DNA from: Bacteroidota bacterium
Lineage (GTDB): Bacteria > Bacteroidota > Bacteroidia > B-17B0 > Aurantibacillaceae
Assembly: GCA_029237825.1 (NCBI GenBank)
Contig: JAQZBQ010000007.1
Span: 62,001 to 126,000, forward strand
DNA length: 64,000 nt
Reading direction: 5' to 3'
In this document: piece after piece, positions 1 through 64,000 of the stretch
How positions within the stretch are numbered: position 1 is the stretch's first letter
Layout: each line of letters opens with the position of its first letter
The notes under the pieces: generated by a model
What the model was told of the DNA's origin: nothing
What the model saw: the letters and a program-made list of their open reading frames with translations, nothing else
Databases searched by the model: none
Position numbers and translations under genes: made by a program

Positions 1-2386
1 ATGAAATGGTTTGTCCTCTTCTATTTTGCAAATGATCGAGGTAAATCATTTTACTCCCGCGCTTTTTCAAATTGCGCTCGAGGCTTGTGAATTCGGGTAA
101 TTGTTCCTGAACCATGATACACACCAGATGGGCAAAATCCTTTAACTGATCATAGGCATACTTTTTCTGAGTAGGGACATAAATGTGCAATCCGGTTGCC
201 CCCGAAGTTTTACAGAAAGATTCGACGCCAGCCCTTTTAAACACATCACGAACAACGTTTGCTGTTTCAATGACGTGTTCAAATGTATTCTTTTCCGAAG
301 GATCAATATCAATGACAAGGTAGTCAGGTTTATCTAAATTTTGAACTGTAGAGTGCCAGGGATTTATCTCTATGCATCCCAGGTTATTCATATACGCAAG
401 GGTTGCCGCATTATTGCAAATAAGGTAATCTACATCCTTACCTGTCGAATCAGAAAATATCGGCTGGCTTTTCACCCAGGATGGTGCTTCATCGCCGGCA
501 TCCTTATGGAAAAAACCTTTATCCTTAATGCCATTGGGATTACGCTTCAATGATTCGGGTCTGTTCTTCAAGTAAGGAAGAATGAATTTAGAAATGCTTT
601 GATAATATTGGATGACATCACCCTTTGTAATTCCCTCTTCAGGCCAAAAAACCTTATGAAGGTTCGTGACTTTAACATTAGTCCTTCCAAATTTCAGGAA
701 TTCTTCTTTACCCTTAGTATTTGCAGTTGTTGTTTTTACACCATTAGCGGATTCACTACGTTTGCCTGGCTTCTTAACCACGTTAATGGATGCATCATTA
801 ACATCAACTGAGGATTTATCATCTCTTAACCTGAGAAATACGGGATGACGAAGAAGTCCGTCCCTGGTTCGTTCAGTATATTTTACTTCACAAACAAGCT
901 CAGGCTTAACCCATGTAACTGTTGTATTGGTTTTTACCGCGCTCTTAAATGGCGATTTTTTTGATACAATTCGGTCTAGTGTTTTCTTTAGCATCCCCAA
1001 ACCTTTCGCGTCAAACCCAGTACCGGTATGTCCTATATACTTGAGTTTTTCGCCCTCCCAAATGCCGAGGATCAATGCACCGAAATGTTTACGACTTCCG
1101 GTTGGCTTAGTAAAACCTGCAATTACTGCCTCCATTGATTTATGGTTTTTAATCTTGAGCCAGCTAGAAGATCTTGCACCTGTATGATACGCAGAGCCGG
1201 CTTCTTTAGCCATGATCCCTTCAAGATCATTTTCCACAATCATTTTGAAAAATTCAATGCCTTTTCCCTCAATATGATCAGAATATTTAACCACTGGATT
1301 TTTAGGCAAGGTTTTCTTCAAATACTTTTTTCTTTCTAATAGTGGCAACTCACAAAGGTTTTTTCCGTTTAACTGTAACAAATCAAACACCCGGTATTCT
1401 AATGATGCATTTTCATTATTCTTGTAATCCTGTAGCGATTGAAAACTGGATTTACCATTCTCATCCACGATCACAATTTCACCGTCAATCACGGCATTAC
1501 CTTTCCATTTTTTTAACTGGCTTACAATGATAGGATAAGTTGCATTAAAACTATTACCATTTCGTGAATACAACTGCACTTCTCCGTCGTTAATTTCTGC
1601 CAAGGCACGGTAGCCATCCCATTTCATCTCATAAATCCAATCGGCATCATTAAATGGTTTGTCTGTTTCTTTGGCAAGCATCGGTTCAATGTATTCATTA
1701 AGCTTCCGATCTTTTTCTTCGACAAAACGGTTCACCTTTTGAGAATGTCTGTCCGTCCTTTCAGTGGTAATTTTTGAATTGTTCTTTTTAACCTGAGAAG
1801 TCAGCTTGCCGTTTTTTTGAAGCCATTTATTGATAGGGGAATTTTTTGGGGTGTATTTTTCACTGTCATAGCTTTCCGTTACCGCAAATTCATCCTTGTG
1901 TTTAATCAGTAACCAGGCATTTTCTTGCTTTCCTTTTAATTTTACCAGTGCAAACTCACCCCTCAATTTTTTACCATGTAACCTAAATTTCAGGTTTCCT
2001 GCGTGCAATCCGGCACGTAGTTTTTTTTCAGCCGTGGATTTATCAGAATTATCGATATCCGAAAATTCCCCATTATCCCAAATTTCAACAATTCCGGCAC
2101 CGTAGTTGCCTTCAGGGATAATTCCGGTAAACGTACGGTAACTATAAGGATGGTCTTCAACCATCATCGCCAAACGTTTATCTTTAGGGTAAAGTGACGG
2201 CCCTTTTGGCACAGCCCAGCTTTTTAATACACCATCAATTTCTAAACGAAAATCGTAGTGCAGGTGCGACGCTTTATGCCTCTGAACAACAAATGATAAT
2301 TTTGATTTCGATTTTTCTGATACACCTGATACGGGTTCGGGTGTATTCTTAAAGTTACGTTTCTTTTTATACGCCAGTAGCCCCAT
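1..2386 (-). CDS. ligD: ATP-dependent DNA ligase LigD (3'-phosphoesterase, ligase, polymerase), cut by window edge
   Basis: Non-homologous end-joining enzyme that trims, fills and seals double-strand breaks with Ku. About 795 codons are visible and the frame is still open at base 1, so the C-terminus lies outside. Domain order is phosphoesterase, ligase, polymerase. The phosphoesterase (about residues 30-150) has R-H-K-A-S-H-L-H-Y-D-F-R-L-E with H37, H43, D45 and R47. The ligase has M-K-W-D-G-Y-R, with nucleotidyl lysine K255. The polymerase (from about residue 540) has I-D-I-D-P-S with D693 and D695, and later Y-L-D-H-L-Q-N-R-R-G-Q-T. The start ATG at 2386 is one codon after the ku stop and in the same frame, so the two genes are surely one operon. 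Same domain order as Pseudomonas LigD. Confidence 0.95.
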   Translation of the reverse strand, partial: MGLLAYKKKRNFKNTPEPVSGVSEKSKSKLSFVVQRHKASHLHYDFRLEIDGVLKSWAVPKGPSLYPKDKRLAMMVEDHPYSYRTFTGIIPEGNYGAGIVEIWDNGEFSDIDNSDKSTAEKKLRAGLHAGNLKFRLHGKKLRGEFALVKLKGKQENAWLLIKHKDEFAVTESYDSEKYTPKNSPINKWLQKNGKLTSQVKKNNSKITTERTDRHSQKVNRFVEEKDRKLNEYIEPMLAKETDKPFNDADWIYEMKWDGYRALAEINDGEVQLYSRNGNSFNATYPIIVSQLKKWKGNAVIDGEIVIVDENGKSSFQSLQDYKNNENASLEYRVFDLLQLNGKNLCELPLLERKKYLKKTLPKNPVVKYSDHIEGKGIEFFKMIVENDLEGIMAKEAGSAYHTGARSSSWLKIKNHKSMEAVIAGFTKPTGSRKHFGALILGIWEGEKLKYIGHTGTGFDAKGLGMLKKTLDRIVSKKSPFKSAVKTNTTVTWVKPELVCEVKYTERTRDGLLRHPVFLRLRDDKSSVDVNDASINVVKKPGKRSESANGVKTTTANTKGKEEFLKFGRTNVKVTNLHKVFWPEEGITKGDVIQYYQSISKFILPYLKNRPESLKRNPNGIKDKGFFHKDAGDEAPSWVKSQPIFSDSTGKDVDYLICNNAATLAYMNNLGCIEINPWHSTVQNLDKPDYLVIDIDPSEKNTFEHVIETANVVRDVFKRAGVESFCKTSGATGLHIYVPTQKKYAYDQLKDFAHLVCIMVQEQLPEFTSLERNLKKRGSKMIYLDHLQNRRGQTIS

Positions 2387-2389
2387 CCC

Positions 2390-3169
2390 TTATGACGCTT
2401 TCTTTTTTTGAGGTGATAAACTGGCTTTCAACTGATCCATTAAATCCTTTGATTTACTGTACACTACTTTCAGCTTTGGTTCTTTTACTTTTACGCCTTT
2501 CGCTTTGGCTTTAATAACCTTCAACAGTTCTGAACTATATGTGTCTTTATACTTTTTGATGTCAAATTTACCGGATAGTTGATCGATCAATAGCATTGCC
2601 ATTTTTAATTCCGGTGCCTTGACTTCGGATTTTGCGGGTAAAGTAAGTTCGTCGGGCTTTCTGATTTCCTCTTCAAAACGTATCCGGTTCAGTATGATTA
2701 CCTTTTCGCTTGCTTTCAGGATCGCAAGGGTTTCTTTACTGCGCATCACAAACGTGGCAATTCCCACTTTCTTACTTTTCAGTAACGCTTCACGAAACAG
2801 AGCATATGCGCGGGTACCGGATTTATCTGGCTCCAGATAATAAGGAGTTTCATAATACACACTCTCTATATCTGCTTCATTCACAAATTCAGCTACCTCA
2901 ATAGTTTTGGTCTTCTTAGCACTGGCTCGTTCAAAATCTTTATTATCGAGCACCACGTAATCATCGTTTGGTAATTTGTATCCCTTCACAATATTTTCCC
3001 AGGTAACTTCCTTACCGGTTTTTTCATTTACACGTTTAAAGCGAATGTTAGAATGATCTTTCTTATCCAGCATATCCAGATCCAGATTGCTGCTTTCGGT
3101 TGCACTGTAAATTTTAACAGGGATATTTACTAATCCAAATCCAATTGAACCTGTCCAGATGGGCCTCAT
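2390..3169 (-). CDS. ku: Ku homodimeric DNA-end-binding protein
   Basis: Bacterial Ku, the ring-shaped protein that binds broken DNA ends and recruits LigD. 259 residues, usual for the family. It begins [18 protein letters not shown], the hallmark N-terminus of bacterial Ku, followed by the beta-barrel core; the last 50 residues are rich in lysine, as in other bacterial Ku C-termini. It is first gene of a ku-ligD operon, with only three bases between its stop and the ligD start. The upstream 194 bases separate it from a divergently read gene at 3364; no clear operator was seen there. Confidence 0.95.
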
Positions 3170-3363
3170 GTGTGTTGATTTAAGATTACTTACAAAAATG
3201 GCTCTATAAGACTCTTTTACACTTACATAACTTTGTAAAAAAATTTGTACAAATCCGCTTTAAAGACAATAAAGGATTATAAGAACTGACGTTGTAAAAT
3301 GTAACATTTCTTAACGTCCATCAAACGATCTTAACTCAGTAGAATTCCAATGCCTCTATTAAC

Positions 3364-3984
3364 ATGAAATTTCCTTTAATCGTATTATTACTAAGTACAT
3401 TTCTTTCTCATTTCGCTCAGTTTAAGAAAAGCGATAAAAGTCCAACGGTACAGTTCCTGGAAAAACGAGGATATATATTCCAGGACTCGAGTTCCCGGGT
3501 ATCAAAACCAATGGAAAAATGGCCGGACACCCTGTACTACAACACTGTATACGTATCTAACCTTCTGGGATCACCTACAATACCAATCTCCTTCAGCAGG
3601 ATCGAGTTTGTTGATGGCAAATACCAGGTTAGTCCAACAATAAGTCTGGGTTTAGGATATACATGGTTCACCGGAAATTTCATCTTTAATGAGAATGATA
3701 AAATTACCATTGACCCAAAACTGTTTTTTGGGCTCATTGCTGATGTTGGATTGCAAAATGACTTTAGCTTTAAAGAACTTACAGGGATATTTGCCGGTGG
3801 ATTTATTGGCTTTGGTAACTTCTCGTTATTTACTGGGTATGATTTTATGAGCAGGTCTCCATCAATCGGATTAGGTGGAAGAATTGATTTGTTTACTGTG
3901 TCTCAGAATTTTATGATGCCCATTGGGAAAGTACGGGAACTTCGTAAGCATAAGAAACGCGCAACACCGATCGAAAACGAATAA
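3364..3984 (+). CDS. Exported protein of unknown function
   Basis: 206 residues. An N-terminal hydrophobic signal peptide (about residues 1-19) is followed by alternating hydrophobic and polar stretches rich in glycine and aromatic residues (for example S-L-G-L-G-Y-T-W-F-T-G and G-G-F-I-G-F-G-N-F-S-L-F-T-G-Y). That pattern suggests beta strands, possibly a small outer-membrane barrel. The C-terminus is basic (R-K-H-K-K-R) and lacks a terminal aromatic residue, so barrel insertion is not certain. I recognise no named family. It stands alone upstream of the small membrane gene at 4091. Confidence 0.7.
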   Translation: MKFPLIVLLLSTFLSHFAQFKKSDKSPTVQFLEKRGYIFQDSSSRVSKPMEKWPDTLYYNTVYVSNLLGSPTIPISFSRIEFVDGKYQVSPTISLGLGYTWFTGNFIFNENDKITIDPKLFFGLIADVGLQNDFSFKELTGIFAGGFIGFGNFSLFTGYDFMSRSPSIGLGGRIDLFTVSQNFMMPIGKVRELRKHKKRATPIENE

Positions 3985-4090
3985 ATTATACGTATCCAAA
4001 GAAAAGGAATAAGTATACAACCAAAATGTAAGATGAGTGTAAGTAACAACGACTTTACCGGATTCAACTTTGCACTAAACAAAAAATACC

Positions 4091-4297
4091 ATGAAAGGAT
4101 TAGGAATTGGACTTATTGTCATCGGAATAGCATTAATGATTATTACCGGATTCAATTTCACAACAGAAAAAAAAGTTGTGGATGTAGGCCCGCTCGAAAT
4201 TAATAAAGAACAGGATCATCCTGTGAAATGGTCTCCAATAATCGGTGGAATTATTCTGGCAAGTGGCATCGTGATATTATTGGTTAAAAAGAAATAA
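4091..4297 (+). CDS. Small two-helix membrane protein
   Basis: 68 residues with two hydrophobic helices (about residues 3-23 and 48-64) joined by a polar loop, ending K-K-K. The layout resembles the DUF3185-like small membrane proteins common in environmental bacteria, but I cannot confirm membership. Only three bases separate it from the OmpA-type lipoprotein gene at 4301, so the two are probably co-transcribed. Confidence 0.65.
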   Translation: MKGLGIGLIVIGIALMIITGFNFTTEKKVVDVGPLEINKEQDHPVKWSPIIGGIILASGIVILLVKKK

Positions 4298-4300
4298 CCT

Positions 4301-5083
4301 ATGAAATCTTTAGTTATCCTTATTCTCACTGTAGGAGTCTGTTTTACCTCATGCGTTTCAAAAAAGAAATACTTAAAAGAAATGGCACGGGTAAAAGATT
4401 TACGCGTGGACAGTGCCGGAACGCATAACAAATTAAACGAGTGCTATTCTACCGTTGCCGCGTTGCAAAAGGAAAAAGAATCCGTTCAAAAAGATTTACA
4501 GGCACTTTCGTCCAGTTCCAAGGATTCCATTGCAAAATCCCAAATGACCATAGCTGAACAGGCAAAACGGCTGAAGGATCTTCAGGAGTTGATACAAGGA
4601 CAAAAGGATGTAATGAACAAATTGAAGAAAACCATTGCCGATGCATTGGTTAACTTTAAACCTGATGAATTAACCGTTTCTATAAAAGATGGTAAAATCT
4701 ATGTATCATTACAAGAGAAGTTACTTTTCAAATCAGGAAGCGATGTAGTAGATCCTATGGGAAAAGAAGCTTTAAAATCAGTAGCGGATGTATTAAATAA
4801 AAATACGGATATCAGCGTACTCATTGAAGGTCACACCGACTCAATTCCAATCAAAAGCCGCTTTGCAGATAACTGGGCATTAAGTACGGCACGTGCTACG
4901 TCCATTGTGCGGATTTTAACCGACACGTATAAGGTAGATGCACACCGTGTAACAGCAGCGGGTCGTGGTGAATTTTATCCGATAACATCAAACAGCACGC
5001 CCGAGGGAAGATCAAAAAACCGACGTACGGAAATTATCCTCGCGCCAAACCTGAACGAATTGTTCAAGCTCCTAAATCAATAA
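4301..5083 (+). CDS. OmpA-family peptidoglycan-binding lipoprotein
   Basis: 260 residues. The signal peptide ends in T-S-C, a lipobox with Cys17, so the protein is a lipoprotein. Residues 25-115 are charged and heptad-like, probably a coiled coil. Residues about 130-255 form an OmpA/MotB domain, with L-L-F-K-S-G-S-D-V-V, then I-E-G-H-T-D-S-I-P and N-W-A-L-S-T-A-R-A, and the closing G-R-S-K-N-R-R-T-E-I that contacts diaminopimelate in peptidoglycan. Expected role: tethering the outer membrane to the cell wall. Followed by a strong terminator at 5104. Confidence 0.88.
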   Translation: MKSLVILILTVGVCFTSCVSKKKYLKEMARVKDLRVDSAGTHNKLNECYSTVAALQKEKESVQKDLQALSSSSKDSIAKSQMTIAEQAKRLKDLQELIQGQKDVMNKLKKTIADALVNFKPDELTVSIKDGKIYVSLQEKLLFKSGSDVVDPMGKEALKSVADVLNKNTDISVLIEGHTDSIPIKSRFADNWALSTARATSIVRILTDTYKVDAHRVTAAGRGEFYPITSNSTPEGRSKNRRTEIILAPNLNELFKLLNQ

Positions 5084-5103
5084 CTAAAAATTTTATCACA
5101 CTA

Positions 5104-5142
5104 AGACGGGTCAATGTAATATACATTGACCCGTCTGTTTTT
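5104..5142 (+). terminator. Rho-independent terminator after the OmpA lipoprotein gene
   Basis: Perfect 15-bp inverted repeat (arm 5104-5118, three-base loop, arm 5122-5136; arm sequence AGACGGGTCAATGTA) followed by GTTTTT. It ends the 4091-5083 transcription unit. Confidence 0.9.
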
Positions 5143-5326
5143 AATCCCTATATAAGTTGGAGGACATGAAACATCGTGCCACGCAACCATGGTCCTAAAA
5201 ATGAAATGAAGACTAATTAATCTGTAAATGATACAAAATATCAGTGGAGTAATGTAATATCCTGCCGCATATCACAACTCATCTTTGCAATGTGAAACCT
5301 ACTTCACCTTTAAACAATTTAAATCT

Positions 5327-5515
5327 ATGAAAAATACAACTGAATTAAAAGGAAACTGGAATGAGACAAAAGGAAAGTTAAAACAAAAATTTGCTGTCTT
5401 AACTGACAACGACTTACTGCTTGAAGAAGGCAAAGAAGACGAGCTCTGGGGAAGGCTGCAAACTAAACTCGGAAAAACAAAAGAAGAAATTCAAAAATTT
5501 ATTTCAGAATTATAA
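5327..5515 (+). CDS. CsbD-family stress protein
   Basis: 62 residues from ATG 5327. The sequence has the CsbD pattern: [16 protein letters not shown], then acidic [22 protein letters not shown]. CsbD proteins are small, hydrophilic and often induced by general stress; their molecular function is unknown. An upstream in-frame ATG at 5285 would add 14 residues that do not fit the family, so the later start is preferred. First of a run of small stress-type genes up to 7118. Confidence 0.88.
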
Positions 5516-5558
5516 AAACCATATAAACCTAAAAATCAAAAATCAAAAACAACGAACT

Positions 5559-6002
5559 ATGAAAAAAACAATTTTTATCCTGGCAATTTCTACATTATCA
5601 ATGGGATTAATTTCAAGCTGTAAAGATGGTGCAGAAAAAGTTGAAGACGCGAAAGAGAACATCGCTGAAGAACAAAAAGATGTCGAAAAAGCTAAATTAG
5701 AATATACTGAAGAGTATGAAAAATTTAAAGCTGATCAGGATGTTCGAATGACTGAAAACGAAAGACAAATAACTGAGTTAAGAGCAAGAAGTGCTGAAAT
5801 GAAAAAGGAAGCACGCGCGGATTATGATAAGCGTGTAACTGACCTCGAAACTAAGAATGCAGAATTAAAAGCAAAGTTAAGGGACTACCAGCATGATGAC
5901 CATGATAATACGAAATGGGAAAACTTCAAACGTGAATTTAACCATGATATGGATGAATTAGGAAACTCTTTTAAGGACTTAGGAAAAAATAACGCTAAAT
6001 AA
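5559..6002 (+). CDS. Small coiled-coil lipoprotein
   Basis: 147 residues from ATG 5559, which gives a proper lipoprotein signal (M-K-K-T-I-F-I-L-A-I ending I-S-S-C, Cys22). The mature part is very charged with heptads (residues about 25-105), probably one long helix or coiled coil, then a His/Asp segment D-H-D-D-H-type (D-Y-Q-H-D-D-H-D-N). Anchored in a membrane and exposed to the periplasm or surface. A longer frame upstream runs through the CsbD gene and is not likely to be used. No named family recognised. It lies 43 bases after csbD and before the YtxH group. Confidence 0.78.
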   Translation: MKKTIFILAISTLSMGLISSCKDGAEKVEDAKENIAEEQKDVEKAKLEYTEEYEKFKADQDVRMTENERQITELRARSAEMKKEARADYDKRVTDLETKNAELKAKLRDYQHDDHDNTKWENFKREFNHDMDELGNSFKDLGKNNAK

Positions 6003-6019
6003 AACATTGGGAAGGTGCC

Positions 6020-6043
6020 AACGCTGATCAGAAGATCAGCGTT
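6020..6043 (+). other. Perfect RNA hairpin without a U-tract
   Basis: Perfect 10-bp inverted repeat (arm AACGCTGATC, loop AGAA, arm GATCAGCGTT) just after the lipoprotein stop. No run of T follows. It could stabilise the upstream mRNA 3' end or act as a weak terminator. Confidence 0.6.
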
Positions 6044-6096
6044 AAGCTACCAGAACACCATCTTATAAATCATTCACGTAAATTAAAACACAGACT

Positions 6097-6252
6097 ATGG
6101 GAAACTTGCTTTACATCATCGCGGTCGTGCTCATTATAGTATGGGCAATTGGATTCATCGGTTATAGCGCCGGAGGTATTATTCATATCTTATTGGTAAT
6201 CGCATTAATTGCAATTATCCTAAGAATTATCCAAGGCAGAAAGCCGCTATAA
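6097..6252 (+). CDS. Tiny lmo0937-type membrane protein, copy 1
   Basis: 51 residues, too short for many gene finders. Two hydrophobic helices (about 4-20 and 28-44) joined by G-Y-S-A-G-G-I-I-H, and a basic end I-I-Q-G-R-K-P-L. This matches the small membrane protein family typified by Listeria lmo0937, which is often found beside CsbD and YtxH genes. A second copy lies at 6538 on the other side of the YtxH gene. Both copies end in I/L-I-x-G-R. Function unknown. Confidence 0.8.
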   Translation: MGNLLYIIAVVLIIVWAIGFIGYSAGGIIHILLVIALIAIILRIIQGRKPL

Positions 6253-6275
6253 AGTTACATTCCAAATAATCACAA

Positions 6276-6518
6276 ATGAGCAAAGGAAATATTGTAATAG
6301 GAGCCCTGGCCGGCGTAGCTGCCGGGGCAATCCTGGGGTTAATTTTAGCTCCTGAAAAAGGTTCAAAAACCAGAAAAAAAATTGCCCGCCTGAAATCCCA
6401 ATCAGCGGATGATGTTAAACACAAAGTGGATGACATTATCCATTCTGCTACGGAACGGTTTGAATCCCTTAAAAAAGAGGCTTTCAAAATGCGTGACAAA
6501 ATCAGCACATTAGCATAA
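6276..6518 (+). CDS. YtxH-domain protein
   Basis: 80 residues. An N-terminal glycine/alanine-rich membrane helix (I-G-A-L-A-G-V-A-A-G-A-I-L-G-L-I-L-A-P) is followed by E-K-G-S-K-T-R-K-K-I, the signature of the YtxH family, then an amphipathic helical tail. YtxH proteins are general-stress membrane-associated proteins of unknown mechanism. It sits between the two lmo0937-type genes with gaps of about 20 bases, so the three are probably one transcription unit. Confidence 0.87.
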   Translation: MSKGNIVIGALAGVAAGAILGLILAPEKGSKTRKKIARLKSQSADDVKHKVDDIIHSATERFESLKKEAFKMRDKISTLA

Positions 6519-6537
6519 ACGCCTAAAAAGGAAACGT

Positions 6538-6705
6538 ATGTATAGTATTAGCAATCTCCTGTATTATCTGGCGATACTGTTAGGAGGAATTTGGGCGGTA
6601 GGGTTTTTCATCTACAACTCAGGCAATAAAATACATATTTTTCTCGGGTTGGCCGTACTTGCACTTATAATCAGACTAATCAGGGGCAGAGATTCTGCTA
6701 CCTGA
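6538..6705 (+). CDS. Tiny lmo0937-type membrane protein, copy 2
   Basis: 55 residues, paralogue of the protein at 6097. It has the same plan: helix, short polar turn with N-S-G-N-K-I-H in place of S-A-G-G-I-I-H, second helix, then L-I-R-G-R-D. The conserved K/I-I-H-I and terminal R-G-R/Q-G-R are shared by both copies, which points to duplication around the YtxH gene. Function unknown. Confidence 0.8.
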   Translation: MYSISNLLYYLAILLGGIWAVGFFIYNSGNKIHIFLGLAVLALIIRLIRGRDSAT

Positions 6706-6734
6706 TTTTTATTTTGTACAGCTAGTCCCTTATT

Positions 6735-7118
6735 ATGAAAATAGAAATAAACAACCACCGCAAAATATACGCTATCCAGAAAGAATTTAGCGGCTTATTT
6801 CCGTTCCTTAAAATTGAATTTCACGAAAAACCTCATACCAATGGAGGTCCGGCATCGGAAAAAATCGTGAAAAGCGGTGGAAAAACTCTCGCCGAATGCC
6901 GCAACACACATATGTCAGGCCATCTTACCATAACGCCCAATATGACATCTGGCGACCTTAAACAATGTTTCCGGGATACCTTCGGATTAACAATTGAACT
7001 TTTTCAAAAAGTTAAAAAAAACGGATGGCGAAAAATTGATGTTTCAGAAAATGAAACACTCGATAACTTAAACAAAGAGGTTGCGTTTTCAGGTACCACC
7101 CCGAACCTAACCACTTAA
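6735..7118 (+). CDS. Conserved protein of unknown function
   Basis: 127 residues, soluble, no signal peptide. Mixed alpha/beta character, with a histidine-bearing middle (I-E-F-H-E-K-P-H-T and N-T-H-M-S-G-H-L-T-I-T-P). I know of similar proteins near stress genes in Bacteroidota but not of any assigned function. It lies four bases before the dps-like gene at 7123, so the two are probably co-expressed. Confidence 0.65.
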   Translation: MKIEINNHRKIYAIQKEFSGLFPFLKIEFHEKPHTNGGPASEKIVKSGGKTLAECRNTHMSGHLTITPNMTSGDLKQCFRDTFGLTIELFQKVKKNGWRKIDVSENETLDNLNKEVAFSGTTPNLTT

Positions 7119-7122
7119 AACC

Positions 7123-7422
7123 ATGAAGCCACGAATAGGAATTCCTGAGAAAAAACTACAGTATATCACAGATCTACTTTCAGTTGTATTTGCTAACCAG
7201 GTAACCCTTTATACCAAAACGCTGAAATTTCACTGGAACGTTTGTGGTGAAAACCTTATGGAGTTACACAAACTTTTTAAACACCAGTATACCCTGCTTG
7301 AATCCTCTATTGATGAAACTGCTGAACGCATCAGTAAGCTTGGAGCAAAAACAATTGGAACGATGGCAGAATTTACCAAACACGAAACCATAGCCTGGAC
7401 ACTTAGACGGTACCTCATATAA
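7123..7422 (+). CDS. Dps/ferritin-like protein with an internal deletion
   Basis: 99 residues against about 155 for normal Dps. The first half is a good Dps: L-Y-T-K-T-L-K-F-H-W-N-V, then E-L-H-K-L-F-K-H-Q-Y and S-S-I-D-E-T-A-E-R-I, which carries the dimer-interface iron ligands. After T-M-A-E-F at about residue 86 the text jumps to T-K-H-E-T-I-A-W-T-L-R-R-Y-L-I, which resembles the extreme C-terminus of Dps (typically H-E-x-x-A-W-M-L-R). About 55 residues, the third helix and most of the fourth, are missing with the frame kept. A normal 12-mer cage looks impossible. It may be a decayed gene or a sequence or assembly deletion. Confidence 0.75.
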   Translation: MKPRIGIPEKKLQYITDLLSVVFANQVTLYTKTLKFHWNVCGENLMELHKLFKHQYTLLESSIDETAERISKLGAKTIGTMAEFTKHETIAWTLRRYLI

Positions 7423-7428
7423 TTCATC

Positions 7429-8238
7429 ATGGACCTAGCGAAAAATAAAAGGCCATCCCCGCAGGAAGAATCCGAACCATTGTTCCCCTCCCTTTATAAT
7501 TTCTTTTCAGCGATTACGGCGCTTACTCTGTTTACAGGAAGGTATTTCAAAAGCGTATTATTACCTCCATTTGAATTCAATGAATTAGTACGACAAAGTT
7601 TCCTCATTGGCTACAAGTCATTTCCATTAGTTGGCATCACCGGTTTTATCATGGGCCTCGTGTTAACCATTCAATCACGGCCAACACTTGCAGAGTTTGG
7701 TGCAGAATCCTGGCTTCCGGCAATGGTGGCGGTATCAATCATTCGTGAAATCGGACCCGTAATTACTGCATTGATTTGTGCCGGCAAAGTGGGCTCGGGA
7801 ATAGGTGCGGAACTGGCCTCGATGCGTGTAACCGAACAGATTGACGCCATGGAAGTGTCAGGAATAAACCCGTTTAAATACATTGTTGTTACACGCATAT
7901 TAGCATGCACCCTTATGTTGCCAATCCTTGTAGTGTTTTCGGATGTAATTGCACTCTTGGGTTCCTTTCTTGCTGTGAACATCAATGGAGATGTTACCTT
8001 CACGTTGTACTTTTCTCAGGTAATCGATTCACTCGCCTTCTCCGATGTATTTCCTGCTTTCGTTAAAACATTCTTTTTTGGCTTTGCCATCGGACTCATT
8101 GGTTGTTTCAAAGGCTATTATACGGATAAAGGAACAGAAGGCGTGGGACTGGCCGCAAACTCGGCTGTTGTATTAAGCTCGTTATTAATTTTTATTATGG
8201 ACATGATTGCTGTTCAAATAACCGACCTTCTCTATTAA
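7429..8238 (+). CDS. mlaE: MlaE-type ABC transporter permease
   Basis: Inner-membrane permease of an MCE/Mla lipid transporter, which moves phospholipids between inner and outer membranes. 269 residues with five or six hydrophobic segments. Family signatures are G-I-T-G-F-I-M-G-L-V-L-T-I-Q and the loop E-I-G-P-V-I-T-A-L-I-C-A-G-K-V-G-S-G-I-G-A-E-L-A-S-M-R split over residues about 103-130, then V-T-E-Q-I-D-A-M-E-V. Directly abuts the ATPase gene (stop TAA, next ATG adjacent). The operon here has E, F and D; no mlaB or mlaC is seen nearby. Confidence 0.92.
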   Translation: MDLAKNKRPSPQEESEPLFPSLYNFFSAITALTLFTGRYFKSVLLPPFEFNELVRQSFLIGYKSFPLVGITGFIMGLVLTIQSRPTLAEFGAESWLPAMVAVSIIREIGPVITALICAGKVGSGIGAELASMRVTEQIDAMEVSGINPFKYIVVTRILACTLMLPILVVFSDVIALLGSFLAVNINGDVTFTLYFSQVIDSLAFSDVFPAFVKTFFFGFAIGLIGCFKGYYTDKGTEGVGLAANSAVVLSSLLIFIMDMIAVQITDLLY

Positions 8239-9012
8239 ATGGACAAAAATAGTTCAAATAGCAACGTAATTGAGAAACCTGGCAAGGACGAACCTGCGCT
8301 GCAGATCGTGAACATCCATAAAAGCTTCAAACACAATTCCATTTTAAAAGGCCTGAACATTACACTCGGACGAGGAGAAAATCTTGTTGTATTGGGAAAA
8401 TCGGGTACGGGCAAATCGGTAACTATTAAATGCATTGTTGGATTAATTATTCCGGATGAAGGCAACATAACCGTCCTGGGAAAAAATATTCTCCGTTTAA
8501 AAGACAAAGAACTGAATGAACTTCGAAAAAAAATTGGCTTTCTCTTTCAAAGTGCCGCGTTATATGATTCGATGACGGTACGGGAAAATTTAAACTTTCC
8601 GCTGCGAACAAATAAATCCCTAAGTGAAGATGAGAAAGAGGAACTTGTAAGAGAAGCCCTTGAGAATGTTGGATTACTCGACGCCATTGATAAAATGCCG
8701 TCAGAACTTTCGGGCGGTATGCGAAAGCGTGTAGGATTAGCACGAACCCTTATCCTTAAGCCACAAATCATGTTGTATGATGAACCAACCAACGGGCTTG
8801 ACCCAATAACCTCAAAAGAAATCGGAAACCTCATTAATGATGTAAAAGAAAAATACCATACATCATCCATTATTATCACCCATGACATTGCATGTGCAAA
8901 AATTATTGCTGACAGAATAATCGTATTAAAAGATGGTGTGTGCCTAACTGAAGGAACTTATGAAGAACTTGAAAATTCTGATAATCTGGAAGTTCGCGCA
9001 TATTTCGAATAA
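8239..9012 (+). CDS. mlaF: MlaF-type ABC transporter ATP-binding protein
   Basis: 257 residues. Walker A is G-K-S-G-T-G-K-S (residues about 53-60), the signature is L-S-G-G-M-R-K-R-V-G, as in MlaF and Ttg2A rather than sugar or peptide importers, Walker B is I-M-L-Y-D-E-P-T, and the switch histidine is I-I-T-H-D. It powers the MlaE permease. Its start ATG directly follows the mlaE stop and its end lies 11 bases before the MCE gene, so the three are co-translated. Confidence 0.93.
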   Translation: MDKNSSNSNVIEKPGKDEPALQIVNIHKSFKHNSILKGLNITLGRGENLVVLGKSGTGKSVTIKCIVGLIIPDEGNITVLGKNILRLKDKELNELRKKIGFLFQSAALYDSMTVRENLNFPLRTNKSLSEDEKEELVREALENVGLLDAIDKMPSELSGGMRKRVGLARTLILKPQIMLYDEPTNGLDPITSKEIGNLINDVKEKYHTSSIIITHDIACAKIIADRIIVLKDGVCLTEGTYEELENSDNLEVRAYFE

Positions 9013-9023
9013 AAGAAGAAAGT

Positions 9024-9740
9024 ATGAAACAAAATAATCGGAATAAAATAAGACTTGGAGTATTTGTAACTCTTGGAGTTGGACTCTTTATACTTGGTAT
9101 CTACCTCATTGGCGACAGACAAAAAATGTTTAGCAAAACCTTCACGTTAAGTGGAATATTTAAAGATGTGAGTGGTCTTCAGGTGGGAAATAACGTGCGG
9201 TTCTCAGGTATAACCGTAGGCGTTGTTGAAAATATTGAGATTGTTTCTGATACGGCTGTAAGGGTAGACTTTAGCATCGACGAGCATACCAAAAAATTCA
9301 TTAAGAAAAATGCAAAACTTACCATCGGATCTGACGGATTAATGGGAAATAAAGTAGCGATCATTATTCCGGGAACCATAGGCCATAGAGAAGTTCAGGA
9401 CAAAGATTTTCTGGTTACAACGGTTCCGGTGAGTATGGACGAAATTCTTGCGAATTTAAAGACAACAAGTACCAATGCCGCTACCATAACAGATGACCTT
9501 GCCGCAATGTTGCATAGTATGAGATCAGGAAAAGGAGCTGTTGGGAAATTGTTCATGGATACGGTTTTTGCAGATAACCTGGATAAAACCCTTGTTAACA
9601 TTAAACAAGGGGCAGGAGGATTTAAGAAGAATATGGATGCAGCGAGTAATAACGTATTACTGAGAGGGTTTTTCAAGAAAAAAAAGAAAGATAAGGACAA
9701 GGAAAAAGAAAAGGAGAGCGAGAAGAAAACATCGAAATAA
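9024..9740 (+). CDS. mlaD: MCE-domain (MlaD-type) lipid-binding protein
   Basis: 238 residues. One N-terminal membrane anchor (about residues 9-28: L-G-V-F-V-T-L-G-V-G-L-F-I-L-G-I) is followed by a single MCE domain (about 38-118) with G-L-Q-V-G-N-N-V-R-F-S-G-I and V-G-V-V-E-N-I-E. The rest is helical and ends in a highly charged Lys/Glu tail (K-K-K-K-K-D-K-D-K-E-K). The MCE hexamer forms the periplasmic lipid channel that sits on the permease. Third gene of the mla operon. Confidence 0.9.
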   Translation: MKQNNRNKIRLGVFVTLGVGLFILGIYLIGDRQKMFSKTFTLSGIFKDVSGLQVGNNVRFSGITVGVVENIEIVSDTAVRVDFSIDEHTKKFIKKNAKLTIGSDGLMGNKVAIIIPGTIGHREVQDKDFLVTTVPVSMDEILANLKTTSTNAATITDDLAAMLHSMRSGKGAVGKLFMDTVFADNLDKTLVNIKQGAGGFKKNMDAASNNVLLRGFFKKKKKDKDKEKEKESEKKTSK

Positions 9741-9823
9741 AAACATGCAATATTTAAAACAAAGGGTACAATAAAAAAATCCATATCCTAAACCATCTTT
9801 GAATTAATCTAAATTTTTTAAAT

Positions 9824-10216
9824 ATGGCAACAGGTAAAAAACTCGGCATTTGGCTTGATCACTCAAGAGCTCACTTCATTGAGTTTCCTAATGGTAATTC
9901 CAATCACCACGTTATCGAATCTGAATTTACACGTGAAGCAAAACAGGAAGCGTTAAAAAGAGGCGAACATACGATGAATAGTAAAGAGCAGCAAAAGCAG
10001 TCTGAATTTTACAAAGCAATTGGTGAGGTGATAAAAAACTATAATGAGGTTTTGTTGTTCGGTCCATCTGACGCAAGACTGGAACTCTTCAACATACTAA
10101 AGGCCAATCACCATTTCGAGAATATCAAAATTGAAGTTCAATCCGCAGAAAAAATGTCGGAATCGGAGCAGGAAAATTTTGTAAACGACTATTTCTGCCA
10201 TACGATAAAAAAATAG
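9824..10216 (+). CDS. Small eRF1/Pelota-like protein (function unknown)
   Basis: 130 residues, soluble. It begins G-K-K-L-G-I-W-L-D-H-S-R-A-H-F-I, which resembles the I-W-x-D-x-x-x-A start of bacterial small proteins with an eRF1/Pelota-domain fold, sometimes annotated as translational machinery protein. It also has V-L-L-F-G-P-S-D-A-R-L-E-L-F near residue 90, which matches the G-P..A-k..l segment of the same fold. No catalytic motif is visible. The assignment is by pattern memory only. Confidence 0.55.
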   Translation: MATGKKLGIWLDHSRAHFIEFPNGNSNHHVIESEFTREAKQEALKRGEHTMNSKEQQKQSEFYKAIGEVIKNYNEVLLFGPSDARLELFNILKANHHFENIKIEVQSAEKMSESEQENFVNDYFCHTIKK

Positions 10217-10254
10217 AAACCAGGTTCGCCTTTCCGAAAATAAAAATACGTTGA

Positions 10255-10719
10255 ATGCTTAAACAATCACGAAACCAGCCAAAACAAAAGACGCACCTTA
10301 AAAAACTTTTGGTTTTTACCTTCATGCTTGTATCGTTAGGTGTTTTGCTGGCACGCGAACCCAACACTCGTCATTTCTTTTTTGGAAATATTAGTCCTAC
10401 AGAAATAATCAGCAAAAAATGGATGATCGCACGAGCAGTGTCGGATGGAAATGATGTAACCTCAGATTATGACCACTATTTTTTAGCATTTACTGCAGAG
10501 GGAACAGTTAGCCTGTCGGCAAAATTCCGCAAAGCCAGGATCATGCAGAGTGTTCAATCTACCGGCCAATGGTTTTTTCTAAATAATCAAAAGAAACTTC
10601 TCCTCGATTTTAAAAATAATGAATCTGATGCAGTGTTCACTATCGCAAAGTTAAAAGGCGATGAAATTCGTTTACAAAAAGACGATGAACCCCTGGAATT
10701 GTATTTAATCCCCCACTAA
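10255..10719 (+). CDS. Membrane-anchored lipocalin-like protein
   Basis: 154 residues. A basic N-terminus, then one hydrophobic segment (about residues 19-34), is an uncleaved anchor or signal. The rest is beta-rich with a typical lipocalin-like layout: I-S-K-K-W-M-I-A-R-A, then Y-F-L-A-F-T-A-E-G-T, G-Q-W-F-F-L-N-N and a final beta strand. Bacteroidota carry many such lipoprotein or anchored lipocalin-like domains of unknown ligand. Another lipocalin-like lipoprotein lies at 11307. Confidence 0.6.
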   Translation: MLKQSRNQPKQKTHLKKLLVFTFMLVSLGVLLAREPNTRHFFFGNISPTEIISKKWMIARAVSDGNDVTSDYDHYFLAFTAEGTVSLSAKFRKARIMQSVQSTGQWFFLNNQKKLLLDFKNNESDAVFTIAKLKGDEIRLQKDDEPLELYLIPH

Positions 10720-10732
10720 AACTATCAAGAAT

Positions 10733-11053
10733 ATGGAACGCGAAAATCACTATGAAACGGTATCTCAAGCCATCAACGAACTGCAAAAAAAAGGCTATTC
10801 TATTGACTTCAACTTAAAAGAGAATAGCCTGGATCAAAATCCTGCAAAATTCGAAACAGAATTTGAAATTGTTGAAGTGTACCGTTACGAAGGCGACTCT
10901 GATCCAGGCGATGAGGCGGTGGTATACGCCCTGGAATCGAAATCAGGAGAAAAAGGATTACTGGTTACAGGATACGGTATCTCCGTAGATTCTAAAGTTA
11001 CCGAGGTCTTAAAAAAACTTCCTATACGCTCTAATAAACCCATCGAACCTTAA
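10733..11053 (+). CDS. Small conserved Bacteroidota protein, function unknown
   Basis: 106 residues. The text (Y-E-T-V-S-Q-A-I-N-E-L-Q-K-K-G-Y-S-I-D-F-N-L, then V-Y-R-Y-E-G-D-S-D-P-G-D-E-A-V-V-Y-A) fits a small family that is widespread in Bacteroidota. Database entries often label it phosphoribosylpyrophosphate synthetase, but it lacks the size and PRPP-binding motif of that enzyme, so the name should not be carried over. 13 bases after the preceding gene; probably the last gene of that unit. Confidence 0.7.
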   Translation: MERENHYETVSQAINELQKKGYSIDFNLKENSLDQNPAKFETEFEIVEVYRYEGDSDPGDEAVVYALESKSGEKGLLVTGYGISVDSKVTEVLKKLPIRSNKPIEP

Positions 11054-11068
11054 AAATTCGTAAACTAA

Positions 11069-11094
11069 AAAGCCTTCCTGTTCAGGAAGGCTTT
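11069..11094 (-). terminator. Terminator of tRNA-Leu(CAG)
   Basis: Perfect 12-bp inverted repeat (arm AAAGCCTTCCTG, two-base loop). Read on the minus strand it is followed by five T, so it ends the tRNA gene; it may also stop plus-strand transcripts from 10733. Confidence 0.85.
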
Positions 11095-11095
11095 G

Positions 11096-11177
11096 TGCCC
11101 GAAGCGAGACTCGAACTCGCAAGCTGTGAGGCATACGCTTCTGAGACGTACGTGTATACCAATTCCACCATCCGGGC
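11096..11177 (-). tRNA. tRNA-Leu, anticodon CAG
   Basis: 82 nt. Acceptor arm GCCCGGA pairs with TTCGGGC, discriminator A. The anticodon loop CTCAGAA gives anticodon CAG (complement at 11141-11143), and the T-arm GCGAG-TTCGAGT-CTCGC is intact. The long variable region fits a class II leucine tRNA. CCA is not encoded. Confidence 0.93.
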
Positions 11178-11253
11178 ATTATGCGAATATAATTAAATTC
11201 TTCCACTCCTGGTTACTATAAACAGTGCTGTCGTTTTTTAGCATTTAGAAAAT

Positions 11254-11281
11254 AAAAAAACTCCCGGTCATTTACCAGGAG
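11254..11281 (-). terminator. Terminator after the lipoprotein gene at 11307
   Basis: On the minus strand, stem CTCCTGGT / ACCGGGAG with loop AAATG and a seven-T tail, 26 bases after the stop codon. Confidence 0.85.
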
Positions 11282-11306
11282 CTTTCTTTAATAAATATCC
11301 CAATTC

Positions 11307-11765
11307 TTATTGGGCAAAATATCTGTCAAAAACCAGGTTATCCATAGAACTGTCAGCGTTCATTCGTTCTAACCCGAGGTTAATGTCCGTTTCAAACTTG
11401 ATTTTCCAATCACCGGCAAGCTTCTCCATCGGTCCTCCTGAAGGAAAACTCAATATGAACTGTTTATCATCCCCTACCTTTGTTACTCCCCAGCTACCGA
11501 TTAAAGTAGTGTTTGACTTGGTTACTGACACGCTTTTGTCAGGATTAAACATAAATAAATAACCCCTTAAATTTGCGGATTCATCAATACCTGCCATTTC
11601 AAAGCTTTTAACTTTCCATTGTCCTCTGGTAAAGTTAGGATTGTCAGTAGTTACAGTTACCGTTTCTGGTTTAGTAGGGTTAATCGGATCTGGCTTTTTA
11701 CAGCTAAAAAAGGTCACTGATGAGATCATTATCAATGTCCAAAACTTGTTTTTTAATGGTTTCAT
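11307..11765 (-). CDS. Lipocalin-like lipoprotein
   Basis: 152 residues. Lipobox F-F-S-C (Cys22) after a hydrophobic signal, then a Pro/Thr linker and a beta-rich domain that opens F-T-R-G-Q-W-K-V-K-S-F, as in the lipocalin-like lipoproteins frequent in Bacteroidota, with Y-L-F-M-F-N-P-D-K-S-V-S and L-I-G-S-W-G-V. No known ligand. Single-gene unit with its own terminator. The 245 bases upstream, up to 12010, show no gene or motif I could support. Confidence 0.72.
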   Translation of the reverse strand: MKPLKNKFWTLIMISSVTFFSCKKPDPINPTKPETVTVTTDNPNFTRGQWKVKSFEMAGIDESANLRGYLFMFNPDKSVSVTKSNTTLIGSWGVTKVGDDKQFILSFPSGGPMEKLAGDWKIKFETDINLGLERMNADSSMDNLVFDRYFAQ

Positions 11766-12010
11766 AATCGTACGTTTTTATTACTTCAAAGGTACATCCA
11801 AACAAAAGCTTCCTTCTGATAAAATCGCTTAATGTGGTTGACTGTGTTTTTGCCATCCCATTAACATCGCTCAAAAACAGCGTTTGTATGCATCTGCATC
11901 CTTCAATACAATTATCCTACAAACCAACGATTTACATAATTTAAATTGCGATTTATGTAATAACACCTCTGATATGTCACAATACTTTTACTTCTCAAAA
12001 ACAAACCATT

Positions 12011-12226
12011 ATGAAAAAACTATTTATTATTTTATCTGTTGCGCTGGTAAGCTGTAATAACGTTATCAGTGATGAAAATGAGACTTCAAACCAGGAATCA
12101 ACCGTTGCCGATACTGCAAACAATGAACAAAAACTGAATGATATCATTAACCAAAACCAGGAAGCTGGAGACAGTATTAAAAACCTGGAAAATATGGAGC
12201 CACAAATGAAAAATAATCCAGAATAA
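12011..12226 (+). CDS. Small hydrophilic lipoprotein
   Basis: 70 residues. Signal peptide with lipobox V-S-C (Cys15), followed by a polar Glu/Asn/Gln-rich tail without hydrophobic core. Looks like a disordered surface or periplasmic lipoprotein. No family recognised. It precedes the FNR-type box and Crp gene at 12294-12978 but is not obviously in the same unit. Confidence 0.6.
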   Translation: MKKLFIILSVALVSCNNVISDENETSNQESTVADTANNEQKLNDIINQNQEAGDSIKNLENMEPQMKNNPE

Positions 12227-12293
12227 GTACATTCAATTTCAACAGCCCCATCCTATATCTAATTGTTTGGAATACAATCGGCAAATCAAAAAT

Positions 12294-12307
12294 ATGATTG
12301 TAATCAT
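12294..12307. promoter_or_regulatory. FNR/Crp-type palindrome upstream of the crp-like gene
   Basis: ATGAT-TGTA-ATCAT, perfect 5-bp arms with a 4-bp spacer, centred at 12300.5. The best -7 box for the following gene is TAATTTTG at 12363-12370, 62.5 bp from the centre. That is 33 bp (about three helical turns) further than the 29.5 bp seen at the other copies, which would fit a class I activator position. Confidence 0.75.
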
Positions 12308-12362
12308 ATGAAAAGCTGATCAGGAAGTGCTGGTAAATCGAACCGAAATCAATCGCTTTGCG

Positions 12363-12370
12363 TAATTTTG
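12363..12370 (+). promoter_or_regulatory. Bacteroidota -7 box of the crp-like gene
   Basis: TAATTTTG matches TAnnTTTG. Transcription from about 12377 would place the start site only 8 bases before ATG 12385. This argues against the upstream TTG at 12358 as translation start. Confidence 0.55.
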
Positions 12371-12384
12371 CATCAAAAAAGAAG

Positions 12385-12978
12385 ATGGAAATTGACCGGG
12401 AGCTATTATTAAGCTGGGGAGCGGTAATAAAAAAATTCATGAAAAACGAAATTATTTTTCATGAAGGCGATTACCCACGGTTTTATTACCAGATACTGGA
12501 TGGGACTGTTAAGATGTACAATACAAACGTAGACGGAAAAGAATTTACACAATCTGAATTCAAAGCGGGAAGAAGCTTCGGAGAGCCGCCACTGTTTATT
12601 GAGGAAGCCTATCCCTCAACGGCAGTTGCTTGCCAGGATACGGTTATTATAAAATTACAAAAGGAAAAGTTCCTTGAGCTACTTGATAAAAACCCGGCAC
12701 TTTTAAAAAAGATGCTTTCCCTTTTTGCGAAGCGCATCTATAGTAAATCCAAGACCGCCAGGGAAATAATCAATAATACACCTGAAATAAGGATCATGGG
12801 GTTTTTAAACGACTATAAGAAAAAAAACAACCGTGAAAACGAAAAAATTGAGATTCCTTATACGCGCCAGGAAATTGCTAATTATATTGGCCTAAGAGTA
12901 GAAACGGTTATCCGTACCTTATCTAAAATGAAATCAAAAAAATTAGTACAGATTATTGAACGCAAACTGATCTATTAA
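12385..12978 (+). CDS. Crp/Fnr-family transcription regulator
   Basis: 197 residues from ATG 12385. Residues about 15-115 form a cyclic-nucleotide-type beta-barrel (F-H-E-G-D-Y-P-R-F-Y-Y-Q-I-L-D-G-T-V-K). Residues about 150-195 form the winged helix, with T-R-Q-E-I-A-N-Y-I-G-L-R-V-E-T-V-I-R-T-L-S. The E..R pair of the recognition helix suits TGA-type half sites, as in FNR. There is no N-terminal cysteine cluster, so oxygen sensing by a [4Fe-4S] cluster is unlikely; haem or NO sensing as in DNR/NnrR is possible. Its promoter carries the palindrome at 12294. The stop codon overlaps the start of the next gene (TAATG). Confidence 0.88.
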   Translation: MEIDRELLLSWGAVIKKFMKNEIIFHEGDYPRFYYQILDGTVKMYNTNVDGKEFTQSEFKAGRSFGEPPLFIEEAYPSTAVACQDTVIIKLQKEKFLELLDKNPALLKKMLSLFAKRIYSKSKTAREIINNTPEIRIMGFLNDYKKKNNRENEKIEIPYTRQEIANYIGLRVETVIRTLSKMKSKKLVQIIERKLIY

Positions 12979-14204
12979 TGGTGGCCTTTCGAACAAACTT
13001 TTGGTTAAAATTTTCACTGGTTAATTTATTACTTGTAGCAACTCTGGGTGTGCTGATGCGCTATAAAATAGGATTTGATTTTCCTTTCTTTAGCCAGAAA
13101 CACATTCAGCATGCTCACTCCCATTTTGCATTTTCGGGCTGGGTAACACACAGTTTGTATGTGCTGATGATTGCTTTCCTGACCAAAAAAATCCCTTCGC
13201 TTTCAACCCAAAATTATACGCGCATCATTCTAGTAAACTTAGTGTGTTCCTATGGAATGCTGATCTCATTTTTCATTTTTGGATACAACGCGTCGTCCAT
13301 TTTCTTCTCCACATTAACCATTGTAATAGCGTGTTTCTTTGCTTACTCCTTTTTCCAGGATCTGCAAAAGATGGATTCACTCGATCCATCACGCCCTTGG
13401 TTTAAAGCGGCGTTATGGTTTAACATCGTTTCCTGCCTGGGCACATTTTACCTTGCCTACATGATGGCATCCCGAAACTTTAACGAACACTGGTATTTAG
13501 CATCTATTTATTATTACCTTCATTTTCAGTATAACGGGTTTTTCATTTTCGCGTGTTTCGGTTTACTAATTAGCCAATGCGCACATTTTCTTCCCATGTT
13601 TAAGTATGACCGAACCGTGTTCACATTGAGCTTTGTCTCAGTAATTCCCGCTTATTTTTTGTCCGTACTATGGGCCGACTTACCCCTCTGGTTAAACATC
13701 GCTGTTGCAATTGCTGCATTCATGCAGTTGTATGCCTGGATCAAATTTATCTGGGCCATTAAACGCGCTGCAAACTTAGGATCTACCCTAACTACATTTC
13801 AACGAAATATGTTCATATTTGTGAGCCTTGCATTCTCTATTAAACTGTTATTGCAACTTGGGTCCACAATTCCTGCATTAAGCGATCTGGCATTTGGATT
13901 CAGACCAATTGTAATTGCCTACCTGCATTTGGTTTTACTTGCCGTGATTTCGGTGTTTATTCTTACCTATTTCTACACCTTTGGTTTTCTTCACGTCAAT
14001 AAACTCGCACAACAGGCATTGACTCTATTTGTAGTTGGTGTTTTCCTAAACGAATTGGTACTGGCCGTGCAGGGTATAGCCGCATTCGGATATGTTCCCG
14101 TGAAATTCGCAAATGAAATTCTGTTTGCCGCAGCACTGATTCTATTAATAGGGGCGGGTTTAATGGTAATTGCCCAGCGAAAAAAAATCGTTGAATCTGA
14201 ATAA
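12978..14204 (+). CDS. Polytopic membrane protein with conserved histidines (NnrS/haem-copper-like)
   Basis: 408 residues with about 12 hydrophobic segments. Histidines lie at the ends of helices: H-I-Q-H-A-H-S-H-F-A-F-S-G-W-V-T-H (about residues 40-56), F-N-E-H-W-Y, Y-Y-Y-L-H-F-Q-Y-N-G, C-A-H-F-L-P-M-F and A-Y-L-H-L-V-L-L. The A-H-x-H-x-x-x-x-G-W pattern recalls NnrS and haem-copper oxidase subunit I. Both families are tied to haem, copper and nitric oxide. It starts on the last base of the crp-like stop, so the regulator and membrane protein are co-translated. No redox partner is encoded beside it. Function inferred from context only. Confidence 0.6.
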   Translation: MVAFRTNFWLKFSLVNLLLVATLGVLMRYKIGFDFPFFSQKHIQHAHSHFAFSGWVTHSLYVLMIAFLTKKIPSLSTQNYTRIILVNLVCSYGMLISFFIFGYNASSIFFSTLTIVIACFFAYSFFQDLQKMDSLDPSRPWFKAALWFNIVSCLGTFYLAYMMASRNFNEHWYLASIYYYLHFQYNGFFIFACFGLLISQCAHFLPMFKYDRTVFTLSFVSVIPAYFLSVLWADLPLWLNIAVAIAAFMQLYAWIKFIWAIKRAANLGSTLTTFQRNMFIFVSLAFSIKLLLQLGSTIPALSDLAFGFRPIVIAYLHLVLLAVISVFILTYFYTFGFLHVNKLAQQALTLFVVGVFLNELVLAVQGIAAFGYVPVKFANEILFAAALILLIGAGLMVIAQRKKIVESE

Positions 14205-14232
14205 TGAAAATTTAATAGAAATCTATCTGTGG

Positions 14233-14922
14233 CTAATTTCTTACTACAACTTTTAGTTTAGTGCTTAAGGCAGACGCGTTGAATTGCGCCCGTTCTGAAT
14301 TTTCCAGTTTAGTAAGCGTTTCCGTATCATTCATGTAATGTTGTATGAAATAAGAGCCGGTGTAATTCAAGTTTTCCAGCACATGAACCATTTCCTGAAG
14401 GTCTTTTGAATCAAGAAGGGAGGAATGGAAAGTCGTCCGTACTTCAAAAGGGAGATGGCAATGAGTAAGCAGGTTAAGGCTTGAGGTAAAATCTTTGTAT
14501 AAATCGGAATGGGTGATGTTTTGAAATTTTGCTTTCGGCGCCTTAAAGTCCAATGCCACATAATCGATTAAATCCTCATTAATTACGTGCTTTAGGAAAT
14601 CAGGGTTAGACCCATTGGTATCTATCTTAACCAACAATCCCAGTTTCTTTATTTCAATTATAAAATCAATTAAGTTTTTATGCATCGTACATTCGCCTCC
14701 GCTTAATACAACGCCATCAAGGAGTTTCATACGCGATCTTAAAAATGTTAATGCTTCCTCAAAGCGAATTTTCCCTTTACCTAATACAATACTGGGATTA
14801 TAGCAATACAGGCACCTCATATTACAGCCTGCAAACCAAAGGATGCAGGCTGTCTTGTCGGGGTAATCCAACAGTGTAAATGGCGAGATGCTGTAAATAG
14901 GTTTAGCTACACCTGCTTTCAT
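14233..14922 (-). CDS. nrdG: Anaerobic ribonucleotide reductase activating enzyme (radical SAM)
   Basis: Generates the glycyl radical on class III ribonucleotide reductase using S-adenosylmethionine and a [4Fe-4S] cluster. 229 residues. Cluster motif C-N-M-R-C-L-Y-C (C33, C37, C40) with N-P-S following, then L-S-G-G-E-C, the SAM-binding G-G-E. It begins S-P-F-T-L-L-D-Y-P-D-K, which is typical of the NrdG subgroup annotated as anaerobic RNR activator. The gene overlaps the 3' end of the small glycyl-radical ORF by 20 bases, which in turn overlaps nrdD, so all three are translationally linked. Confidence 0.92.
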   Translation of the reverse strand: MKAGVAKPIYSISPFTLLDYPDKTACILWFAGCNMRCLYCYNPSIVLGKGKIRFEEALTFLRSRMKLLDGVVLSGGECTMHKNLIDFIIEIKKLGLLVKIDTNGSNPDFLKHVINEDLIDYVALDFKAPKAKFQNITHSDLYKDFTSSLNLLTHCHLPFEVRTTFHSSLLDSKDLQEMVHVLENLNYTGSYFIQHYMNDTETLTKLENSERAQFNASALSTKLKVVVRN

Positions 14923-15073
14923 TAAACTGGGTTCGTTGTTTGTGTTCTCCTTTTTTTCCGATATTAAAGCTTTCTACCGGCCTGTGATATCCCATAACGC
15001 GGGTATATACGAGGCATTTTGTGCGTTGAGAACTATGCGTCTGCAACAACTGAGTTTTGATTTGTGTGTTCAT
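14903..15073 (-). CDS. Separate glycyl-radical domain of class III ribonucleotide reductase
   Basis: 56 residues from ATG 15073, stop 14903-14905. The sequence has T-K-C-L-V-Y-T-R-V-M-G-Y-H-R-P-V-E-S-F-N, then I-G-K-K-G-E-H. This is the C-terminal glycyl-radical motif of NrdD (consensus R-V-x-G-Y-x-R-P-V-x-x-x-N-x-G-K-x-x-E), with the radical glycine at residue 28. The large NrdD protein stops without this motif. The ORF is in the +1 frame relative to nrdD, overlaps its 3' end by 41 bases and overlaps nrdG by 20 bases. It is either a true split subunit, like the GrcA/YfiD spare part of pyruvate formate-lyase, or the product of a frameshift. Confidence 0.82.
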   Translation of the reverse strand: MNTQIKTQLLQTHSSQRTKCLVYTRVMGYHRPVESFNIGKKGEHKQRTQFNESRCS

Positions 15074-17177
15074 ATGGTATATAATTAAGGGTTAATTTTT
15101 CTAATAAATGCTCATCGCAGTGTGGGCAGTATTCATGCTCACCTGAAAGGTACCCGTGTGTGGGACAGATGCTGAATACCGGCGTTACAGTGATGTATGG
15201 GAGCCTGAAATTGGACAACACCTTTTTTACCAGATTGCGACAGGCCTCTGCTGAACTTAGTTTTTCACGCATATAAAGGTGTAAAACAGTACCTCCAGTG
15301 TATTTGCATTGAAGTTCGTCCTGCAATAACAAGGCTTCAAAAGGATCATCCGTATGGTTTACCGGAACCTGTGAACTGTTGGTGTAGTATATATTCTCAT
15401 CATTCCCTGCCTGTATGATGTCGGGAAAGCGCTTCCTGTCCTCTTTTGCGAACCTGTATGTTGTGCCTTCTGCTGGAGTAGCTTCCAGGTTGTAAAGGTT
15501 ACCGGTTTCTTCCTGATACCGCTTCATCTTCTCGCGGATGTGTTCGAGTATTTTACCGGCGAACTCAATACCTGAATCTGTTGTGATATTATCCTTCTGA
15601 TTTGTAAAGTTTAAAATCATTTCATTGATACCATTTACACCTATTGTAGAAAAGTGATTTCGGAAATGCTTTAGGTACCTTTTTGTGTAAGGGTACAATC
15701 CTCTGTCGTACATTTCCTGAATAAATACCCGCTTTTTTTCAAGTGTAGATTTTGACACCTCCAGCAGGAAATCTAACCGCTGATAAAGCGCCTCAAGGTT
15801 GCCCCTGTATAAATAACCTAGTCGCGCCATATTAATCGTAACAACTCCTATGCTCCCGGTCATTTCAGCACTTCCAAATAAGCCATTCCCCCTTTTCAGT
15901 AATTCTCGTAAATCCAACTGTAACCTGCAGCACATACTCCGAACAGCATTTGGTTTATAGGCCTTTTCATTTTCTATACGGTTACCGTTTTCATCCAGTA
16001 TATACTGACTACCAATAAAATTCTGAAAATAAGAGGAACCGATCTTCGCTGTATTTTCAAACAAAAGATCTGTGTTTTCACCGTACCAGTCGAAGTCTTC
16101 AGTAATATTAACTGTAGGAATTGGAAATGTAAACGGTTGGCTTCCCGAATCGCCTTCCGTCATTACGGTGTAATACGCCTTATTGATCATATCCATCTCT
16201 TCCTGGAAATGTTCATACCGTAAATCCACCAGAGAGTCCACGCCTCTGCTCTTGGCGCGCTCTAATAAACCGGTATCATTCACATTCTTGAATAAATGGT
16301 GATCATACGTTGTAGGAATTTGCTCTTTTAAGTCGGAAGGAACTACCCAATCAAGCGTAATGTTGGTAAAAGGAGATTGCCCCCATCGGGCCGGAACATT
16401 TAAATTGTATACAAAACTTCTGACAGCTTTCAGCACGTCATCAAAACCCAGTTTGTCTTTAAAAACATAGGGCGCAAGGTAAGTGTCGAATGAACTAAAG
16501 GCCTGAGCGCCCGCCCATTCACTTTGCAGAATGCCAAGAAAATTAGCCATCTGTCCTAGCGCTTCCCGGAAATGGGAGGGCGCTTTACTCTCCACACGTC
16601 CTCTTATACCGTTAAATCCTTCGTTTAACAAAGCCCTCAAACTCCAACCTGCACAATATCCTGTTAAGCAATCCAAATCATGAATGTGAATATCGCCATT
16701 GCGATGGGTTGCGCCCTCTTCTGGCGAATAGACTTTATCCAACCAGTAATTGGCAATGATCTTTCCTGCGACATTATTTACTAAACCTGCATTCGAATAT
16801 GCTGTATTGGCATTAGCATTGATCCTCCAATCCGTCTGTCCAATGTATTCTTCAATTGTTTGAGTACTGTTTACGTAAGTGGTGTGTGCATCGACATCTC
16901 TAACAGATTCACGCTGCAACTTTCGGGTATGGCGATATAACATGAAAGAGCGCATGACATCAAAATGCTTTCTATCATATAACTTCTTTTCAATACAGTC
17001 CTGTATTTCTTCTACGCCCCATGTATCCTTGCTCTTTAAATTCAGAACAACTTCATTAAAAACTTCATCATCCATCGGCTGATTTACACTTTCAAATCCT
17101 TTAATGATTGCTTCCTGAATTTTGAAAAGTTCGAGTGGCTTGTATTCACCGTTTCGTTTGATTACATATTTTTCCAT
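15033..17177 (-). CDS. nrdD: Anaerobic (class III) ribonucleoside-triphosphate reductase, large part
   Basis: Reduces ribonucleoside triphosphates to deoxyribonucleotides without oxygen. 714 residues. N-terminal ATP-cone (V-I-K-R-N-G-E-Y-K-P-L-E-L-F-K-I, residues about 4-95), then the 10-strand catalytic barrel with G-D-I-H-I-H-D-L-D, R-W-G-Q-S-P-F-T-N-I-T-L-D, G-N-G-L-F-G-S-A-E-M-T-G-S-I-G and G-V-N-G-I-N-E. The C-terminal zinc site is I-C-P-T-H-G-Y-L-S-G-E-H-E-Y-C-P-H-C. After this the chain ends in 27 residues without the glycyl-radical motif, which is encoded by the overlapping ORF at 14903-15073. Confidence 0.93.
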   Translation of the reverse strand: MEKYVIKRNGEYKPLELFKIQEAIIKGFESVNQPMDDEVFNEVVLNLKSKDTWGVEEIQDCIEKKLYDRKHFDVMRSFMLYRHTRKLQRESVRDVDAHTTYVNSTQTIEEYIGQTDWRINANANTAYSNAGLVNNVAGKIIANYWLDKVYSPEEGATHRNGDIHIHDLDCLTGYCAGWSLRALLNEGFNGIRGRVESKAPSHFREALGQMANFLGILQSEWAGAQAFSSFDTYLAPYVFKDKLGFDDVLKAVRSFVYNLNVPARWGQSPFTNITLDWVVPSDLKEQIPTTYDHHLFKNVNDTGLLERAKSRGVDSLVDLRYEHFQEEMDMINKAYYTVMTEGDSGSQPFTFPIPTVNITEDFDWYGENTDLLFENTAKIGSSYFQNFIGSQYILDENGNRIENEKAYKPNAVRSMCCRLQLDLRELLKRGNGLFGSAEMTGSIGVVTINMARLGYLYRGNLEALYQRLDFLLEVSKSTLEKKRVFIQEMYDRGLYPYTKRYLKHFRNHFSTIGVNGINEMILNFTNQKDNITTDSGIEFAGKILEHIREKMKRYQEETGNLYNLEATPAEGTTYRFAKEDRKRFPDIIQAGNDENIYYTNSSQVPVNHTDDPFEALLLQDELQCKYTGGTVLHLYMREKLSSAEACRNLVKKVLSNFRLPYITVTPVFSICPTHGYLSGEHEYCPHCDEHLLEKLTLNYIPYEHTNQNSVVADA

Positions 17178-17256
17178 AGTATATTTATTTTTTTAATTAG
17201 GTAATACATATCCACCCCGGTATCCAGGTAGCAAATTTTTTGTCACGTAACACAAA

Positions 17257-17694
17257 CTAATTTCGCAAACAAGCCATCCCTTCAAGGACGCTGTTCGACA
17301 TTTCAGCCAGCGTTGATTTTTCAAGCATGGAAATAATGTCTCTTTTTATGTGCTTATACTTATCATGAACCGGGCAAGGTTTAACTTCAGAACATTTATT
17401 CAAACCGAGTACGCACCTTCCCTCATGTAATGATCCATCAATTGCTAAAACAATTTCCATTAACCGGATTTTTCTTACTTTTTTCAAATCCACCTCAAAT
17501 CCTCCGGCAGATCCTTTCACTGAAGTTATTATGTTACCTCGAACAAGGGTCTGTAGAATCTTGGCTGTAAATGCCTCTGGCGATTCAATTTCCCGTGAAA
17601 TATCTTTTAGGCTGGCCCTGTAACCATGAATCGATTGCTCGGCAATATAAATTGCAGCCTTTATCCCGTATTCGCATGCTTTCGAAAAAATCAT
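17257..17694 (-). CDS. Rrf2-family transcription regulator
   Basis: 145 residues. N-terminal winged helix (F-S-K-A-C-E-Y-G-I-K-A-A-I-Y-I-A-E, then S-L-K-D-I-S-R-E-I-E-S-P and G-S-A-G-G-F-E) is classic Rrf2. The C-terminal part has C-V-L-G-L-N-K-C-S-E-V-K-P-C-P-V-H. Those three cysteines could hold an iron-sulfur cluster, as in NsrR and IscR, so NO, redox or iron sensing is plausible. It lies upstream of nrdD, in the same orientation with an 80-base gap. Its own promoter carries an 18-bp near-palindrome that also occurs at 24740 beside the nor region. Confidence 0.9.
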   Translation of the reverse strand: MIFSKACEYGIKAAIYIAEQSIHGYRASLKDISREIESPEAFTAKILQTLVRGNIITSVKGSAGGFEVDLKKVRKIRLMEIVLAIDGSLHEGRCVLGLNKCSEVKPCPVHDKYKHIKRDIISMLEKSTLAEMSNSVLEGMACLRN

Positions 17695-17712
17695 ATCCTA
17701 TAATCTTGAAAA

Positions 17713-17755
17713 CAAAAATAATTTATTAAACTTTATCTCGGACAATTTTATCCGA
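17713..17755 (-). promoter_or_regulatory. Promoter of the rrf2 gene with candidate operator
   Basis: Minus-strand -7 box TATTTTTG at 17720-17713, about 19 bases before the ATG. The 18-bp element TCGGACAATTTTATCCGA at 17738-17755 (arms TCGGA/TCCGA) is centred 26.5 bp upstream of the -7 box start and covers the -33 region. The same element sits at the same distance from the -7 box of the gene starting at 24697. Confidence 0.6.
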
Positions 17756-17806
17756 ATAGTTATAAACACATTATTGTAAATAGCAGGTTAAAAGGATTTC
17801 GTTTCC

Positions 17807-17850
17807 ATGATTATGGTCATTTCAAACTAGAATTGAATAGTATAACTTTA
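17807..17850 (+). promoter_or_regulatory. FNR-type box and -7 element upstream of the radical SAM gene
   Basis: ATGAT-TATG-GTCAT at 17807-17820 and TAACTTTA (7 of 8 to TAnnTTTG) at 17843-17850. Centre-to-box distance is 29.5 bp, the same as at 24790, 26231 and 36117. It drives rightwards and leaves a leader of about 150 bases before 18011. The rest of 17695-18010 holds the rrf2 promoter and two short leader ORFs. Confidence 0.6.
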
Positions 17851-17934
17851 TAAAAAATTGCATGAATCACATTTGTATTATGGTATTCCTGTACTTAACC
17901 AACATCAATTCTAGTTGCAGACAACATCCTACTC

Positions 17935-18006
17935 ATGAAAATTATAAATATTAGTTCGTACAGAAACCATAAATTGTTGGTAAAAGCCGGACAAGCAAAC
18001 TTTTAA
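17935..18006 (+). CDS. Possible 23-residue leader peptide
   Basis: ATG at 17935, stop TAA at 18004-18006, ending five bases before the ATG at 18011. Its translation (M-K-I-I-N-I-S-S-Y-R-N-H-K-L-L-V-K) is basic and has no known family. A second short frame of 30 residues starts at 17862. Both lie in the leader after the FNR-type box. They may be chance frames. Confidence 0.25.
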   Translation: MKIINISSYRNHKLLVKAGQANF

Positions 18007-18010
18007 AGGG

Positions 18011-18784
18011 ATGGCACTTCTATTTAACGATATCGTTTTTGGGCCGGTAAAAAGCCGCCGCTTTGGTGTGTCTTTAGGTATAAATCTATTGCCGTTGGAC
18101 AATAAAGTTTGCAACTTCAACTGCATTTATTGCGAATGCGGCTGGACGGAACTTAAGAGCTTTAAAATAAACTATTTCAATCCTGAACATATCATACAAG
18201 CGATCGAAAAAAAATTCAAGGAACTGAACGAGCATAAAACCCATCTGGACAGTATCACTTTCGCCGGAAATGGGGAACCGACAATGCACCCCCAATTTTC
18301 ACAAATAATTGATAAGGTAATTGCTCTGCGAAATCAATTCCTGCCAAACGTAAAAATAACTGTACTTTCTAATTCAACTCTACTAGGTGTACAATCCGTA
18401 TTTGAAAGCCTTCAAAAAATTGATGCAATGGTTATGAAGTTAGATGCTGGAACTACAGATATGTTGAAAAAGATCGATAAGCCACTCGCGTCAAGAAAAA
18501 TTGACTGGTACATTGAAAAACTAAGTGAATTAGGAGAAAAAGTAACTATTCAAACAATCTTTTTAAAAGGTTATCACGACGGACAGTATATTGACAATAC
18601 AACTCCGGAAGAAGTAAGTGCCTGGATAAACGCACTAAAACAAATTAAACCAAAGTCCGTTATGATTTATACGATTGACAGAGAAACACCTGCAAAACAT
18701 ATTGAAAAAATCCCCCTTAAACAACTCGATGCCATTTGTAACCTTGTAAAAGCGGAAGGGATTGCTTCAAACGTATATATTTAA
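18011..18784 (+). CDS. Radical SAM protein (COG0731-like)
   Basis: 257 residues. It starts I-V-F-G-P-V-K-S-R-R-F-G-V-S-L-G-I-N-L-L-P, the typical opening of the COG0731 Fe-S oxidoreductase group, then V-C-N-F-N-C-I-Y-C with cluster cysteines C34, C38 and C41. F-A-G-N-G-E-P-T-M-H-P follows as SAM-binding segment. Substrate unknown; the group is related to, but distinct from, the tRNA-wyosine enzyme Tyw1. An FNR-type promoter lies upstream, so anaerobic or NO-induced expression is likely. Twelve bases before the thioesterase gene, probably co-transcribed. Confidence 0.82.
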   Translation: MALLFNDIVFGPVKSRRFGVSLGINLLPLDNKVCNFNCIYCECGWTELKSFKINYFNPEHIIQAIEKKFKELNEHKTHLDSITFAGNGEPTMHPQFSQIIDKVIALRNQFLPNVKITVLSNSTLLGVQSVFESLQKIDAMVMKLDAGTTDMLKKIDKPLASRKIDWYIEKLSELGEKVTIQTIFLKGYHDGQYIDNTTPEEVSAWINALKQIKPKSVMIYTIDRETPAKHIEKIPLKQLDAICNLVKAEGIASNVYI

Positions 18785-18795
18785 AAACTCAAGTA

Positions 18796-19287
18796 ATGAA
18801 TAAAATTAAATCTCCAAAAAAATCGGAAACAATCATGTCAGAAATTGTGTGCCCAAACGATACCAATCCTATGGGCATACTCCAGGGAGGAAAATTGGTT
18901 CAGTGGATGGATATAGCGTCCGCCATTTGCGCACAAACACACGCTGAACGAATTTGTGTTACCGCCTCAATAGATCGTGTAACTTTTAAAACCCCTGCCA
19001 AAGTGGGTGATATTATTACGATAAAAGCAAAAATGACGCGTTCGTTTAATTCATCCATGGAAATATTTGTACAAGCTTGGGCAAAAAAAATATTAAGTCA
19101 GAAAGCTTATTTAATAAATGAAGCCTATTTTACTTTTGTAGCGCTCGACGATAATGCAAACACAACTTCTGTCCCTGCAATTAAGCCAGGAACAGATACC
19201 GAGAAGAAAGAATATATCAATGCTTTAAAAAGAAAAACTAACCTTATAAAAACCAATATTGATGAATCCAATACCAGAAGCAATTAA
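18796..19287 (+). CDS. Acyl-CoA thioesterase (hot-dog fold, YciA-like)
   Basis: 163 residues with one hot-dog domain: P-N-D-T-N-P-M-G-I-L-Q-G-G-K-L-V-Q-W-M-D, with catalytic Asp in the M-D-I-A-S-A segment, then T-A-S-I-D-R-V-T-F-K-T-P-A-K-V-G-D-I-I. These are family hallmarks of acyl-CoA hydrolases of the YciA/BACH group. It cleaves acyl-CoA to fatty acid and CoA; chain-length preference cannot be told. Its 3' end overlaps the next gene by 26 bases. Confidence 0.85.
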   Translation: MNKIKSPKKSETIMSEIVCPNDTNPMGILQGGKLVQWMDIASAICAQTHAERICVTASIDRVTFKTPAKVGDIITIKAKMTRSFNSSMEIFVQAWAKKILSQKAYLINEAYFTFVALDDNANTTSVPAIKPGTDTEKKEYINALKRKTNLIKTNIDESNTRSN

Positions 19288-19693
19288 AACTTTTCTCCTT
19301 GAAAACTCTATATCAACCGTCTGTTTCGTTGATCATCATACGAAGCCGTACTGTATCAATTGCTTCTACCTTTATGAGCCGAACCAAAACCTTTTAATTT
19401 TTAAATCCTCCCCAGGCACAACCCATCACGAATTTACAAACGCACAAGCGTCGGTTTCGGGAACCATTTTGCCAAAATCTATTGACGTTGTAAAACTTAA
19501 AGGATTACAGTTTTGGGGCAACGTCCTGGAGGATGAGCTTCTATCCAGGTTTAGTTTGAGTACAGCGTACTTGAAAAAGTATCCAATGAGTTTCGCCATT
19601 CCCGGATACGTTTGGGCGGTTCAAATAATTTCAGCAAAATTAACCGACAACACTCTCGGTTTCGGTAACAAAACCACTTGGCAGAGCGTTTAA
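19262..19693 (+). CDS. Pyridoxamine-phosphate-oxidase-like flavin-binding protein
   Basis: 143 residues from ATG 19262. Split-barrel fold pattern as in the YhbP/UPF0306 group: I-S-T-V-C-F-V-D-H-H-T-K-P-Y-C-I-N-C-F-Y-L-Y, L-L-I-F-K-S-S-P-G-T-T-H and V-S-G-T-I-L-P. Members bind FMN or haem; substrate unknown. It overlaps the thioesterase by 26 bases, third gene of the 18011 unit. Confidence 0.7.
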   Translation: MNPIPEAIKTFLLENSISTVCFVDHHTKPYCINCFYLYEPNQNLLIFKSSPGTTHHEFTNAQASVSGTILPKSIDVVKLKGLQFWGNVLEDELLSRFSLSTAYLKKYPMSFAIPGYVWAVQIISAKLTDNTLGFGNKTTWQSV

Positions 19694-19867
19694 TCACGAC
19701 ATGATAATGATAACAAACAACAAGATCACACCAATCAGGTAAAACACAAAAATTGATGACAAGCCAATCATCGTGTAATTTCTGGAACTAAAATGTCCTG
19801 CACGGATATATGCTCCTAAGCCAAGACAGGCAGCAACCCATAATAAGCCTAGTAAAATGTAATTCAT
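19694..19867 (-). CDS. Small membrane protein co-translated with proline dehydrogenase
   Basis: 57 residues. Two hydrophobic helices (about 3-20 and 32-56) with a short polar segment I-R-A-G-H-F-S-S-R-N-Y between. Its ATG overlaps the stop of the proline dehydrogenase gene (ATGA), so it is the last gene of the norC-norB-proline dehydrogenase operon. Too short to assign. It could be an anchor or partner for a membrane redox enzyme; no sequence evidence decides this. Confidence 0.65.
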   Translation of the reverse strand: MNYILLGLLWVAACLGLGAYIRAGHFSSRNYTMIGLSSIFVFYLIGVILLFVIIIMS

Positions 19868-21051
19868 AACTCCTGTTTTCCGGCACGACGCTCTAACTCG
19901 TCCTTTAAAAAGTTTGCCTCATTAACAATTTGACCATCAATAGAAGAATTTTCTTCGGAACGGCGTATCAAATACGGAATGGCTTTTTTAACCTCACCAT
20001 ACGGAAGGTATTTGGAAGAATTGTATCCGTTCAGGCATAGATTAAACGTAAGGCAATCGCTCATCCCGTACAACTGGGAGAACCTGACCTTATTAAAATG
20101 GTTTTCTATACGGTATTTTTTAATACAGGCAACAGCATGAAGTGTGCTTTCTCTGTTGTGAGTAGCAATGCACGTGTCCACAAAGTTGTGGGAACGCAAA
20201 CACAATTCTACGGCTTCATTAAAGGCGTCATCTGTCTCCTTCTTCGTATCAAATACTGGTGATTCACGTCCTTCTTTTCGAGCCAGTTCACGCTCTTTTT
20301 CAACATATGCGCCCCTCACCAATTTTATCCCAGGTACATACTGCTGTTTCTCTGCAAGGTCAATTAACCGCCTCACATAGGGCAACCTGTCTTTTAAATA
20401 CATTTGCAGGGTATTGAATACAACTGCATGGTTGCTGTTATATTTCTCCATCATCGTTTCAGTGATCCGATCAAAGAGGTCTTGCATGCACCGATCTTCA
20501 GCGTCAATAAAGACGATAACATTTGAGTCACGCGCCGATTTACAAATAAGATCCACGCGCGCCATGAGGCGGTCAAACCTTGGCGAAATAATCAGGTCAT
20601 TAAGAAATTCCAACCCGTTGCAATACGTTAAGAATCCAGGATTCTCAAGCCCGGAAAGTTTAACGCTCACATAGTTTCCGGGACTTTCCTTTCCGAGCCG
20701 GACAATATTCGAAACGATGATTTTCGCGTTTTTATCAAAAGACCTATCATCATTTTCACCTTCCGAAACATAATCCAAAACCGACTTTACCTTAAATTCA
20801 TTCAGGAACATAATCTTTTTGAATGCGTCGTCAATATTTTCACCAGCACAAAAAACATTAAATACTGTCTTCTTAATAAGATACTGAAACGGCAAATTGT
20901 ATTTTAAAATAATTCTGGTGCAAAAAATCAATGCGTTAGCCATCCTTTTACTTTGCAATATTCGGTACATCCAGTATGTAAATTTCAGTTCCGTGTTTGA
21001 TTTATACCGGTATCCAGTTGCGGTGTCACTTAAATTTAAACTGTTGATCAT
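19864..21051 (-). CDS. Proline dehydrogenase
   Basis: Oxidises proline to pyrroline-5-carboxylate and passes electrons through FAD to quinone. 395 residues, single-domain Bacteroidota type, not PutA. Barrel motifs are S-V-K-L-S-G-L-E, F-I-D-A-E-D-R, V-V-F-N-T-L-Q-M-Y-L-K-D, G-I-K-L-V-R-G-A-Y, A-T-H-N and the end L-P-Y-G-E-V-K-K-A-I-P-Y-L-I-R-R, with the two C-terminal arginines that bind proline carboxylate. It begins 11 bases after norB, so it belongs to the nor operon, which is unusual. Confidence 0.92.
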   Translation of the reverse strand: MINSLNLSDTATGYRYKSNTELKFTYWMYRILQSKRMANALIFCTRIILKYNLPFQYLIKKTVFNVFCAGENIDDAFKKIMFLNEFKVKSVLDYVSEGENDDRSFDKNAKIIVSNIVRLGKESPGNYVSVKLSGLENPGFLTYCNGLEFLNDLIISPRFDRLMARVDLICKSARDSNVIVFIDAEDRCMQDLFDRITETMMEKYNSNHAVVFNTLQMYLKDRLPYVRRLIDLAEKQQYVPGIKLVRGAYVEKERELARKEGRESPVFDTKKETDDAFNEAVELCLRSHNFVDTCIATHNRESTLHAVACIKKYRIENHFNKVRFSQLYGMSDCLTFNLCLNGYNSSKYLPYGEVKKAIPYLIRRSEENSSIDGQIVNEANFLKDELERRAGKQEL

Positions 21052-21062
21052 ATTAGTGTGTT

Positions 21063-22379
21063 TTATACGTTTGATGTTGATGCCGAAGTGCTTTTAAGCA
21101 AGACGATTCCCAAAGTACCAAGTGTTAAAAGAAGGCCTATGCCTGCGAGTCCGAACGTTACGAAATATGGGGCTAAAGAATCCATCATCTTTGAATAACT
21201 TTCCTGATGCGCGCTCAATTGCCATATTCCTTTTTTCACACCCGCCAGGTTTAATGACGTCCAGAAAATAACAAGGCTGATCTGCAGTGCCCAAAAAATT
21301 TTGTTTAAGTATTTAGATTTTTCTTCTATATTGAAAAACGTGAAACAGGCAGCCAATAAAATCATAGTATTAATGCCTATCGTTGTTCCCATTGCATGGG
21401 CAACAGTGATATGCGTTCCGTGTGTGTACATGTTAATAGCTGGAATGGACATGAGAATGGCTTGTCCCATATTGATGAATATCCAGATATCGGCTGCCAT
21501 GATAAACCGGTAAGGAAAATAATGGTAGTTACGTTGAACAATACTTAAACTCGCTCTCCAGGTCATCACGATCTTCACAAAAAAGACCCACTCTGTCATA
21601 CTAACGGCGTAACCAATATATCGGATATACGGTTCAGTAGGCAATGTATATATGTGATGGCCCCAGTTAAACATAAGGTTAAATAACCCTAGGAAGTATA
21701 ACCCGAATGCCAATTTACTACTCCCGGTGCTTTTATTATTTAAAATCCGATCCATTAAAAAAATAGCGGTTCCATAAATGATCTGGTTCCATGAACCGAC
21801 AAGTGAACCATTTACTTTCCATTGGATCGTCATATCGGTGATAAAATGCTCCCGGAAATACGGGATTAACCACAAATAGTTTTCCAAAAATGTAAAAAGG
21901 AAAAAGACTACACCTGTCAACCACATCCAGATATAAACAGGCCATGTACTAATTTTTTTTACCAATCGGTAAAAATTTATCAAAAATAAAACCCACGCAG
22001 TTGAGATGGGTAAGGCCCAAATGGGATTAAATTCCCAATACTCCCGTCCTCCAAAATCTTTTATACAATAAGATACCATTATACCAATAATAGAAATGAC
22101 CCATAAAACCCATTGAATCAACCCCGTTCGTTTGATGCGTTTATCGGTACTTCCTTGTTCGAGCACACAATAAATACAGCCTGTAGCACCAAGTATAATC
22201 CAGAACATGGCAGCACTTACATGCATTGGCCTTAAGGAAATAAAGCCCAGATTATCTTTAAGAAAATCAGGAAAAATATAGATTGATGCAGATACTACTC
22301 CGAACACTAAGGCCAATAACAACATGCAAATTGCAGTAGTCAAAAACACTTTTCCGATATGTAACCCAGAAATTCTCAT
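21063..22379 (-). CDS. norB: Nitric oxide reductase large subunit, atypical ligands
   Basis: Membrane subunit that reduces two NO to N2O. 438 residues, about 12 helices. Conserved: M-H-V-S-A-A-M-F-W (H53, low-spin haem), N-W-G-H-H-I-Y-T (H241, H242, non-haem iron), S-M-T-E-W (E263) and T-H-G-T-H-I-T-V-A-H (H328, high-spin haem). Departures from cNorB: by gapless comparison the third iron ligand and nearby glutamate of H-x-x-x-E are N190 and V194 (V-N-G-S-L-V-G-S-W), and the second low-spin haem ligand appears as M330 (A-H-A-M-G). It may belong to one of the non-classical NOR families. It overlaps norC by four bases (ATGA). Confidence 0.85.
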   Translation of the reverse strand: MRISGLHIGKVFLTTAICMLLLALVFGVVSASIYIFPDFLKDNLGFISLRPMHVSAAMFWIILGATGCIYCVLEQGSTDKRIKRTGLIQWVLWVISIIGIMVSYCIKDFGGREYWEFNPIWALPISTAWVLFLINFYRLVKKISTWPVYIWMWLTGVVFFLFTFLENYLWLIPYFREHFITDMTIQWKVNGSLVGSWNQIIYGTAIFLMDRILNNKSTGSSKLAFGLYFLGLFNLMFNWGHHIYTLPTEPYIRYIGYAVSMTEWVFFVKIVMTWRASLSIVQRNYHYFPYRFIMAADIWIFINMGQAILMSIPAINMYTHGTHITVAHAMGTTIGINTMILLAACFTFFNIEEKSKYLNKIFWALQISLVIFWTSLNLAGVKKGIWQLSAHQESYSKMMDSLAPYFVTFGLAGIGLLLTLGTLGIVLLKSTSASTSNV

Positions 22380-22795
22380 TTTGCTTCAATCATCCCGAAA
22401 TAATCGGTTTTAAAATTCCTTAAATCTGCTTTACCACTTTTGTCTGCTGCCTTTAGAAATTCCAGGAGTGCAGATAATTCCTTATCAGATAATTTAAAGG
22501 GCGGCATCTGTTTAGTGCCTGAAGCTATCATAGCCTTTACGAACAACTCACCTTTGCCGGGATGAGAGATTACATTGGTGAGGTCGGGCCCCAGGTACCC
22601 ACCGAGGCTATACAACTGATGGCACGATTGGCAGTTATATTTTTGCCAAACAAGTTTTCCCTCACCTGCCTTTGCTTTATTAAAATTAATATTCTCTGCA
22701 ATAGAATATGGCCTCATATAAATACTGACAGAGTAGGCTACAAAAAAAGCACTTAATGCGAAAAAAATATGTCTTGGTTTAACTTGCAACAGCAT
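22376..22795 (-). CDS. norC: Nitric oxide reductase cytochrome c subunit
   Basis: 139 residues. One N-terminal membrane anchor (about residues 10-26: F-F-A-L-S-A-F-F-V-A-Y-S-V), then one c-type haem domain with C-Q-S-C-H (residues about 55-59) and distal methionine, probably in K-Q-M-P-P-F. G-Y-L-G-P-D-L-T-N is typical of NorC. It donates electrons to NorB. Start of the norC-norB-proline dehydrogenase-small membrane protein operon. An inverted repeat lies in its promoter. Confidence 0.92.
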   Translation of the reverse strand: MLLQVKPRHIFFALSAFFVAYSVSIYMRPYSIAENINFNKAKAGEGKLVWQKYNCQSCHQLYSLGGYLGPDLTNVISHPGKGELFVKAMIASGTKQMPPFKLSDKELSALLEFLKAADKSGKADLRNFKTDYFGMIEAK

Positions 22796-22816
22796 TCTTT
22801 ATTGGGATATATGAAT

Positions 22817-22850
22817 CGTTTCAGAAATGTTTAACATGAAACGAAATATA
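22817..22850 (-). promoter_or_regulatory. norC promoter with inverted repeat
   Basis: Minus-strand -7 candidate TATATTTC (7 of 8) at 22850-22843. Downstream of it, CGTTTCA and TGAAACG form 7-bp arms at 22817-22823 and 22837-22843 with a 13-base spacer. A repeat at and after the start site suggests a repressor site. Part of it can also be read as TGAA-N4-TTCA. The rest of 22796-22885 shows nothing else. Confidence 0.4.
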
Positions 22851-22885
22851 ATTTTTTGTAAGCTATAAAATAAACTGCTCATTGT

Positions 22886-24697
22886 TTAGGACTGCAAGAA
22901 GGGTTGTTTGGGAATTGGTAAAATGTCCAGAGATCTTCTCAACTCTTTTAACTGAATTTCAAAATTATGGCGCATCCCACCATATTTCATCTTTAAGAAC
23001 AGTCCCTCATAATACTCAATTCCCTTTAATAAGTTACTTTTGAATAATTCAAAGTGGGAAATCTTTTTTGTATTGAGCTCAATAAATTTGTCTTCAAGTT
23101 CCTTTTTTAGATAATCAATATAAAGATGTAATTCGTTAATAAAAATGTTAGGACGAATTAGTCCGTTCAAAATGTCCAGCCGTCCATAAATATGATCAAC
23201 CATTTGCTTTAGTGAAAATGTCCCGGTGAAATAAGCGAGGTTGGGTCCTGGGCAAATTGTTACCGCACTTAATTTATGAGAGAGCTTTGCATTATTTTTA
23301 AGAAGCGCAGAAGCACCAAGACCTTCACATAAACAATCTTTTTCAGTAACCCGTGCTATTTCATAATCCAATCGCTCCTGACTTTGAATAGTTGATTTCA
23401 ACTGATCAATTTTCATTTTCTGATACTCACGTGACGCTGTACAAATAGGTTTAGCAGTAAATTCTTTATCCATTGATAAAAAACCTTTATAACAGGGGCT
23501 TCCCGGCCGACCTTTGGTGATTCTGTTCTTGCGCTGCTCTTCCGATGAGCTGGTACGAAGATTGCTAAAAGGCACTCCTAACGGCGACGCATGACTTAAG
23601 TAATAATCTTCCTTTCGTGCTGCGATAAGTTTTTCAAGTGTATCTCTATCCACATTCGTTGCTTCCGGAACCAATAAAAATGGACTCCCCCACCCGGTTG
23701 CGTCCAACTGGTAATAATCTCTCAGGAAATCATTTTCTTCGCTGGTTCCAATTCCGCCTTGCGCCGATATTTTAATATCTGGCTCATAAAGAAAAGGTAA
23801 TCTTCCTGCTTGATGTAATCCATCTTTGCATTCCGTAAACAACTGTTCGTATAACTCGTTGCGCTTGAGTTTAAACTCTTCGAGAATGGGTCCCATTGGA
23901 ATACCATTTGAAATAAAGGCATGCCCACCGCAATTTATTCCGGATTCAATTCTGAACTCTGAAATCCACAACCCTTTCTTGGCAAGGTATTTTCCTTGTA
24001 TTAAGGCAGAGCGATAATCACTCACCTTTAAAATAATCTTCTTCTTTATATATCCGGTTGAATCTGGAAAAAAATCGGTAAACGATTCACAATATGAGAA
24101 AAGTCGAGGATTAAGGCCGGCAGAAAATACTATGGATGAATCCAAATCACTATGAGCAAAGCCACGCAAGGCTGATAACGCATCAGAATACTCCACAGGA
24201 AGTTCATTTCCATCATGATCATAATTGATTTTGTCAAGCTTGGTCATTATGTTAACATCAATCCTTCCAGCAGTAATCTTATTTCTTAAAATATTTTCAT
24301 ACTCCAAACGTGTTTCGCCTTCGCTAACCAGCATTAAATGATACATCTTTCGGAGAGCAGAATTATCAGGCAACATTTCAAAATACTGCCGGATATTCAA
24401 TCCACGGTCAAAATCTTCTGCTTTCAGGGCTTTAACTTTCTTTGCTACGACCGAAGAAAGCAGATTAAGATACGCCGTAATCCTCCTTGCGCGAAAATCG
24501 GGCTCAGAAAGATCAATCCGATGGTATGCCAGCGATTCGTTATTACAAATTACTTCCCGCATTTGTTCTATCAGGTGATCTTCAATAATCGATACAACTG
24601 AGTCAATCCCATACGGGGCTACCTTCAAAGGAGTATCAATTGTGTAAGCTAAACCCATGACAGGAATATGAAAGGTATGAGGCCGTTGGTGTTCCAT
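22886..24697 (-). CDS. Nitronate-monooxygenase-like flavoprotein, function unknown
   Basis: 603 residues, soluble. It opens I-P-V-M-G-L-A-Y-T-I-D-T-P like an FMN barrel. Residues 251-260 (E-S-G-I-N-C-G-G-H-A) resemble the A-G-G-H motif of nitronate monooxygenases, and 311-320 (S-A-Q-G-G-I-G-T-S-E), followed by G-W-G-S-P-F-L-L-V-P-E-A, resemble the FMN-phosphate site of that family. It is nearly twice the usual length. It has extra N- and C-terminal regions and cysteines at 402, 419, 455 and 457 that could bind a cluster. It lies 90 bases upstream of norC, same strand, and has its own promoter with the rrf2-type element. Context suggests a role in nitrogen-oxide stress; substrate unknown. Confidence 0.6.
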   Translation of the reverse strand: MEHQRPHTFHIPVMGLAYTIDTPLKVAPYGIDSVVSIIEDHLIEQMREVICNNESLAYHRIDLSEPDFRARRITAYLNLLSSVVAKKVKALKAEDFDRGLNIRQYFEMLPDNSALRKMYHLMLVSEGETRLEYENILRNKITAGRIDVNIMTKLDKINYDHDGNELPVEYSDALSALRGFAHSDLDSSIVFSAGLNPRLFSYCESFTDFFPDSTGYIKKKIILKVSDYRSALIQGKYLAKKGLWISEFRIESGINCGGHAFISNGIPMGPILEEFKLKRNELYEQLFTECKDGLHQAGRLPFLYEPDIKISAQGGIGTSEENDFLRDYYQLDATGWGSPFLLVPEATNVDRDTLEKLIAARKEDYYLSHASPLGVPFSNLRTSSSEEQRKNRITKGRPGSPCYKGFLSMDKEFTAKPICTASREYQKMKIDQLKSTIQSQERLDYEIARVTEKDCLCEGLGASALLKNNAKLSHKLSAVTICPGPNLAYFTGTFSLKQMVDHIYGRLDILNGLIRPNIFINELHLYIDYLKKELEDKFIELNTKKISHFELFKSNLLKGIEYYEGLFLKMKYGGMRHNFEIQLKELRRSLDILPIPKQPFLQS

Positions 24698-24714
24698 TTA
24701 AAATTATTTTCCGG

Positions 24715-24757
24715 CAAATATATTCCATATTTTCCGAATTAAGACAATTTTGTCCGA
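24715..24757 (-). promoter_or_regulatory. Promoter of the flavoprotein gene with rrf2-type element
   Basis: Perfect minus-strand -7 box TATATTTG at 24722-24715. AGACAATTTTGTCCGA at 24742-24757 matches 14 of 16 bases of the rrf2-promoter element at 17740-17755. Aligned over 18 bp (24740-24757) the centre lies 26.5 bp from the -7 start, the same as at rrf2, and covers the -33 region. Confidence 0.6.
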
Positions 24758-24767
24758 TTTACTGACA

Positions 24768-24781
24768 ATGATAGTAATCAT
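24768..24781. promoter_or_regulatory. FNR-type palindrome, distal copy
   Basis: ATGAT-AGTA-ATCAT. Its centre is 22 bp (two helical turns) from the next box at 24790. It lies between the divergent genes at 24697 and 24849. Confidence 0.7.
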
Positions 24782-24789
24782 TACGAAAT

Positions 24790-24833
24790 ATGACCTGGAT
24801 CATAAACTGCCTCCGGCGGGAAGTATACTTTTG
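24790..24833 (+). promoter_or_regulatory. FNR-type box and -7 element of the fasciclin gene
   Basis: ATGAC-CTGG-ATCAT at 24790-24803 and TACTTTTG (full match to TAnnTTTG) at 24826-24833. The distance is 29.5 bp, as for ric. The start site would be near 24840, nine bases before the ATG. Confidence 0.7.
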
Positions 24834-24848
24834 CTAAAAACTACACTC

Positions 24849-25415
24849 ATGAAAACAACATTCAAATTTTTACTCATTGCAGGTACTGCAGCTCTATTTT
24901 CCTGCAGTTCCGGAAACGCTGAAAACCAGGATAATGCAACGAATGCAAACGCAAACACGGAAGACGTGGGAGCCGGTCAATCTGCAGTTCAAGACGCTAC
25001 ATCGAACCCGAATGTGGTTCAGGTAGCTGTGGGAAGCAAAGATCACACTACACTTGTTACTGCGGTAAAAACAGCTGAACTAGTAGACGTGTTAAGCAAC
25101 GCAGGACCATTTACAGTTTTTGCACCGGTTAACTCAGCATTCGACAAATTACCTGCCGGAACAGTGGAAGGACTTTTAAAACCTGAAAAGAAAGAGGCTT
25201 TAACCGATATCTTAGAATATCATGTCTACGTGGGTGTGATTGAAGCAGAGGGATTAACAGACGGCAGAAGCTTAGGTCAAGTGAATGGAGGAAATATCCA
25301 GATATCCGTAGTTGACGGAAAACCGGTTATTAATGGTAAAGCACACGTACTCGCATCCATAAAAGCATCTAACGGTGTAATCCACGTAATAGACGAAGTA
25401 TTATTACCACAATAA
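24849..25415 (+). CDS. Fasciclin-domain lipoprotein
   Basis: 188 residues from ATG 24849. Lipobox F-S-C (Cys19) and an Asn/Ala-rich linker precede one fasciclin (FAS1) domain: T-L-V-T-A-V-K-T-A-E-L-V-D-V-L, G-P-F-T-V-F-A-P-V-N-S-A-F-D-K-L-P-A-G-T-V split by the H1 motif, then L-E-Y-H-V and N-G-V-I-H-V-I-D-E-V-L-L-P. FAS1 domains mediate adhesion or carbohydrate contact. A longer upstream frame runs across the FNR boxes and is not used. Induction under low oxygen or NO is likely from the promoter. The role in denitrifying cells is unknown. Confidence 0.88.
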   Translation: MKTTFKFLLIAGTAALFSCSSGNAENQDNATNANANTEDVGAGQSAVQDATSNPNVVQVAVGSKDHTTLVTAVKTAELVDVLSNAGPFTVFAPVNSAFDKLPAGTVEGLLKPEKKEALTDILEYHVYVGVIEAEGLTDGRSLGQVNGGNIQISVVDGKPVINGKAHVLASIKASNGVIHVIDEVLLPQ

Positions 25416-25543
25416 TCACACACTTAATCAAAAGATGAAAACTTTTAACGATTTTGTTCCGCAACAAACATGATCTTTAAGAGTTGAAAAAGCCGGATAA
25501 ATACACTTTTTTCAATTTAGGTTTCGGTATTTTGATTAATTTG

Positions 25544-25574
25544 AAGGCTGCCAATTCTCTTGGCAGCCTTTTTT
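25544..25574 (+). terminator. Rho-independent terminator
   Basis: Perfect 11-bp stem AAGGCTGCCAA / TTGGCAGCCTT with a five-base loop and a T-rich tail. Ends the fasciclin transcript. Confidence 0.9.
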
Positions 25575-25606
25575 ATAAAAAGATAATTTAAATAAACACT
25601 TTGATT

Positions 25607-26206
25607 ATGAATATAAGTTCACTCGTTTCATCCATCATGCGCACGATATCGTATAGTGAGTACCTTCAACTTGTTACAGAATTCGCCGAGCAGGGTAAAA
25701 CATCCGGAGAACAATTACCGGAAAAGATCTCGGCCACGGCCTTAAACTCCCAACGGATGCACCGGATCGGCAAACAATGCTTACTTAATACCCAACTCCA
25801 GACAGCTGCAATCGCTTTTTCAAGGCGATGTAAATGGCTCGTTATTGCTGAAACCTGGTGCGGCGATGCAGCCCAATGCGTTCCTGTGATATCTAAAATA
25901 GCTTCTCTCAATCCACTCATTAAACTTGAAATTATTTTTCGCGACGAAAATCCAACAATTATGGATCACTTTCTAACAAATGGTGCGCGTGCCATTCCCA
26001 AATTAATCTGTATCGACGAAGCCACACAGGACATTCTTTTTATCTGGGGGCCTCGTCCAAAAAAAATCCAGCAAAAAGTGTTTGAATTTAAGCAAGCTTT
26101 CCCCCAGGCTTCGCATGATGAATTAGTTAAGAACATCCACTTATGGTATGCACGTGATAAAACCGCATCCATACAGGACGAATTCATCGCTTTGTTAAAT
26201 AACTAA
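25607..26206 (+). CDS. Thioredoxin-family protein
   Basis: 199 residues from ATG 25607. Central thioredoxin-like fold with W-L-V-I-A-E-T-W-C-G-D-A-A-Q-C at about residues 78-92. The usual C-x-x-C is replaced by W-C-G-D-A-A-Q-C, a pattern seen in a Bacteroidota and Firmicutes thioredoxin group. A-R-A-I-P-K-L holds the cis-proline. No signal peptide, so cytoplasmic. It is placed before the ric gene with 97 bases between; the FNR box lies in that gap, so it is probably transcribed separately. Confidence 0.8.
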   Translation: MNISSLVSSIMRTISYSEYLQLVTEFAEQGKTSGEQLPEKISATALNSQRMHRIGKQCLLNTQLQTAAIAFSRRCKWLVIAETWCGDAAQCVPVISKIASLNPLIKLEIIFRDENPTIMDHFLTNGARAIPKLICIDEATQDILFIWGPRPKKIQQKVFEFKQAFPQASHDELVKNIHLWYARDKTASIQDEFIALLNN

Positions 26207-26230
26207 AATAAAATCAGCGTTTCCGTTTTT

Positions 26231-26274
26231 ATGATTCAAATCATCAAATTGCAGGTGTGTATGTTTTAATTTTG
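26231..26274 (+). promoter_or_regulatory. FNR-type box and -7 element of ric
   Basis: ATGAT-TCAA-ATCAT at 26231-26244 and TAATTTTG (full match to TAnnTTTG) at 26267-26274, 29.5 bp apart. The activator would centre near -42 from a start site at about 26280, the class II position. Confidence 0.78.
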
Positions 26275-26303
26275 TGATGTAAAAATCAAAACAATTTATA
26301 AAC

Positions 26304-27248
26304 ATGGAAACACTAGAAACACTTGACGTTACAGTCATAGAGCCAAAATTTAAACATCCAACCATTTTCCAGAAATTTGACCTGTTAAACGCGGGCGACG
26401 CTTTTATCATTCACAACGACCATGATCCAAAACCACTCTATTACCAATTGTTGGGTGAACGGGGAAATATTTTTTCATGGGAATACATTCTATCAGGTCC
26501 TGAATATTGGGAAGTAAAAATAAAAAAGAATGACGCTTCAACTGAACCCACCATCGGAGAACTTGTAGCAAAAGATTTCAGGAAAGCAGAAATTTTTAAA
26601 AAATACAATCTTGATTTTTGTTGTGGCGGAAAAAAAACAATTGCTCAGGCTTGCCAGGAAAAGAAGGTTGACCCTATGGCATTAGAAAACGAACTTAGCA
26701 AACTGGATACACTCTCTTCAACACCAACGCAGAACTTTGATGAATGGGAACCAGGATTCCTGGTTGACTATATCATCAATACACACCATTCCTATGTAAA
26801 AAAATCGATTCCTATCCTTCTGGAATTCAACGCTAAAGTGGCGCGCGTCCATGGCGGAAGTCATCCCGAAGTGGTTGAAATTGCCAATAAATTTAACGAA
26901 GCCGCTGAAGAGTTAAGCGGGCACATGTGTAAAGAGGAACAAATTCTCTTCCCCTACATCAAACAGCTTTCACAGGCAAAATTGAACAATCAGAGCCATG
27001 CCCACGCCGCGTTTGATACGATCCAAAATCCTATAGACATGATGGAACACGAGCATGATGTTGTAGGACGACTGTTTGAAAGTATTCGTGAATTGTCGGA
27101 TAATTATACACCGCCCGAAGACGGTTGTGCAACATATAAAGTATCATTTTTAAAATTAAAAGAGTTTGAAGAAGATCTTCACCAGCACATTCACCTTGAA
27201 AACAATATACTTTTTCCAAAAAGTATAAAGCTTGAAAAACAAAAATAA
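26304..27248 (+). CDS. ric: RIC/ScdA-type iron-sulfur repair di-iron protein with DUF2249 domain
   Basis: 314 residues in three parts. Residues 1-72 are a DUF2249 domain (F-D-L-L-N-A-G-D-A-F-I-I-H-N-D-H-D-P-K-P-L). Residues about 82-135 are the ScdA N-terminal domain with L-D-F-C-C-G-G (C106, C107). Residues about 145-310 are a hemerythrin-like di-iron domain: N-T-H-H-S-Y-V, H-G-G-S-H-P-E, H-M-C-K-E-E-Q-I-L-F-P, E-H-E-H-D and H-Q-H-I-H-L-E-N-N-I-L-F-P. RIC proteins (YtfE) repair iron-sulfur clusters damaged by NO or oxidation, and YtfE releases or reduces NO. The FNR-type promoter fits induction by NO. Confidence 0.93.
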   Translation: METLETLDVTVIEPKFKHPTIFQKFDLLNAGDAFIIHNDHDPKPLYYQLLGERGNIFSWEYILSGPEYWEVKIKKNDASTEPTIGELVAKDFRKAEIFKKYNLDFCCGGKKTIAQACQEKKVDPMALENELSKLDTLSSTPTQNFDEWEPGFLVDYIINTHHSYVKKSIPILLEFNAKVARVHGGSHPEVVEIANKFNEAAEELSGHMCKEEQILFPYIKQLSQAKLNNQSHAHAAFDTIQNPIDMMEHEHDVVGRLFESIRELSDNYTPPEDGCATYKVSFLKLKEFEEDLHQHIHLENNILFPKSIKLEKQK

Positions 27249-27258
27249 TTCTTAATTA

Positions 27259-27288
27259 ACAGGCCCTTTTCAAGGGTCTGTTTTCTTT
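27259..27288 (+). terminator. Terminator after ric
   Basis: Stem ACAGGCCCTT / AAGGGTCTGT (one G-T pair, three-base loop) followed by a T-rich stretch. It lies only nine bases before the next ATG, so it may attenuate rather than stop transcription into 27297. Confidence 0.7.
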
Positions 27289-27296
27289 CCTATCGT

Positions 27297-28109
27297 ATGA
27301 AAATAGATGAAACTACCAAAATATCCGCTTTGATAAAACACAATCCGAACGTAATTGATGCCATTGCGTCGATCTCAAAAAACTTTGAAAAGTTTAAAAA
27401 TCCCATATTGAGAAAAATTCTTGCTTCGCGGGTTACCATACAACAGGCTGCAAAAATAGGCGACTCTACTGTGGAAATATTTTTTGAGAAACTTGTGCCC
27501 TTAGGGTTCGAAGTGAAAATAACACATGCACTCAAAGGGGATGCAGACGCAGGCATTACAGAAAAAAAAGATGTATCACTTGATTTCAAATCAATTGAAG
27601 AACTGGATGTGAGGCAAATGTTGAAATCAGGAAAGGATCCGTTTCATCCCATTATGGATGCCCTGAAAACACTGGATGAGAACAGTGCACTGAAAATTGT
27701 AAACACGTTTGAACCCACTCCTTTGATTACTATTCTTTCCAAAAAAGGATACACACACCACACTGTAATGATTGAGAATCAGCTGGTACATACTTATTTT
27801 TTTAAACCTACAGGAAATAGTGTGCCGGTTATAATTGAAACAAATCCAAAAGATGATGATATTACAGTCTTGCTTAATTTATATAAAAACAAGGTGAAAG
27901 AAATAACCCTTACTCATCTGGAAATGCCACAGCCTATGGTTACCATTTTAAGTGAACTTGAAACGCTCCCTGAAGATCACCTGCTCTTTGTCCACCATAA
28001 GAAAGTTCCTCAATTTTTATTCCCACAACTATCTGAAAAGGGTTACCTGTGGCGCATACTTGAAGAAGCCTCAGGTGAAGTAAAACTTCTTATATTCAAA
28101 CATGCTTAA
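27297..28109 (+). CDS. DUF1858 / DUF2249 double-domain protein
   Basis: 270 residues. Residues about 1-75 resemble DUF1858 (T-T-K-I-S-A-L-I-K-H-N-P-N-V-I-D-A-I). Two DUF2249-like repeats follow: L-D-V-R-Q-M-L-K-S-G-K-D-P-F-H-P-I-M-D-A-L and a second weaker one around 185-265. The same DUF2249 fold begins RIC next door. DUF2249 resembles the TusA-like sulfur-carrier fold but I see no conserved cysteine. Probably an accessory for cluster repair or electron transfer. It overlaps the next gene by eight bases. Confidence 0.8.
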   Translation: MKIDETTKISALIKHNPNVIDAIASISKNFEKFKNPILRKILASRVTIQQAAKIGDSTVEIFFEKLVPLGFEVKITHALKGDADAGITEKKDVSLDFKSIEELDVRQMLKSGKDPFHPIMDALKTLDENSALKIVNTFEPTPLITILSKKGYTHHTVMIENQLVHTYFFKPTGNSVPVIIETNPKDDDITVLLNLYKNKVKEITLTHLEMPQPMVTILSELETLPEDHLLFVHHKKVPQFLFPQLSEKGYLWRILEEASGEVKLLIFKHA

Positions 28110-29388
28110 GCCCGATTTAAAAGATAATTTCATTTACATGAATATAGTCGCGAACTATTTAACAGCGGCGATATTCTTCTTCGCCATATCCGTACTTCTC
28201 TGGCTCGCCGGTGACGCATTAGTCGGACATTATTTTCATCCAAAAGTTCTCGCCATTACCCATATCACAACACTTGGATGGATCAGCACTATTATTATCG
28301 GTTCACTCTACCAACTGGTTCCTGTAATCTCCAATAAAAAGATCCATAGTCCGCAGATGGCTTTGCTATCTTTTATACTAATCATTGTTGGAACTGGCCT
28401 GCTCGCGTATGCATTCTGGACATTCAACACAGGAAGGGCCATCCAGGTTGCAGCCGGAATCCTGCTTGCCGGAGTTACGGTACTTTTAATAAACATGCTT
28501 CTTACGCTAAAAGATACGGAAGAAAAAAATCCGGAAATGGATTTAATCCTGTCTTCCCTTTTATGGTTTTGGCTAACAGCGTTTATTGGCACACTGCTGG
28601 CTTTTAATTTCGAGTTCGTGTTCCTGCCGAAAGAACATCTGTTCTATCTCAGACTTCATGCACACATAGGAATTATTGGTTGGTTTATTTGCCTTATCAT
28701 TGGTGTCGCCTCAAAGCTATTACCCATGTTCCTGCTTTCCTCTAAACCTGATTTACGGTTTATACGATATAGCTACTTCTCAATAAATATTGGATTACTA
28801 TTATTTTTGATCGACGCACTGTTTTTCGGAGGGATAACAAGAAGCGAAATTTATATCCTTGTAGTGGTATCAGGAATTGTATCCTTCCTGGTGTTTATTG
28901 CTAAAGCATTTAAAACCAGTGCAAGAAAAAAATTGGATATAAATTTAAAGCACAGTTACGCGGCGTTTATCTTTTTCATGATTCCCATACTGATTTGGGT
29001 GATTCTTAAATTAGGGTTCGTTACAGATGCCGCCCTAAACCTGCAGCTCACAACAGCCGTTGCATTTAGTATACTCTTTGGCTTTATAACCTTTCTTATC
29101 CTTGGTCAAACTTTTAAAAACCTAGCGTTCATTGTGTGGTTGAAAGCCTATCAGGAAGTCAGCGGAAAATCAAAAACACCCTTGCCAAAGGATCTTTACT
29201 CCGAAAAATTAACCAGGGCACAGTTCTATGGCTTTCTTGCCAGTTTTTCAATAATATTAACCGGCATCATCCTTTCCGCTAAAACACTGATTCAGGTTGG
29301 TTCAGGAATATTGATACTTACAGCCATTCTATACAATATCAATGTATTTAAAATTGCATTTCATAAACGAAACATTACAACACCATGA
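28102..29388 (+). CDS. NnrS-like / haem-copper-like membrane protein
   Basis: 428 residues, about 12 membrane helices. Histidines are placed as in haem-binding oxidase subunits: H-Y-F-H-P-K-V-L-A-I-T-H-I-T-T-L-G-W (about residues 42-60) and L-R-L-H-A-H-I-G-I-I-G-W (about 183-195), then S-K-L-L-P-M-F. NnrS proteins contain haem and copper and protect against NO. Here it lies in an operon with ric, DUF2249 and DUF59 genes. It overlaps both neighbours by a few bases (8 and 4), so co-translation is likely. It is similar in plan to the protein at 12978. Confidence 0.72.
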   Translation: MLKPDLKDNFIYMNIVANYLTAAIFFFAISVLLWLAGDALVGHYFHPKVLAITHITTLGWISTIIIGSLYQLVPVISNKKIHSPQMALLSFILIIVGTGLLAYAFWTFNTGRAIQVAAGILLAGVTVLLINMLLTLKDTEEKNPEMDLILSSLLWFWLTAFIGTLLAFNFEFVFLPKEHLFYLRLHAHIGIIGWFICLIIGVASKLLPMFLLSSKPDLRFIRYSYFSINIGLLLFLIDALFFGGITRSEIYILVVVSGIVSFLVFIAKAFKTSARKKLDINLKHSYAAFIFFMIPILIWVILKLGFVTDAALNLQLTTAVAFSILFGFITFLILGQTFKNLAFIVWLKAYQEVSGKSKTPLPKDLYSEKLTRAQFYGFLASFSIILTGIILSAKTLIQVGSGILILTAILYNINVFKIAFHKRNITTP

Positions 29389-29708
29389 ATTTATATTCTG
29401 AAAAAGATATGCGGGAAATAGAAATTCTGCAATTTCTAAAAGAGGTCATAGACCCAGAACTTGAAATAAACATCATCGACATGGGATTAGTTTATAAGGT
29501 AAACTACGATGCCGCTGGCGAAATCACGATCAACCTTACGCTTTCCAGTAAAAATTGTCCGATGGGCGATGTGATCATAAATGGAGTGGAAAATTGTCTG
29601 CAAGCACACTTCCCGGGTTTTAAAATTACGATCAACATGGTTTGGGAACCAAAATGGACAAGGGAATTTCTTACTGCAGCAGGCAGGCGGGAATTAGGGA
29701 TAACGTAA
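29385..29708 (+). CDS. DUF59/MIP18-family iron-sulfur assembly factor
   Basis: 107 residues. V-I-D-P-E-L-E-I-N-I-I-D-M-G-L-V-Y-K-V and L-T-L-S-S-K-N-C-P-M-G-D, with the conserved cysteine of the family, then M-V-W-E-P-K-W-T-R-E-F-L. Relatives are SufT, PaaD and the eukaryotic MIP18 protein, which assist cluster insertion. The end W-x-P-x-W-T is PaaD/SufT-like. It overlaps the NnrS-like gene by four bases. With RIC this gives the operon a clear iron-sulfur maintenance theme. Confidence 0.9.
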   Translation: MNLYSEKDMREIEILQFLKEVIDPELEINIIDMGLVYKVNYDAAGEITINLTLSSKNCPMGDVIINGVENCLQAHFPGFKITINMVWEPKWTREFLTAAGRRELGIT

Positions 29709-29764
29709 AGGCTGCATTCATAATTGGCTTGTTAATTTAAAATTGCCATTCAAGTGAGCTTCTA

Positions 29765-30532
29765 CTATAAATCCTTCTTTTTGAATTTTATGAGCGAAAT
29801 CCAGAAAGGTATTAGTACCCAAAGAAAAAGAATAAAGAAAGCTACTGAAATTCCCAGCGTGGTGCCAAAAAAATCCTTAAAAATTGCTCCGGTATATCCC
29901 ATCATCGCTGAAACATCCAAGTGTAATAAAATTAAAATTCGTGCAAGATCAATTGGGTTAAACGCCGTTATTGCCACCATCATTTTTTCGATGGGATAAT
30001 CTGAAAGTTGAAATAATAAAAACAAAACCAACCCATCGAAAAGTAATCCGAAAAAAAGCCACAACATGATAGCAATGCCAATTCCTTTAGCTTTGTCACG
30101 CGTCATAATTGAACTGAAAAAAGCAATGGATACAAAAACTAGTGTGGTGAACAGGCCTACCATTAACATCATAATACCCACATTTATTGGTGCGTAGAAT
30201 AAAATGGGAATGCCACAGCCAATGAAAAAAGAAAGAAGTAAAGAAAGGCTCAACCCTAAAAATAAACTTCGCCAGATTTTAGCCCGCTTAATAGGCTGGC
30301 TTAGGAGCAATTCGATAAACTCCGAGCTATTGTAAATATAAATTGCTGAGAACACCACCGATACCAGGGGCACGATCAATAAAATAACATTGAGCAAAGT
30401 GAGCAATCCTTTTGTGCTGTTATCCTCAAGGCTAAACACACTCCATGAAAGAATTGCTAATATCAGGGTATACACTAAAACTATTTTGTTTTTGAGTATG
30501 TCTAAAACAATAAACTTTATTATCCTATTCAT
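29765..30532 (-). CDS. nosY: NosY, ABC permease for nitrous oxide reductase maturation
   Basis: 255 residues with six hydrophobic segments and the N-terminus K-F-I-V-L-D-I-L-K-N-K of the NosY/ABC-2 group. It works with NosF and NosD in assembling the copper-sulfur centre CuZ of NosZ, probably by exporting a sulfur compound. It overlaps nosF by four bases. Last gene of the nos operon; no terminator seen before the convergent 29385 gene. Confidence 0.9.
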   Translation of the reverse strand: MNRIIKFIVLDILKNKIVLVYTLILAILSWSVFSLEDNSTKGLLTLLNVILLIVPLVSVVFSAIYIYNSSEFIELLLSQPIKRAKIWRSLFLGLSLSLLLSFFIGCGIPILFYAPINVGIMMLMVGLFTTLVFVSIAFFSSIMTRDKAKGIGIAIMLWLFFGLLFDGLVLFLLFQLSDYPIEKMMVAITAFNPIDLARILILLHLDVSAMMGYTGAIFKDFFGTTLGISVAFFILFLWVLIPFWISLIKFKKKDL

Positions 30533-31239
30533 TGCTTCTGTTCCTTTAATATTTTCGCTATTGCTTTTGAAATTCGTTCTTCGCCAGTTGTTAATTTCAA
30601 ATCTTCCACCGTTTTATGAAATTTAACCGTTCCGTCCTGCATAAAAATTATCTGGGTGATCAGATCATCCAGTTCACTTAATAAATGAGATGTTATTAAT
30701 ATTAGCTTACCCTTCTTCTTTTCAAGTATAATTTTTTCTTTGAGAAGTTCTGAGGCTAGTGGATCCAGTCCTGCTGTAGGCTCATCCAGAATAAGTACAT
30801 CCGGATTAAACAAAAAGGCTAGGATAGCGCTTACTTTCTGGGTTGTACCACCCGAGAGCGTGCTCATGCGCTTATTTATTAAATTTTTCAAATCAAAAGC
30901 CTGCATCAGATCTTCATCCAGGAAGGAATCTGATTTTCTGATCTCTTTCACCATTTCTATAATCTGGCCAATCGTCATATTATCCGGATAACGCCCTATC
31001 TGTGGCATGTATCCAATGTGATTGCGATAGGCATGATTAGTGGTAATAAAATTTCCCTGGAATTTAATTGTCCCTCCTGTTGGAATAACCATTCCCAGAA
31101 TACTTTTGATCAGAGTTGTTTTACCACAACCATTGGGACCAATAAGAGCAATGCATTCTCCTTTGTTGCAGGTTAAATGCACATTATTTAAAACTTTAAG
31201 TTTGCCAAAATTTTTTGACAACGCATTGATCTCTATCAT
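30529..31239 (-). CDS. nosF: NosF, ABC ATPase for nitrous oxide reductase maturation
   Basis: 236 residues. Walker A G-P-N-G-C-G-K-T-T, signature L-S-G-G-T-T-Q-K-V-S, Walker B V-L-I-L-D-E-P-T-A-G-L-D-P and switch S-H in I-T-S-H-L. It pairs with NosY. Its ATG overlaps the nosD stop (four bases), its end overlaps nosY. Confidence 0.93.
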   Translation of the reverse strand: MIEINALSKNFGKLKVLNNVHLTCNKGECIALIGPNGCGKTTLIKSILGMVIPTGGTIKFQGNFITTNHAYRNHIGYMPQIGRYPDNMTIGQIIEMVKEIRKSDSFLDEDLMQAFDLKNLINKRMSTLSGGTTQKVSAILAFLFNPDVLILDEPTAGLDPLASELLKEKIILEKKKGKLILITSHLLSELDDLITQIIFMQDGTVKFHKTVEDLKLTTGEERISKAIAKILKEQKQ

Positions 31240-32471
31240 AACTTAAGTGAATGCATTAAGGGCGTATTATCTACAAAATTATCAGGGGTAAGGCTCGGAA
31301 TGATCTTTTCAGATTTATCTAATAGCGTCACCATAAAGCTTCTGAACAATAGCATCGCCGGCGGATTATTTTCTACAATTACTGAAAACAAACTCAGCGG
31401 ATGATAAGGCACGTCGCCAATCTTATCACGGTTTAAATCATAGCCTTCATATTTATCCCAGTAGTTTTTATTGAAGGTGTTTAACACAAGGCTACCATTT
31501 GTACTAATATCAAAGGTGTTACCTATGAAGTTATTAGACACCACTTCATTTTCCATGCAACTTGCCTGAATTTTCATTCCCCATCCATTCGCTGAAAAAA
31601 TATTCCGCTCCACTTTAATTCGGCTCGTCCCTTCCATGTGAATTCCTTCCGTGTTTTTCGTGAATTTGTTTCCATAAATATAACTATCAGAAATCTCTTT
31701 CAAAAACAATCCATATGCAGCATCGCCCCAGTTTTCAGTAAAGGAATTGTTATACATTTTTACCTTTTGTGTAAACATCACGGCAACTCCTGCTCCGTTG
31801 TTTTTAAAAACATTAGAAATGTATGCATCATTATTTGAAAACATAAAGTGCAGGCCATAGCGGATATTGCCTTTAGAAATGTTTCTCCAGATGATCGAAT
31901 TGGTGACAAACTCAAAATAAATGCCGTCGCGATGTCCCGTGATGGTGTTCCCTGTTATTTGGAGGCTATCATTTTTCCAGCAATGGATCCCGTTACCAAT
32001 TTGTTGTTCCTCCACTCCGTAGGCAGTGATGCGGTTATTTTTTATAATACAGTTCGAACAATGCTGGAGGTATATAGCGAAAAAATTATCGTCCAATATG
32101 TTATTAGCAATCGTAACGTTCCTCGAATTAAACACCTTTATTCCGCCCGGATCTTCGAGTGTTGCGAACCCCGAACGTTGAACTTTAAACCCGGACACAG
32201 TGACATACGAGGCCTTAATAGAAAGGATTTCGAATTTCTTTTGCCCGTCGAGCACCGGAAAATTTACACCTAGCAAGGTTATTTCCTTATCTATAATAAT
32301 ATTGCCCTCCTTGTAAATTCCCTCAAATACTACAATAGTATCGCCATTAGCCGATTGAGACAGAGCAGCCTTAATTAACTTAACAGATTTTGTCGCGCCG
32401 ACTTCAATTGTTCTTCCAGGCACTAAATGACTGCAGAAGCAAAATAATGCTATTAAAAGGACCGCTTTCAC
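31236..32471 (-). CDS. nosD: NosD, periplasmic copper-site maturation protein
   Basis: 411 residues. A signal peptide (V-L-L-I-A-L-F-C-F-C-S-H) precedes a right-handed parallel beta-helix built of repeats such as N-N-I-L-D-D-N-F-F-A-I-Y-L-Q, N-C-I-I-K-N-N-R-I and W-R-N-I-S-K-G-N-I-R-Y-G-L-H-F-M-F-S-N-N-D split over coils, typical of NosD. The start codon is GTG; its first base is the last base of the nosL stop. It acts with NosF and NosY in CuZ assembly. Confidence 0.92.
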   Translation of the reverse strand: MKAVLLIALFCFCSHLVPGRTIEVGATKSVKLIKAALSQSANGDTIVVFEGIYKEGNIIIDKEITLLGVNFPVLDGQKKFEILSIKASYVTVSGFKVQRSGFATLEDPGGIKVFNSRNVTIANNILDDNFFAIYLQHCSNCIIKNNRITAYGVEEQQIGNGIHCWKNDSLQITGNTITGHRDGIYFEFVTNSIIWRNISKGNIRYGLHFMFSNNDAYISNVFKNNGAGVAVMFTQKVKMYNNSFTENWGDAAYGLFLKEISDSYIYGNKFTKNTEGIHMEGTSRIKVERNIFSANGWGMKIQASCMENEVVSNNFIGNTFDISTNGSLVLNTFNKNYWDKYEGYDLNRDKIGDVPYHPLSLFSVIVENNPPAMLLFRSFMVTLLDKSEKIIPSLTPDNFVDNTPLMHSLKL

Positions 32472-33496
32472 TATTTACTAATATTACTCCAGCTGGTATA
32501 CTCCGCGGCGAAATCTATCGCATAGGTTTGTGAACTTTCCTTATTGGAAAAAGCTGCAATGTTTCCTCCCATCGGACTTTTCACGTTTTCTCCCATAATG
32601 TATACGGCGGTTTCAGCAGCAATTAATGAATTATCACCAAGGAAATCAGCAACATAATAACTTGCCCCATCTGCTTTTTCAGCATTATCAGCTTTATAAT
32701 TGATCATGCACGAGATATCATCAAATTTATACGCACGACCTTTCTTAGTAAATAATTCGGCTGCGAATTTCGGGTTGGCAATCGTCATCCCGCAATTGTC
32801 ACAGTGATCCGAATTAAGTTTGATCGGCTCAGGTTTAGTAACATCACAGGAAGTCAATCCCATTAAAAAGAAAGGCAAAAGAGCAAGGTTCACGTTTGTA
32901 TTCAATTTCATTTTTCTATGTTTTTTATATTCTAAAAATACAGCAAGCGACATTAATATCCCACTTGCCACAAATAGCCATCCACCAATATCCGGTATGG
33001 AATAGGCTCCAAAATTTAAAAGTTGTTTAAACCCAATAAGCGGTGGCTGATAAGCCATACCCGGAACAATGATCGCTGCGTTAGGGTCAAGGTTGTGGCC
33101 GTAATTATATTCCCAACGCCAGAAATCCACCATGGCCACAATACCAAATAAAATAAACGCTCCTAATAAAGCATACAAGGCCTTTCTCTGATTGATAATG
33201 ACAACAAGAAGGCAGGCAAACGCATAAGCACTGATGATGTAAGGCAGAACGGTAAATTCAACAAACTCATCAGCATGCAGGGTTTTCATACCAATGTAAT
33301 GGTTCAAGCCATTGATAATATCTACCTGACCGCCCATCTTGTTCGCATGAATAGTTAATGCCAATCCTTCAGGATACTGGGGCGCGTCTAACTCTATTCT
33401 CCATATCGGGTAAAACAGGGAAATAACAAGGAAGCTGCCTGCTATAAAAAGCAGAATCTTTGAAATTACCCCGAGTTTTTTTTCATTTGTATCCAT
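32471..33496 (-). CDS. nosL: NosL fused to an N-terminal membrane domain
   Basis: 341 residues. The first 190 residues are a membrane domain with about five helices and a periplasmic loop W-R-I-E-L-D-A-P-Q-Y-P-E-G-L. The C-terminal part is NosL, the copper chaperone for NosZ, with D-H-C-D-N-C-G-M-T-I as copper site. NosL has its own lipoprotein-like signal inside the fusion: M196 followed by a hydrophobic stretch ending G-L-T-S-C. An internal start at 32911 could therefore give free lipoprotein NosL as well. It follows nosZ after a hairpin at 33518. Confidence 0.88.
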   Translation of the reverse strand: MDTNEKKLGVISKILLFIAGSFLVISLFYPIWRIELDAPQYPEGLALTIHANKMGGQVDIINGLNHYIGMKTLHADEFVEFTVLPYIISAYAFACLLVVIINQRKALYALLGAFILFGIVAMVDFWRWEYNYGHNLDPNAAIIVPGMAYQPPLIGFKQLLNFGAYSIPDIGGWLFVASGILMSLAVFLEYKKHRKMKLNTNVNLALLPFFLMGLTSCDVTKPEPIKLNSDHCDNCGMTIANPKFAAELFTKKGRAYKFDDISCMINYKADNAEKADGASYYVADFLGDNSLIAAETAVYIMGENVKSPMGGNIAAFSNKESSQTYAIDFAAEYTSWSNISK

Positions 33497-33517
33497 AACA
33501 AATCATTTAAAGGAAAT

Positions 33518-33549
33518 AAAAAGGGGCAGAGAATAAATTCGTCTGCCCC
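33518..33549 (-). terminator. Hairpin terminator between nosZ and nosL
   Basis: Stem GGGGCAGA / TCTGCCCC, 11-base loop, and five T on the minus strand. Probably lowers expression of nosL-nosD-nosF-nosY relative to nosZ. Confidence 0.8.
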
Positions 33550-33568
33550 AAAAAGATAATGGTATTTA

Positions 33569-35554
33569 TTATTTCGTAGCAGCTACTTCCGGTTTGGTAA
33601 CACCTGTACCAAATTTAAGAGGCACATTGCTTCCTGCCGGAGATACCCTTAGGTATCCTGTCATTTCCTGGTGTAATGCACTGCAAAAATCTGTACAGTA
33701 GAATGGAGCTATTCCAACTTTTGTAGGAGTCCATTTTAAAGTTTGTGTCTCTCCGGGCATAACCAGCAACTCAGCGTTATCAGCACCTTTAATGGCAAAT
33801 CCGTGTGGTACATCCCAGTCCTGTTCAATGTTAGTCACGTGGAAATACACTTCATCACCCATTTTTATTCCTTCAATGTTGTCTGGTGTTAAATGTGAAC
33901 GGATAGCAGTCATGTAAACATGTACTTTGTTTCCTTCTCTCACGATTTTAGCTTCCTTTTCACCCTTCGCAACATATGGATGTTTATTTTCTTCGATTTT
34001 AAAGAGTTTCAAAGATTTATCCTTAACAACACTCGCTAAACAAGCCTGTGCATAGTGCGGCTCGCCAATCGTTGGGAAATCCAGGATCAGTTTCATTTTA
34101 TCGCCACTGATATCAAATAATTGCGCACTCTGAGACAACTCCGGACCTGTTGGCAAATAACGGTCTTTTGTAATTTTATTATAAGCAATTAAATATTTTC
34201 CGGTTGGATTTTTTGTATCGCCACCTGCTACACATAAGTGACCAATTGAATAATAAGTAGGTTGTCTGTCGAGTACTTTTAAATCCTTGATGTTCCATTT
34301 AACCACTTCAGAAGAAACAAACATGGAAGTATACGCATTCCCGTTGGCGTCAAACTCTGTATGCAAAGGCCCTAATCCTGGCTTCTTCACTTCACCGTAC
34401 AGTGCAGACTCATATTTAATTACAGGGATCCCATCAAATTCGCCATCAAAACTTTTTGCAGCAATTGCTTTAGTCATTTTATCAAAACTAAATACAGGAA
34501 TTACAGAAGCTAATTTACCACTGGCAACAATGTATTCACCCGTTGGTGATACGTCGCATCCATGAGGAGACTTAGGACATGGAATGAAAAAACAAATGTC
34601 TTTCAATTCTTTAGAATCCAATACAATAACTTCAGTTTTGATTTCGGAAGTAGCTGTGTGCGTTTCTTCACTGTATGTATTGTGAGCGTATTTTACAGCC
34701 TGTTTTTTGCCTTTACCAGCCTTCAGGTACTCTTCCGCTTTTTTCCAGTTCACCGCCATCACAAAATCCTTATCACGCTGAGATGCATTTACTTCTAATA
34801 AAGTATTTGCTTGCTCTGTGTTATAGCAGGAGAAGAAGAACCATCCGTTTGAAACACCTTTTCCGGCACGGCTTAGGTCAAAATTCACACCAGGACACTG
34901 GATCTGGAATGCTATATCCATTTTACCATCTTCTTTACCAACGCTTATGAAACTTAATGTACCTTTAAAGTTTTCTTTGTAGGTATCAATAGCAACATCT
35001 CCGTTCGCATCATCCATTGGAACACTGAAACGGGTACCCGCAACCACATACTCAGTATTTTCTGTAATGAATGGCGATGAGTGGTTACCGCCACTGTTCG
35101 GAATTTCAATGATCTCCTGTGTACGGAATGTCTCTAAATTAATCCGGGCAACCCGTGGTGTGTTATTGGCATTACCAAACACCCATTTTCCGTCGTACTC
35201 TCCATTTGTTTTTGATAATTGTACGTGGTGCAAATCGTCCCATGGAACCATACCATGAGAGGTGTTAAGCATTGGTTTTGTTTCTTCACTGTAGCCCCAT
35301 CCTTTTTCAGGGTCTACAGAAAACACTGGAATTACACGCAATAACCGTCCGGACGGTAAGCCATAAACGCTCATTTGTCCGCTAAACCCGCCGCTCACAA
35401 AGTTGTACATTTCATCGTACTTACCCGGTGCAACATAAGCTTTACTTGCTGCATCACCGCCTACAGCATTACCTGTATCCTTAGGTTTACAGGATTGAAA
35501 CGAAGCAGCAGCAACTAATCCGGTTATCGCTGTAATTTTTAATAAATTTTTCAT
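33569..35554 (-). CDS. nosZ: Nitrous oxide reductase, clade II
   Basis: Periplasmic copper enzyme that reduces N2O to N2. 661 residues. The signal is a Sec-type, lipoprotein-like peptide ending F-Q-S-C, without a twin arginine, as in clade II (atypical) NosZ. CuZ-binding histidines are visible in D-D-L-H-H-V-Q-L-S, G-G-N-H-S-S, S-P-H-G-C-D, L-H-T-E-F-D and E-P-H-Y. The C-terminal cupredoxin has the CuA set C620, C624, H628 and M631 (C-T-D-F-C-S-A-L-H-Q-E-M). Second gene of the nos operon, 17 bases after the cytochrome c gene. Confidence 0.97.
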   Translation of the reverse strand: MKNLLKITAITGLVAAASFQSCKPKDTGNAVGGDAASKAYVAPGKYDEMYNFVSGGFSGQMSVYGLPSGRLLRVIPVFSVDPEKGWGYSEETKPMLNTSHGMVPWDDLHHVQLSKTNGEYDGKWVFGNANNTPRVARINLETFRTQEIIEIPNSGGNHSSPFITENTEYVVAGTRFSVPMDDANGDVAIDTYKENFKGTLSFISVGKEDGKMDIAFQIQCPGVNFDLSRAGKGVSNGWFFFSCYNTEQANTLLEVNASQRDKDFVMAVNWKKAEEYLKAGKGKKQAVKYAHNTYSEETHTATSEIKTEVIVLDSKELKDICFFIPCPKSPHGCDVSPTGEYIVASGKLASVIPVFSFDKMTKAIAAKSFDGEFDGIPVIKYESALYGEVKKPGLGPLHTEFDANGNAYTSMFVSSEVVKWNIKDLKVLDRQPTYYSIGHLCVAGGDTKNPTGKYLIAYNKITKDRYLPTGPELSQSAQLFDISGDKMKLILDFPTIGEPHYAQACLASVVKDKSLKLFKIEENKHPYVAKGEKEAKIVREGNKVHVYMTAIRSHLTPDNIEGIKMGDEVYFHVTNIEQDWDVPHGFAIKGADNAELLVMPGETQTLKWTPTKVGIAPFYCTDFCSALHQEMTGYLRVSPAGSNVPLKFGTGVTKPEVAATK

Positions 35555-35571
35555 AGTTTTTTTTTTAGTTC

Positions 35572-36057
35572 TTATTTCACGCCATCATTTTTACGCATGT
35601 ATTCTAATATTGCCCGGGCGTCACTGTCTGTTAAACTTTGGTTTGGCATTCTCACCAAACACAATTCCAACATGGCCTGAGCTTCCGGGTCTTTATCTAA
35701 CATTGGATCAGGATTCGTAATAAAATTCATGATCCATTCGCCAGTCCTACGCTTCGTAACATCTTTCCAGCCCGGACCCACCAATTTCTCGTCGCTCATT
35801 TTATGGCAGGAAGTACATTTCACATTAGAAACTTCTTCCCCGACTTTCGCCTGAGCCTCATCCAATTTATCTGTCAGGGCTAATGATTCGGCGGTGTATT
35901 TTCCTTCACCTCTTTTAGGATCATATGCTTCAGGATCAGCAACCATACTTTTTGGCTCTTCCTGGGTTCCTGTTTCTGATTTTGATTTTTCTTCTCCACC
36001 GCAGGAAGAAATAAACGATACTAAAACTAGCGAAGCAATTACTGTTAGTGTTTTCAT
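35572..36057 (-). CDS. c-type cytochrome lipoprotein, NosZ electron donor candidate
   Basis: 161 residues. Lipobox I-S-S-C (Cys19), an acidic linker, then one haem c domain with C-T-S-C-H at about residues 82-86 and a likely distal methionine in V-R-M-P-N-Q. First gene of the nos operon, directly before nosZ, where clade II operons often have a cytochrome that delivers electrons from the quinone pool. Three FNR-type boxes lie in its promoter. Confidence 0.9.
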   Translation of the reverse strand: MKTLTVIASLVLVSFISSCGGEEKSKSETGTQEEPKSMVADPEAYDPKRGEGKYTAESLALTDKLDEAQAKVGEEVSNVKCTSCHKMSDEKLVGPGWKDVTKRRTGEWIMNFITNPDPMLDKDPEAQAMLELCLVRMPNQSLTDSDARAILEYMRKNDGVK

Positions 36058-36086
36058 AGTTAAATTAATTAGTGTTAATTTGATTG

Positions 36087-36130
36087 TAAAATTCCTGGTA
36101 AAATTAAAGATAATTTATGATCAGAATCAT
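36087..36130 (-). promoter_or_regulatory. nos operon promoter: proximal FNR-type box
   Basis: ATGAT-CAGA-ATCAT at 36117-36130. On the minus strand GAATTTTA at 36094-36087 (6 of 8 to TAATTTTG) lies at the standard 29.5 bp. The weak -7 box would make the promoter dependent on the activator. Confidence 0.65.
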
Positions 36131-36154
36131 AAAATCCTTTAAATCTACAACACC

Positions 36155-36168
36155 TTGACGAGGATCAT
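36155..36168. promoter_or_regulatory. nos operon promoter: second FNR-type box
   Basis: TTGAC-GAGG-ATCAT, centred 38 bp upstream of the proximal box. Confidence 0.55.
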
Positions 36169-36185
36169 AAATGATGCATGAAAAC

Positions 36186-36199
36186 ATGACGATAGTCAT
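36186..36199. promoter_or_regulatory. nos operon promoter: third FNR-type box
   Basis: ATGAC-GATA-GTCAT, perfect 5-bp arms, centred 31 bp (three helical turns) upstream of the second box. Confidence 0.6.
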
Positions 36200-36230
36200 G
36201 TAAAAAAGAAAAGTGAATTAAGAAAAGTAC

Positions 36231-36905
36231 CTAAGACTCGTTGCTCATGCAAAGTGACGTTAATTTAGCCATGTTGGTAATAGCTATTTCTTTGCCTATT
36301 AATTTAATGTATTGGGATTTTTCAAAAAGACTTAATGTGCGTATAACGGTTTCATAACTGGTGCCAACCATATTCGACAAGTCAGCGCGAGACAAGGTAA
36401 AGGAAAGCGTTTTATCAGTTTTGCTTTTGAACCCAAAACACTCCACCTGCTTTAACAGCATTTTTGCAATGCGTTGCTTTGGGTCGATGTTTGCCAAACT
36501 AACCAGGCGTTCTTCAGCATCATAAAGTTCTTCGACCATGAAATTAAGAAGGTACATAGCCATCTTCGGATTTGCCATTAGGATCTTTTCAAAAATACCA
36601 AGCGGCGAAAAAGTAAGCGTAGTATCCATCAGTGCTACCGAAGAAACATGATATCTTTTATAATGAATTCCTCTATGACCTAATATGGTATCCTTCCCTG
36701 CTATCCGTACAATTTTTTCTTCATCTTTGTTGAAAGAGACCAATACTTTTACCGCACCTTCCTCAATAAAGTAAATGCCTTTTACCGGACTTCCCGCATT
36801 AAAAATCCGCTCCTTTGCTTTTACAACTAAGGTGGATTTATTTGATTCAAAAATCTCCCGCCATTCAGGGGAACAGTGTTTTTTAAATAATTTGCTTGAA
36901 AACAT
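36231..36905 (-). CDS. Crp/Fnr-family transcription regulator
   Basis: 224 residues. N-terminal sensor barrel (F-N-A-G-S-P-V-K-G-I-Y-F-I-E-E-G-A-V-K-V split across strands), long helix, then winged helix L-S-R-A-D-L-S-N-M-V-G-T-S-Y-E-T-V-I-R-T-L-S. It shares E-T-V-I-R-T-L-S with the regulator at 12385, so both should read similar DNA. There is no FNR-like N-terminal cysteine cluster (only C11), so it may respond to NO or haem. It lies just upstream of the nos promoter in the same orientation and is the best candidate nos activator. Confidence 0.9.
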   Translation of the reverse strand: MFSSKLFKKHCSPEWREIFESNKSTLVVKAKERIFNAGSPVKGIYFIEEGAVKVLVSFNKDEEKIVRIAGKDTILGHRGIHYKRYHVSSVALMDTTLTFSPLGIFEKILMANPKMAMYLLNFMVEELYDAEERLVSLANIDPKQRIAKMLLKQVECFGFKSKTDKTLSFTLSRADLSNMVGTSYETVIRTLSLFEKSQYIKLIGKEIAITNMAKLTSLCMSNES

Positions 36906-37094
36906 ACATCAAAAATAAAAATTTTACGATAACGATTCCGGTAATTTTCCAAAACTCTGATTTCAATTACAAAGATGCGACTATTACAAATTTGACACAT
37001 ACACATAGGTTAAGAAACAGAAAGTTGCAAGAAGTGTGAGAATGTGTAAACTTTTTTGCTCCTATTCATACTTCAAATTAAATACCTTTAAAAA

Positions 37095-37481
37095 ATGATC
37101 TACAAAGGCATTCGTTATAGTTGCTACCGCGAACACTCTGCGTTGTTGTTTAAACAACACGGAAACTTTGATCTGGAATACATCATGCGCTCAACAACCT
37201 TAATTGAACTAGCAGGGCACGTTAAACCCGATTACCTGATCATAGACAGAAAAAATGTTAGAAAACCACCTGCTTACTTCATCCAGATTTTAGAAGATCG
37301 GATCTTCGAGGAACTCAAGGGATACGGCATCAAACACGTTTTTTTTATACTTCCTGCCAAGGAATTGGAAGATTCCGACTCCTATTTTAAAGACAAAACA
37401 AGCTTCGCGACCTTAACGGGTTCACTTCAGGAAGTATTTGGATTAATTGACGAGATGAAAGCCCACAACCAACTCCATTAA
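37095..37481 (+). CDS. Protein of unknown function
   Basis: 128 residues, soluble, alpha/beta pattern: buried strands D-Y-L-I-I-D-R and H-V-F-F-I-L-P separated by amphipathic helices. The layout recalls STAS-like or small regulator domains but no diagnostic motif is seen. Single gene, convergent with the CotH gene at 37486 with four bases between, and divergent from the Crp/Fnr gene at 36905. Confidence 0.6.
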   Translation: MIYKGIRYSCYREHSALLFKQHGNFDLEYIMRSTTLIELAGHVKPDYLIIDRKNVRKPPAYFIQILEDRIFEELKGYGIKHVFFILPAKELEDSDSYFKDKTSFATLTGSLQEVFGLIDEMKAHNQLH

Positions 37482-37485
37482 CGCT

Positions 37486-39537
37486 CTATTCTGTTTTTAC
37501 TATCTTTTGCTGATACATCACACCATCCACATTAAGCCTCGCAATATAGGTACCTGGGCTTAATTCGCCAGTTGCTACACGAAGATGGCTACGGTCTACT
37601 GCTTCGGCCTTCACGTTCATATCCTTCCCAAGAATGTCGGTTATTGTAAAAGATTGCAAATTGGACTCCGACGCTCTAAGTTCAATTGTGAGTTGTGAAT
37701 TGAAAGGATTGGGGAAAATTTTTATAAACTCAGTTGATGAAAGCTCGGGCACACCAATGGTTGTACAAAATCCTGGGATATGGCTATCCATCCATGCGCT
37801 TCTGTTAATTACCCATTGCTTGAGGTCATTGATCTCTGAGGTATAAGTCGCTCCGGCCTGGGCTTGGGGATTAGGGTAAATGTAGGCGCCCAAAATCGGG
37901 AACTGCTTATAGTTTCTCTTCTGAGCCTCATCCAGGTGAAGCGTCATCTCATCAATGTATTGAAAAATTTTGGCATTACTTAATTCATTCTGACGCAGCG
38001 TGTGGTAGCGGCAATACAGCTTATCCTTGAAATAGTCATCCTGCATAAGTTTCATCCACCAGGTGGGAATTGGGTATACATCATTCGTTTGTTCATGTTG
38101 CCAATAAAGCGGACTGGAAGCATTTCCAAAATTACAGTTGTGCCATGCAAGGTCATAATCCCACATCGGCCCAATTGAAATTTTTCCTCCATGAAACATG
38201 TCCTCTTTATAGAGGTATGTGCTTAGTCGGTATCCGTCCACGTTTTTACTTAGCTCATTAAGAATTAAAAAATCTATAAATGTGTTTTCATTAATGAACT
38301 TCTTATAACCTGTAAAAGGGTCGTTAAACGTGGGTAACTGCATGACAGTTTCAAAACTATCCACACAGGCCTTTATATAAGCTTGTTGCTGAAGAGTGAT
38401 GTGATCAGCTGTGGGATAAACATACTGATAATAAAAATTGCTATTGGTTACCGAAATTCCCGGGTACTTAGAATACCATCCCGGATCATCTGTGCGGTTA
38501 ATCTGAAATATATAGCCGCCTGTAATATAAGGCGCCTGGTTATCCAGATTGGTAATTTTTGAAACATTTACGCGCGATTTACCACGCTTGATTTTTTCTG
38601 TTAAAGCGTATACACCAAAATACTCACCGTCAATAAATAATTCCACAAATTTAACGCGCGGCGAATAGTGACCCATACTTTGAAACAAGTGATGGGTGAG
38701 AGAGTTTCTCAATAAAGTTTTATCGCTGTAAGCCGAAGTAAGTGCCCAGTCGCTACCCTCCGGCATTCCTAACAACGGTGCATCAATTTGGTTGACGCCT
38801 GAACCATCACGCAATTCAATTTTAAAACATTGCTTTTCAAACATCTGTGAACTGCTACCCCTCACATTACACGCGGCCTTACCATTGTAATTATTTCGCG
38901 CATCATTCAGATAATTACGGTTTACACCATTATCCACTATTCCAAGATCAATAATAATATCCGTCTGGTCATTCAATACCTGGTTATTGGTATTTAAAAA
39001 TACAAGTGGTAGATTAGATGATTTAAACATCACGGGCTTTGCCGGTGAAGATGAAAATTTCAAGCTCCAGCTAACTAACATTCCGGCATTGGCTCCGGCC
39101 ACAAAATCCTTAACGTGAAGTTGCCATTGCCCGTTTCCTGTTTTGTTTGTGTTAAACCTTCCGAGATTTCCAACCGGAATAAAAGATCCATTAAATGGTG
39201 CGGAACTTCCTGCCACCGAGCTTGTCGCATTTTGATTAAAACATGTAACTGAAAAACTATTTCCACTGCAGGACAAAACACCTGTAAGTTCAACAACTGT
39301 TCCGGCAGGCGACGTTAAATAGATGTGTGTTTCTTCCACTGCCGGGTGATCTAACTGTAAACAAACTTCTTCCAATCCGTAAAGGCTATCCAGATTTTGT
39401 GTTAGTCCGGTTACACTCAGATTGAATATGGTTTTTTGGCCGCCGTTGTTAAGGACAGCTCCACCTGCACCGTTAAAAATCTGTGAAGAAGAACTGAAAC
39501 AATATAATAGAATACACAGGGTAAAGATTTTCTTCAT
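37486..39537 (-). CDS. Secreted CotH-family protein with P-domain and T9SS sorting tail
   Basis: 683 residues from ATG 39537, which gives a clean signal peptide. Residues about 25-165 look like a proprotein-convertase P-domain (C-L-Q-L-D-H-P-A-V-E-E-T-H-I-Y-L-T-S-P-A-G-T and G-Q-W-Q-L-H-V-K-D). Residues about 215-555 are a CotH kinase-like domain, with R-G-S-S-S-Q, then E-K-I-K-R-G and M-W-D-Y-D-L-A-W-H, where D-x-D would be the metal site. The last 80 residues (F-I-K-I-F-P-N-P-F to the C-terminal K-I-V-K) are a type A type IX secretion sorting domain. Surface protein; spore-coat CotH relatives phosphorylate proteins. Substrate unknown. Confidence 0.88.
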   Translation of the reverse strand: MKKIFTLCILLYCFSSSSQIFNGAGGAVLNNGGQKTIFNLSVTGLTQNLDSLYGLEEVCLQLDHPAVEETHIYLTSPAGTVVELTGVLSCSGNSFSVTCFNQNATSSVAGSSAPFNGSFIPVGNLGRFNTNKTGNGQWQLHVKDFVAGANAGMLVSWSLKFSSSPAKPVMFKSSNLPLVFLNTNNQVLNDQTDIIIDLGIVDNGVNRNYLNDARNNYNGKAACNVRGSSSQMFEKQCFKIELRDGSGVNQIDAPLLGMPEGSDWALTSAYSDKTLLRNSLTHHLFQSMGHYSPRVKFVELFIDGEYFGVYALTEKIKRGKSRVNVSKITNLDNQAPYITGGYIFQINRTDDPGWYSKYPGISVTNSNFYYQYVYPTADHITLQQQAYIKACVDSFETVMQLPTFNDPFTGYKKFINENTFIDFLILNELSKNVDGYRLSTYLYKEDMFHGGKISIGPMWDYDLAWHNCNFGNASSPLYWQHEQTNDVYPIPTWWMKLMQDDYFKDKLYCRYHTLRQNELSNAKIFQYIDEMTLHLDEAQKRNYKQFPILGAYIYPNPQAQAGATYTSEINDLKQWVINRSAWMDSHIPGFCTTIGVPELSSTEFIKIFPNPFNSQLTIELRASESNLQSFTITDILGKDMNVKAEAVDRSHLRVATGELSPGTYIARLNVDGVMYQQKIVKTE

Positions 39538-39903
39538 AAAATTACTTTTATCGCATTTATATAAAATTAGATTTCGCACGGTAAGTCGGGGAAAAAATTC
39601 GCTGTATGGTGTTTTTGAATCGCTGTCATTTCGTTTTCCTTATGAAGTTTGCAATGCTTTACTGTATCCGATAATCCCAAATTTCCATTGTAAAACTACA
39701 CTTCAAAATAGCGAAGTCCATATTCGCGTTGCGTTTTCACCGAATTGTCTCAAATTGCGCTAAACTGCGCCCTTAAGTGTTGACATACGGGCAGATAGTA
39801 CGTAGATAGTGCGTAGATAGTGCGTAGATAAAGCGTAGATAGTGCGTGTTTTATTCGTGTTTTTGTAGAAATGAAACCACCTTCATAAATTCTGTGAAAC
39901 ACA
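39538..39903. other. Gene-free stretch between the CotH gene and tRNA-Leu
   Basis: About 365 bases without a convincing gene. It holds the promoter side of the CotH gene and the tandem repeat at 39791. Short open frames across it have no signal, no family and poor composition. Confidence 0.6.
39791..39845. repeat. Five tandem copies of an 11-bp unit
   Basis: Unit GTAGATAGTGC, five copies end to end: GCAGATAGTAC, GTAGATAGTGC twice, GTAGATAAAGC, GTAGATAGTGC, then a partial GTG. 11 bp is close to one helical turn. Confidence 0.85.
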
Positions 39904-39929
39904 AAAGCCTCAGATTTCTCTGAGGCTTT
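39904..39929 (-). terminator. Terminator of tRNA-Leu(TAG)
   Basis: Perfect 11-bp stem AAAGCCTCAGA / TCTGAGGCTTT with a four-base loop, five bases beyond the tRNA 3' end; followed by TTTTG (39906-39902, the first three T in the stem) on the minus strand. Confidence 0.8.
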
Positions 39930-39933
39930 ACAG

Positions 39934-40013
39934 TACGCACGAAGGGACTCGAACCCCCACCCTCACGGACCAGATCCTAAGTCTGGCGCGGCTACCAATT
40001 ACGCCACGTGCGC
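39934..40013 (-). tRNA. tRNA-Leu, anticodon TAG
   Basis: 80 nt. Acceptor GCGCACG pairs with CGTGCGT (first pair G-T), discriminator A. Anticodon stem CCAGA / TCTGG with loop CTTAGGA gives TAG (complement at 39977-39979). T-arm with GTTCGAGTC and a longer variable region fit leucine. CCA is not encoded. Confidence 0.93.
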
Positions 40014-40024
40014 GTTTAGGACGG

Positions 40025-40032
40025 CAAATATA
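40025..40032 (-). promoter_or_regulatory. -7 box of tRNA-Leu(TAG)
   Basis: TATATTTG on the minus strand, full match to TAnnTTTG, 11 bases upstream of the mature tRNA 5' end. No clear -33 TTTG was found. Confidence 0.5.
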
Positions 40033-40113
40033 CGAAAATTACTATTTAACCCATATTTTCTTCCTTAAAATCACTTATATTTTTTTAATTTGTAGTCTAC
40101 AAAACCAACACCT

Positions 40114-41304
40114 ATGTACGGAAAATTCCAGGAACACCTAAAGTCTCAATTAACTGAAATCGAACAAAACGGCTTATTTAAAAAAGAGCGGATAATCACT
40201 ACGCCGCAAGGCGCCAGCGTGAAAGTAAGCGATGGCAAAGAAGTTATAATTTTTTGCGCTAATAACTACCTCGGATTATCTTCCCACCCAAAAGTAATTG
40301 AAGGTGCTAAAAAGGCGCTTGAAACGCATGGTTACGGCATGTCTTCTGTGCGATTCATCTGCGGTACACAAGACATTCACAAAACACTTGAAAAGAAAAT
40401 TGCCACTTTTTTAGGGCAGGAAGATACAATCCTCTATGCTGCTGCATTCGATGCAAATGGCGGGGTTTTTGAGCCATTGTTTACAGAAGAAGATGCCATC
40501 ATATCCGATGAATTGAATCATGCCTCAATCATTGATGGGGTGAGGCTCTGCAAAGCACAACGCTATCGCTACAAAAATTGTGATATGGCCGACCTCGAAG
40601 AACAATTGATCAAGTCGCAGGCACAGCGCTTCCGGATTATCGTTACAGACGGGGTATTTAGCATGGACGGTTTTGTTGCTCCTTTGGATAAAATCTGTGA
40701 CCTGGCTGATAAATATAATGCCCTGGTAATGGTTGATGAGAGCCACGCAAGCGGTTTTATCGGGAAAACCGGTCGTGGCACAGTTGAATTAAAAAATGTA
40801 ATGAACCGCGTGGATATTATTACCGGCACCCTTGGAAAGGCCTTGGGTGGAGCAATGGGCGGATTTACAACCGGCAAAAAAGAGGTCATCGAAATCTTAA
40901 GGCAACGTTCAAGGCCTTACCTGTTCTCCAATTCATTAGCGCCGGGAATTGTTGGCGCCAGTATCGCCGTATTCGATATGTTAAGTGAAACAACAGAATT
41001 ACGCGATACCCTTGAAAGCAATATTGCATACTTTAAAAATGGCCTACGGAAAATCGGACTCGAATTTAAAGAAGGTGATTCCGCGATTGTTCCGGTTATG
41101 CTTTACGACGCCAAACTTTCACAGGTATTTGCCGATAAGCTTTTAGAAGAAGGTATTTACGTAATTGGTTTCTTTTTCCCGGTTGTTCCGAAAGGCCAGG
41201 CGCGTATCCGCGTTCAATTGTCTGCAGCGCATACTAAAGCGCATTTAGATAAAGCCCTGGCAGCATTTGAAAAAGTAGGTAAAGAACTAAAGGTTATTAA
41301 ATAA
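40114..41304 (+). CDS. kbl: 2-amino-3-ketobutyrate CoA ligase (glycine C-acetyltransferase)
   Basis: PLP enzyme of threonine breakdown: 2-amino-3-ketobutyrate plus CoA gives glycine plus acetyl-CoA. 396 residues, the usual length. Motifs: N-N-Y-L-G-L-S-S-H-P, G-M-S-S-V-R-F-I-C-G-T-Q, S-D-E-L-N-H-A-S-I-I-D-G, V-D-E-S-H-A-S-G-F and the PLP lysine K242 in T-G-T-L-G-K-A-L-G-G. G-Y-G-M-S-S-V-R-F-I-C-G-T favours Kbl over BioF. The partner threonine dehydrogenase gene is not in the window. Confidence 0.93.
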   Translation: MYGKFQEHLKSQLTEIEQNGLFKKERIITTPQGASVKVSDGKEVIIFCANNYLGLSSHPKVIEGAKKALETHGYGMSSVRFICGTQDIHKTLEKKIATFLGQEDTILYAAAFDANGGVFEPLFTEEDAIISDELNHASIIDGVRLCKAQRYRYKNCDMADLEEQLIKSQAQRFRIIVTDGVFSMDGFVAPLDKICDLADKYNALVMVDESHASGFIGKTGRGTVELKNVMNRVDIITGTLGKALGGAMGGFTTGKKEVIEILRQRSRPYLFSNSLAPGIVGASIAVFDMLSETTELRDTLESNIAYFKNGLRKIGLEFKEGDSAIVPVMLYDAKLSQVFADKLLEEGIYVIGFFFPVVPKGQARIRVQLSAAHTKAHLDKALAAFEKVGKELKVIK

Positions 41305-41322
41305 CATTTCTTTTTCATTAAA

Positions 41323-41363
41323 AATGGGTTGGTAAGTTTCATGACTTACTAACCCATTCTTTT
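41323..41363. terminator. Bidirectional terminator between kbl and tyrS
   Basis: 15-bp stem AATGGGTTGGTAAGT / ACTTACTAACCCATT (one G-T pair, six-base loop) with CTTTT on the plus side and a run of A on the other, serving both convergent genes. Confidence 0.85.
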
Positions 41364-41400
41364 AATGCCTCTTTACTACCTGCCAAACCATACTGCAACT

Positions 41401-42687
41401 CTAAATTAATTTTATGAGATAGTTTTCCTTTTTTCCTTTACTGATGAGAAGGTATTGCTTCCCTGTGAATGCGTCTAAATTCAAAACCGCGTTAATATCC
41501 GTTGTTTTAACCTTATTGACACTTATGGCATTACCGGTTACCATTTTACGCGCTTCAGTTTTGCTGGGAAATACCGTAGTCTTATCCACCAGCAGATCTA
41601 CCAGATTAATCCCGTTTTCCACATCGTTCTTATTAACCTCGAAAGTATCAATCCCTCCAAGCATTTTTTCAAACGCCTCAGGATCAAGCATTGCTACGTC
41701 CTCAGGTTTTGATTTAAATAGAAAGTCAGCTGTTTCAATGGCTTGCAAATAATCATTCTCATTGTGTACACGAATGGTAATGTCTTTTGCTAATGCTTTT
41801 TGCAGGTGGCGCTCATGCGGAGCCGCTGAATGACGACCTTCTAATTCCACAATTTCTTCCTGCGATAATAACGTAAATATCCGGATATAGGATTTCGCGT
41901 CCTCATCGCTCACATTTAACCAGAACTGATAGAATTTATAAGGCGAGGTTTTGTCACGGTCTAACCAAATGTTCCCTCCTTCTGATTTTCCAAATTTTGT
42001 GCCATCAGATTTTTTAATGAGCTGCGTGGTTAAAGCAAACGCTTCGCCGGAAGCTTTTCTTCTGATGAATTCAGTCCCGGTAGTGATATTGCCCCATTGA
42101 TCTGAACCACCCATTTGCACCTTACAGTTTTTCTCTTTCCATAAATGGTAAAAATCATAGCCCTGGATCAACTGGTAACTAAATTCCGTAAAGGACATCC
42201 CGGTCTCACCATTAATCCTGTTCTTTACAGAATCCTTTGCCATCATGTAATTTACGGTAATGTGTTTTCCGGCATCCCTGATGAAATCCAGGAAACTGTA
42301 ATTCTTAAACCAATCGTAATTATTTACCAGCTCGGCACCGTTAGGCGAGTCGTTAAAGTCTAAAAATTTCATCAATTGGCTTTTAATACCCTCAACGTTT
42401 TTGTTCAACGTATCGGCGTCCAGCAAATTTCTTTCTGCTGACTTTCCGCTTGGGTCGCCCACCATACCCGTTGCGCCACCCACCAAAGCCAAAGGCTTAT
42501 GTCCGGCTAGCTGAAATCGCACGAGGGTCATGATCTGAGCAAGGCTACCAACATGCAGACTGTCAGCAGTTGGGTCAAAACCAATATAGCCGGTAACAAC
42601 TTCCTTGTTTAATAATTCCTCGGTTCCAGGCATCACATCATGCAACATGCCGCGCCATTTTAGCTCTTCTATAAAATTTGTTTTCAT
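41401..42687 (-). CDS. tyrS: Tyrosine-tRNA ligase
   Basis: 428 residues from ATG 42687 ([15 protein letters not shown]). Class I signature as H-V-G-S (residues 45-48, in D-S-L-H-V-G-S-L), tyrosine-site Q-L-I-Q-G-Y-D-F, and KMSKS-type K-F-G-K-S. The C-terminal 65 residues are the S4 RNA-binding domain. An in-frame ATG 42 bases upstream would add 14 unusual residues and is not preferred. Convergent with kbl. Confidence 0.96.
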
Positions 42688-42786
42688 GGTAAGGTTTGGG
42701 GTCCAAAAATAAAGATTATTGCTTAGCAAATAAAGAATTCACAGAAATACCTCCGTTATGCGTTACGTAATCAATGCCTATTAATA

Positions 42787-43587
42787 TTATGCTTTGATAA
42801 AATCAAGTATCAATTTACACATTGCCGGAACCGCCTCCAGGTTAAGCGTGTGGCCTGCATGCGGTATTACTTTAAACTCACAGTGTGGTATTGCCTTAGC
42901 GACTTCAGCAGCCATGTGAACCGGTAGCAATAAATCCTTTTCACCTTGTATGACTATACACGGCACATTGATTTTTTTAAGTTCCGGCCTGTAGTCAACC
43001 CGCTCTTTCGTTGCCCTCATCAGCTTAAACAACGCCTGTTTATCTTCGTTTACTTCCTGACGAGCCGCCTTCATCATTTCAATTGGTATTAATGGATTGA
43101 GGAAATAATTCTCGCTCAATACACTTGGCAACATAATGTCCAGCATTAAGCCATAACCACCAAATTCAAGCGCCCGCCACCATGACAATTCAATGGCGTC
43201 ATAATACGGGGTTTTGTGGGCAAAGGTTGATATTAAAACCAACTTACTCACACGGTTACTGTAGTTAATAGCCACATGCTGGGATACCAAACTTCCATAA
43301 GACAGGCCTGCTATAATCGCCTGGTCAATTTGCAGATGATCCAATAGGCTGATCACATCACGGGCATGGGTGTCAAACGACCTCCATTCTCCCGACTTAT
43401 CACTCTGGCCCTGGAAAATAAAATCCATCAATACGATTTTATAATCGTTCCGGAAGTAAGGAGTTGTTAAAGCCCAGGCTGCAGTAGACTGGGAAAGGCC
43501 GTTCAGGAAGATTATCGTTTCTTTTGCCTGGAGGTTTCCCTGCACTTCAAAGTAAAGGTTCAAATTATCTGTAGTCGTACAAAACAT
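42787..43587 (-). CDS. Alpha/beta-hydrolase
   Basis: 266 residues. Oxyanion strand I-I-F-L-N-G-L-S-Q-S, nucleophile elbow G-L-S-Y-G-S (S96), acid in I-V-I-Q-G-E-K-D-L-L-L-P and histidine in H-A-G-H-T. The overall layout resembles esterases such as the BioH or 3-oxoadipate enol-lactonase groups, but the substrate cannot be assigned. Single gene with a 46-base gap to the next gene. Confidence 0.87.
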   Translation of the reverse strand: MFCTTTDNLNLYFEVQGNLQAKETIIFLNGLSQSTAAWALTTPYFRNDYKIVLMDFIFQGQSDKSGEWRSFDTHARDVISLLDHLQIDQAIIAGLSYGSLVSQHVAINYSNRVSKLVLISTFAHKTPYYDAIELSWWRALEFGGYGLMLDIMLPSVLSENYFLNPLIPIEMMKAARQEVNEDKQALFKLMRATKERVDYRPELKKINVPCIVIQGEKDLLLPVHMAAEVAKAIPHCEFKVIPHAGHTLNLEAVPAMCKLILDFIKA

Positions 43588-43633
43588 AACCGGTTTTAAA
43601 TTGTTTGATTTCTAAACATTGCACTAGGTTAGC

Positions 43634-44524
43634 CTAAAGATACGTCAAAACCGTTTTCTCTTCCACTTTTAACTCTACTTTCCTGCCAAAATACATGGCC
43701 AGGTTGCGGTCGATGTGGCCGGCCGGAAAATCAAAGCATACCGGATAATCATATTCAGCTACTGCATCTAAAATAATCTCTTCGGGCAATTTACCAAAAG
43801 GAATGGCATTATCCTTCATGTCTGTCATGCCTCCCACAATTAAGCCTTTTAAATGCTTAAGCTTTCCGGATAATTTCAACTGCATCATCATCCGGTCGAT
43901 GTGATAAAGATACTCATCCAAATCCTCAATAAATAAAATCTTACCTGCTGTATCAATATCATAGGGTGTCCCGCACAATGAATAAAGCAGAGATAAATTT
44001 CCTCCGATTAGTTCACCCTGTGACGTACCCCAACGGTTTGAGAAATTTTCCTCGGTAACAGTGTGGGTGAGTTGGCCTGATAACGCCGCGTACATACTTT
44101 CAGTGGCTTCTGCGTTTTTAGTAAAATTTAGTGGCATGGTAGCATGAAGTGAAGCCACACCTATTCCATGTAGCGCACTATGAAAAACGGTAACATCGCT
44201 GTACCCAACCAACCACTTTGGATTCTTTAAAAAGCCGGTGAAATTAATGTGCTCAAGTAAGCGAACAGAGCCATATCCGCCCCTTGCAATAAGTATTGCT
44301 TTAATTGCCGGGTCATCAAGTGCCCATTGCAAATCACCCGCACGCTGCTCGTCGTTCCCGGCAAATTGGTGGTATGATTGGTACAGGTTTTTCCCCGTAC
44401 AAACCTTTAACCCTTTGCCCTCAAAAAACTCAACTGCTGGCTGAATTTCACTCTCACTTACTTTTCGTGCGGTAGCAATGATGGCCACACCATCACCATT
44501 CTTCAAAAAAGAAGGTGTGATCAT
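43634..44524 (-). CDS. ldcA: LD-carboxypeptidase (peptidase S66, LdcA-like)
   Basis: Cleaves the terminal D-alanine from tetrapeptide muropeptides during cell-wall recycling. 296 residues. Catalytic serine S109 in G-Y-S-D-V-T, glutamate in L-F-I-E-D-L-D-E and histidine in P-A-G-H-I-D-R-N, all in family positions; also A-R-G-G-Y-G-S-V-R-L-L. No signal peptide, so cytoplasmic. Overlaps the upstream HNH gene by four bases (ATGA). Confidence 0.92.
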   Translation of the reverse strand: MITPSFLKNGDGVAIIATARKVSESEIQPAVEFFEGKGLKVCTGKNLYQSYHQFAGNDEQRAGDLQWALDDPAIKAILIARGGYGSVRLLEHINFTGFLKNPKWLVGYSDVTVFHSALHGIGVASLHATMPLNFTKNAEATESMYAALSGQLTHTVTEENFSNRWGTSQGELIGGNLSLLYSLCGTPYDIDTAGKILFIEDLDEYLYHIDRMMMQLKLSGKLKHLKGLIVGGMTDMKDNAIPFGKLPEEIILDAVAEYDYPVCFDFPAGHIDRNLAMYFGRKVELKVEEKTVLTYL

Positions 44525-45297
44525 TTCACTGCTTTCTTTTTAACAACCGGGCGCTTCGTTGATTTTCTTTGTGCAGATGCTTTTTTAACAGCGGCTTTTT
44601 TTGCCGAAGCTTTCTTAACAGTGGCTTTTTTCGCCACAATTTTCTTTGCTTTTTCTGCGTTTGCTTTTTCCTCCAGTTTATTATGGAAAGCAAGATTTTT
44701 CAATTGGGCTTTATATTTTGGGAACAAAGGCTCTCCTTCAACATGAACATGAAACCATAATTCACCTTTTTTAATTCTATATAAATTCATTTCAGCGATT
44801 CCATATTTTTCAGCAAGTTGCTTAAATGTAAGCTTCCTTTTCGGATTCCAGATTTCTGTTTTTAATTGGGTCACTTTTTTCTCGTTCAGTTTCTTGGAGG
44901 TTGCCCCGCTATAGACTTTATGGGCAGCAGCCGCTAATACATAGGGGCTTTTTTTACTGTGTTCAATCTGTTCTTCTTTTGTTCCCCATTTTAAGTTAGA
45001 AGGAAGGTTGTTTGCCTTATTGTGATCAATATGTAGTACATACTTGTATTTAGGTCCCGGTTTCTTTAAAAAACTATAAGCTACTGCATGGTGCGCGAAT
45101 AAGGCTTTTGTTTTATCTTTCACATGTATGGTTACCATTGGGAACCCGCCATTAAGATGTTGCTTCAGGATATAACGCTCTTCTATATTTTTGTCATATG
45201 AAGCTAAACGTGCTTTAGAGGACACTGCATATTTTTTACTTGTTTTATCCTTGATATGAACAACAGGTTTCCAAATTTCTTTATCGTTTGCCGCCAT
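44521..45297 (-). CDS. HNH-endonuclease-like protein with histone H1-like tail
   Basis: 258 residues. Residues 89-106 (H-I-D-H-N-K-A-N-N-L-P-S-N-L-K-W-G-T) match the HNH_3/NUMOD4-type nuclease core. Residues about 140-180 (K-L-N-E-K-K-V-T-Q-L-K and L-T-F-K-Q-L-A-E-K-Y-G-I-A) look like the helical DNA-binding repeat of homing endonucleases. The last 50 residues are Lys/Ala-rich (K-K-A-S-A-K-K-A-A-V-K-K), like bacterial histone H1-like tails. No intron or inserted element is seen near it. It may be a domesticated DNA-binding protein. Co-translated with ldcA. Confidence 0.78.
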   Translation of the reverse strand: MAANDKEIWKPVVHIKDKTSKKYAVSSKARLASYDKNIEERYILKQHLNGGFPMVTIHVKDKTKALFAHHAVAYSFLKKPGPKYKYVLHIDHNKANNLPSNLKWGTKEEQIEHSKKSPYVLAAAAHKVYSGATSKKLNEKKVTQLKTEIWNPKRKLTFKQLAEKYGIAEMNLYRIKKGELWFHVHVEGEPLFPKYKAQLKNLAFHNKLEEKANAEKAKKIVAKKATVKKASAKKAAVKKASAQRKSTKRPVVKKKAVK

Positions 45298-45374
45298 CGT
45301 AATTGATTTTTAATGAATAAAGTTTATGTTATCTTTACGCAATTTTACAACAATTTAGCTATATAATAAACACT

Positions 45375-47414
45375 ATGCCAGCTACTTATAAACGTACACT
45401 TGTTACTTCCGCATTGCCATACGCAAATGGTCCCGTTCATATCGGACACCTGGCAGGGTGCTACCTTCCTTCCGATATCTTTGTGCGGTATAAGAGAAGT
45501 AAAGGCGAGGACGTTATATTTATCTGCGGCAGCGATGAACATGGTGTGCCTATCACCATTAAGGCTAAAAAAGAAGGCGTTTCTCCCCAGGATGTGGTAG
45601 ACAAATATCATAAAATGATGGGTGATGCGTTTAAAGGATTTGGAATTTCTTTTGATATCTATTCCCGCACATCTAATAAAGTTCACCACGAAACGGCTTC
45701 TGATTTTTTTAAAACGCTGTATGACAAACATGTTTTTACTGAAGAAATAACCGAACAGTATTACGACACCGAGGCTAAACAGTTTCTTGCTGATCGGTAT
45801 ATTACAGGTACATGTCCTAAATGCTCCAACCCAAATGCATACGGCGATCAATGTGAAAAGTGTGGCTCAACCTTAAGTGCAACCGATTTAATTAATCCCC
45901 AATCTACCTTAAGCGGTAGCAAGCCTGTACTTAAAGAAACCAAAAACTGGTTTTTACCGCTTGATAAACTCCAACCAAAAATTCAATCGTACTTAGATCA
46001 GCACAAAGACTGGAAAACAAACGTATACGGGCAATGCAAAAGTTGGCTCGACAGTGGCGAAGGTTTGCAACCGCGTGCCATGACCCGGGATTTAAACTGG
46101 GGAGTACCGGTTCCGGTAAAGGGCGCCGAAGGAAAAGTATTGTACGTTTGGTTTGATGCTCCAATTGGATACATATCAGCAACAAAAGAACTTAAACCAG
46201 ATACCTGGGAACTTTACTGGAAAGATAAAAGTACTCGTTTGATTCATTTCATAGGGAAAGATAACATTGTATTTCACTGTATAATTTTTCCATCGATGCT
46301 GATGGAACACGGAGATTATATTTTACCGGACAATGTGCCTGCAAATGAGTTTCTTAATCTGGAAGGCGATAAAATATCAACCTCCCGAAACTGGGCAGTA
46401 TGGCTTCACGAATACCTGATCGATTTTAAAGATAAGCAGGACGTGCTACGTTATACGTTATGCTCAAATGCTCCGGAAACAAAAGACAATGATTTTACAT
46501 GGGCCGACTTTCAAACCAAGAATAACAGTGAATTAGTTGCTATCCTTGGGAACTTTGTGAACCGTACACTCGTGCTCACTCATAAGTATTACAATGGATC
46601 AGTTCCTGCGCCTGAAACTTATACAAAAGAAGATCTTTTGATTCTGGAACAGCTGGCTTCGTTTCCTGACAAAATTGCAAGTGCGATTGAACAATTTAAA
46701 TTCAGGGAAGCTCTCGCCGAAATGATGAATCTTGCCCGGTTAGGAAATAAGTACCTCGCCGAAACTGAACCATGGAAGCTGATTAAAAGCGATGAAATAC
46801 GCGTAAAAACAATCATGAACATAGCCCTTCAGATTACCTGTAACCTCGCTGTAGTGTGTGAGCCTTTTCTTCCATTTACGTCTCAAAAATTATTCGGCAT
46901 GTTAAATATGCCACTTTTGAAATGGCACTCCGCAAAGCAAACCTCAAACATGGCGGCGGGCCATCAGATTAATAAAGAAGAATTGTTATTTGCAAAGATT
47001 GAAGATCCGGAAATACAGTTACAGATAGATAAACTTGCTCAAAGCAAAAGTGTTAATACTGCAACCGTTATACCTCCATCAAAACCTGAAACAAGCTTCG
47101 ATGAGTTTTCAAAAATGGATATCCGTACCGGTACCATTTTAGAAGCGGAACGGGTTCCTAAAACCGATAAACTTTTAAAATTGAAAATTGATACGGGGAT
47201 TGATACGCGTACTGTAGTGAGCGGTATTGCCGAATGGTACAAGCCCGAAGAGATTATCGGGCAACAGGTTAGTATATTGGTAAATCTGGCGCCTCGTAAG
47301 ATCAAGGGAATTGAAAGCCGTGGTATGATCCTGATGGCCGCTAACAGCCAAGGCGAACTCAGTTTCGTATCAGCCACAAAGCCTGCATTTAATAATGGTT
47401 CAGAGGTTAAATAA
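45375..47414 (+). CDS. metG: Methionine-tRNA ligase
   Basis: 679 residues. Class I HIGH motif in [12 protein letters not shown], zinc knuckle C-P-K-C-S-N with C-E-K-C-G, methionine-site W-F-D-A-P-I-G-Y, and KMSKS-type K-I-S-T-S-R-N-W. The C-terminal 110 residues are a tRNA-binding OB-fold ([11 protein letters not shown] and [16 protein letters not shown]). The full-length two-part form fits E. coli-type MetG. Confidence 0.97.
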
Positions 47415-48135
47415 AATCTTAATTTTTCTTTTCATGGGAATTTCTTTTTCAGGATTTTCCCAAGACGAAACACCCGGAAAACAAAAGTTTAACAACTTCA
47501 AGGCCGATTCATCTTTTGCGTTCTTTACGCGTTACCATCATGATGTGGCCCGTGCTCAGATTGTGTCACTTAAAAATGGCGCGTTATTGGTTCGACTGAA
47601 AACCAATAACCATACCATACAACGTTTAAAATCAGCTGGCAATATCGATCTGGCGACGCAGGTACAAAGAGAAACGGACCTCAACAACAAAATGATGATG
47701 AAGGCTTACCGCAACGAATTTAAATTTTGTCCGGTGTATTTTTTTATGTCCGATGCGTCCGATTCAGTTAAGAACAAGCGCCTTGAGTCGATTTTTGTGG
47801 ATTCAAACCTTGTGCCCGACCCGGCAATTGTCTGCAACGCTTCCTTTTACTTAATTGCAGAACAAGGTTTCATTCGTGAATCTTCACTAGGCCTCGTCCC
47901 CGAAACAAAAGCCGGCGAAGCGCGAGATTATGGCACGGAAACCAAAGAAGTGGCCATCGTTGTGAAAAACAGGTATTTCATTCAATTACACAAACCCTTC
48001 CCCTATTTTCAAACCGGATACCACCTGAAAAATTTCCCCGACTATGTAAAACGCTTTAACCTGCAGCTTAACTCCTTTTACAATAAAAACAGCGGCTATG
48101 TAATTCCTCCTGAAATAAAAGAATACGTGTATTGA
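47395..48135 (+). CDS. Exported protein of unknown function
   Basis: 246 residues. Signal peptide ([19 protein letters not shown]), then a soluble domain with no family I recognise. It has the strand-like [12 protein letters not shown] and begins with [16 protein letters not shown]. The gene overlaps the 3' end of metG by 20 bases, so it is probably co-transcribed. Confidence 0.68.
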
Positions 48136-48165
48136 CCTCCCGTATTACACGGAAATATTTTCAAA

Positions 48166-48963
48166 TTAATTGGCCGTAAGTACATCATAACCGTACTTGA
48201 CTATCATCATCGAAACGATTACCAGAAAAACTATCCTTACAAATTCATTTCCTTTTTTCAGAGCCATTGAACTTCCGATAACACTCCCGGTAATATTAAA
48301 AACAGCGAGTAATATAGCCAGTGGTAAGATAAAGTTACCGTGCCTGATAAATACAATGAGTGCTGAGATATTCGTTACGCAGTTTACAACTTTGGCATAG
48401 GCAGACGCTTTAACGAATTCAAAACCAAGTACCACCACAAATCCAAGAACGAAAAAACTTCCCGTCCCGGGACCGAAAAAACCATCATAAAAACCCACAA
48501 TGGTTCCTATCACTGCTCCGTAGAACATTTGTTTCTGAAGCGGGATCTGTTTGGATTGAACACTACCAAGGTCCTTTTTTAATAAAGTATAGAGCGCTAT
48601 GACTATGAGTACTAATAAAACAAGCGGCTTTAATAATCGGGTATCAATGGCGTTAACGAGCTGTGCGCCGATAAAGGAAGATACAAAACAACAAGAACCT
48701 ATAACAAGAAGCAGACTGAAATCAAAGCGTATTTTTTGAGCATATTTAAACGCTGCAAAAGTTGTTCCAGCTAGCGCTGCAATTTTGTTAGTGCCAAACA
48801 AAACTGCGAGTGGCATCGTTGGAAAGGTAATGAGTAAAAAAGGGGTTTGGATGAGGCCTCCGCCGCCCACAACAGAGTCGATAAACCCAGCAGCAAAAGC
48901 AGATAATGCCAGAAGAAAAATCGTCAGCGTTCCGTACTCACCCACTACATCAAAAAAATGCAT
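48166..48963 (-). CDS. TSUP-family (TauE/SafE) membrane permease
   Basis: 265 residues from ATG 48963, about eight helices. Two half-repeats of the TSUP family are seen: G-F-I-D-S-V-V-G-G-G-G-L-I-Q-T-P near the start and G-F-Y-D-G-F-F-G-P-G-T-G-S-F in the second half. Proposed substrates are sulfite, sulfoacetate or other organic anions; none can be assigned. An in-frame ATG at 49002 lies inside the upstream gene's terminator and is not preferred. Confidence 0.87.
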   Translation of the reverse strand: MHFFDVVGEYGTLTIFLLALSAFAAGFIDSVVGGGGLIQTPFLLITFPTMPLAVLFGTNKIAALAGTTFAAFKYAQKIRFDFSLLLVIGSCCFVSSFIGAQLVNAIDTRLLKPLVLLVLIVIALYTLLKKDLGSVQSKQIPLQKQMFYGAVIGTIVGFYDGFFGPGTGSFFVLGFVVVLGFEFVKASAYAKVVNCVTNISALIVFIRHGNFILPLAILLAVFNITGSVIGSSMALKKGNEFVRIVFLVIVSMMIVKYGYDVLTAN

Positions 48964-48982
48964 CGTAAAAAAGTCAGTTAAA

Positions 48983-49015
48983 TAAAAAAGCCTCTCTGGC
49001 AATGCAGAGAGGCTT
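48983..49015 (-). terminator. Terminator after ppiD
   Basis: 11-bp stem AAGCCTCTCTG / CAGAGAGGCTT with a six-base loop and six T in a row on the minus strand (48989-48984, the first two in the stem). Confidence 0.88.
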
Positions 49016-49032
49016 AAATTTATAGTGTATTT

Positions 49033-51189
49033 TTAAAAATCAAATTTACCACGGTGGTCTTCTATACCGGCTTTTTCCTTGATGGCGTCAAATAACTCAT
49101 AGTCAACGCGGCCGTTATTCATACGCTCTATTTCCACCTGCTTGCCCTTAAATTCTTTTGGCAATACAGCTTCAGTAACCGATGAAACATTTACTACAAA
49201 CACACCATTGTCGCCTTTAATAGGTTTACTGATCATTCCCGCTTTCATTGCGGTTGCTGTTCCGATTAGTGCATCTTCTCTTCCAATAGATGCTACGTTG
49301 AACGCTGAAAACGTAAGGTTTTCGGCTTTTTCGGCAGTTAAACCCATTTTCGAAGCGATATCGTCGATGGACTTGGAAACACCTGATTTAGTAGTAAATT
49401 CTGCAATGAACGTTTCTGCTTTTTTATCACGAATAGCCTTTGCGGTAACATCCTCTTTCACATCTTCCAAAGGTGCAATTCCTTTTTCTTTGATAGAAAC
49501 CAGGTGCGCAACAACAAAACGGTCTTTAAACTCAAACACCGGAGACACATCGCCTTTTTGGGCTTTATAAACCCAACGAACCAAATCCTTTGCGCCTTCA
49601 AGCCCGGGTAAAGCCTTATCTCCTTCTTTAATACTTTCTGCAATTCGCTTATTTAATTTATCAGTTTCCACACCTTTTTCAAACGCGTCTGAACTCGTGT
49701 TTTTGCCGGCGAAATCGCTAGCAACTTTATAGTATTCCTGTGTTGTTTCTGAACTAGGTGAAATCAATTTGCTGATTTGAGCAATTGTATAGGAATTATG
49801 ACGTGTTTTAGAAACGTTTAAAACTTCAATGATGTGGTAACCGAATTGAGTTGGTACTATAGAAATATTTCCCACGGTTCCCTGAAGACCCGCATTTTTA
49901 AACGGATCCACAAAACCTTTATTCTCATCAAACCAGCCATAATCTCCGCCTTTATCCAAGGAACCCATATCATCTGACATTGTTTTTACCAACGTGTCAA
50001 ACTTCACCTGTTTAGTTTGTAGCAATACTAATAAACTATCAGCAATACGCTTTGCTGTTTCAGGCGTGCGTTGTGACTGTGTTCTCTGACTTTGGAGCCC
50101 AATCAAAATATGACGCACTTTCGCGGAGTCAGCAACTGATTTAACATCCGTAAGTTTATACACCTTAACAAAGGTGCCTTCTGTATAGGGACCAAATACA
50201 GTTCCTTTTGGTGCAGTATACACCGATGAATCGGAAATGATCATATTTTTCTTACCGTAATTGGCAATGTTAATCTGTCCACCTTCACTTTCCTGAGCGA
50301 TGAATGAAGAGTCCTCTTCTGCGGTTCGTGTCTTAAACTCCTCCGTAACTCGCTGAGCGTCTTTCATCAATGCCTCATAATCTGCTTTGGATGGCATCAC
50401 ATCATAAGCCACATACTCGATCTTACGGGATGGTTCAACTACTTTATAATCGTTCTGATGTTTGTTATAGTACGCTTTAATTTCGTCCTCACTTACCTTT
50501 ACTGCCGAATCGGAAACCGATGTATACCTCTTTAATACGAATGAAGCGTTTACCTGCTTATTTTGAGCAATGAACTGATCCTTTGCTTCCGCCGTAGTTA
50601 CGTACATTCCTTTTTTAATAAGGTTGTTGTATTTTTCAGCTGCACGCACTTCAAGAATCGATTTTTCTAATTGCTGCCAGAATTTTTCCTGTTCAGGATT
50701 CATTTGACCAACCCATTGGTTCAGTTTCATTAGGTCTAATGTGCCATCTCCTTTTGCGAAACCTTCGTACACCCTTCCGGTTTGCTGATCGGTTAACTGC
50801 TGAATGACATATTGGTGTGGATGAACTAACATCAAATCGTACAATTCGTCTTCAGAAACAGAGATTCCGAGTTCTTTATACTGAACTTTAATAACCTTAT
50901 CGTTAATTAACTGACTCCAAACCGATTCAATGATCTGCTCTTTGGTTTTATCGTCGATTGGTGCGTTTGGATTGGATTTTTGAATCTGTGCAATTTGTTC
51001 ATTCACCTTCGCACTGAAAGCCGTGTAATCAATTTTGTCACCAGCAATCACGCCAACCTCAGTATCCTGATTACTAAATAAAGCTCCACCCGACCCTAAA
51101 AGGCTTTCCAAAATAAATATCACGAGGGCTAAACCTACGATTCCAACTAATAGACCTGTCTTACTACGAATTTTTTCTAAAACGCTCAT
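49033..51189 (-). CDS. ppiD: PpiD-type periplasmic peptidyl-prolyl isomerase / chaperone
   Basis: 718 residues. One N-terminal membrane helix (V-G-I-V-G-L-A-L-V-I-F-I-L) anchors a periplasmic chaperone region of SurA_N type. Residues about 345-455 are a parvulin rotamase (V-R-H-I-L-I-G, M-S-D-D-M-G-S-L-D-K-G-G-D-Y-G-W-F and F-G-Y-H-I-I-E-V). A second partial rotamase-like repeat follows. It helps fold outer-membrane and secreted proteins at the inner-membrane exit. Large for PpiD (E. coli 623). It is placed after the coaX / outer-membrane / lptC group, as often in Bacteroidota. Confidence 0.9.
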   Translation of the reverse strand: MSVLEKIRSKTGLLVGIVGLALVIFILESLLGSGGALFSNQDTEVGVIAGDKIDYTAFSAKVNEQIAQIQKSNPNAPIDDKTKEQIIESVWSQLINDKVIKVQYKELGISVSEDELYDLMLVHPHQYVIQQLTDQQTGRVYEGFAKGDGTLDLMKLNQWVGQMNPEQEKFWQQLEKSILEVRAAEKYNNLIKKGMYVTTAEAKDQFIAQNKQVNASFVLKRYTSVSDSAVKVSEDEIKAYYNKHQNDYKVVEPSRKIEYVAYDVMPSKADYEALMKDAQRVTEEFKTRTAEEDSSFIAQESEGGQINIANYGKKNMIISDSSVYTAPKGTVFGPYTEGTFVKVYKLTDVKSVADSAKVRHILIGLQSQRTQSQRTPETAKRIADSLLVLLQTKQVKFDTLVKTMSDDMGSLDKGGDYGWFDENKGFVDPFKNAGLQGTVGNISIVPTQFGYHIIEVLNVSKTRHNSYTIAQISKLISPSSETTQEYYKVASDFAGKNTSSDAFEKGVETDKLNKRIAESIKEGDKALPGLEGAKDLVRWVYKAQKGDVSPVFEFKDRFVVAHLVSIKEKGIAPLEDVKEDVTAKAIRDKKAETFIAEFTTKSGVSKSIDDIASKMGLTAEKAENLTFSAFNVASIGREDALIGTATAMKAGMISKPIKGDNGVFVVNVSSVTEAVLPKEFKGKQVEIERMNNGRVDYELFDAIKEKAGIEDHRGKFDF

Positions 51190-51386
51190 GTTTGTTTATA
51201 ATTTAAGGAATGCAAAGATAAAATTATTGCTGAAAAACCGAAAATAAATGGGAAATATATTTTAAAAGGAAAGGTGGTCTCGAGCCGTGTATAAATAGGG
51301 AAAAACCGGATTATGGGAACCTCAACGGTGCAATAAAACATGCCTCCAATTTAAAATTAAATACGGCCAAGAAATCAACAGATCGA

Positions 51387-51596
51387 TCAGCGACGGGGTT
51401 CGTTATTTGCCAGCCGGTCCTGGTTTTTCCTTTGGTACCGGCGTAATAGATACATGATGGAAGCAATGATAAACACAAATATAAAATACAAAGCGCTATC
51501 GGTATCCCTACGGATGAGAAAATAAACGGTTATTACGGCGCTACCCAAAGCCAGGATCAGCCAGATAATTTCTAATATTCGGAAAAATTTACTCAT
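51387..51596 (-). CDS. Small two-helix membrane protein
   Basis: 69 residues. Two hydrophobic helices (about 8-27 and 34-50) and a basic tail R-R-Y-Q-R-K-N-Q-D-R. Nine bases after lptC, so it is in the same unit. Similar small proteins appear at this position in other Bacteroidota; function unknown. The 190 bases that follow, up to ppiD, hold nothing I could identify. Confidence 0.68.
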   Translation of the reverse strand: MSKFFRILEIIWLILALGSAVITVYFLIRRDTDSALYFIFVFIIASIMYLLRRYQRKNQDRLANNEPRR

Positions 51597-51605
51597 GTTC
51601 GGTTT

Positions 51606-52169
51606 TTATAATTGATTATCTTCTATACGGATGGTTCCCGTAATTTCTTTGATTTCATACTGGGTAAAATCCTGGTTTGCTTCCAAGCCTTTTCCCATGA
51701 TAATTTCTTTGGCTGTGGTGATTTTCACAAATGCATTTGAAATAATTTTCTTTTTATTTTCATCCCAAATGAGGTGTTCGGTATTTAATTTTTCACCGTT
51801 CACATTTACTACCTCAACATTGTATTTCACTTCCATTCGCTTGCTTGCCTCATAGCGCACGCCGTAATCAGCCTTTAATGTTGTGGCTTCTTTGGCATTA
51901 TCATCATAAAAAATAACAAATAGTCCTTTCGGCATAATTGTTACCGGTTCTTTAACGCCTTTCGCATACTTCTGCATTTGCGGCGTTTGAAGTTTAATTT
52001 TTAAAATGGTTGAGTCAGAATAGAGCATGGTTACTCCTTTTCCTGTTAAATCAGGCATTATGGTTCGCTGATTAAGAGCAAGAACTTCGTTACGGTCGGT
52101 TTCGCATGAAATGCAAAACATTACCGCCAATAACAAGAGAAATTGGTATATGTTTTTGACGGCCCACAT
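51606..52169 (-). CDS. lptC: LptC-type lipopolysaccharide export lipoprotein
   Basis: 187 residues from ATG 52169 (a TTG six bases earlier is also possible). Signal with lipobox C-I-S-C, then the LptC jellyroll: Y-S-D-S-T-I-L-K-I-K-L, A-D-Y-G-V-R-Y and L-N-T-E-H-L-I-W-D-E-N-K-K-K-I-I-S, the L..LxWd pattern typical of LPS-export proteins. It moves lipopolysaccharide across the periplasm in the Lpt bridge. Confidence 0.87.
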   Translation of the reverse strand: MWAVKNIYQFLLLLAVMFCISCETDRNEVLALNQRTIMPDLTGKGVTMLYSDSTILKIKLQTPQMQKYAKGVKEPVTIMPKGLFVIFYDDNAKEATTLKADYGVRYEASKRMEVKYNVEVVNVNGEKLNTEHLIWDENKKKIISNAFVKITTAKEIIMGKGLEANQDFTQYEIKEITGTIRIEDNQL

Positions 52170-52175
52170 AAACAA

Positions 52176-53636
52176 TTAATCGTATTTGTATTTAATAAAC
52201 CAGCGCTTATTAAACGTAAATCCTAATACAAGGCGCACATAATCCTCCTGAAGCAGCATATTAGTGGTAGTTCCCATTTTTCCATACTGTGCGGAAATAT
52301 TAACCATTGCCACGTCATCAAATCTTCCAATTCCCACTGGGAGCCCCAGGCCGGCGGAAATAAAATAATTCCGAATTGCGGTATTCTTTAAATCGAGGTA
52401 ACCATCCGAATAGGAAACACCCAGGCGATAGTGAATACGGCTCACGTAGTTGGCAGTTCCAAAGGCAAGTTTATTGGGAACAAAATTCAAACCTGCTGAA
52501 ACCCGATAACTGTTTTTGAAATTGGTGGCAGGCGTATCAAAATATTTGAACCCGCTCCAGTTCGTGGTTGCTGCATCCATTAATACGGTTAACTTCTCGC
52601 CCTTCTTAACCGACAAGCCAAATCCCATTTCAAGTGGCAATACAATTGAACCCGGGAGGTCCTGGGAATTAAGCACAGTATCCTTTGGACGCTCAATGCC
52701 AAAACCATCTGTTGCATAATTATAAATGATATTACTTTGTTTGGCCTGAATTCCCATTGGTGTATTAACAAATGCGCCAATACCAATTTTTATCCTTTGT
52801 TTCAACAAACGCCTTTGCCCTTTGGAGCCAACCGAGTCAATGCTAAAATGTGTTTGAATTCCCCCATTGAAGGTAAAGTCGTTAACCTGAACCGAACGTT
52901 GACGCTTGGAATTAAAATAAACAATACTTCCGGGGTATACTACGTCTGTGACCTGATTGATGGTTCCAAAAAGGTAGTTGGCGGTAACCCCGATTGCGAG
53001 TTCGGATAACAATTGATTGCCAAACTTTTTACGCTTGTATTTTGATGTTTGCCTTTGTTTCACCAGAGAATCAGTAGAAGCGGATTTATAGAATTTCCAA
53101 ATCTGATTTTTAAATGGTTTTATTCCAGCGCCAATAAATGCTTTATTTATACCCCCGTCACCCTGGTAGATATAAGTCATACTTCCAATAGATGGATGTT
53201 CCTGTTCGGAAGTAATCTTATAACCAACAGTACTGTAAGGCATGATCCCAAAAGCGGCGCCACCCATGCGTTTCAACGGAAAGCCAACGGATCCGTATGA
53301 AAAATTGGTGTTCTTTTTCTTAATTGAACTGGTTTCACTACTGATTTTCGTAAACTGCGATTGTCCGCCTAGCTCAAAAATACTCAGTCGAATTCCCGCT
53401 AAGCCAGCCGGGTTAGCGGTATTAATTGTAAAAGGTGCTATGGTGTCCTGGTGATACGCAATGAATGAGCCCCCCATGGCAGCTGGCGTTGCGAAAGTTT
53501 GTAGGTTCATTTCACCAATTCCGTATCGAGAATAAGGACTTGAGGTTAGGATCTGCGCAAAAGAATGCGTACCCAGGGATACAAACAGGAACAAAAAAAC
53601 AGGTAATCTGAAAATTGAAGTATTATACTTTTGCAA
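52176..53636 (-). CDS. Outer-membrane barrel protein (FadL-like)
   Basis: 486 residues. Signal peptide ends H-S-F-A-Q. The mature start T-S-S-P-Y-S-R-Y-G-I-G-E and N-P-A-G-L-A-G-I-R resemble the FadL/OMPP1 family of Bacteroidota, followed by many amphipathic strands and a final aromatic-rich strand (R-W-F-I-K-Y-K-Y). Probably a hydrophobic-compound or lipid channel. The start codon appears to be TTG, 14 bases inside the end of coaX, so the genes are translationally linked. Confidence 0.82.
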   Translation of the reverse strand: MQKYNTSIFRLPVFLFLFVSLGTHSFAQILTSSPYSRYGIGEMNLQTFATPAAMGGSFIAYHQDTIAPFTINTANPAGLAGIRLSIFELGGQSQFTKISSETSSIKKKNTNFSYGSVGFPLKRMGGAAFGIMPYSTVGYKITSEQEHPSIGSMTYIYQGDGGINKAFIGAGIKPFKNQIWKFYKSASTDSLVKQRQTSKYKRKKFGNQLLSELAIGVTANYLFGTINQVTDVVYPGSIVYFNSKRQRSVQVNDFTFNGGIQTHFSIDSVGSKGQRRLLKQRIKIGIGAFVNTPMGIQAKQSNIIYNYATDGFGIERPKDTVLNSQDLPGSIVLPLEMGFGLSVKKGEKLTVLMDAATTNWSGFKYFDTPATNFKNSYRVSAGLNFVPNKLAFGTANYVSRIHYRLGVSYSDGYLDLKNTAIRNYFISAGLGLPVGIGRFDDVAMVNISAQYGKMGTTTNMLLQEDYVRLVLGFTFNKRWFIKYKYD

Positions 53637-54351
53637 AATTGTAATTTAATATATCGTTAAGGCCTTTCAGTACTAAATTTTGGTGGGCAAATATGCTATT
53701 TTTTAACCGCTTTGCCAAGAATTCACTATCACCGCCTGTTAAAAGAACTAAAATTCCCGGAAACCGGTTTTGGTAACCGTCGATTATTCCGTCAATCTCT
53801 GAAATGACTCCATTTACCACACCAGAAAGAATGGATTGTTCAGTGTTTTCTCCAATCAAATCTATGGGGTCTTCGGTGAGTTTCACCAAGGGTAATTTAC
53901 TGGTATGTTCATGTAATGATATTAACCGCATTTGAATTCCGGGAGAAATTCCGCCCCCCAGATACTCATTTTGTGCATTTGTAAAATTGTATTTAATACA
54001 GGTTCCGGCATCTATAACCAAAAAGTTTTTATCCGGCTGAAGGAAATAGGCCCCGACGGAAGCTGCAATTCTATCGGAACCCAATGTAGAAACTGAACGG
54101 TAGAGATTTTTCAAAGGGATTTTGGTTTCCGCCGAAAATAAGGTGGTCGGAAAGTAACGGCCCAGTTGTCCGCATACATTACTCGTCTCAGTCACTACTG
54201 AACCTACGATACAACGGGATGCATCCTTAAACTGGCCTATATCCTGCAAGAGTTCTTCCGAACTATGAAAAATCCTCAAATCCTCTAAAAGGTCATCATT
54301 GAAAAGCGCTGCTTTAATCCGTGTATTACCGATATCAATGACCAGGTTCAT
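53623..54351 (-). CDS. coaX: Type III pantothenate kinase
   Basis: First step of coenzyme A synthesis. 242 residues from ATG 54351. It begins M-N-L-V-I-D-I-G-N-T-R-I-K, with the phosphate-1 Asp-Gly-Asn motif, then G-S-D-R-I-A-A, V-I-D-A-G-T-C-I-K-Y and L-G-G-G-I-S-P-G, all CoaX hallmarks. Monovalent-cation-dependent acetate-kinase fold. An upstream ATG would add 16 non-conserved residues. First gene of the coaX / outer-membrane protein / lptC group. Confidence 0.94.
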   Translation of the reverse strand: MNLVIDIGNTRIKAALFNDDLLEDLRIFHSSEELLQDIGQFKDASRCIVGSVVTETSNVCGQLGRYFPTTLFSAETKIPLKNLYRSVSTLGSDRIAASVGAYFLQPDKNFLVIDAGTCIKYNFTNAQNEYLGGGISPGIQMRLISLHEHTSKLPLVKLTEDPIDLIGENTEQSILSGVVNGVISEIDGIIDGYQNRFPGILVLLTGGDSEFLAKRLKNSIFAHQNLVLKGLNDILNYNFAKV

Positions 54352-54416
54352 CGTGTATAAAAGTAACCAAATACCATTTATGTAGCATGGATGAAACAAG
54401 ATTTCTTAATAATTGT

Positions 54417-54446
54417 TTTGAAGTATAAATAATTCTCTTAAATTTG
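54417..54446 (+). promoter_or_regulatory. Promoter of tRNA-Phe
   Basis: -33 TTTG at 54417-54420 and -7 TAAATTTG at 54439-54446, 18 bases apart, ending 15 bases before the tRNA. A good Bacteroidota-type promoter. Confidence 0.6.
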
Positions 54447-54461
54447 CAGCCCGATTACGTT

Positions 54462-54534
54462 GGTACCTTAGCTCAGTCGGTAGAGCAACAGACTGAAAAT
54501 CTGTGTGTCCCTGGTTCGATTCCTGGAGGTACCA
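54462..54534 (+). tRNA. tRNA-Phe, anticodon GAA
   Basis: 73 nt. Acceptor GGTACCT pairs with AGGTACC, discriminator A. D-arm with AGCTCAGTCGGTAGAGC, anticodon stem ACAGA / TCTGT with loop CTGAAAA giving GAA at 54495-54497, T-arm CCTGG-TTCGATT-CCTGG (loop intact). CCA is not encoded. Terminator at 54549. Confidence 0.96.
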
Positions 54535-54548
54535 CTTTCAAAATGAAT

Positions 54549-54582
54549 AAACCCCTGAAGGCAATACTATCAGGGGTTTTTT
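54549..54582 (+). terminator. Terminator of tRNA-Phe
   Basis: Stem AAACCCCTGA / TCAGGGGTTT followed by T-rich sequence, 15 bases after the tRNA. Confidence 0.85.
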
Positions 54583-54712
54583 GTTTTAGTTTGCTGTTTG
54601 GATTTTTTCTCTACGCAGTCGTTTACACAAAACATCTTATATCGTACACTCAGCGCAAATTTTGGCAATCTCCACTATTTTCGTAATATTACGCACTTAA
54701 AAAATTAAAGAA

Positions 54713-55891
54713 ATGGCAACAGATAACTTTCAGGCACACGATTATTATTTAATGGATGAATTGTTAAGCGATGAACATAAATTGATTCGTGAAACAGCCC
54801 GTGCATGGGTGAAAAAGGAAGTAACGCCAATTGTTGAAGAAGCTTGCCAAACAACAACTTTCCCTAAACAATGGATAAAAGGCCTGGCAGAAATAGGCGC
54901 CTTTGGGCCATATATCCCTGCCGAATATGGCGGACCAGGACTTGATCAGATTTCTTATGGATTGATTATGCAGGAACTGGAACGCGGTGATAGTGGTTTA
55001 CGTTCTACAGCATCAGTTCAAAGCTCTTTAGTAATGTATCCGATTTATGCGTATGGAAGCGAAGAACAAAAGAAGAAATATTTACCAAAATTGGCTACCG
55101 GAGAATTAATGGGTTGTTTTGGTTTAACGGAACCCGATCATGGAAGTAATCCTAACGGTATGTTAACCAATTTCAAAGACAAGGGCGATTATTATTTACT
55201 GAACGGTGCAAAAATGTGGATCAGTAATTCGCCATTTGCAGACATCGCCATTGTATGGGCAAAAGATGAAAATGGTGAGGTAAGAGGATTAATTGTTGAA
55301 AGAGGTGATCCGGGTTTTACCACACCTGAAACCCATGGAAAATGGAGTTTACGGGCAAGCGCTACAGGTGAGCTTGTGTTTGATAACGTAAAGGTTCCAA
55401 AAGAAAATTTATTGCCAAATGTAAAAGGACTGAAAGGGCCTTTAGGCTGTTTAAATTCGGCGCGTTTCGGAATTGCATGGGGTGTTATTGGAGCTGCCAT
55501 GGATTGTTATGATAGTGCCTTACGTTACAGTAAGGAGCGCATTCAATTTGGAAAACCAATTGGCGCGTTTCAATTAACGCAAAAAAAACTTGCTGAGATG
55601 ATCACAGAAATTACAAAAGCACAATTGCTGACGTTCCGTTTAGGCCAATTAAAAAATGAAAACCGTGCAACACCTGCACAAATCAGTATGGCTAAGCGTA
55701 ACAATGTGAACATGGCTTTACAAATTGCCCGCGAAGCCCGTCAGATTCATGGTGGAATGGGTATTACCGGTGAATACCCGATTATGCGTCACATGATGAA
55801 CTTAGAATCGGTTATAACTTATGAAGGGACACATGATATCCATCTTTTAATTACAGGCATGGATGTTACCGGCTTTAATGCCTTTTCTTAA
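54713..55891 (+). CDS. Acyl-CoA dehydrogenase, glutaryl-CoA dehydrogenase type
   Basis: 392 residues. FAD enzyme; motifs C-F-G-L-T-E-P-D-H-G-S-N-P, M-W-I-S-N-S-P-F-A-D, R-I-Q-F-G-K-P-I-G-A-F-Q-L and R-Q-I-H-G-G-M-G-I. The catalytic base is the glutamate in V-I-T-Y-E-G-T-H-D-I-H. H-G-S-N and T-Y-E-G-T-H-D-I-H favour glutaryl-CoA dehydrogenase (GcdH), used in lysine and tryptophan breakdown; crotonyl-CoA would be the product. Single gene with terminator. Confidence 0.9.
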   Translation: MATDNFQAHDYYLMDELLSDEHKLIRETARAWVKKEVTPIVEEACQTTTFPKQWIKGLAEIGAFGPYIPAEYGGPGLDQISYGLIMQELERGDSGLRSTASVQSSLVMYPIYAYGSEEQKKKYLPKLATGELMGCFGLTEPDHGSNPNGMLTNFKDKGDYYLLNGAKMWISNSPFADIAIVWAKDENGEVRGLIVERGDPGFTTPETHGKWSLRASATGELVFDNVKVPKENLLPNVKGLKGPLGCLNSARFGIAWGVIGAAMDCYDSALRYSKERIQFGKPIGAFQLTQKKLAEMITEITKAQLLTFRLGQLKNENRATPAQISMAKRNNVNMALQIAREARQIHGGMGITGEYPIMRHMMNLESVITYEGTHDIHLLITGMDVTGFNAFS

Positions 55892-55914
55892 AAACAACAC
55901 ATCGTATAAATCAC

Positions 55915-55948
55915 AAAATCCCGGTCGCTATGGCAACCGGGATTTTTT
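55915..55948 (+). terminator. Terminator after the acyl-CoA dehydrogenase gene
   Basis: 11-bp stem AAAATCCCGGT / ACCGGGATTTT with a ten-base loop, ending in six T. Confidence 0.88.
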
Positions 55949-55972
55949 ATGCAATTAGGGATTCAATTTCAT

Positions 55973-56003
55973 AAAAAAGCCCCGCTAATTTCTTAGCAGG
56001 GCT
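55973..56003 (-). terminator. Terminator after the lipoprotein gene at 56020
   Basis: Minus-strand stem AGCCCTGCTAA / TTAGCGGGGCT (one mismatch, four-base loop) with a T tail. Confidence 0.8.
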
Positions 56004-56019
56004 AGCAAAAATTTACAGG

Positions 56020-56988
56020 TTACCAATAAGCAATCACTTTATTTTGCGTAGTCGTTCCAGCTGTCCACGTTAGCTTCCATCCGTACGCGCACTGGTTTGT
56101 TCCCACTGTGATGGGCGTTCCTGCGGAGTTCACACCAAATAAACAATCCAAATCAAAATTTTTGCTTGCTACCTTAATTGTCAGGTGACCTGAAAGAGGG
56201 GCGCCACCACCACATGTTGTATTCCATACAATTGGTGACGTTACCTGGCTCGTAAAAGCATCCCCATCACGGGTGGTGCCATAGTTCTCCAGGTTGTTTA
56301 AACCACCGGAACTTCCAATACCCTGGCCGGTGCAGGTTAATACATAGGACGGACTTAAAGTATATGTGAACTGGCGGTGAATGTTATAACTCGCAGTGCC
56401 GCCTCCGTTAAAATTCACAAGTAAATTAGTTCCGGTTACAGAGCTTGATAAGTTTGGTTGCTGGAAAGTATAAAGATCCCACCACGTTCCGCCACTAACA
56501 TTGGTAAGGTTCTGGATACCGTTTAATTCAATAAAAGCCGCATCAGACGCGCGCGTAACACGGTATGCCAGATACTCTACTTTCATAACACATCCTGCCA
56601 TTTTCCATCTTTGGCCAGACGCGTAGTTGATAATCGTAAGGCGGATGGAGCCGCTGCGTTTCCTGTTATTGTACACGGTGATCCCATCGTAATTTAATTT
56701 AATGGTTCCGGTATGTAATCCAGTTGTATCAATGGTTAAACCGGCAATAGTGTTTGTTTGTGCAGCGGTAGTTGGCCGTTGAGCCATCACAGTATAGTCC
56801 GCAACCGTTTTGTTGATATCGTCAATTGCAATATCGTTTTCACTAATGGCTTGTCGAGAATCCGTTGACGCTTGCCCGTTTTCATCAACTTTAGGTTCCT
56901 CTTCTTCTTTTTTCTTACACCCTGAAAGGGTGAATACCACAATAACTGACATAGCAGCTATCTTGATGAGTGATTTTCGTGTTATCAT
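56020..56988 (-). CDS. Lipoprotein of unknown function
   Basis: 322 residues. Lipobox T-L-S-G-C (Cys24) followed by K-K-K-E-E-E-E-P. The mature part is Gly/Ser/Thr/Asn-rich with many beta-type segments (for example T-I-K-L-N-Y-D-G-I-T-V-Y-N-N-R-K-R-S-G and L-T-I-K-V-A-S-K-N-F-D). Bacteroidota have many such surface lipoproteins. Two cysteine pairs (C-G-G-G and L-D-C-L-F) could form disulfides. No domain recognised. Confidence 0.68.
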   Translation of the reverse strand: MITRKSLIKIAAMSVIVVFTLSGCKKKEEEEPKVDENGQASTDSRQAISENDIAIDDINKTVADYTVMAQRPTTAAQTNTIAGLTIDTTGLHTGTIKLNYDGITVYNNRKRSGSIRLTIINYASGQRWKMAGCVMKVEYLAYRVTRASDAAFIELNGIQNLTNVSGGTWWDLYTFQQPNLSSSVTGTNLLVNFNGGGTASYNIHRQFTYTLSPSYVLTCTGQGIGSSGGLNNLENYGTTRDGDAFTSQVTSPIVWNTTCGGGAPLSGHLTIKVASKNFDLDCLFGVNSAGTPITVGTNQCAYGWKLTWTAGTTTQNKVIAYW

Positions 56989-57075
56989 TTTTTAAACATT
57001 AAATTTTGAATAATCGAATTTAACGCAATTTTACAATAACCATGCCTTTATATGATTATATTGAAATTACCAGCA

Positions 57076-58980
57076 TCAGAGTCGCCCTTTAACAATTTCC
57101 TCAACTACAGACGGATCTAAAAGCGTCGACGTGTCTCCAAGGTTGCTAATTTCACCCTCAGCAACTTTACGCAATATCCGGCGCATTATTTTTCCACTCC
57201 TGGTTTTTGGAAGCCCGTTTACGATTTGAATTTTATCGGGTTTTGCGATGGGGCCTATGATTTTATTGACTTCCGCGATAATTTCTTTCTTAAGCATATC
57301 GTGGTTTTTTGTGGTGGAAGGAACTATTACATAGGCGTAAATTCCCTGTCCTTTAATATCGTGCGGGTAACCAACCACAGCACTTTCTACCACATCGATA
57401 TGAGAATTAATAGCGCTTTCAACTTCCGCTGTCCCAATCCTGTGCCCGGAAATATTCATCACGTCGTCAACCCGCCCGGTGATCCGGTAAAAACCGTCAT
57501 GGTCTCTTTTGCATCCATCTCCGGTAAAATACAAACCGGGATAGGTTTCGAAATATGCTTGCCTACAGCGCGCGTGATCACCATAGGTTGTTCTCACAAT
57601 GGATGGCCACGGAAATTTTATACAAAGGTTTCCCTCTACATCATTACCGGGTATTTCATTTCCTTTTTCGTCTACTAAAATCGGTTGAATTCCTGGTAGT
57701 GGCAGTGTGGCATATCCAGGCTTAGTAGGTGTAATTCCAGCTATTGCTGAAATCATAATACCGCCAGTTTCAGTTTGCCACCAGGTGTCCACTATCGGGC
57801 ATTTTTCTTTCCCTATGTTTTTGTGATACCACTGCCAGGCTTCTTCATTAATAGGTTCTCCAACACTTCCCAAAACCTTCAAGGAACTTAAATCGTAAGG
57901 AGCAACATATTGCAGACCCGCAGCCTCCAGCGCACGGATAGCTGTAGGTGCTGTATAAAAATGAGTTACCTTGTATTTATCAATAACATTCCAGAAACGG
58001 CCCGCGTCCGGAAACGTTGGAACTCCTTCAAACAAAACCGAGCTTGCCCCTGCCAGCAATGGTCCGTATGCAATGTACGAATGGCCTGTAATCCAGCCCA
58101 CATCGGCCGTGCACCAAAATACATTCTGGTTAGTATTGACATCATTCAAACCATCCATTTGAAAAACCGTTTGAAACGTATAACAGGTGTAAACCATATA
58201 CCCACCACAGGTATGAACCACACCTTTTGGTTTTCCGGTTGATCCCGAAGTATAAAGTATGAAAAGCATGTCCTCGCTATCCATTATTTCCGGTTCGCAA
58301 ACCGGCGAGGCATAAGGTACAACATCCTGCCAGATAATGTCCTTTTCCGTAAGATTGACAATCGTTCCAGTGTGTTTATACATCAAAACTTTTTCCACTC
58401 CAGGGCATTCTCTCAAAGCCTCATCCACAACAGATTTTATCGGAATGTCTTTCGGTCCGCGATATGCACCATCGCTTGTTAACACAATCTTACAATCGCT
58501 GTCCTGAATTCTTCCAGCCAAAGCAGATGATGAAAAACCGGCGAAAACTACAGAATGCACAGCGCCAATCCGTGCGCAAGCCAGCATTGCAAAAACCGAT
58601 TCAGGAATCATTGGCATGTAAATACATACGCGATCTCCTTTTTTTACACCAAGATTTTTGAGTGTATTGGCCAGTTGACATACTTCATCGTGTAAATTCT
58701 GATAAGTGATTATTCGCTTATGTCCTTCAGGGGAATTAGGCTCCCAAATGAATGCTGTTTTTCCCGAATTAAGAGGAAGATGCCTGTCAATTGCATTTTG
58801 AGTTATATTAAATTTTCCATCCACGAACCATTTCACATCCGGATCATTGAAATTCCAGTCAACAGTTTTTGTCCAACGTTTATGCCACACAAACTGATCG
58901 GCTATGGTGTCCCAGAAGTGTTCAGGATTTTCAATGGATTTCCTGTAAATCTCTCTATAATCGTCGTAAGTTCTTATCAT
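57076..58980 (-). CDS. acs: Acetyl-CoA synthetase
   Basis: Converts acetate, ATP and CoA into acetyl-CoA via acetyl-AMP. 634 residues, normal length. Motifs: Y-T-S-G-S-T-G-K-P-K-G-V (P-loop), V-D-T-W-W-Q-T-E-T-G-G, Y-F-T-G-D-G, and the catalytic lysine in P-K-T-R-S-G-K-I-M-R, where acetylation by Pat-like enzymes controls the enzyme. V-F-A-G-F-S and W-I-T-G-H-S-Y-I confirm Acs rather than propionyl-CoA synthetase. Single gene. Confidence 0.97.
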   Translation of the reverse strand: MIRTYDDYREIYRKSIENPEHFWDTIADQFVWHKRWTKTVDWNFNDPDVKWFVDGKFNITQNAIDRHLPLNSGKTAFIWEPNSPEGHKRIITYQNLHDEVCQLANTLKNLGVKKGDRVCIYMPMIPESVFAMLACARIGAVHSVVFAGFSSSALAGRIQDSDCKIVLTSDGAYRGPKDIPIKSVVDEALRECPGVEKVLMYKHTGTIVNLTEKDIIWQDVVPYASPVCEPEIMDSEDMLFILYTSGSTGKPKGVVHTCGGYMVYTCYTFQTVFQMDGLNDVNTNQNVFWCTADVGWITGHSYIAYGPLLAGASSVLFEGVPTFPDAGRFWNVIDKYKVTHFYTAPTAIRALEAAGLQYVAPYDLSSLKVLGSVGEPINEEAWQWYHKNIGKEKCPIVDTWWQTETGGIMISAIAGITPTKPGYATLPLPGIQPILVDEKGNEIPGNDVEGNLCIKFPWPSIVRTTYGDHARCRQAYFETYPGLYFTGDGCKRDHDGFYRITGRVDDVMNISGHRIGTAEVESAINSHIDVVESAVVGYPHDIKGQGIYAYVIVPSTTKNHDMLKKEIIAEVNKIIGPIAKPDKIQIVNGLPKTRSGKIMRRILRKVAEGEISNLGDTSTLLDPSVVEEIVKGRL

Positions 58981-59127
58981 ATTCGGTTGGTGTAAAAATT
59001 TAATCCATTGCTTCTTTTGTAAAATTAAAAAACAAAAACGAAGAGTTATTTAGAATCTATTTAAATAAGCACCTATGACAATCCCATGACACACGAAACC
59101 CACGTTTTAACGACCTTTACGGCAGCA

Positions 59128-60357
59128 ATGAACTCTTTTAAAATACTATCACTTACTTACAAATTAGCCCCCCTGGAGTTAATCGGAAAATTACACCTGG
59201 ATGAGAATCATCAACAGGATTACTTAGGGGGATTGAAAATACGGATGGATTTAAAAGAGTTAATGTTTTTAAGTACCTGCAACCGTGTTGAATTTATTGT
59301 TAATACAGATCGCGAGGTAACGCCGGAATTTGTTTCAGATTTATTTTACTCAATTAATTCCCGGTTAACGCCTGAGGAGCTCGCATCCCTTGTTGAAAAA
59401 ACCATCGTGTATGAAGGCGATGCCGCTTTAACTCATTTGTTCGAAGTATCTGCATCCCTCGATTCGTTGGTAGTTGGTGAAAGAGAAATTATTACTCAGG
59501 TTCGCAAGGCATATGAGTTTTGTAATTTACTGGGCTTAACCGGTGATACAATTCGCCTGGCCATTAAGCAAACTATAGAAACAGCCAAGCAGGTTTATAC
59601 GGATACCAACATAGCTAAAAATCCTGTTTCAATAGTTTCGTTAGCTTACCGCCAGTTAAGAAGTTTGGGAATAAAAAATAATGCGCGTATTGTGTTTATT
59701 GGCGCAGGAGAAACTAACTCCACCATGGCGAAGTATTTGAAAAAACATCAGTACGCCAATTTTACAGTCTTTAACCGCACACTTAGCAACGCTGAAAAGC
59801 TTGCAAAAGATTTAAATGGCAAGGCGCGTGAATTGAGCCAGGTTATGGAATTTGAAGAGGGGTTTGATGTACTGGTTACCTGCACAGGCTCGCAAAATAC
59901 GATCATTGATGAAAACGTGTATCGTTCGCTTTTGGCTGGCGATACGCAAAAAAAAGTAATAATTGATCTTGCATTGCCAGCAGACGTTGATAAAACTGTG
60001 ATTTCAAACAATGAGGTGGTTTACATAGATATCGATTGCCTGAAAAAACAAGCTGCTGAAAACTTATTGAAAAGAGAGGGCGAAATTGAAGCTTGCAAAG
60101 CAATTATCCTTCAAAAGGTTGAAGAATTTAAATTGTTGTTTCAGGAAAGAAAGATTGAACTTGCGTTTGGTGAAATTCCAAGACAAATTAAGTACATCAA
60201 AGAAACCGCGTTAAACGAGGTGTTTGCAAAAGAAATGAATGCGCTCAACCCTCAGGGGAAAGAAGTGTTGGATAAGGTGCTGAGTTATATGGAGAAAAAA
60301 TATAATGCACTAGCCATTAAAACTGCCAAGAAAGTGTTTTTAGAAGAAGATCTCTAA
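59128..60357 (+). CDS. hemA: Glutamyl-tRNA reductase
   Basis: First step of C5 tetrapyrrole synthesis: glutamyl-tRNA to glutamate-1-semialdehyde with NADPH. 409 residues from ATG 59128; an ATG at 59086 would add 14 residues with no family match. Catalytic cysteine in L-S-T-C-N-R-V-E-F, then V-G-E-R-E-I-I-T-Q-V, the NADPH Rossmann G-A-G-E-T-N and C-terminal dimer domain. First of the haem cluster (hemA, small lipoprotein, hemC-hemD, membrane protein, hemB). Confidence 0.95.
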   Translation: MNSFKILSLTYKLAPLELIGKLHLDENHQQDYLGGLKIRMDLKELMFLSTCNRVEFIVNTDREVTPEFVSDLFYSINSRLTPEELASLVEKTIVYEGDAALTHLFEVSASLDSLVVGEREIITQVRKAYEFCNLLGLTGDTIRLAIKQTIETAKQVYTDTNIAKNPVSIVSLAYRQLRSLGIKNNARIVFIGAGETNSTMAKYLKKHQYANFTVFNRTLSNAEKLAKDLNGKARELSQVMEFEEGFDVLVTCTGSQNTIIDENVYRSLLAGDTQKKVIIDLALPADVDKTVISNNEVVYIDIDCLKKQAAENLLKREGEIEACKAIILQKVEEFKLLFQERKIELAFGEIPRQIKYIKETALNEVFAKEMNALNPQGKEVLDKVLSYMEKKYNALAIKTAKKVFLEEDL

Positions 60358-60369
60358 TAAAAATTCAAC

Positions 60370-60510
60370 ATGAAACAACTTATTTTACTCCTGTTAACTG
60401 TGTTTGTTTTGGATTCCTGTAGCAGCAACAAGCCTGCATGTGGTTCCAGGAAACAGCACAAAGCAAGGAATGCGAAAATGAAACGCATGGCGCCAAGTAT
60501 GACGCATTAA
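60370..60510 (+). CDS. Tiny lipoprotein within the haem cluster
   Basis: 46 residues. Signal M-K-Q-L-I-L-L-L-L-T with lipobox L-D-S-C (Cys17), then S-S-N-K-P-A-C-G-S-R-K and a very basic end (K-A-R-N-A-K-M-K-R-M). Bacteroidota genomes contain many such tiny basic lipoproteins. It begins 12 bases after hemA. Function unknown. Confidence 0.7.
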   Translation: MKQLILLLLTVFVLDSCSSNKPACGSRKQHKARNAKMKRMAPSMTH

Positions 60511-60601
60511 TTTATCATGAGTCAAAACACTTTCAATTGTGTAATGCTTCATGTATAAAAAATAACTTATCTTGTAGCCTTTAAATTCTACTCATTAACT
60601 T

Positions 60602-62182
60602 ATGATTATCATTGGTACACGCGGAAGCGATCTCGCGCTCTGGCAGGCAAATTTCACAAAGGATCTTTTAGAAAAGCAAGGACATCAAGTTGAAATAAAA
60701 ATAATCGAAACCAAAGGCGATACTTCGCAACAATGGAATACAAGTTTTGATAAATTAGAGGGAAAAGGCTTTTTTACAAAAGAGCTGGAGGAAGCTCTGC
60801 TGGCTAAAACCATTGACGTAGCCGTTCATTCTCATAAAGACCTTCCGACAGAAAATCCGGATGGTTTGATTATCGCAGGCGTTTCTTCCCGGGAGAATCC
60901 AGCTGACTGGCTGATCATGAGAGAGGAAGCAGAGGATGATAAACAAAAGTTCAATCTAAAAAAAGGAGCGAAGATTGGTACCTCTTCAGCAAGACGAAAA
61001 TCGCAATTATTATCCTTTAGGCCCGACGTGGAAATTTCTGATCTAAGGGGCAACGTGCCTACACGTATCAAAAAATTAAGAGAAGGCCAGTACGACGCCA
61101 TTATTCTTGCTGCTGCAGGACTTGAGCGCTTAGAACTCGATCTTTCAGACTTGACGGTTGAACAGCTTGAGCCCTCAGAATTCATTCCTGCCCCTGCCCA
61201 GGGAGTTTTAGCATGGCAGATACGAGAAGACGACTACAAATTAACTGATGTATTTGACGCAGTGTGTGACTACGACGTAATGATCAACATTAACATCGAA
61301 CGCAGAATTTTAAATTTATTGGATGGCGGTTGCCAATTACCCCTTGGCGTTTTTTGTGATACCGAACTAAACGACCAGGACCGCAAATTATTTAAAGTTT
61401 CTGTGTCATGCGCTGACGCATGGGACAAGCAACCTAAACAACTCTATTACGAAACAACCAATACAGAAGATCTTCCCGAAAAAATTGTTGAACACCTACA
61501 ACGTATCACTTCAAAATCAATTTTTATTTCCCGAGAATCTCACGAAAGCAGTACCCTTAACCGATGGTTAACCCATTTGGGTTTCAAGGTTGAGAGTAAA
61601 AGTCTCATCGATTTAAAGAAACTAACGATTAAGGAACTGCCTAAAAGTGATTGGTTATTTTTTAGCAGCAAACATGCTGTGGAATTTTTCTTCATGCAAA
61701 AACCAGATATCGGCACAACAAAAATAGGTTGCATCGGGAAATCAACCTCGCAGGCCATCCGGGAACTGGGCCTGCGTGCTGACTTTATTGGTCAAAGTAC
61801 AGATACAAAACTGGTCGGGAAACAATTTTCCGCCCGCGTTGGCCTGGGAAAAGTGGTATTTCCGGTAGCAAGGGAGAGTATGAGGACCATTCAATGGCAA
61901 TTTCCTAAACAGCAAAACGTGATTGATCTTCCTGTTTACGCTGCGTTAAAAGTTCCGCACGAAATTCCGGAATCTACAGATATTTTGGTTTTCACGAGTC
62001 CAAGCAATGCCGAATCATATCTTGAAAAAAACAAGGTTTATCCGCACCAAAAAATCATCGCTATGGGCGAAGCAACCGAAAAATCATTATTGAAAGCGCG
62101 CGTTCCGGAACATCAAATTACAAAGCCATATTCTTTTGACGATATGGGGTTGTACAGGGCAATACTCCAAACCTTTCAATAA
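60602..62182 (+). CDS. Fused porphobilinogen deaminase / uroporphyrinogen-III synthase
   Basis: 526 residues. Residues 1 to about 300 are HemC: G-T-R-G-S-D-L-A-L-W-Q-A, K-D-L-P-T, G-T-S-S-A-R-R-K-S-Q and cofactor-binding C244 in D-G-G-C-Q-L-P-L-G. Residues about 303-526 are HemD: F-I-S-R-E-S, D-W-L-F-F-S-S-K-H-A-V-E-F-F, I-G-C-I-G-K-S-T and T-S-P-S-N-A. The polypeptide would make hydroxymethylbilane and close it to uroporphyrinogen III. I see one continuous frame with no stop between, so this is HemC-HemD as one protein. Confidence 0.93.
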   Translation: MIIIGTRGSDLALWQANFTKDLLEKQGHQVEIKIIETKGDTSQQWNTSFDKLEGKGFFTKELEEALLAKTIDVAVHSHKDLPTENPDGLIIAGVSSRENPADWLIMREEAEDDKQKFNLKKGAKIGTSSARRKSQLLSFRPDVEISDLRGNVPTRIKKLREGQYDAIILAAAGLERLELDLSDLTVEQLEPSEFIPAPAQGVLAWQIREDDYKLTDVFDAVCDYDVMININIERRILNLLDGGCQLPLGVFCDTELNDQDRKLFKVSVSCADAWDKQPKQLYYETTNTEDLPEKIVEHLQRITSKSIFISRESHESSTLNRWLTHLGFKVESKSLIDLKKLTIKELPKSDWLFFSSKHAVEFFFMQKPDIGTTKIGCIGKSTSQAIRELGLRADFIGQSTDTKLVGKQFSARVGLGKVVFPVARESMRTIQWQFPKQQNVIDLPVYAALKVPHEIPESTDILVFTSPSNAESYLEKNKVYPHQKIIAMGEATEKSLLKARVPEHQITKPYSFDDMGLYRAILQTFQ

Positions 62183-62219
62183 CCTCCAACAAAAAATTTA
62201 AATCGCAAGACAACACCTC

Positions 62220-62912
62220 ATGATTCCTTTCCAAAATCCGACCATATATATAGGAAATTTAAGGATCGACGAGCCTATCACAACGCTTACTGATTTTTTG
62301 TTTATAGGCGTTTGTTTTTTTGCATTTATGAAGACCAAAAATGTATCCGGAAACAAAGGAATTAATCTATACCGCTGGTTTTTTTTACTTACCGGCTTCT
62401 CGTCGTTAATTGCAGCATTAATTGGACATGCATTCCTGTATTACTTTGGAATGGAAGCCAAAATTTATGGTTGGGTAACGGGCATTATCAGTGTTTCATT
62501 TGCACAATTTGCCGCACTGTACCATACAAGAAACAGTATCTCTCCTGCCCTGTTCACGGTTTTTAAAATCGCTAACATTGTTGAGATAGTCTTTATATGT
62601 ATTCTGTTATTTGTTTTCTATTCGTTTGTTATGGTAGAAATTCATTCGGCCTATTCTCTCGTATTAAATGTTACTGTCCTGGAATGGGTCCATTATAAAA
62701 AAACCGGTTCTCCTGTGAGTAAAAACCTCGTCGCTGGTGTGGGAATAGCAGTTCTGGCGGTAATGTGCCACGTGTTTAAAGTAGCGTTTTCAATATGGTT
62801 TAATCACCTCGACCTTAGTCATATTTTCATGGCAATGAGTATATATGTTATGTATCGTGGCGTTAAACAATTTGTACCAGTCGAACACTCAACCCAATCG
62901 ATACACCCATAA
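62220..62912 (+). CDS. Polytopic membrane protein in the haem cluster, function unknown
   Basis: 230 residues with about seven hydrophobic helices. Histidines lie near helix ends: I-G-H-A-F-L-Y-Y-F, Y-H-T-R-N, V-H-Y-K-K, M-C-H-V-F-K and W-F-N-H-L-D-L-S-H-I-F. The final N-H-L-D-L-S-H motif recalls CREST-type membrane hydrolases or a haem-binding site. Between hemC-hemD and hemB with gaps of about 35 bases, so probably in the same transcript. Possibly linked to haem handling, but this rests only on location. Confidence 0.6.
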   Translation: MIPFQNPTIYIGNLRIDEPITTLTDFLFIGVCFFAFMKTKNVSGNKGINLYRWFFLLTGFSSLIAALIGHAFLYYFGMEAKIYGWVTGIISVSFAQFAALYHTRNSISPALFTVFKIANIVEIVFICILLFVFYSFVMVEIHSAYSLVLNVTVLEWVHYKKTGSPVSKNLVAGVGIAVLAVMCHVFKVAFSIWFNHLDLSHIFMAMSIYVMYRGVKQFVPVEHSTQSIHP

Positions 62913-62944
62913 GTCATTTTTCATTTAATAAGGATATAAATCCC

Positions 62945-63919
62945 ATGATCACAAACCGACCTCGCAGAAACAGAAAATCAGAAGCCATCAGGAATCTTAT
63001 TCAGGAAAATCATGTTACAGTAAACGATTTTATTTTTCCTCTATTCTTAATTGAAGGGAAAAATCAAAAATCGGAAGTGAAGTCTATGCCGGGCATTTAT
63101 CGATTAAGCCCGGATCTGCTCTTAAAAGAGATTGAGAGTTGCATGAAGTTGGGAATAATGACGTTCGATGTGTTTCCAAGTTTGGCCGATAAGTTTAAAG
63201 ATAAGACCGCAAGCGAAAGCACAAATAAAAACGGTTTGTATTTAAAGACGCTTACCCTTATTAAGAAAAAATTCCCGGAAGCATGTATTATGACCGACGT
63301 GGCGATGGATCCATACAGCAGTGACGGCCATGACGGTTTGGTTAAAAATGGCGAAATTGTTAATGATGAAACGCTGGAAATATTAGGAAGAATGGCGGTT
63401 GCGCAAGCAGAATGCGGGATAGATATTATAGGACCAAGCGATATGATGGATGGCCGCGTGGGTTACATTCGCGAATCACTGGACCAAGCGGGTTTTTCGA
63501 ACGTTTCAATCATGAGCTACACTGCTAAATACGCAAGTGCGTTTTACGGTCCGTTCCGTGATGCCTTAGATAGTGCGCCAAAATTTGGAGATAAAAAAAC
63601 TTACCAAATGAATCCTGCAAATAGTAAGGAGGCTTTAATTGAGGCGCAGCTTGACCTGGAAGAAGGCGCTGATTTTTTGATGGTAAAACCCGCGTTATCG
63701 TATCTGGATGTTATCAAAGACCTCAACGCAAATTTTGATTTACCTATCGCCGCTTACAATGTGAGCGGAGAATATGCGATGGTAAAAGCAGCGGCTGCAA
63801 AAGGATGGATTGATGGTGACAGAGTTCGGGATGAAATTTTATTAAGTATGAAGCGTGCCGGCGCATCAGTAATTCTCACCTATTTTGCAAAAGAATGGGC
63901 ATTGAAACATAAGAAATAA
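62945..63919 (+). CDS. hemB: Delta-aminolevulinic acid dehydratase (porphobilinogen synthase)
   Basis: Condenses two 5-aminolevulinates to porphobilinogen. 324 residues. Schiff-base lysines are K195 (S-Y-T-A-K-Y-A-S-A-F-Y-G-P-F) and K248 (L-M-V-K-P-A). The metal region reads T-D-V-A-M-D-P-Y-S-S-D-G-H-D-G, with Asp in place of the zinc-binding cysteines, so this is the magnesium-type enzyme. Last gene of the visible haem cluster. The remaining 80 bases to the window end show no feature. Confidence 0.96.
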   Translation: MITNRPRRNRKSEAIRNLIQENHVTVNDFIFPLFLIEGKNQKSEVKSMPGIYRLSPDLLLKEIESCMKLGIMTFDVFPSLADKFKDKTASESTNKNGLYLKTLTLIKKKFPEACIMTDVAMDPYSSDGHDGLVKNGEIVNDETLEILGRMAVAQAECGIDIIGPSDMMDGRVGYIRESLDQAGFSNVSIMSYTAKYASAFYGPFRDALDSAPKFGDKKTYQMNPANSKEALIEAQLDLEEGADFLMVKPALSYLDVIKDLNANFDLPIAAYNVSGEYAMVKAAAAKGWIDGDRVRDEILLSMKRAGASVILTYFAKEWALKHKK

Positions 63920-64000
63920 ATAGCTAGTATTCCCAATATTACTGATCCTCTTAAAAAATCCTGATTAGATAAATATAGATTGGGATTAAGATGCTTTCAC

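Follow-up and report, generated by a model that had tools for sequence, protein, structure and literature searches.

The class III ribonucleotide reductase (RNR) encoded in the window, the 64,000-nucleotide stretch of Bacteroidota contig JAQZBQ010000007.1 analysed here, is most probably (probability about 0.88) an MCCR, NrdDh4-like enzyme made of two polypeptides, a 714-aa core and a 56-aa subunit that carries the predicted radical glycine, Gly28; from the sequences we infer that the small subunit would be replaced after oxygen damage. The operon, in the order nrdD, small ORF, nrdG and with overlapping starts (Table 1), would give rise to three proteins. ATP-cone, catalytic barrel and zinc site would come from the core, NrdG would take a hydrogen from Gly28 of the 56-aa subunit and leave the radical there, and the radical would pass from Gly28 to a finger-loop cysteine for NTP reduction. 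Across a whole bacterial branch, the predicted catalytic glycine is thus not encoded in what is normally taken for nrdD.

Table 1. Features of the nrdD-nrdG locus, in window coordinates
Feature	Position	Strand	Basis
nrdD core, 714 aa	15033..17177	(-)	PF03477 at residues 3-86; PF13597 profile positions 2-530 of 562; PRK08270, 1073.4 bits
MCCR double-cysteine finger-loop motif, Met415-Arg418 of the core	15924..15935	(-)	Invariant in 22/22 aligned cores; motif class described in PMC9669993 and PMC4493059
Predicted zinc site on the core: C671, H674, C684, C687	15117..15167	(-)	Invariant in 22/22 aligned cores; ligands assigned from the comparable Zn site of T. maritima (PMC4493059)
41-nt overlap of nrdD core end and small ORF start	15033..15073	(-)	ORF coordinates
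Predicted free-standing glycyl-radical subunit (GRD) of 56 aa, read from its own ATG in the +1 frame with respect to nrdD	14903..15073	(-)	PF13597 profile positions 531-562, E 5.9e-7; relatives keep the ATG and the gene order
Codon for Gly28 of the small protein, the predicted radical glycine (R-V-M-G-Y)	14990..14992	(-)	Sequence; invariant in 39/39 aligned small proteins
nrdG, radical-SAM activase (NrdG2 type), start overlapping the small ORF by 20 nt	14233..14922	(-)	TIGR02495, 195.5 bits, above cut-off

As an earlier note on this DNA had claimed, nrdD lacks the glycyl-radical motif: the gene stops 27 residues past C-P-H-C, and its PF13597 match ends at position 530 of 562. The sequences T-R-V-M-G-Y-H-R-P-V and F-N-I-G-K-K-G-E were confirmed in the 56-aa ORF, in the +1 frame and behind its own ATG, and recomputation of the overlaps returned the same values, 41 nt for the one with nrdD and 20 nt for that with nrdG. 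The small ORF matches the Pfam NRDD family (PF13597) with 29.0 bits against a cut-off of 26.2, and core and small ORF together cover the 562 positions of the profile once (2-530, then 531-562). The small ORF is beyond chance, since its Pfam match exceeds the cut-off, its ATG and gene order are conserved (77/77 loci, from the best 80 of 201) and the same layout is found in other genera. The argument from linker length in the earlier note holds: between the last CxxC cysteine and the arginine of RxxGY, joining the window frames gives 38 residues (counted by eye; about 40-50 in the earlier note), compared with 8-13 residues in 15/15 one-piece Bacteroidota NrdDs.

The NRDD catalytic domain and the ATP-cone of the core both score above cut-off (PF13597, 534.6 bits; PF03477, 61.6 bits). 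In common with class III RNRs, the locus has an ATP-cone/NRDD core, MCCR finger-loop cysteines, C-terminal zinc-site residues (zinc binding is predicted) and an adjacent NrdG, whereas the glycyl-radical motif RVxGY, expected on the same polypeptide, lies in the separate ORF. The combination of MCCR with Phe at the finger-loop tip that marks the NrdDh4 group in PMC4493059 is found in the window and its relatives (AVRSMCCRLQ...GNGLFGSAEMTGS); the Phe is placed by our own reading of the sequence, in a region for which PMC4493059 notes some uncertainty. One-piece NrdDs of the MCCR, NrdDh4-like type (T. maritima 4COI/4U3E, P. copri 8P23) have the same ATP-cone, barrel, MCCR loop, zinc site and glycyl motif. 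In contrast, the glycyl-radical domain here has its own gene and predicted protein, and extra tails on the core and GRD replace the linker of 8-13 residues. The motif residues are invariant in the 22 aligned cores and the Gly in the 39 aligned small proteins; an alignment that mixed cores with small proteins misplaced the small ones and was not used. The small protein has no match among PDB sequences at E <= 1.

A search for relatives with the order nrdD, small ORF, nrdG, as proposed in the earlier note, found it kept in all 77 loci that hold both pieces. These belong to the best 80 of 201 confirmed loci, which were found with the small ORF as query and do not give an unbiased rate; the core is present in 77 of the 80 fetched, and all 77 are two-piece. 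Isolates and MAGs from several genera share this layout, as do complete plasmids. Our unbiased sample comprised 392 Bacteroidota genomes, the source genome of the window included and one genome left out for a spurious partial match (G375). Real NrdD is encoded by 25 of them, in two pieces by 10 (the source genome among these) and in one piece by 15; an NRDD fragment of 108 aa in G336 (L162) represents another NrdD type. A continuous nrdD in near relatives had been named as grounds for refuting the split, but in the nearest set of 60 genomes, own genome included, three bear NrdD and all three are two-piece. In the tree, the two-piece clade (28 rows) has support of 100/99, and the one-piece NrdDs of the phylum fall outside the two-piece clade of the window, with families f37, f39, and f56 as its sister clade. 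The interpretation as a true two-piece enzyme is supported by these two-piece relatives, together with the gaps in any frame, intervening gene and distant viral pair described below, and on the sequences compared the split is real and not a sequencing error.

GrcA accompanies a complete pyruvate formate-lyase (PFL) and repairs it. The analogy with GrcA/YfiD drawn in the earlier note stands in that a small, free-standing glycyl-radical protein is predicted, but not in that a complete enzyme would be beside it: a complete NrdD was not found in the source genome, which encodes a single core and a single small piece. Since its own genome lacks a complete NrdD, the small protein is in the first place an obligate subunit, going by gene content, and a spare part is what we infer it to be in addition. 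E. coli GrcA/YfiD and phage T4 Y06I are likewise small, free-standing radical-glycine proteins; they serve a large glycyl radical enzyme in trans and have phage versions, as here. They differ from the window protein, which matches the NrdD family and not the PFL glycine-radical family (PF13597 is its sole match at E <= 0.001) and is the sole NrdD glycyl domain of its genome. A small protein serving mainly as a GrcA-like repair part, for a core that works or once worked alone with another radical source, would agree with the PFL precedents GrcA and Y06I (PMC8683613) and with the virus records and one plasmid stretch in which the small piece is present and the core was not found. We regard this as hardly probable, given that the source genome offers nothing to repair, that at E <= 0.001 every genome of the 392-genome sample with a small piece has a core too, and that the activase lies directly after the small ORF in 77/77 loci (best 80 of 201), its match, with the start extrapolated, beginning before the small-ORF stop.

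Programmed +1 ribosomal frameshifting, which would fuse both frames into one NrdD chain, is most improbable. It would fit the 44 of 77 loci (from the best 80 of 201) in which core and small ORF overlap, all 44 in the +1 frame, and the small frame of the window, which is open for six codons upstream of the small-ORF ATG. In the other 33 of the 77 loci (same best 80 of 201), however, stops and gaps of 12-1412 nt separate the pieces, which stand in all three relative frames (0/1/2 in 16/10/7 loci), and the small ORF has its ATG in 77/77. At one locus (L026), a gene of 445 aa lies between core and small ORF, and in one viral record (G505) ~69 kb lie between the core and the GRD, which are on opposite strands; the GRD ORF there has 41 codons and AGGAGG before its ATG. 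Because of these gaps, the intervening gene and the viral pair, and with the joined linker exceeding that of ordinary NrdD, frameshifting cannot be the general mechanism as judged from the loci compared, although a minor +1 frameshift product may be formed in the window itself.

Trans-splicing or ligation of the two chains after translation has a negligible probability: inteins (PF14890) occur in some phage NrdDs, e.g., L181, but in Pfam at E <= 0.001 the matches of the window core and small protein are to ATP-cone and NRDD alone, with no intein domain found. A one-base change could join the frames, but the two-piece relatives in isolates, MAGs and complete plasmids, the strong conservation of both pieces and the wrong length of the fused linker rule out both an error of sequencing or assembly and a one-piece nrdD that is decaying as a pseudogene.

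Glycyl radical enzymes are cleaved by oxygen at the radical glycine. In the two-piece enzyme, such cleavage would ruin the small protein only, and a new copy would restore activity, which would suit denitrifying facultative aerobes. A COX1-family gene is present in 12/12 two-piece carriers and 4/15 one-piece carriers, as raw counts that ignore kinship (the 12 are related) and for a family that also includes nitric-oxide reductases; nosZ, nosD, and nosL lie near the locus in the window. We know of no validated spare-part proteins other than those for PFL (YfiD, Y06I). The possibility of spare parts for other glycyl radical enzymes is raised in PMC8683613, and the two-piece NrdD, if it proves to be one, would be the first such system outside PFL. 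A natural two-piece NrdD in organisms with aerobic-respiration genes would make the spare-part idea directly testable on an essential enzyme, and would open a way of loading, labelling or exchanging the radical subunit on its own.

A wider proposal, which we put forward tentatively and at somewhat less than even odds, is that the radical part is an exchangeable trans subunit, so that cells replace a ~6-kDa part after damage and keep the costly core, and phages carry the part alone to recharge or take over the host enzyme. Among 50 viral records in which the small piece was found, and which may be fragments, 48 showed no core; the activase is mostly absent from the viral records seen that carry the small piece without a core. 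Conversely, for five viral cores whose sequence stops behind the zinc site, the GRD was not found in the record; one of these cores is cut by the contig end. A second NRDD match in viral record G083 was dropped, as it lies in an ORF that we read as transposase-like. The PHROG family phrog_4132, of 'unknown function', matches the window small protein with E 1.4e-8 and viral small proteins with E down to 3.7e-12, which suggests, by similarity, that it is an NrdD-type glycyl-radical subunit. Against annotated phages, tblastn with the window small protein gave no match at E <= 0.01, and with other small proteins it gave ANMV-1 and weak matches.

For the structure, a first AF2 run with a shallow alignment left the GRD unplaced (pLDDT 27-35 over the last blocks). 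In a second AF2 model, of both pieces joined in silico into one chain, the motif-bearing residues 711-750 have pLDDT 84-90, in a run where one-piece phage homologues in the alignment steer the GRD placement. Residues 79-752 of the joined model align with 85-735 of P. copri NrdD (Z 34.0, rmsd 2.7, 551 residues; the ranges, from VIA, give the first and last aligned residue only), whereas three S. thermophilus structures gave rmsd 12-14. The GRD is predicted to dock in its native place on the core.

NrdJa/NrdJb belongs to another RNR class (B12), is split differently and is not known to use a glycyl radical. It resembles the enzyme proposed here as an RNR of two separately encoded chains, which in Pseudomonas aeruginosa work together as a split class II RNR (PMC4520616).

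The two-piece arrangement is also found on plasmids of Proteobacteria and Campylobacterota. One of the carriers is Cupriavidus necator H16, in which the small ORF, on pHG1, has 66 codons; nrdDG of this strain is reportedly essential for complete denitrification (PMC2864759). Ten plasmid loci were examined of 28 matched records, and seven are two-piece: Sulfuricurvum, Cupriavidus (two), Cereibacter, Bradyrhizobium, Thiothrix, where the core frame is interrupted, and Paracoccus. One plasmid stretch has the small piece, with the core not found there. One-piece forms of Acidiphilium and Actinomyces fall beside or in the two-piece proteobacterial clade, so joining appears to be tolerated and separation is not strictly required. 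The proteins WP_011154154.1 (C. necator pHG1) and WP_013449874.1 (Sulfuricurvum) belong to the same family and have the same order of nrdD core, small ORF and nrdG; their NCBI name, 'nrdD anaerobic ribonucleoside-triphosphate reductase', is silent on a radical-subunit role. NCBI thus already names small ORFs 'nrdD'. No description of a separate NrdD glycyl-radical subunit was found in the literature searched, which covers few subscription papers; Siedow et al. 1999, on C. necator nrdDG, may discuss one. The C. necator core has a computed mass of 76.19 kDa, and the NrdD of that study is reportedly of 76.2 kDa. In C. metallidurans, for which nrdD and nrdG are listed in one paper as Rmet_5137 and Rmet_5139, the skipped locus tag, 5138, would presumably fit the small ORF.

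The earlier note had placed nrdD, the small ORF and nrdG correctly in the window, and its overlaps of the small ORF with nrdD (41 nt) and with nrdG (20 nt) were reproduced. Positions 2-530 of the Pfam NRDD model match the nrdD core and positions 531-562 the small ORF, which carries the glycyl-radical domain (GRD), so a single domain is shared out over two ORFs. The note had weighed a one-base error against a true two-piece enzyme, and relatives were checked for a continuous nrdD. NrdD is present in three of the nearest 60 genomes (own included) and is two-piece in all three. Of 392 Bacteroidota genomes sampled evenly, the window's own among them, 26 gave an NRDD match, of which one (G375) was spurious and partial and was removed; among the remaining 25, NrdD is two-piece in 10 (own included) and one-piece in 15. 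With the small protein as query, a pattern scan yielded 201 confirmed loci. All of the best 80 have the motif in a short ORF of its own; the use of the small ORF as query biases this set towards such an outcome. The split gene structure is conserved.

Coordinates of the features discussed
Feature	Record	Position	Strand	Remark
nrdD core	window	15033-17177	minus	714 aa
small ORF (GRD)	window	14903-15073	minus	56 aa
nrdG	window	14233-14922	minus	NrdG2 type
nosZ	window	33569-35554		
nosD	window	31236-32471		
nosL	window	32471-33496		
COX1-family gene	window	21063-22379		NorB-like, own reading of sequence
ORF	window	12978-14204		408 aa, apparently membrane protein
ORF	window	22886-24697		603 aa
NrdD core	G505 (viral)	80959-82536	plus	
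GRD hit	G505 (viral)	151615-151722	minus	ORF of 41 codons
GRD-type small gene	Allochromatium vinosum pALVIN01	77079-77288		annotated 'nrdD'
GRD protein (L166)	ANMV-1 (KP703175.1)	25525-25959		144 aa

Frameshifting could instead join the two frames into one chain. Among the 77 of the best 80 loci that also hold a core, the first ATG of the small ORF lies upstream of the core stop in 44, by 11-47 nt and in the +1 frame every time. In the other 33 it lies 12-1412 nt downstream, in frames 0, 1 and 2 in 16, 10 and 7 loci, respectively. An entire 445-aa gene separates the pieces in locus L026, the GRD of viral record G501 lies ~2 kb downstream of the core with other ORFs in between, and in G505, where AGGAGG stands ahead of the GRD ATG, the pieces are ~69 kb apart. 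Frameshifting is ruled out for these loci by the gaps in any frame, the intervening genes and the ~69 kb distance; the two pieces are freely spaced. The stretch from CxxC to RxxGY, put at about 10 residues for ordinary NrdD in the earlier note, is indeed 8-13 residues in 15/15 one-piece Bacteroidota NrdDs. In two-piece forms, the core tail is 12-32 residues and the 52-62-aa GRD protein has an N-terminal tail of its own.

In class III ribonucleotide reductases (RNRs), the glycyl radical is made by NrdG and then passed to a finger-loop cysteine. Docking of the small protein on the core is predicted by an AlphaFold2 model of the window core and small protein read as one chain (alignment of 47 rows; mean pLDDT 87.1, pTM 0.81), a placement favoured by the joined chain and by one-piece homologs in the alignment; a first run without such homologs did not place the GRD. 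Within the GRD, pLDDT rises from 70 in the N-terminal tail to 84-90 across residues 711-750 and falls to 80 at the C-terminal end. By VIA-align, whose ranges give first and last aligned residues only, model 79-752 aligns with P. copri NrdD 85-735 (551 residues, rmsd 2.7, Z 34.0) and model 94-754 with T. maritima NrdD 9-647 (528 residues, rmsd 2.9, Z 31.4). For several structure entries, including dATP-bound P. copri 8p27, the alignment stops at about 665, and the S. thermophilus structures gave rmsd 12-14. The accessible part of PMC11226230 reports the GRD as undetected in P. copri NrdD with dATP bound. After cleavage by oxygen, the small protein might be swapped for a fresh copy, an exchangeability that phages may exploit.

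The accessible part of PMC8683613 gives YfiD and Y06I, of pyruvate formate-lyase, as the only validated spare parts and speculates on other enzymes. PMC4493059, as far as accessible, sets out the groups NrdDh1-4 and notes phage sequences left unclassified, without mention of a separate glycyl domain; PMC3653736, likewise in part, describes phage nrd genes split by introns, inteins and, in phiAS4, unexplained fragmentation, but not a two-piece NrdD. Neither a two-piece NrdD nor a separate glycyl domain is described in the accessible parts of PMC9669993, PMC9531940, PMC4390871 and PMC3019208. The genes themselves are already annotated, but the literature searched yielded no account of a two-piece enzyme.

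The window nrdD sits inside a denitrification region, which also encodes Crp/Fnr and Rrf2 regulators and two ORFs (408 and 603 aa) that matched neither Pfam nor NCBIfam at the thresholds applied. A COX1-family gene, a family that takes in nitric-oxide reductases, is present in 12/12 two-piece versus 4/15 one-piece carriers (Fisher p 1.8e-4, ignoring kinship), and class I/II RNR in 27/27 NrdD carriers. A nitric-oxide reductase gene lies ~1.2 kb upstream in the C. necator record, and napA lies downstream in Sulfuricurvum. In the accessible part of PMC2864759, nrdDG of C. necator H16 is reported essential for complete denitrification; this organism being two-piece, the requirement gives genetic support for a working two-piece system.

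In a tree of 44 cores, 28 two-piece rows (27 Bacteroidota from several families and one viral) form one clade with support 100/99, whose sister is one-piece NrdDs, likewise of the MCCR finger-loop type; viral L121 is two-piece yet falls outside, on a long branch. The small protein matched 28 plasmid records, of which 10 were examined. Seven are two-piece (Sulfuricurvum, C. metallidurans, C. necator H16, Cereibacter, Bradyrhizobium, Thiothrix, with a core frame interrupted in the record and 321 codons open, and Paracoccus), two are one-piece (Acidiphilium, Actinomyces), and Allochromatium has a GRD without a nearby core; in five of these records the small ORF bears the NCBI annotation nrdD. In a second tree (34 cores), Actinomyces is nested within two-piece proteobacterial cores and Acidiphilium lies beside them, which suggests that the pieces were joined, or split repeatedly, during evolution. 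On pALVIN01, no core is annotated in 41 kb around the GRD gene (the gene table is incomplete); this gene adjoins a CHAP-domain gene, with a c-type cytochrome near. Genome G336 has, besides a one-piece NrdD of another type, a 108-aa NRDD fragment (L162) near an activase-like ORF.

Among 50 IMG/VR records found via the small protein, a core is present in two and absent from 48. The records may be fragments; four coreless ones exceed 70 kb, and in two of the 48 NRDD matched nothing at all. In G083, a further NRDD hit proved spurious. One of the 50 records encodes a class I/II large subunit, and three have a radical-SAM gene. Ten of 20 neighbor proteins scanned matched PHROGs at E <= 1e-5, including portal, tail, head-tail adaptor and exonuclease, which confirms a phage context in only some records. 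From the core side, 68 viral loci, some near-identical (L180 repeats L099, L206 repeats L121), comprise 39 one-piece NrdDs, 26 cores stopping after the zinc site and three without a C-terminus. For the 26, a GRD ORF lies downstream within the locus in 15 and elsewhere in the record in six (L194, L218, L220, L221, L233, L239); none was found in locus or record for L181, L182 (cut by the contig end), L214, L226 and L238. L181 has an intein with an HNH endonuclease, and no glycyl domain was found in its 196-kb record; L214 is of equal length and ending. The gene of archaeal virus ANMV-1 annotated anaerobic ribonucleoside triphosphate reductase encodes a free-standing GRD alone, its motif preceded by two CxxC pairs.

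An extra C-terminal stretch is present in 24/39 one-piece viral NrdDs (L195-L205, L209-L213, L216, L230, L236, L237, L240, L242, L243, L245); three of these stretches were tested and match either glutaredoxin or thioredoxin, so the probable reductant is fused to the reductase. In viral L124, L127, L128, L131 and L132, an in-frame TGA occupies exactly the position of the family's Gly after FN-x in the small protein. Treating TGA as a sense codon yields many long open frames (from 0 to 6-7 in L127 and L128), also in L117; both observations suggest that these phages use UGA as Gly (code 25).
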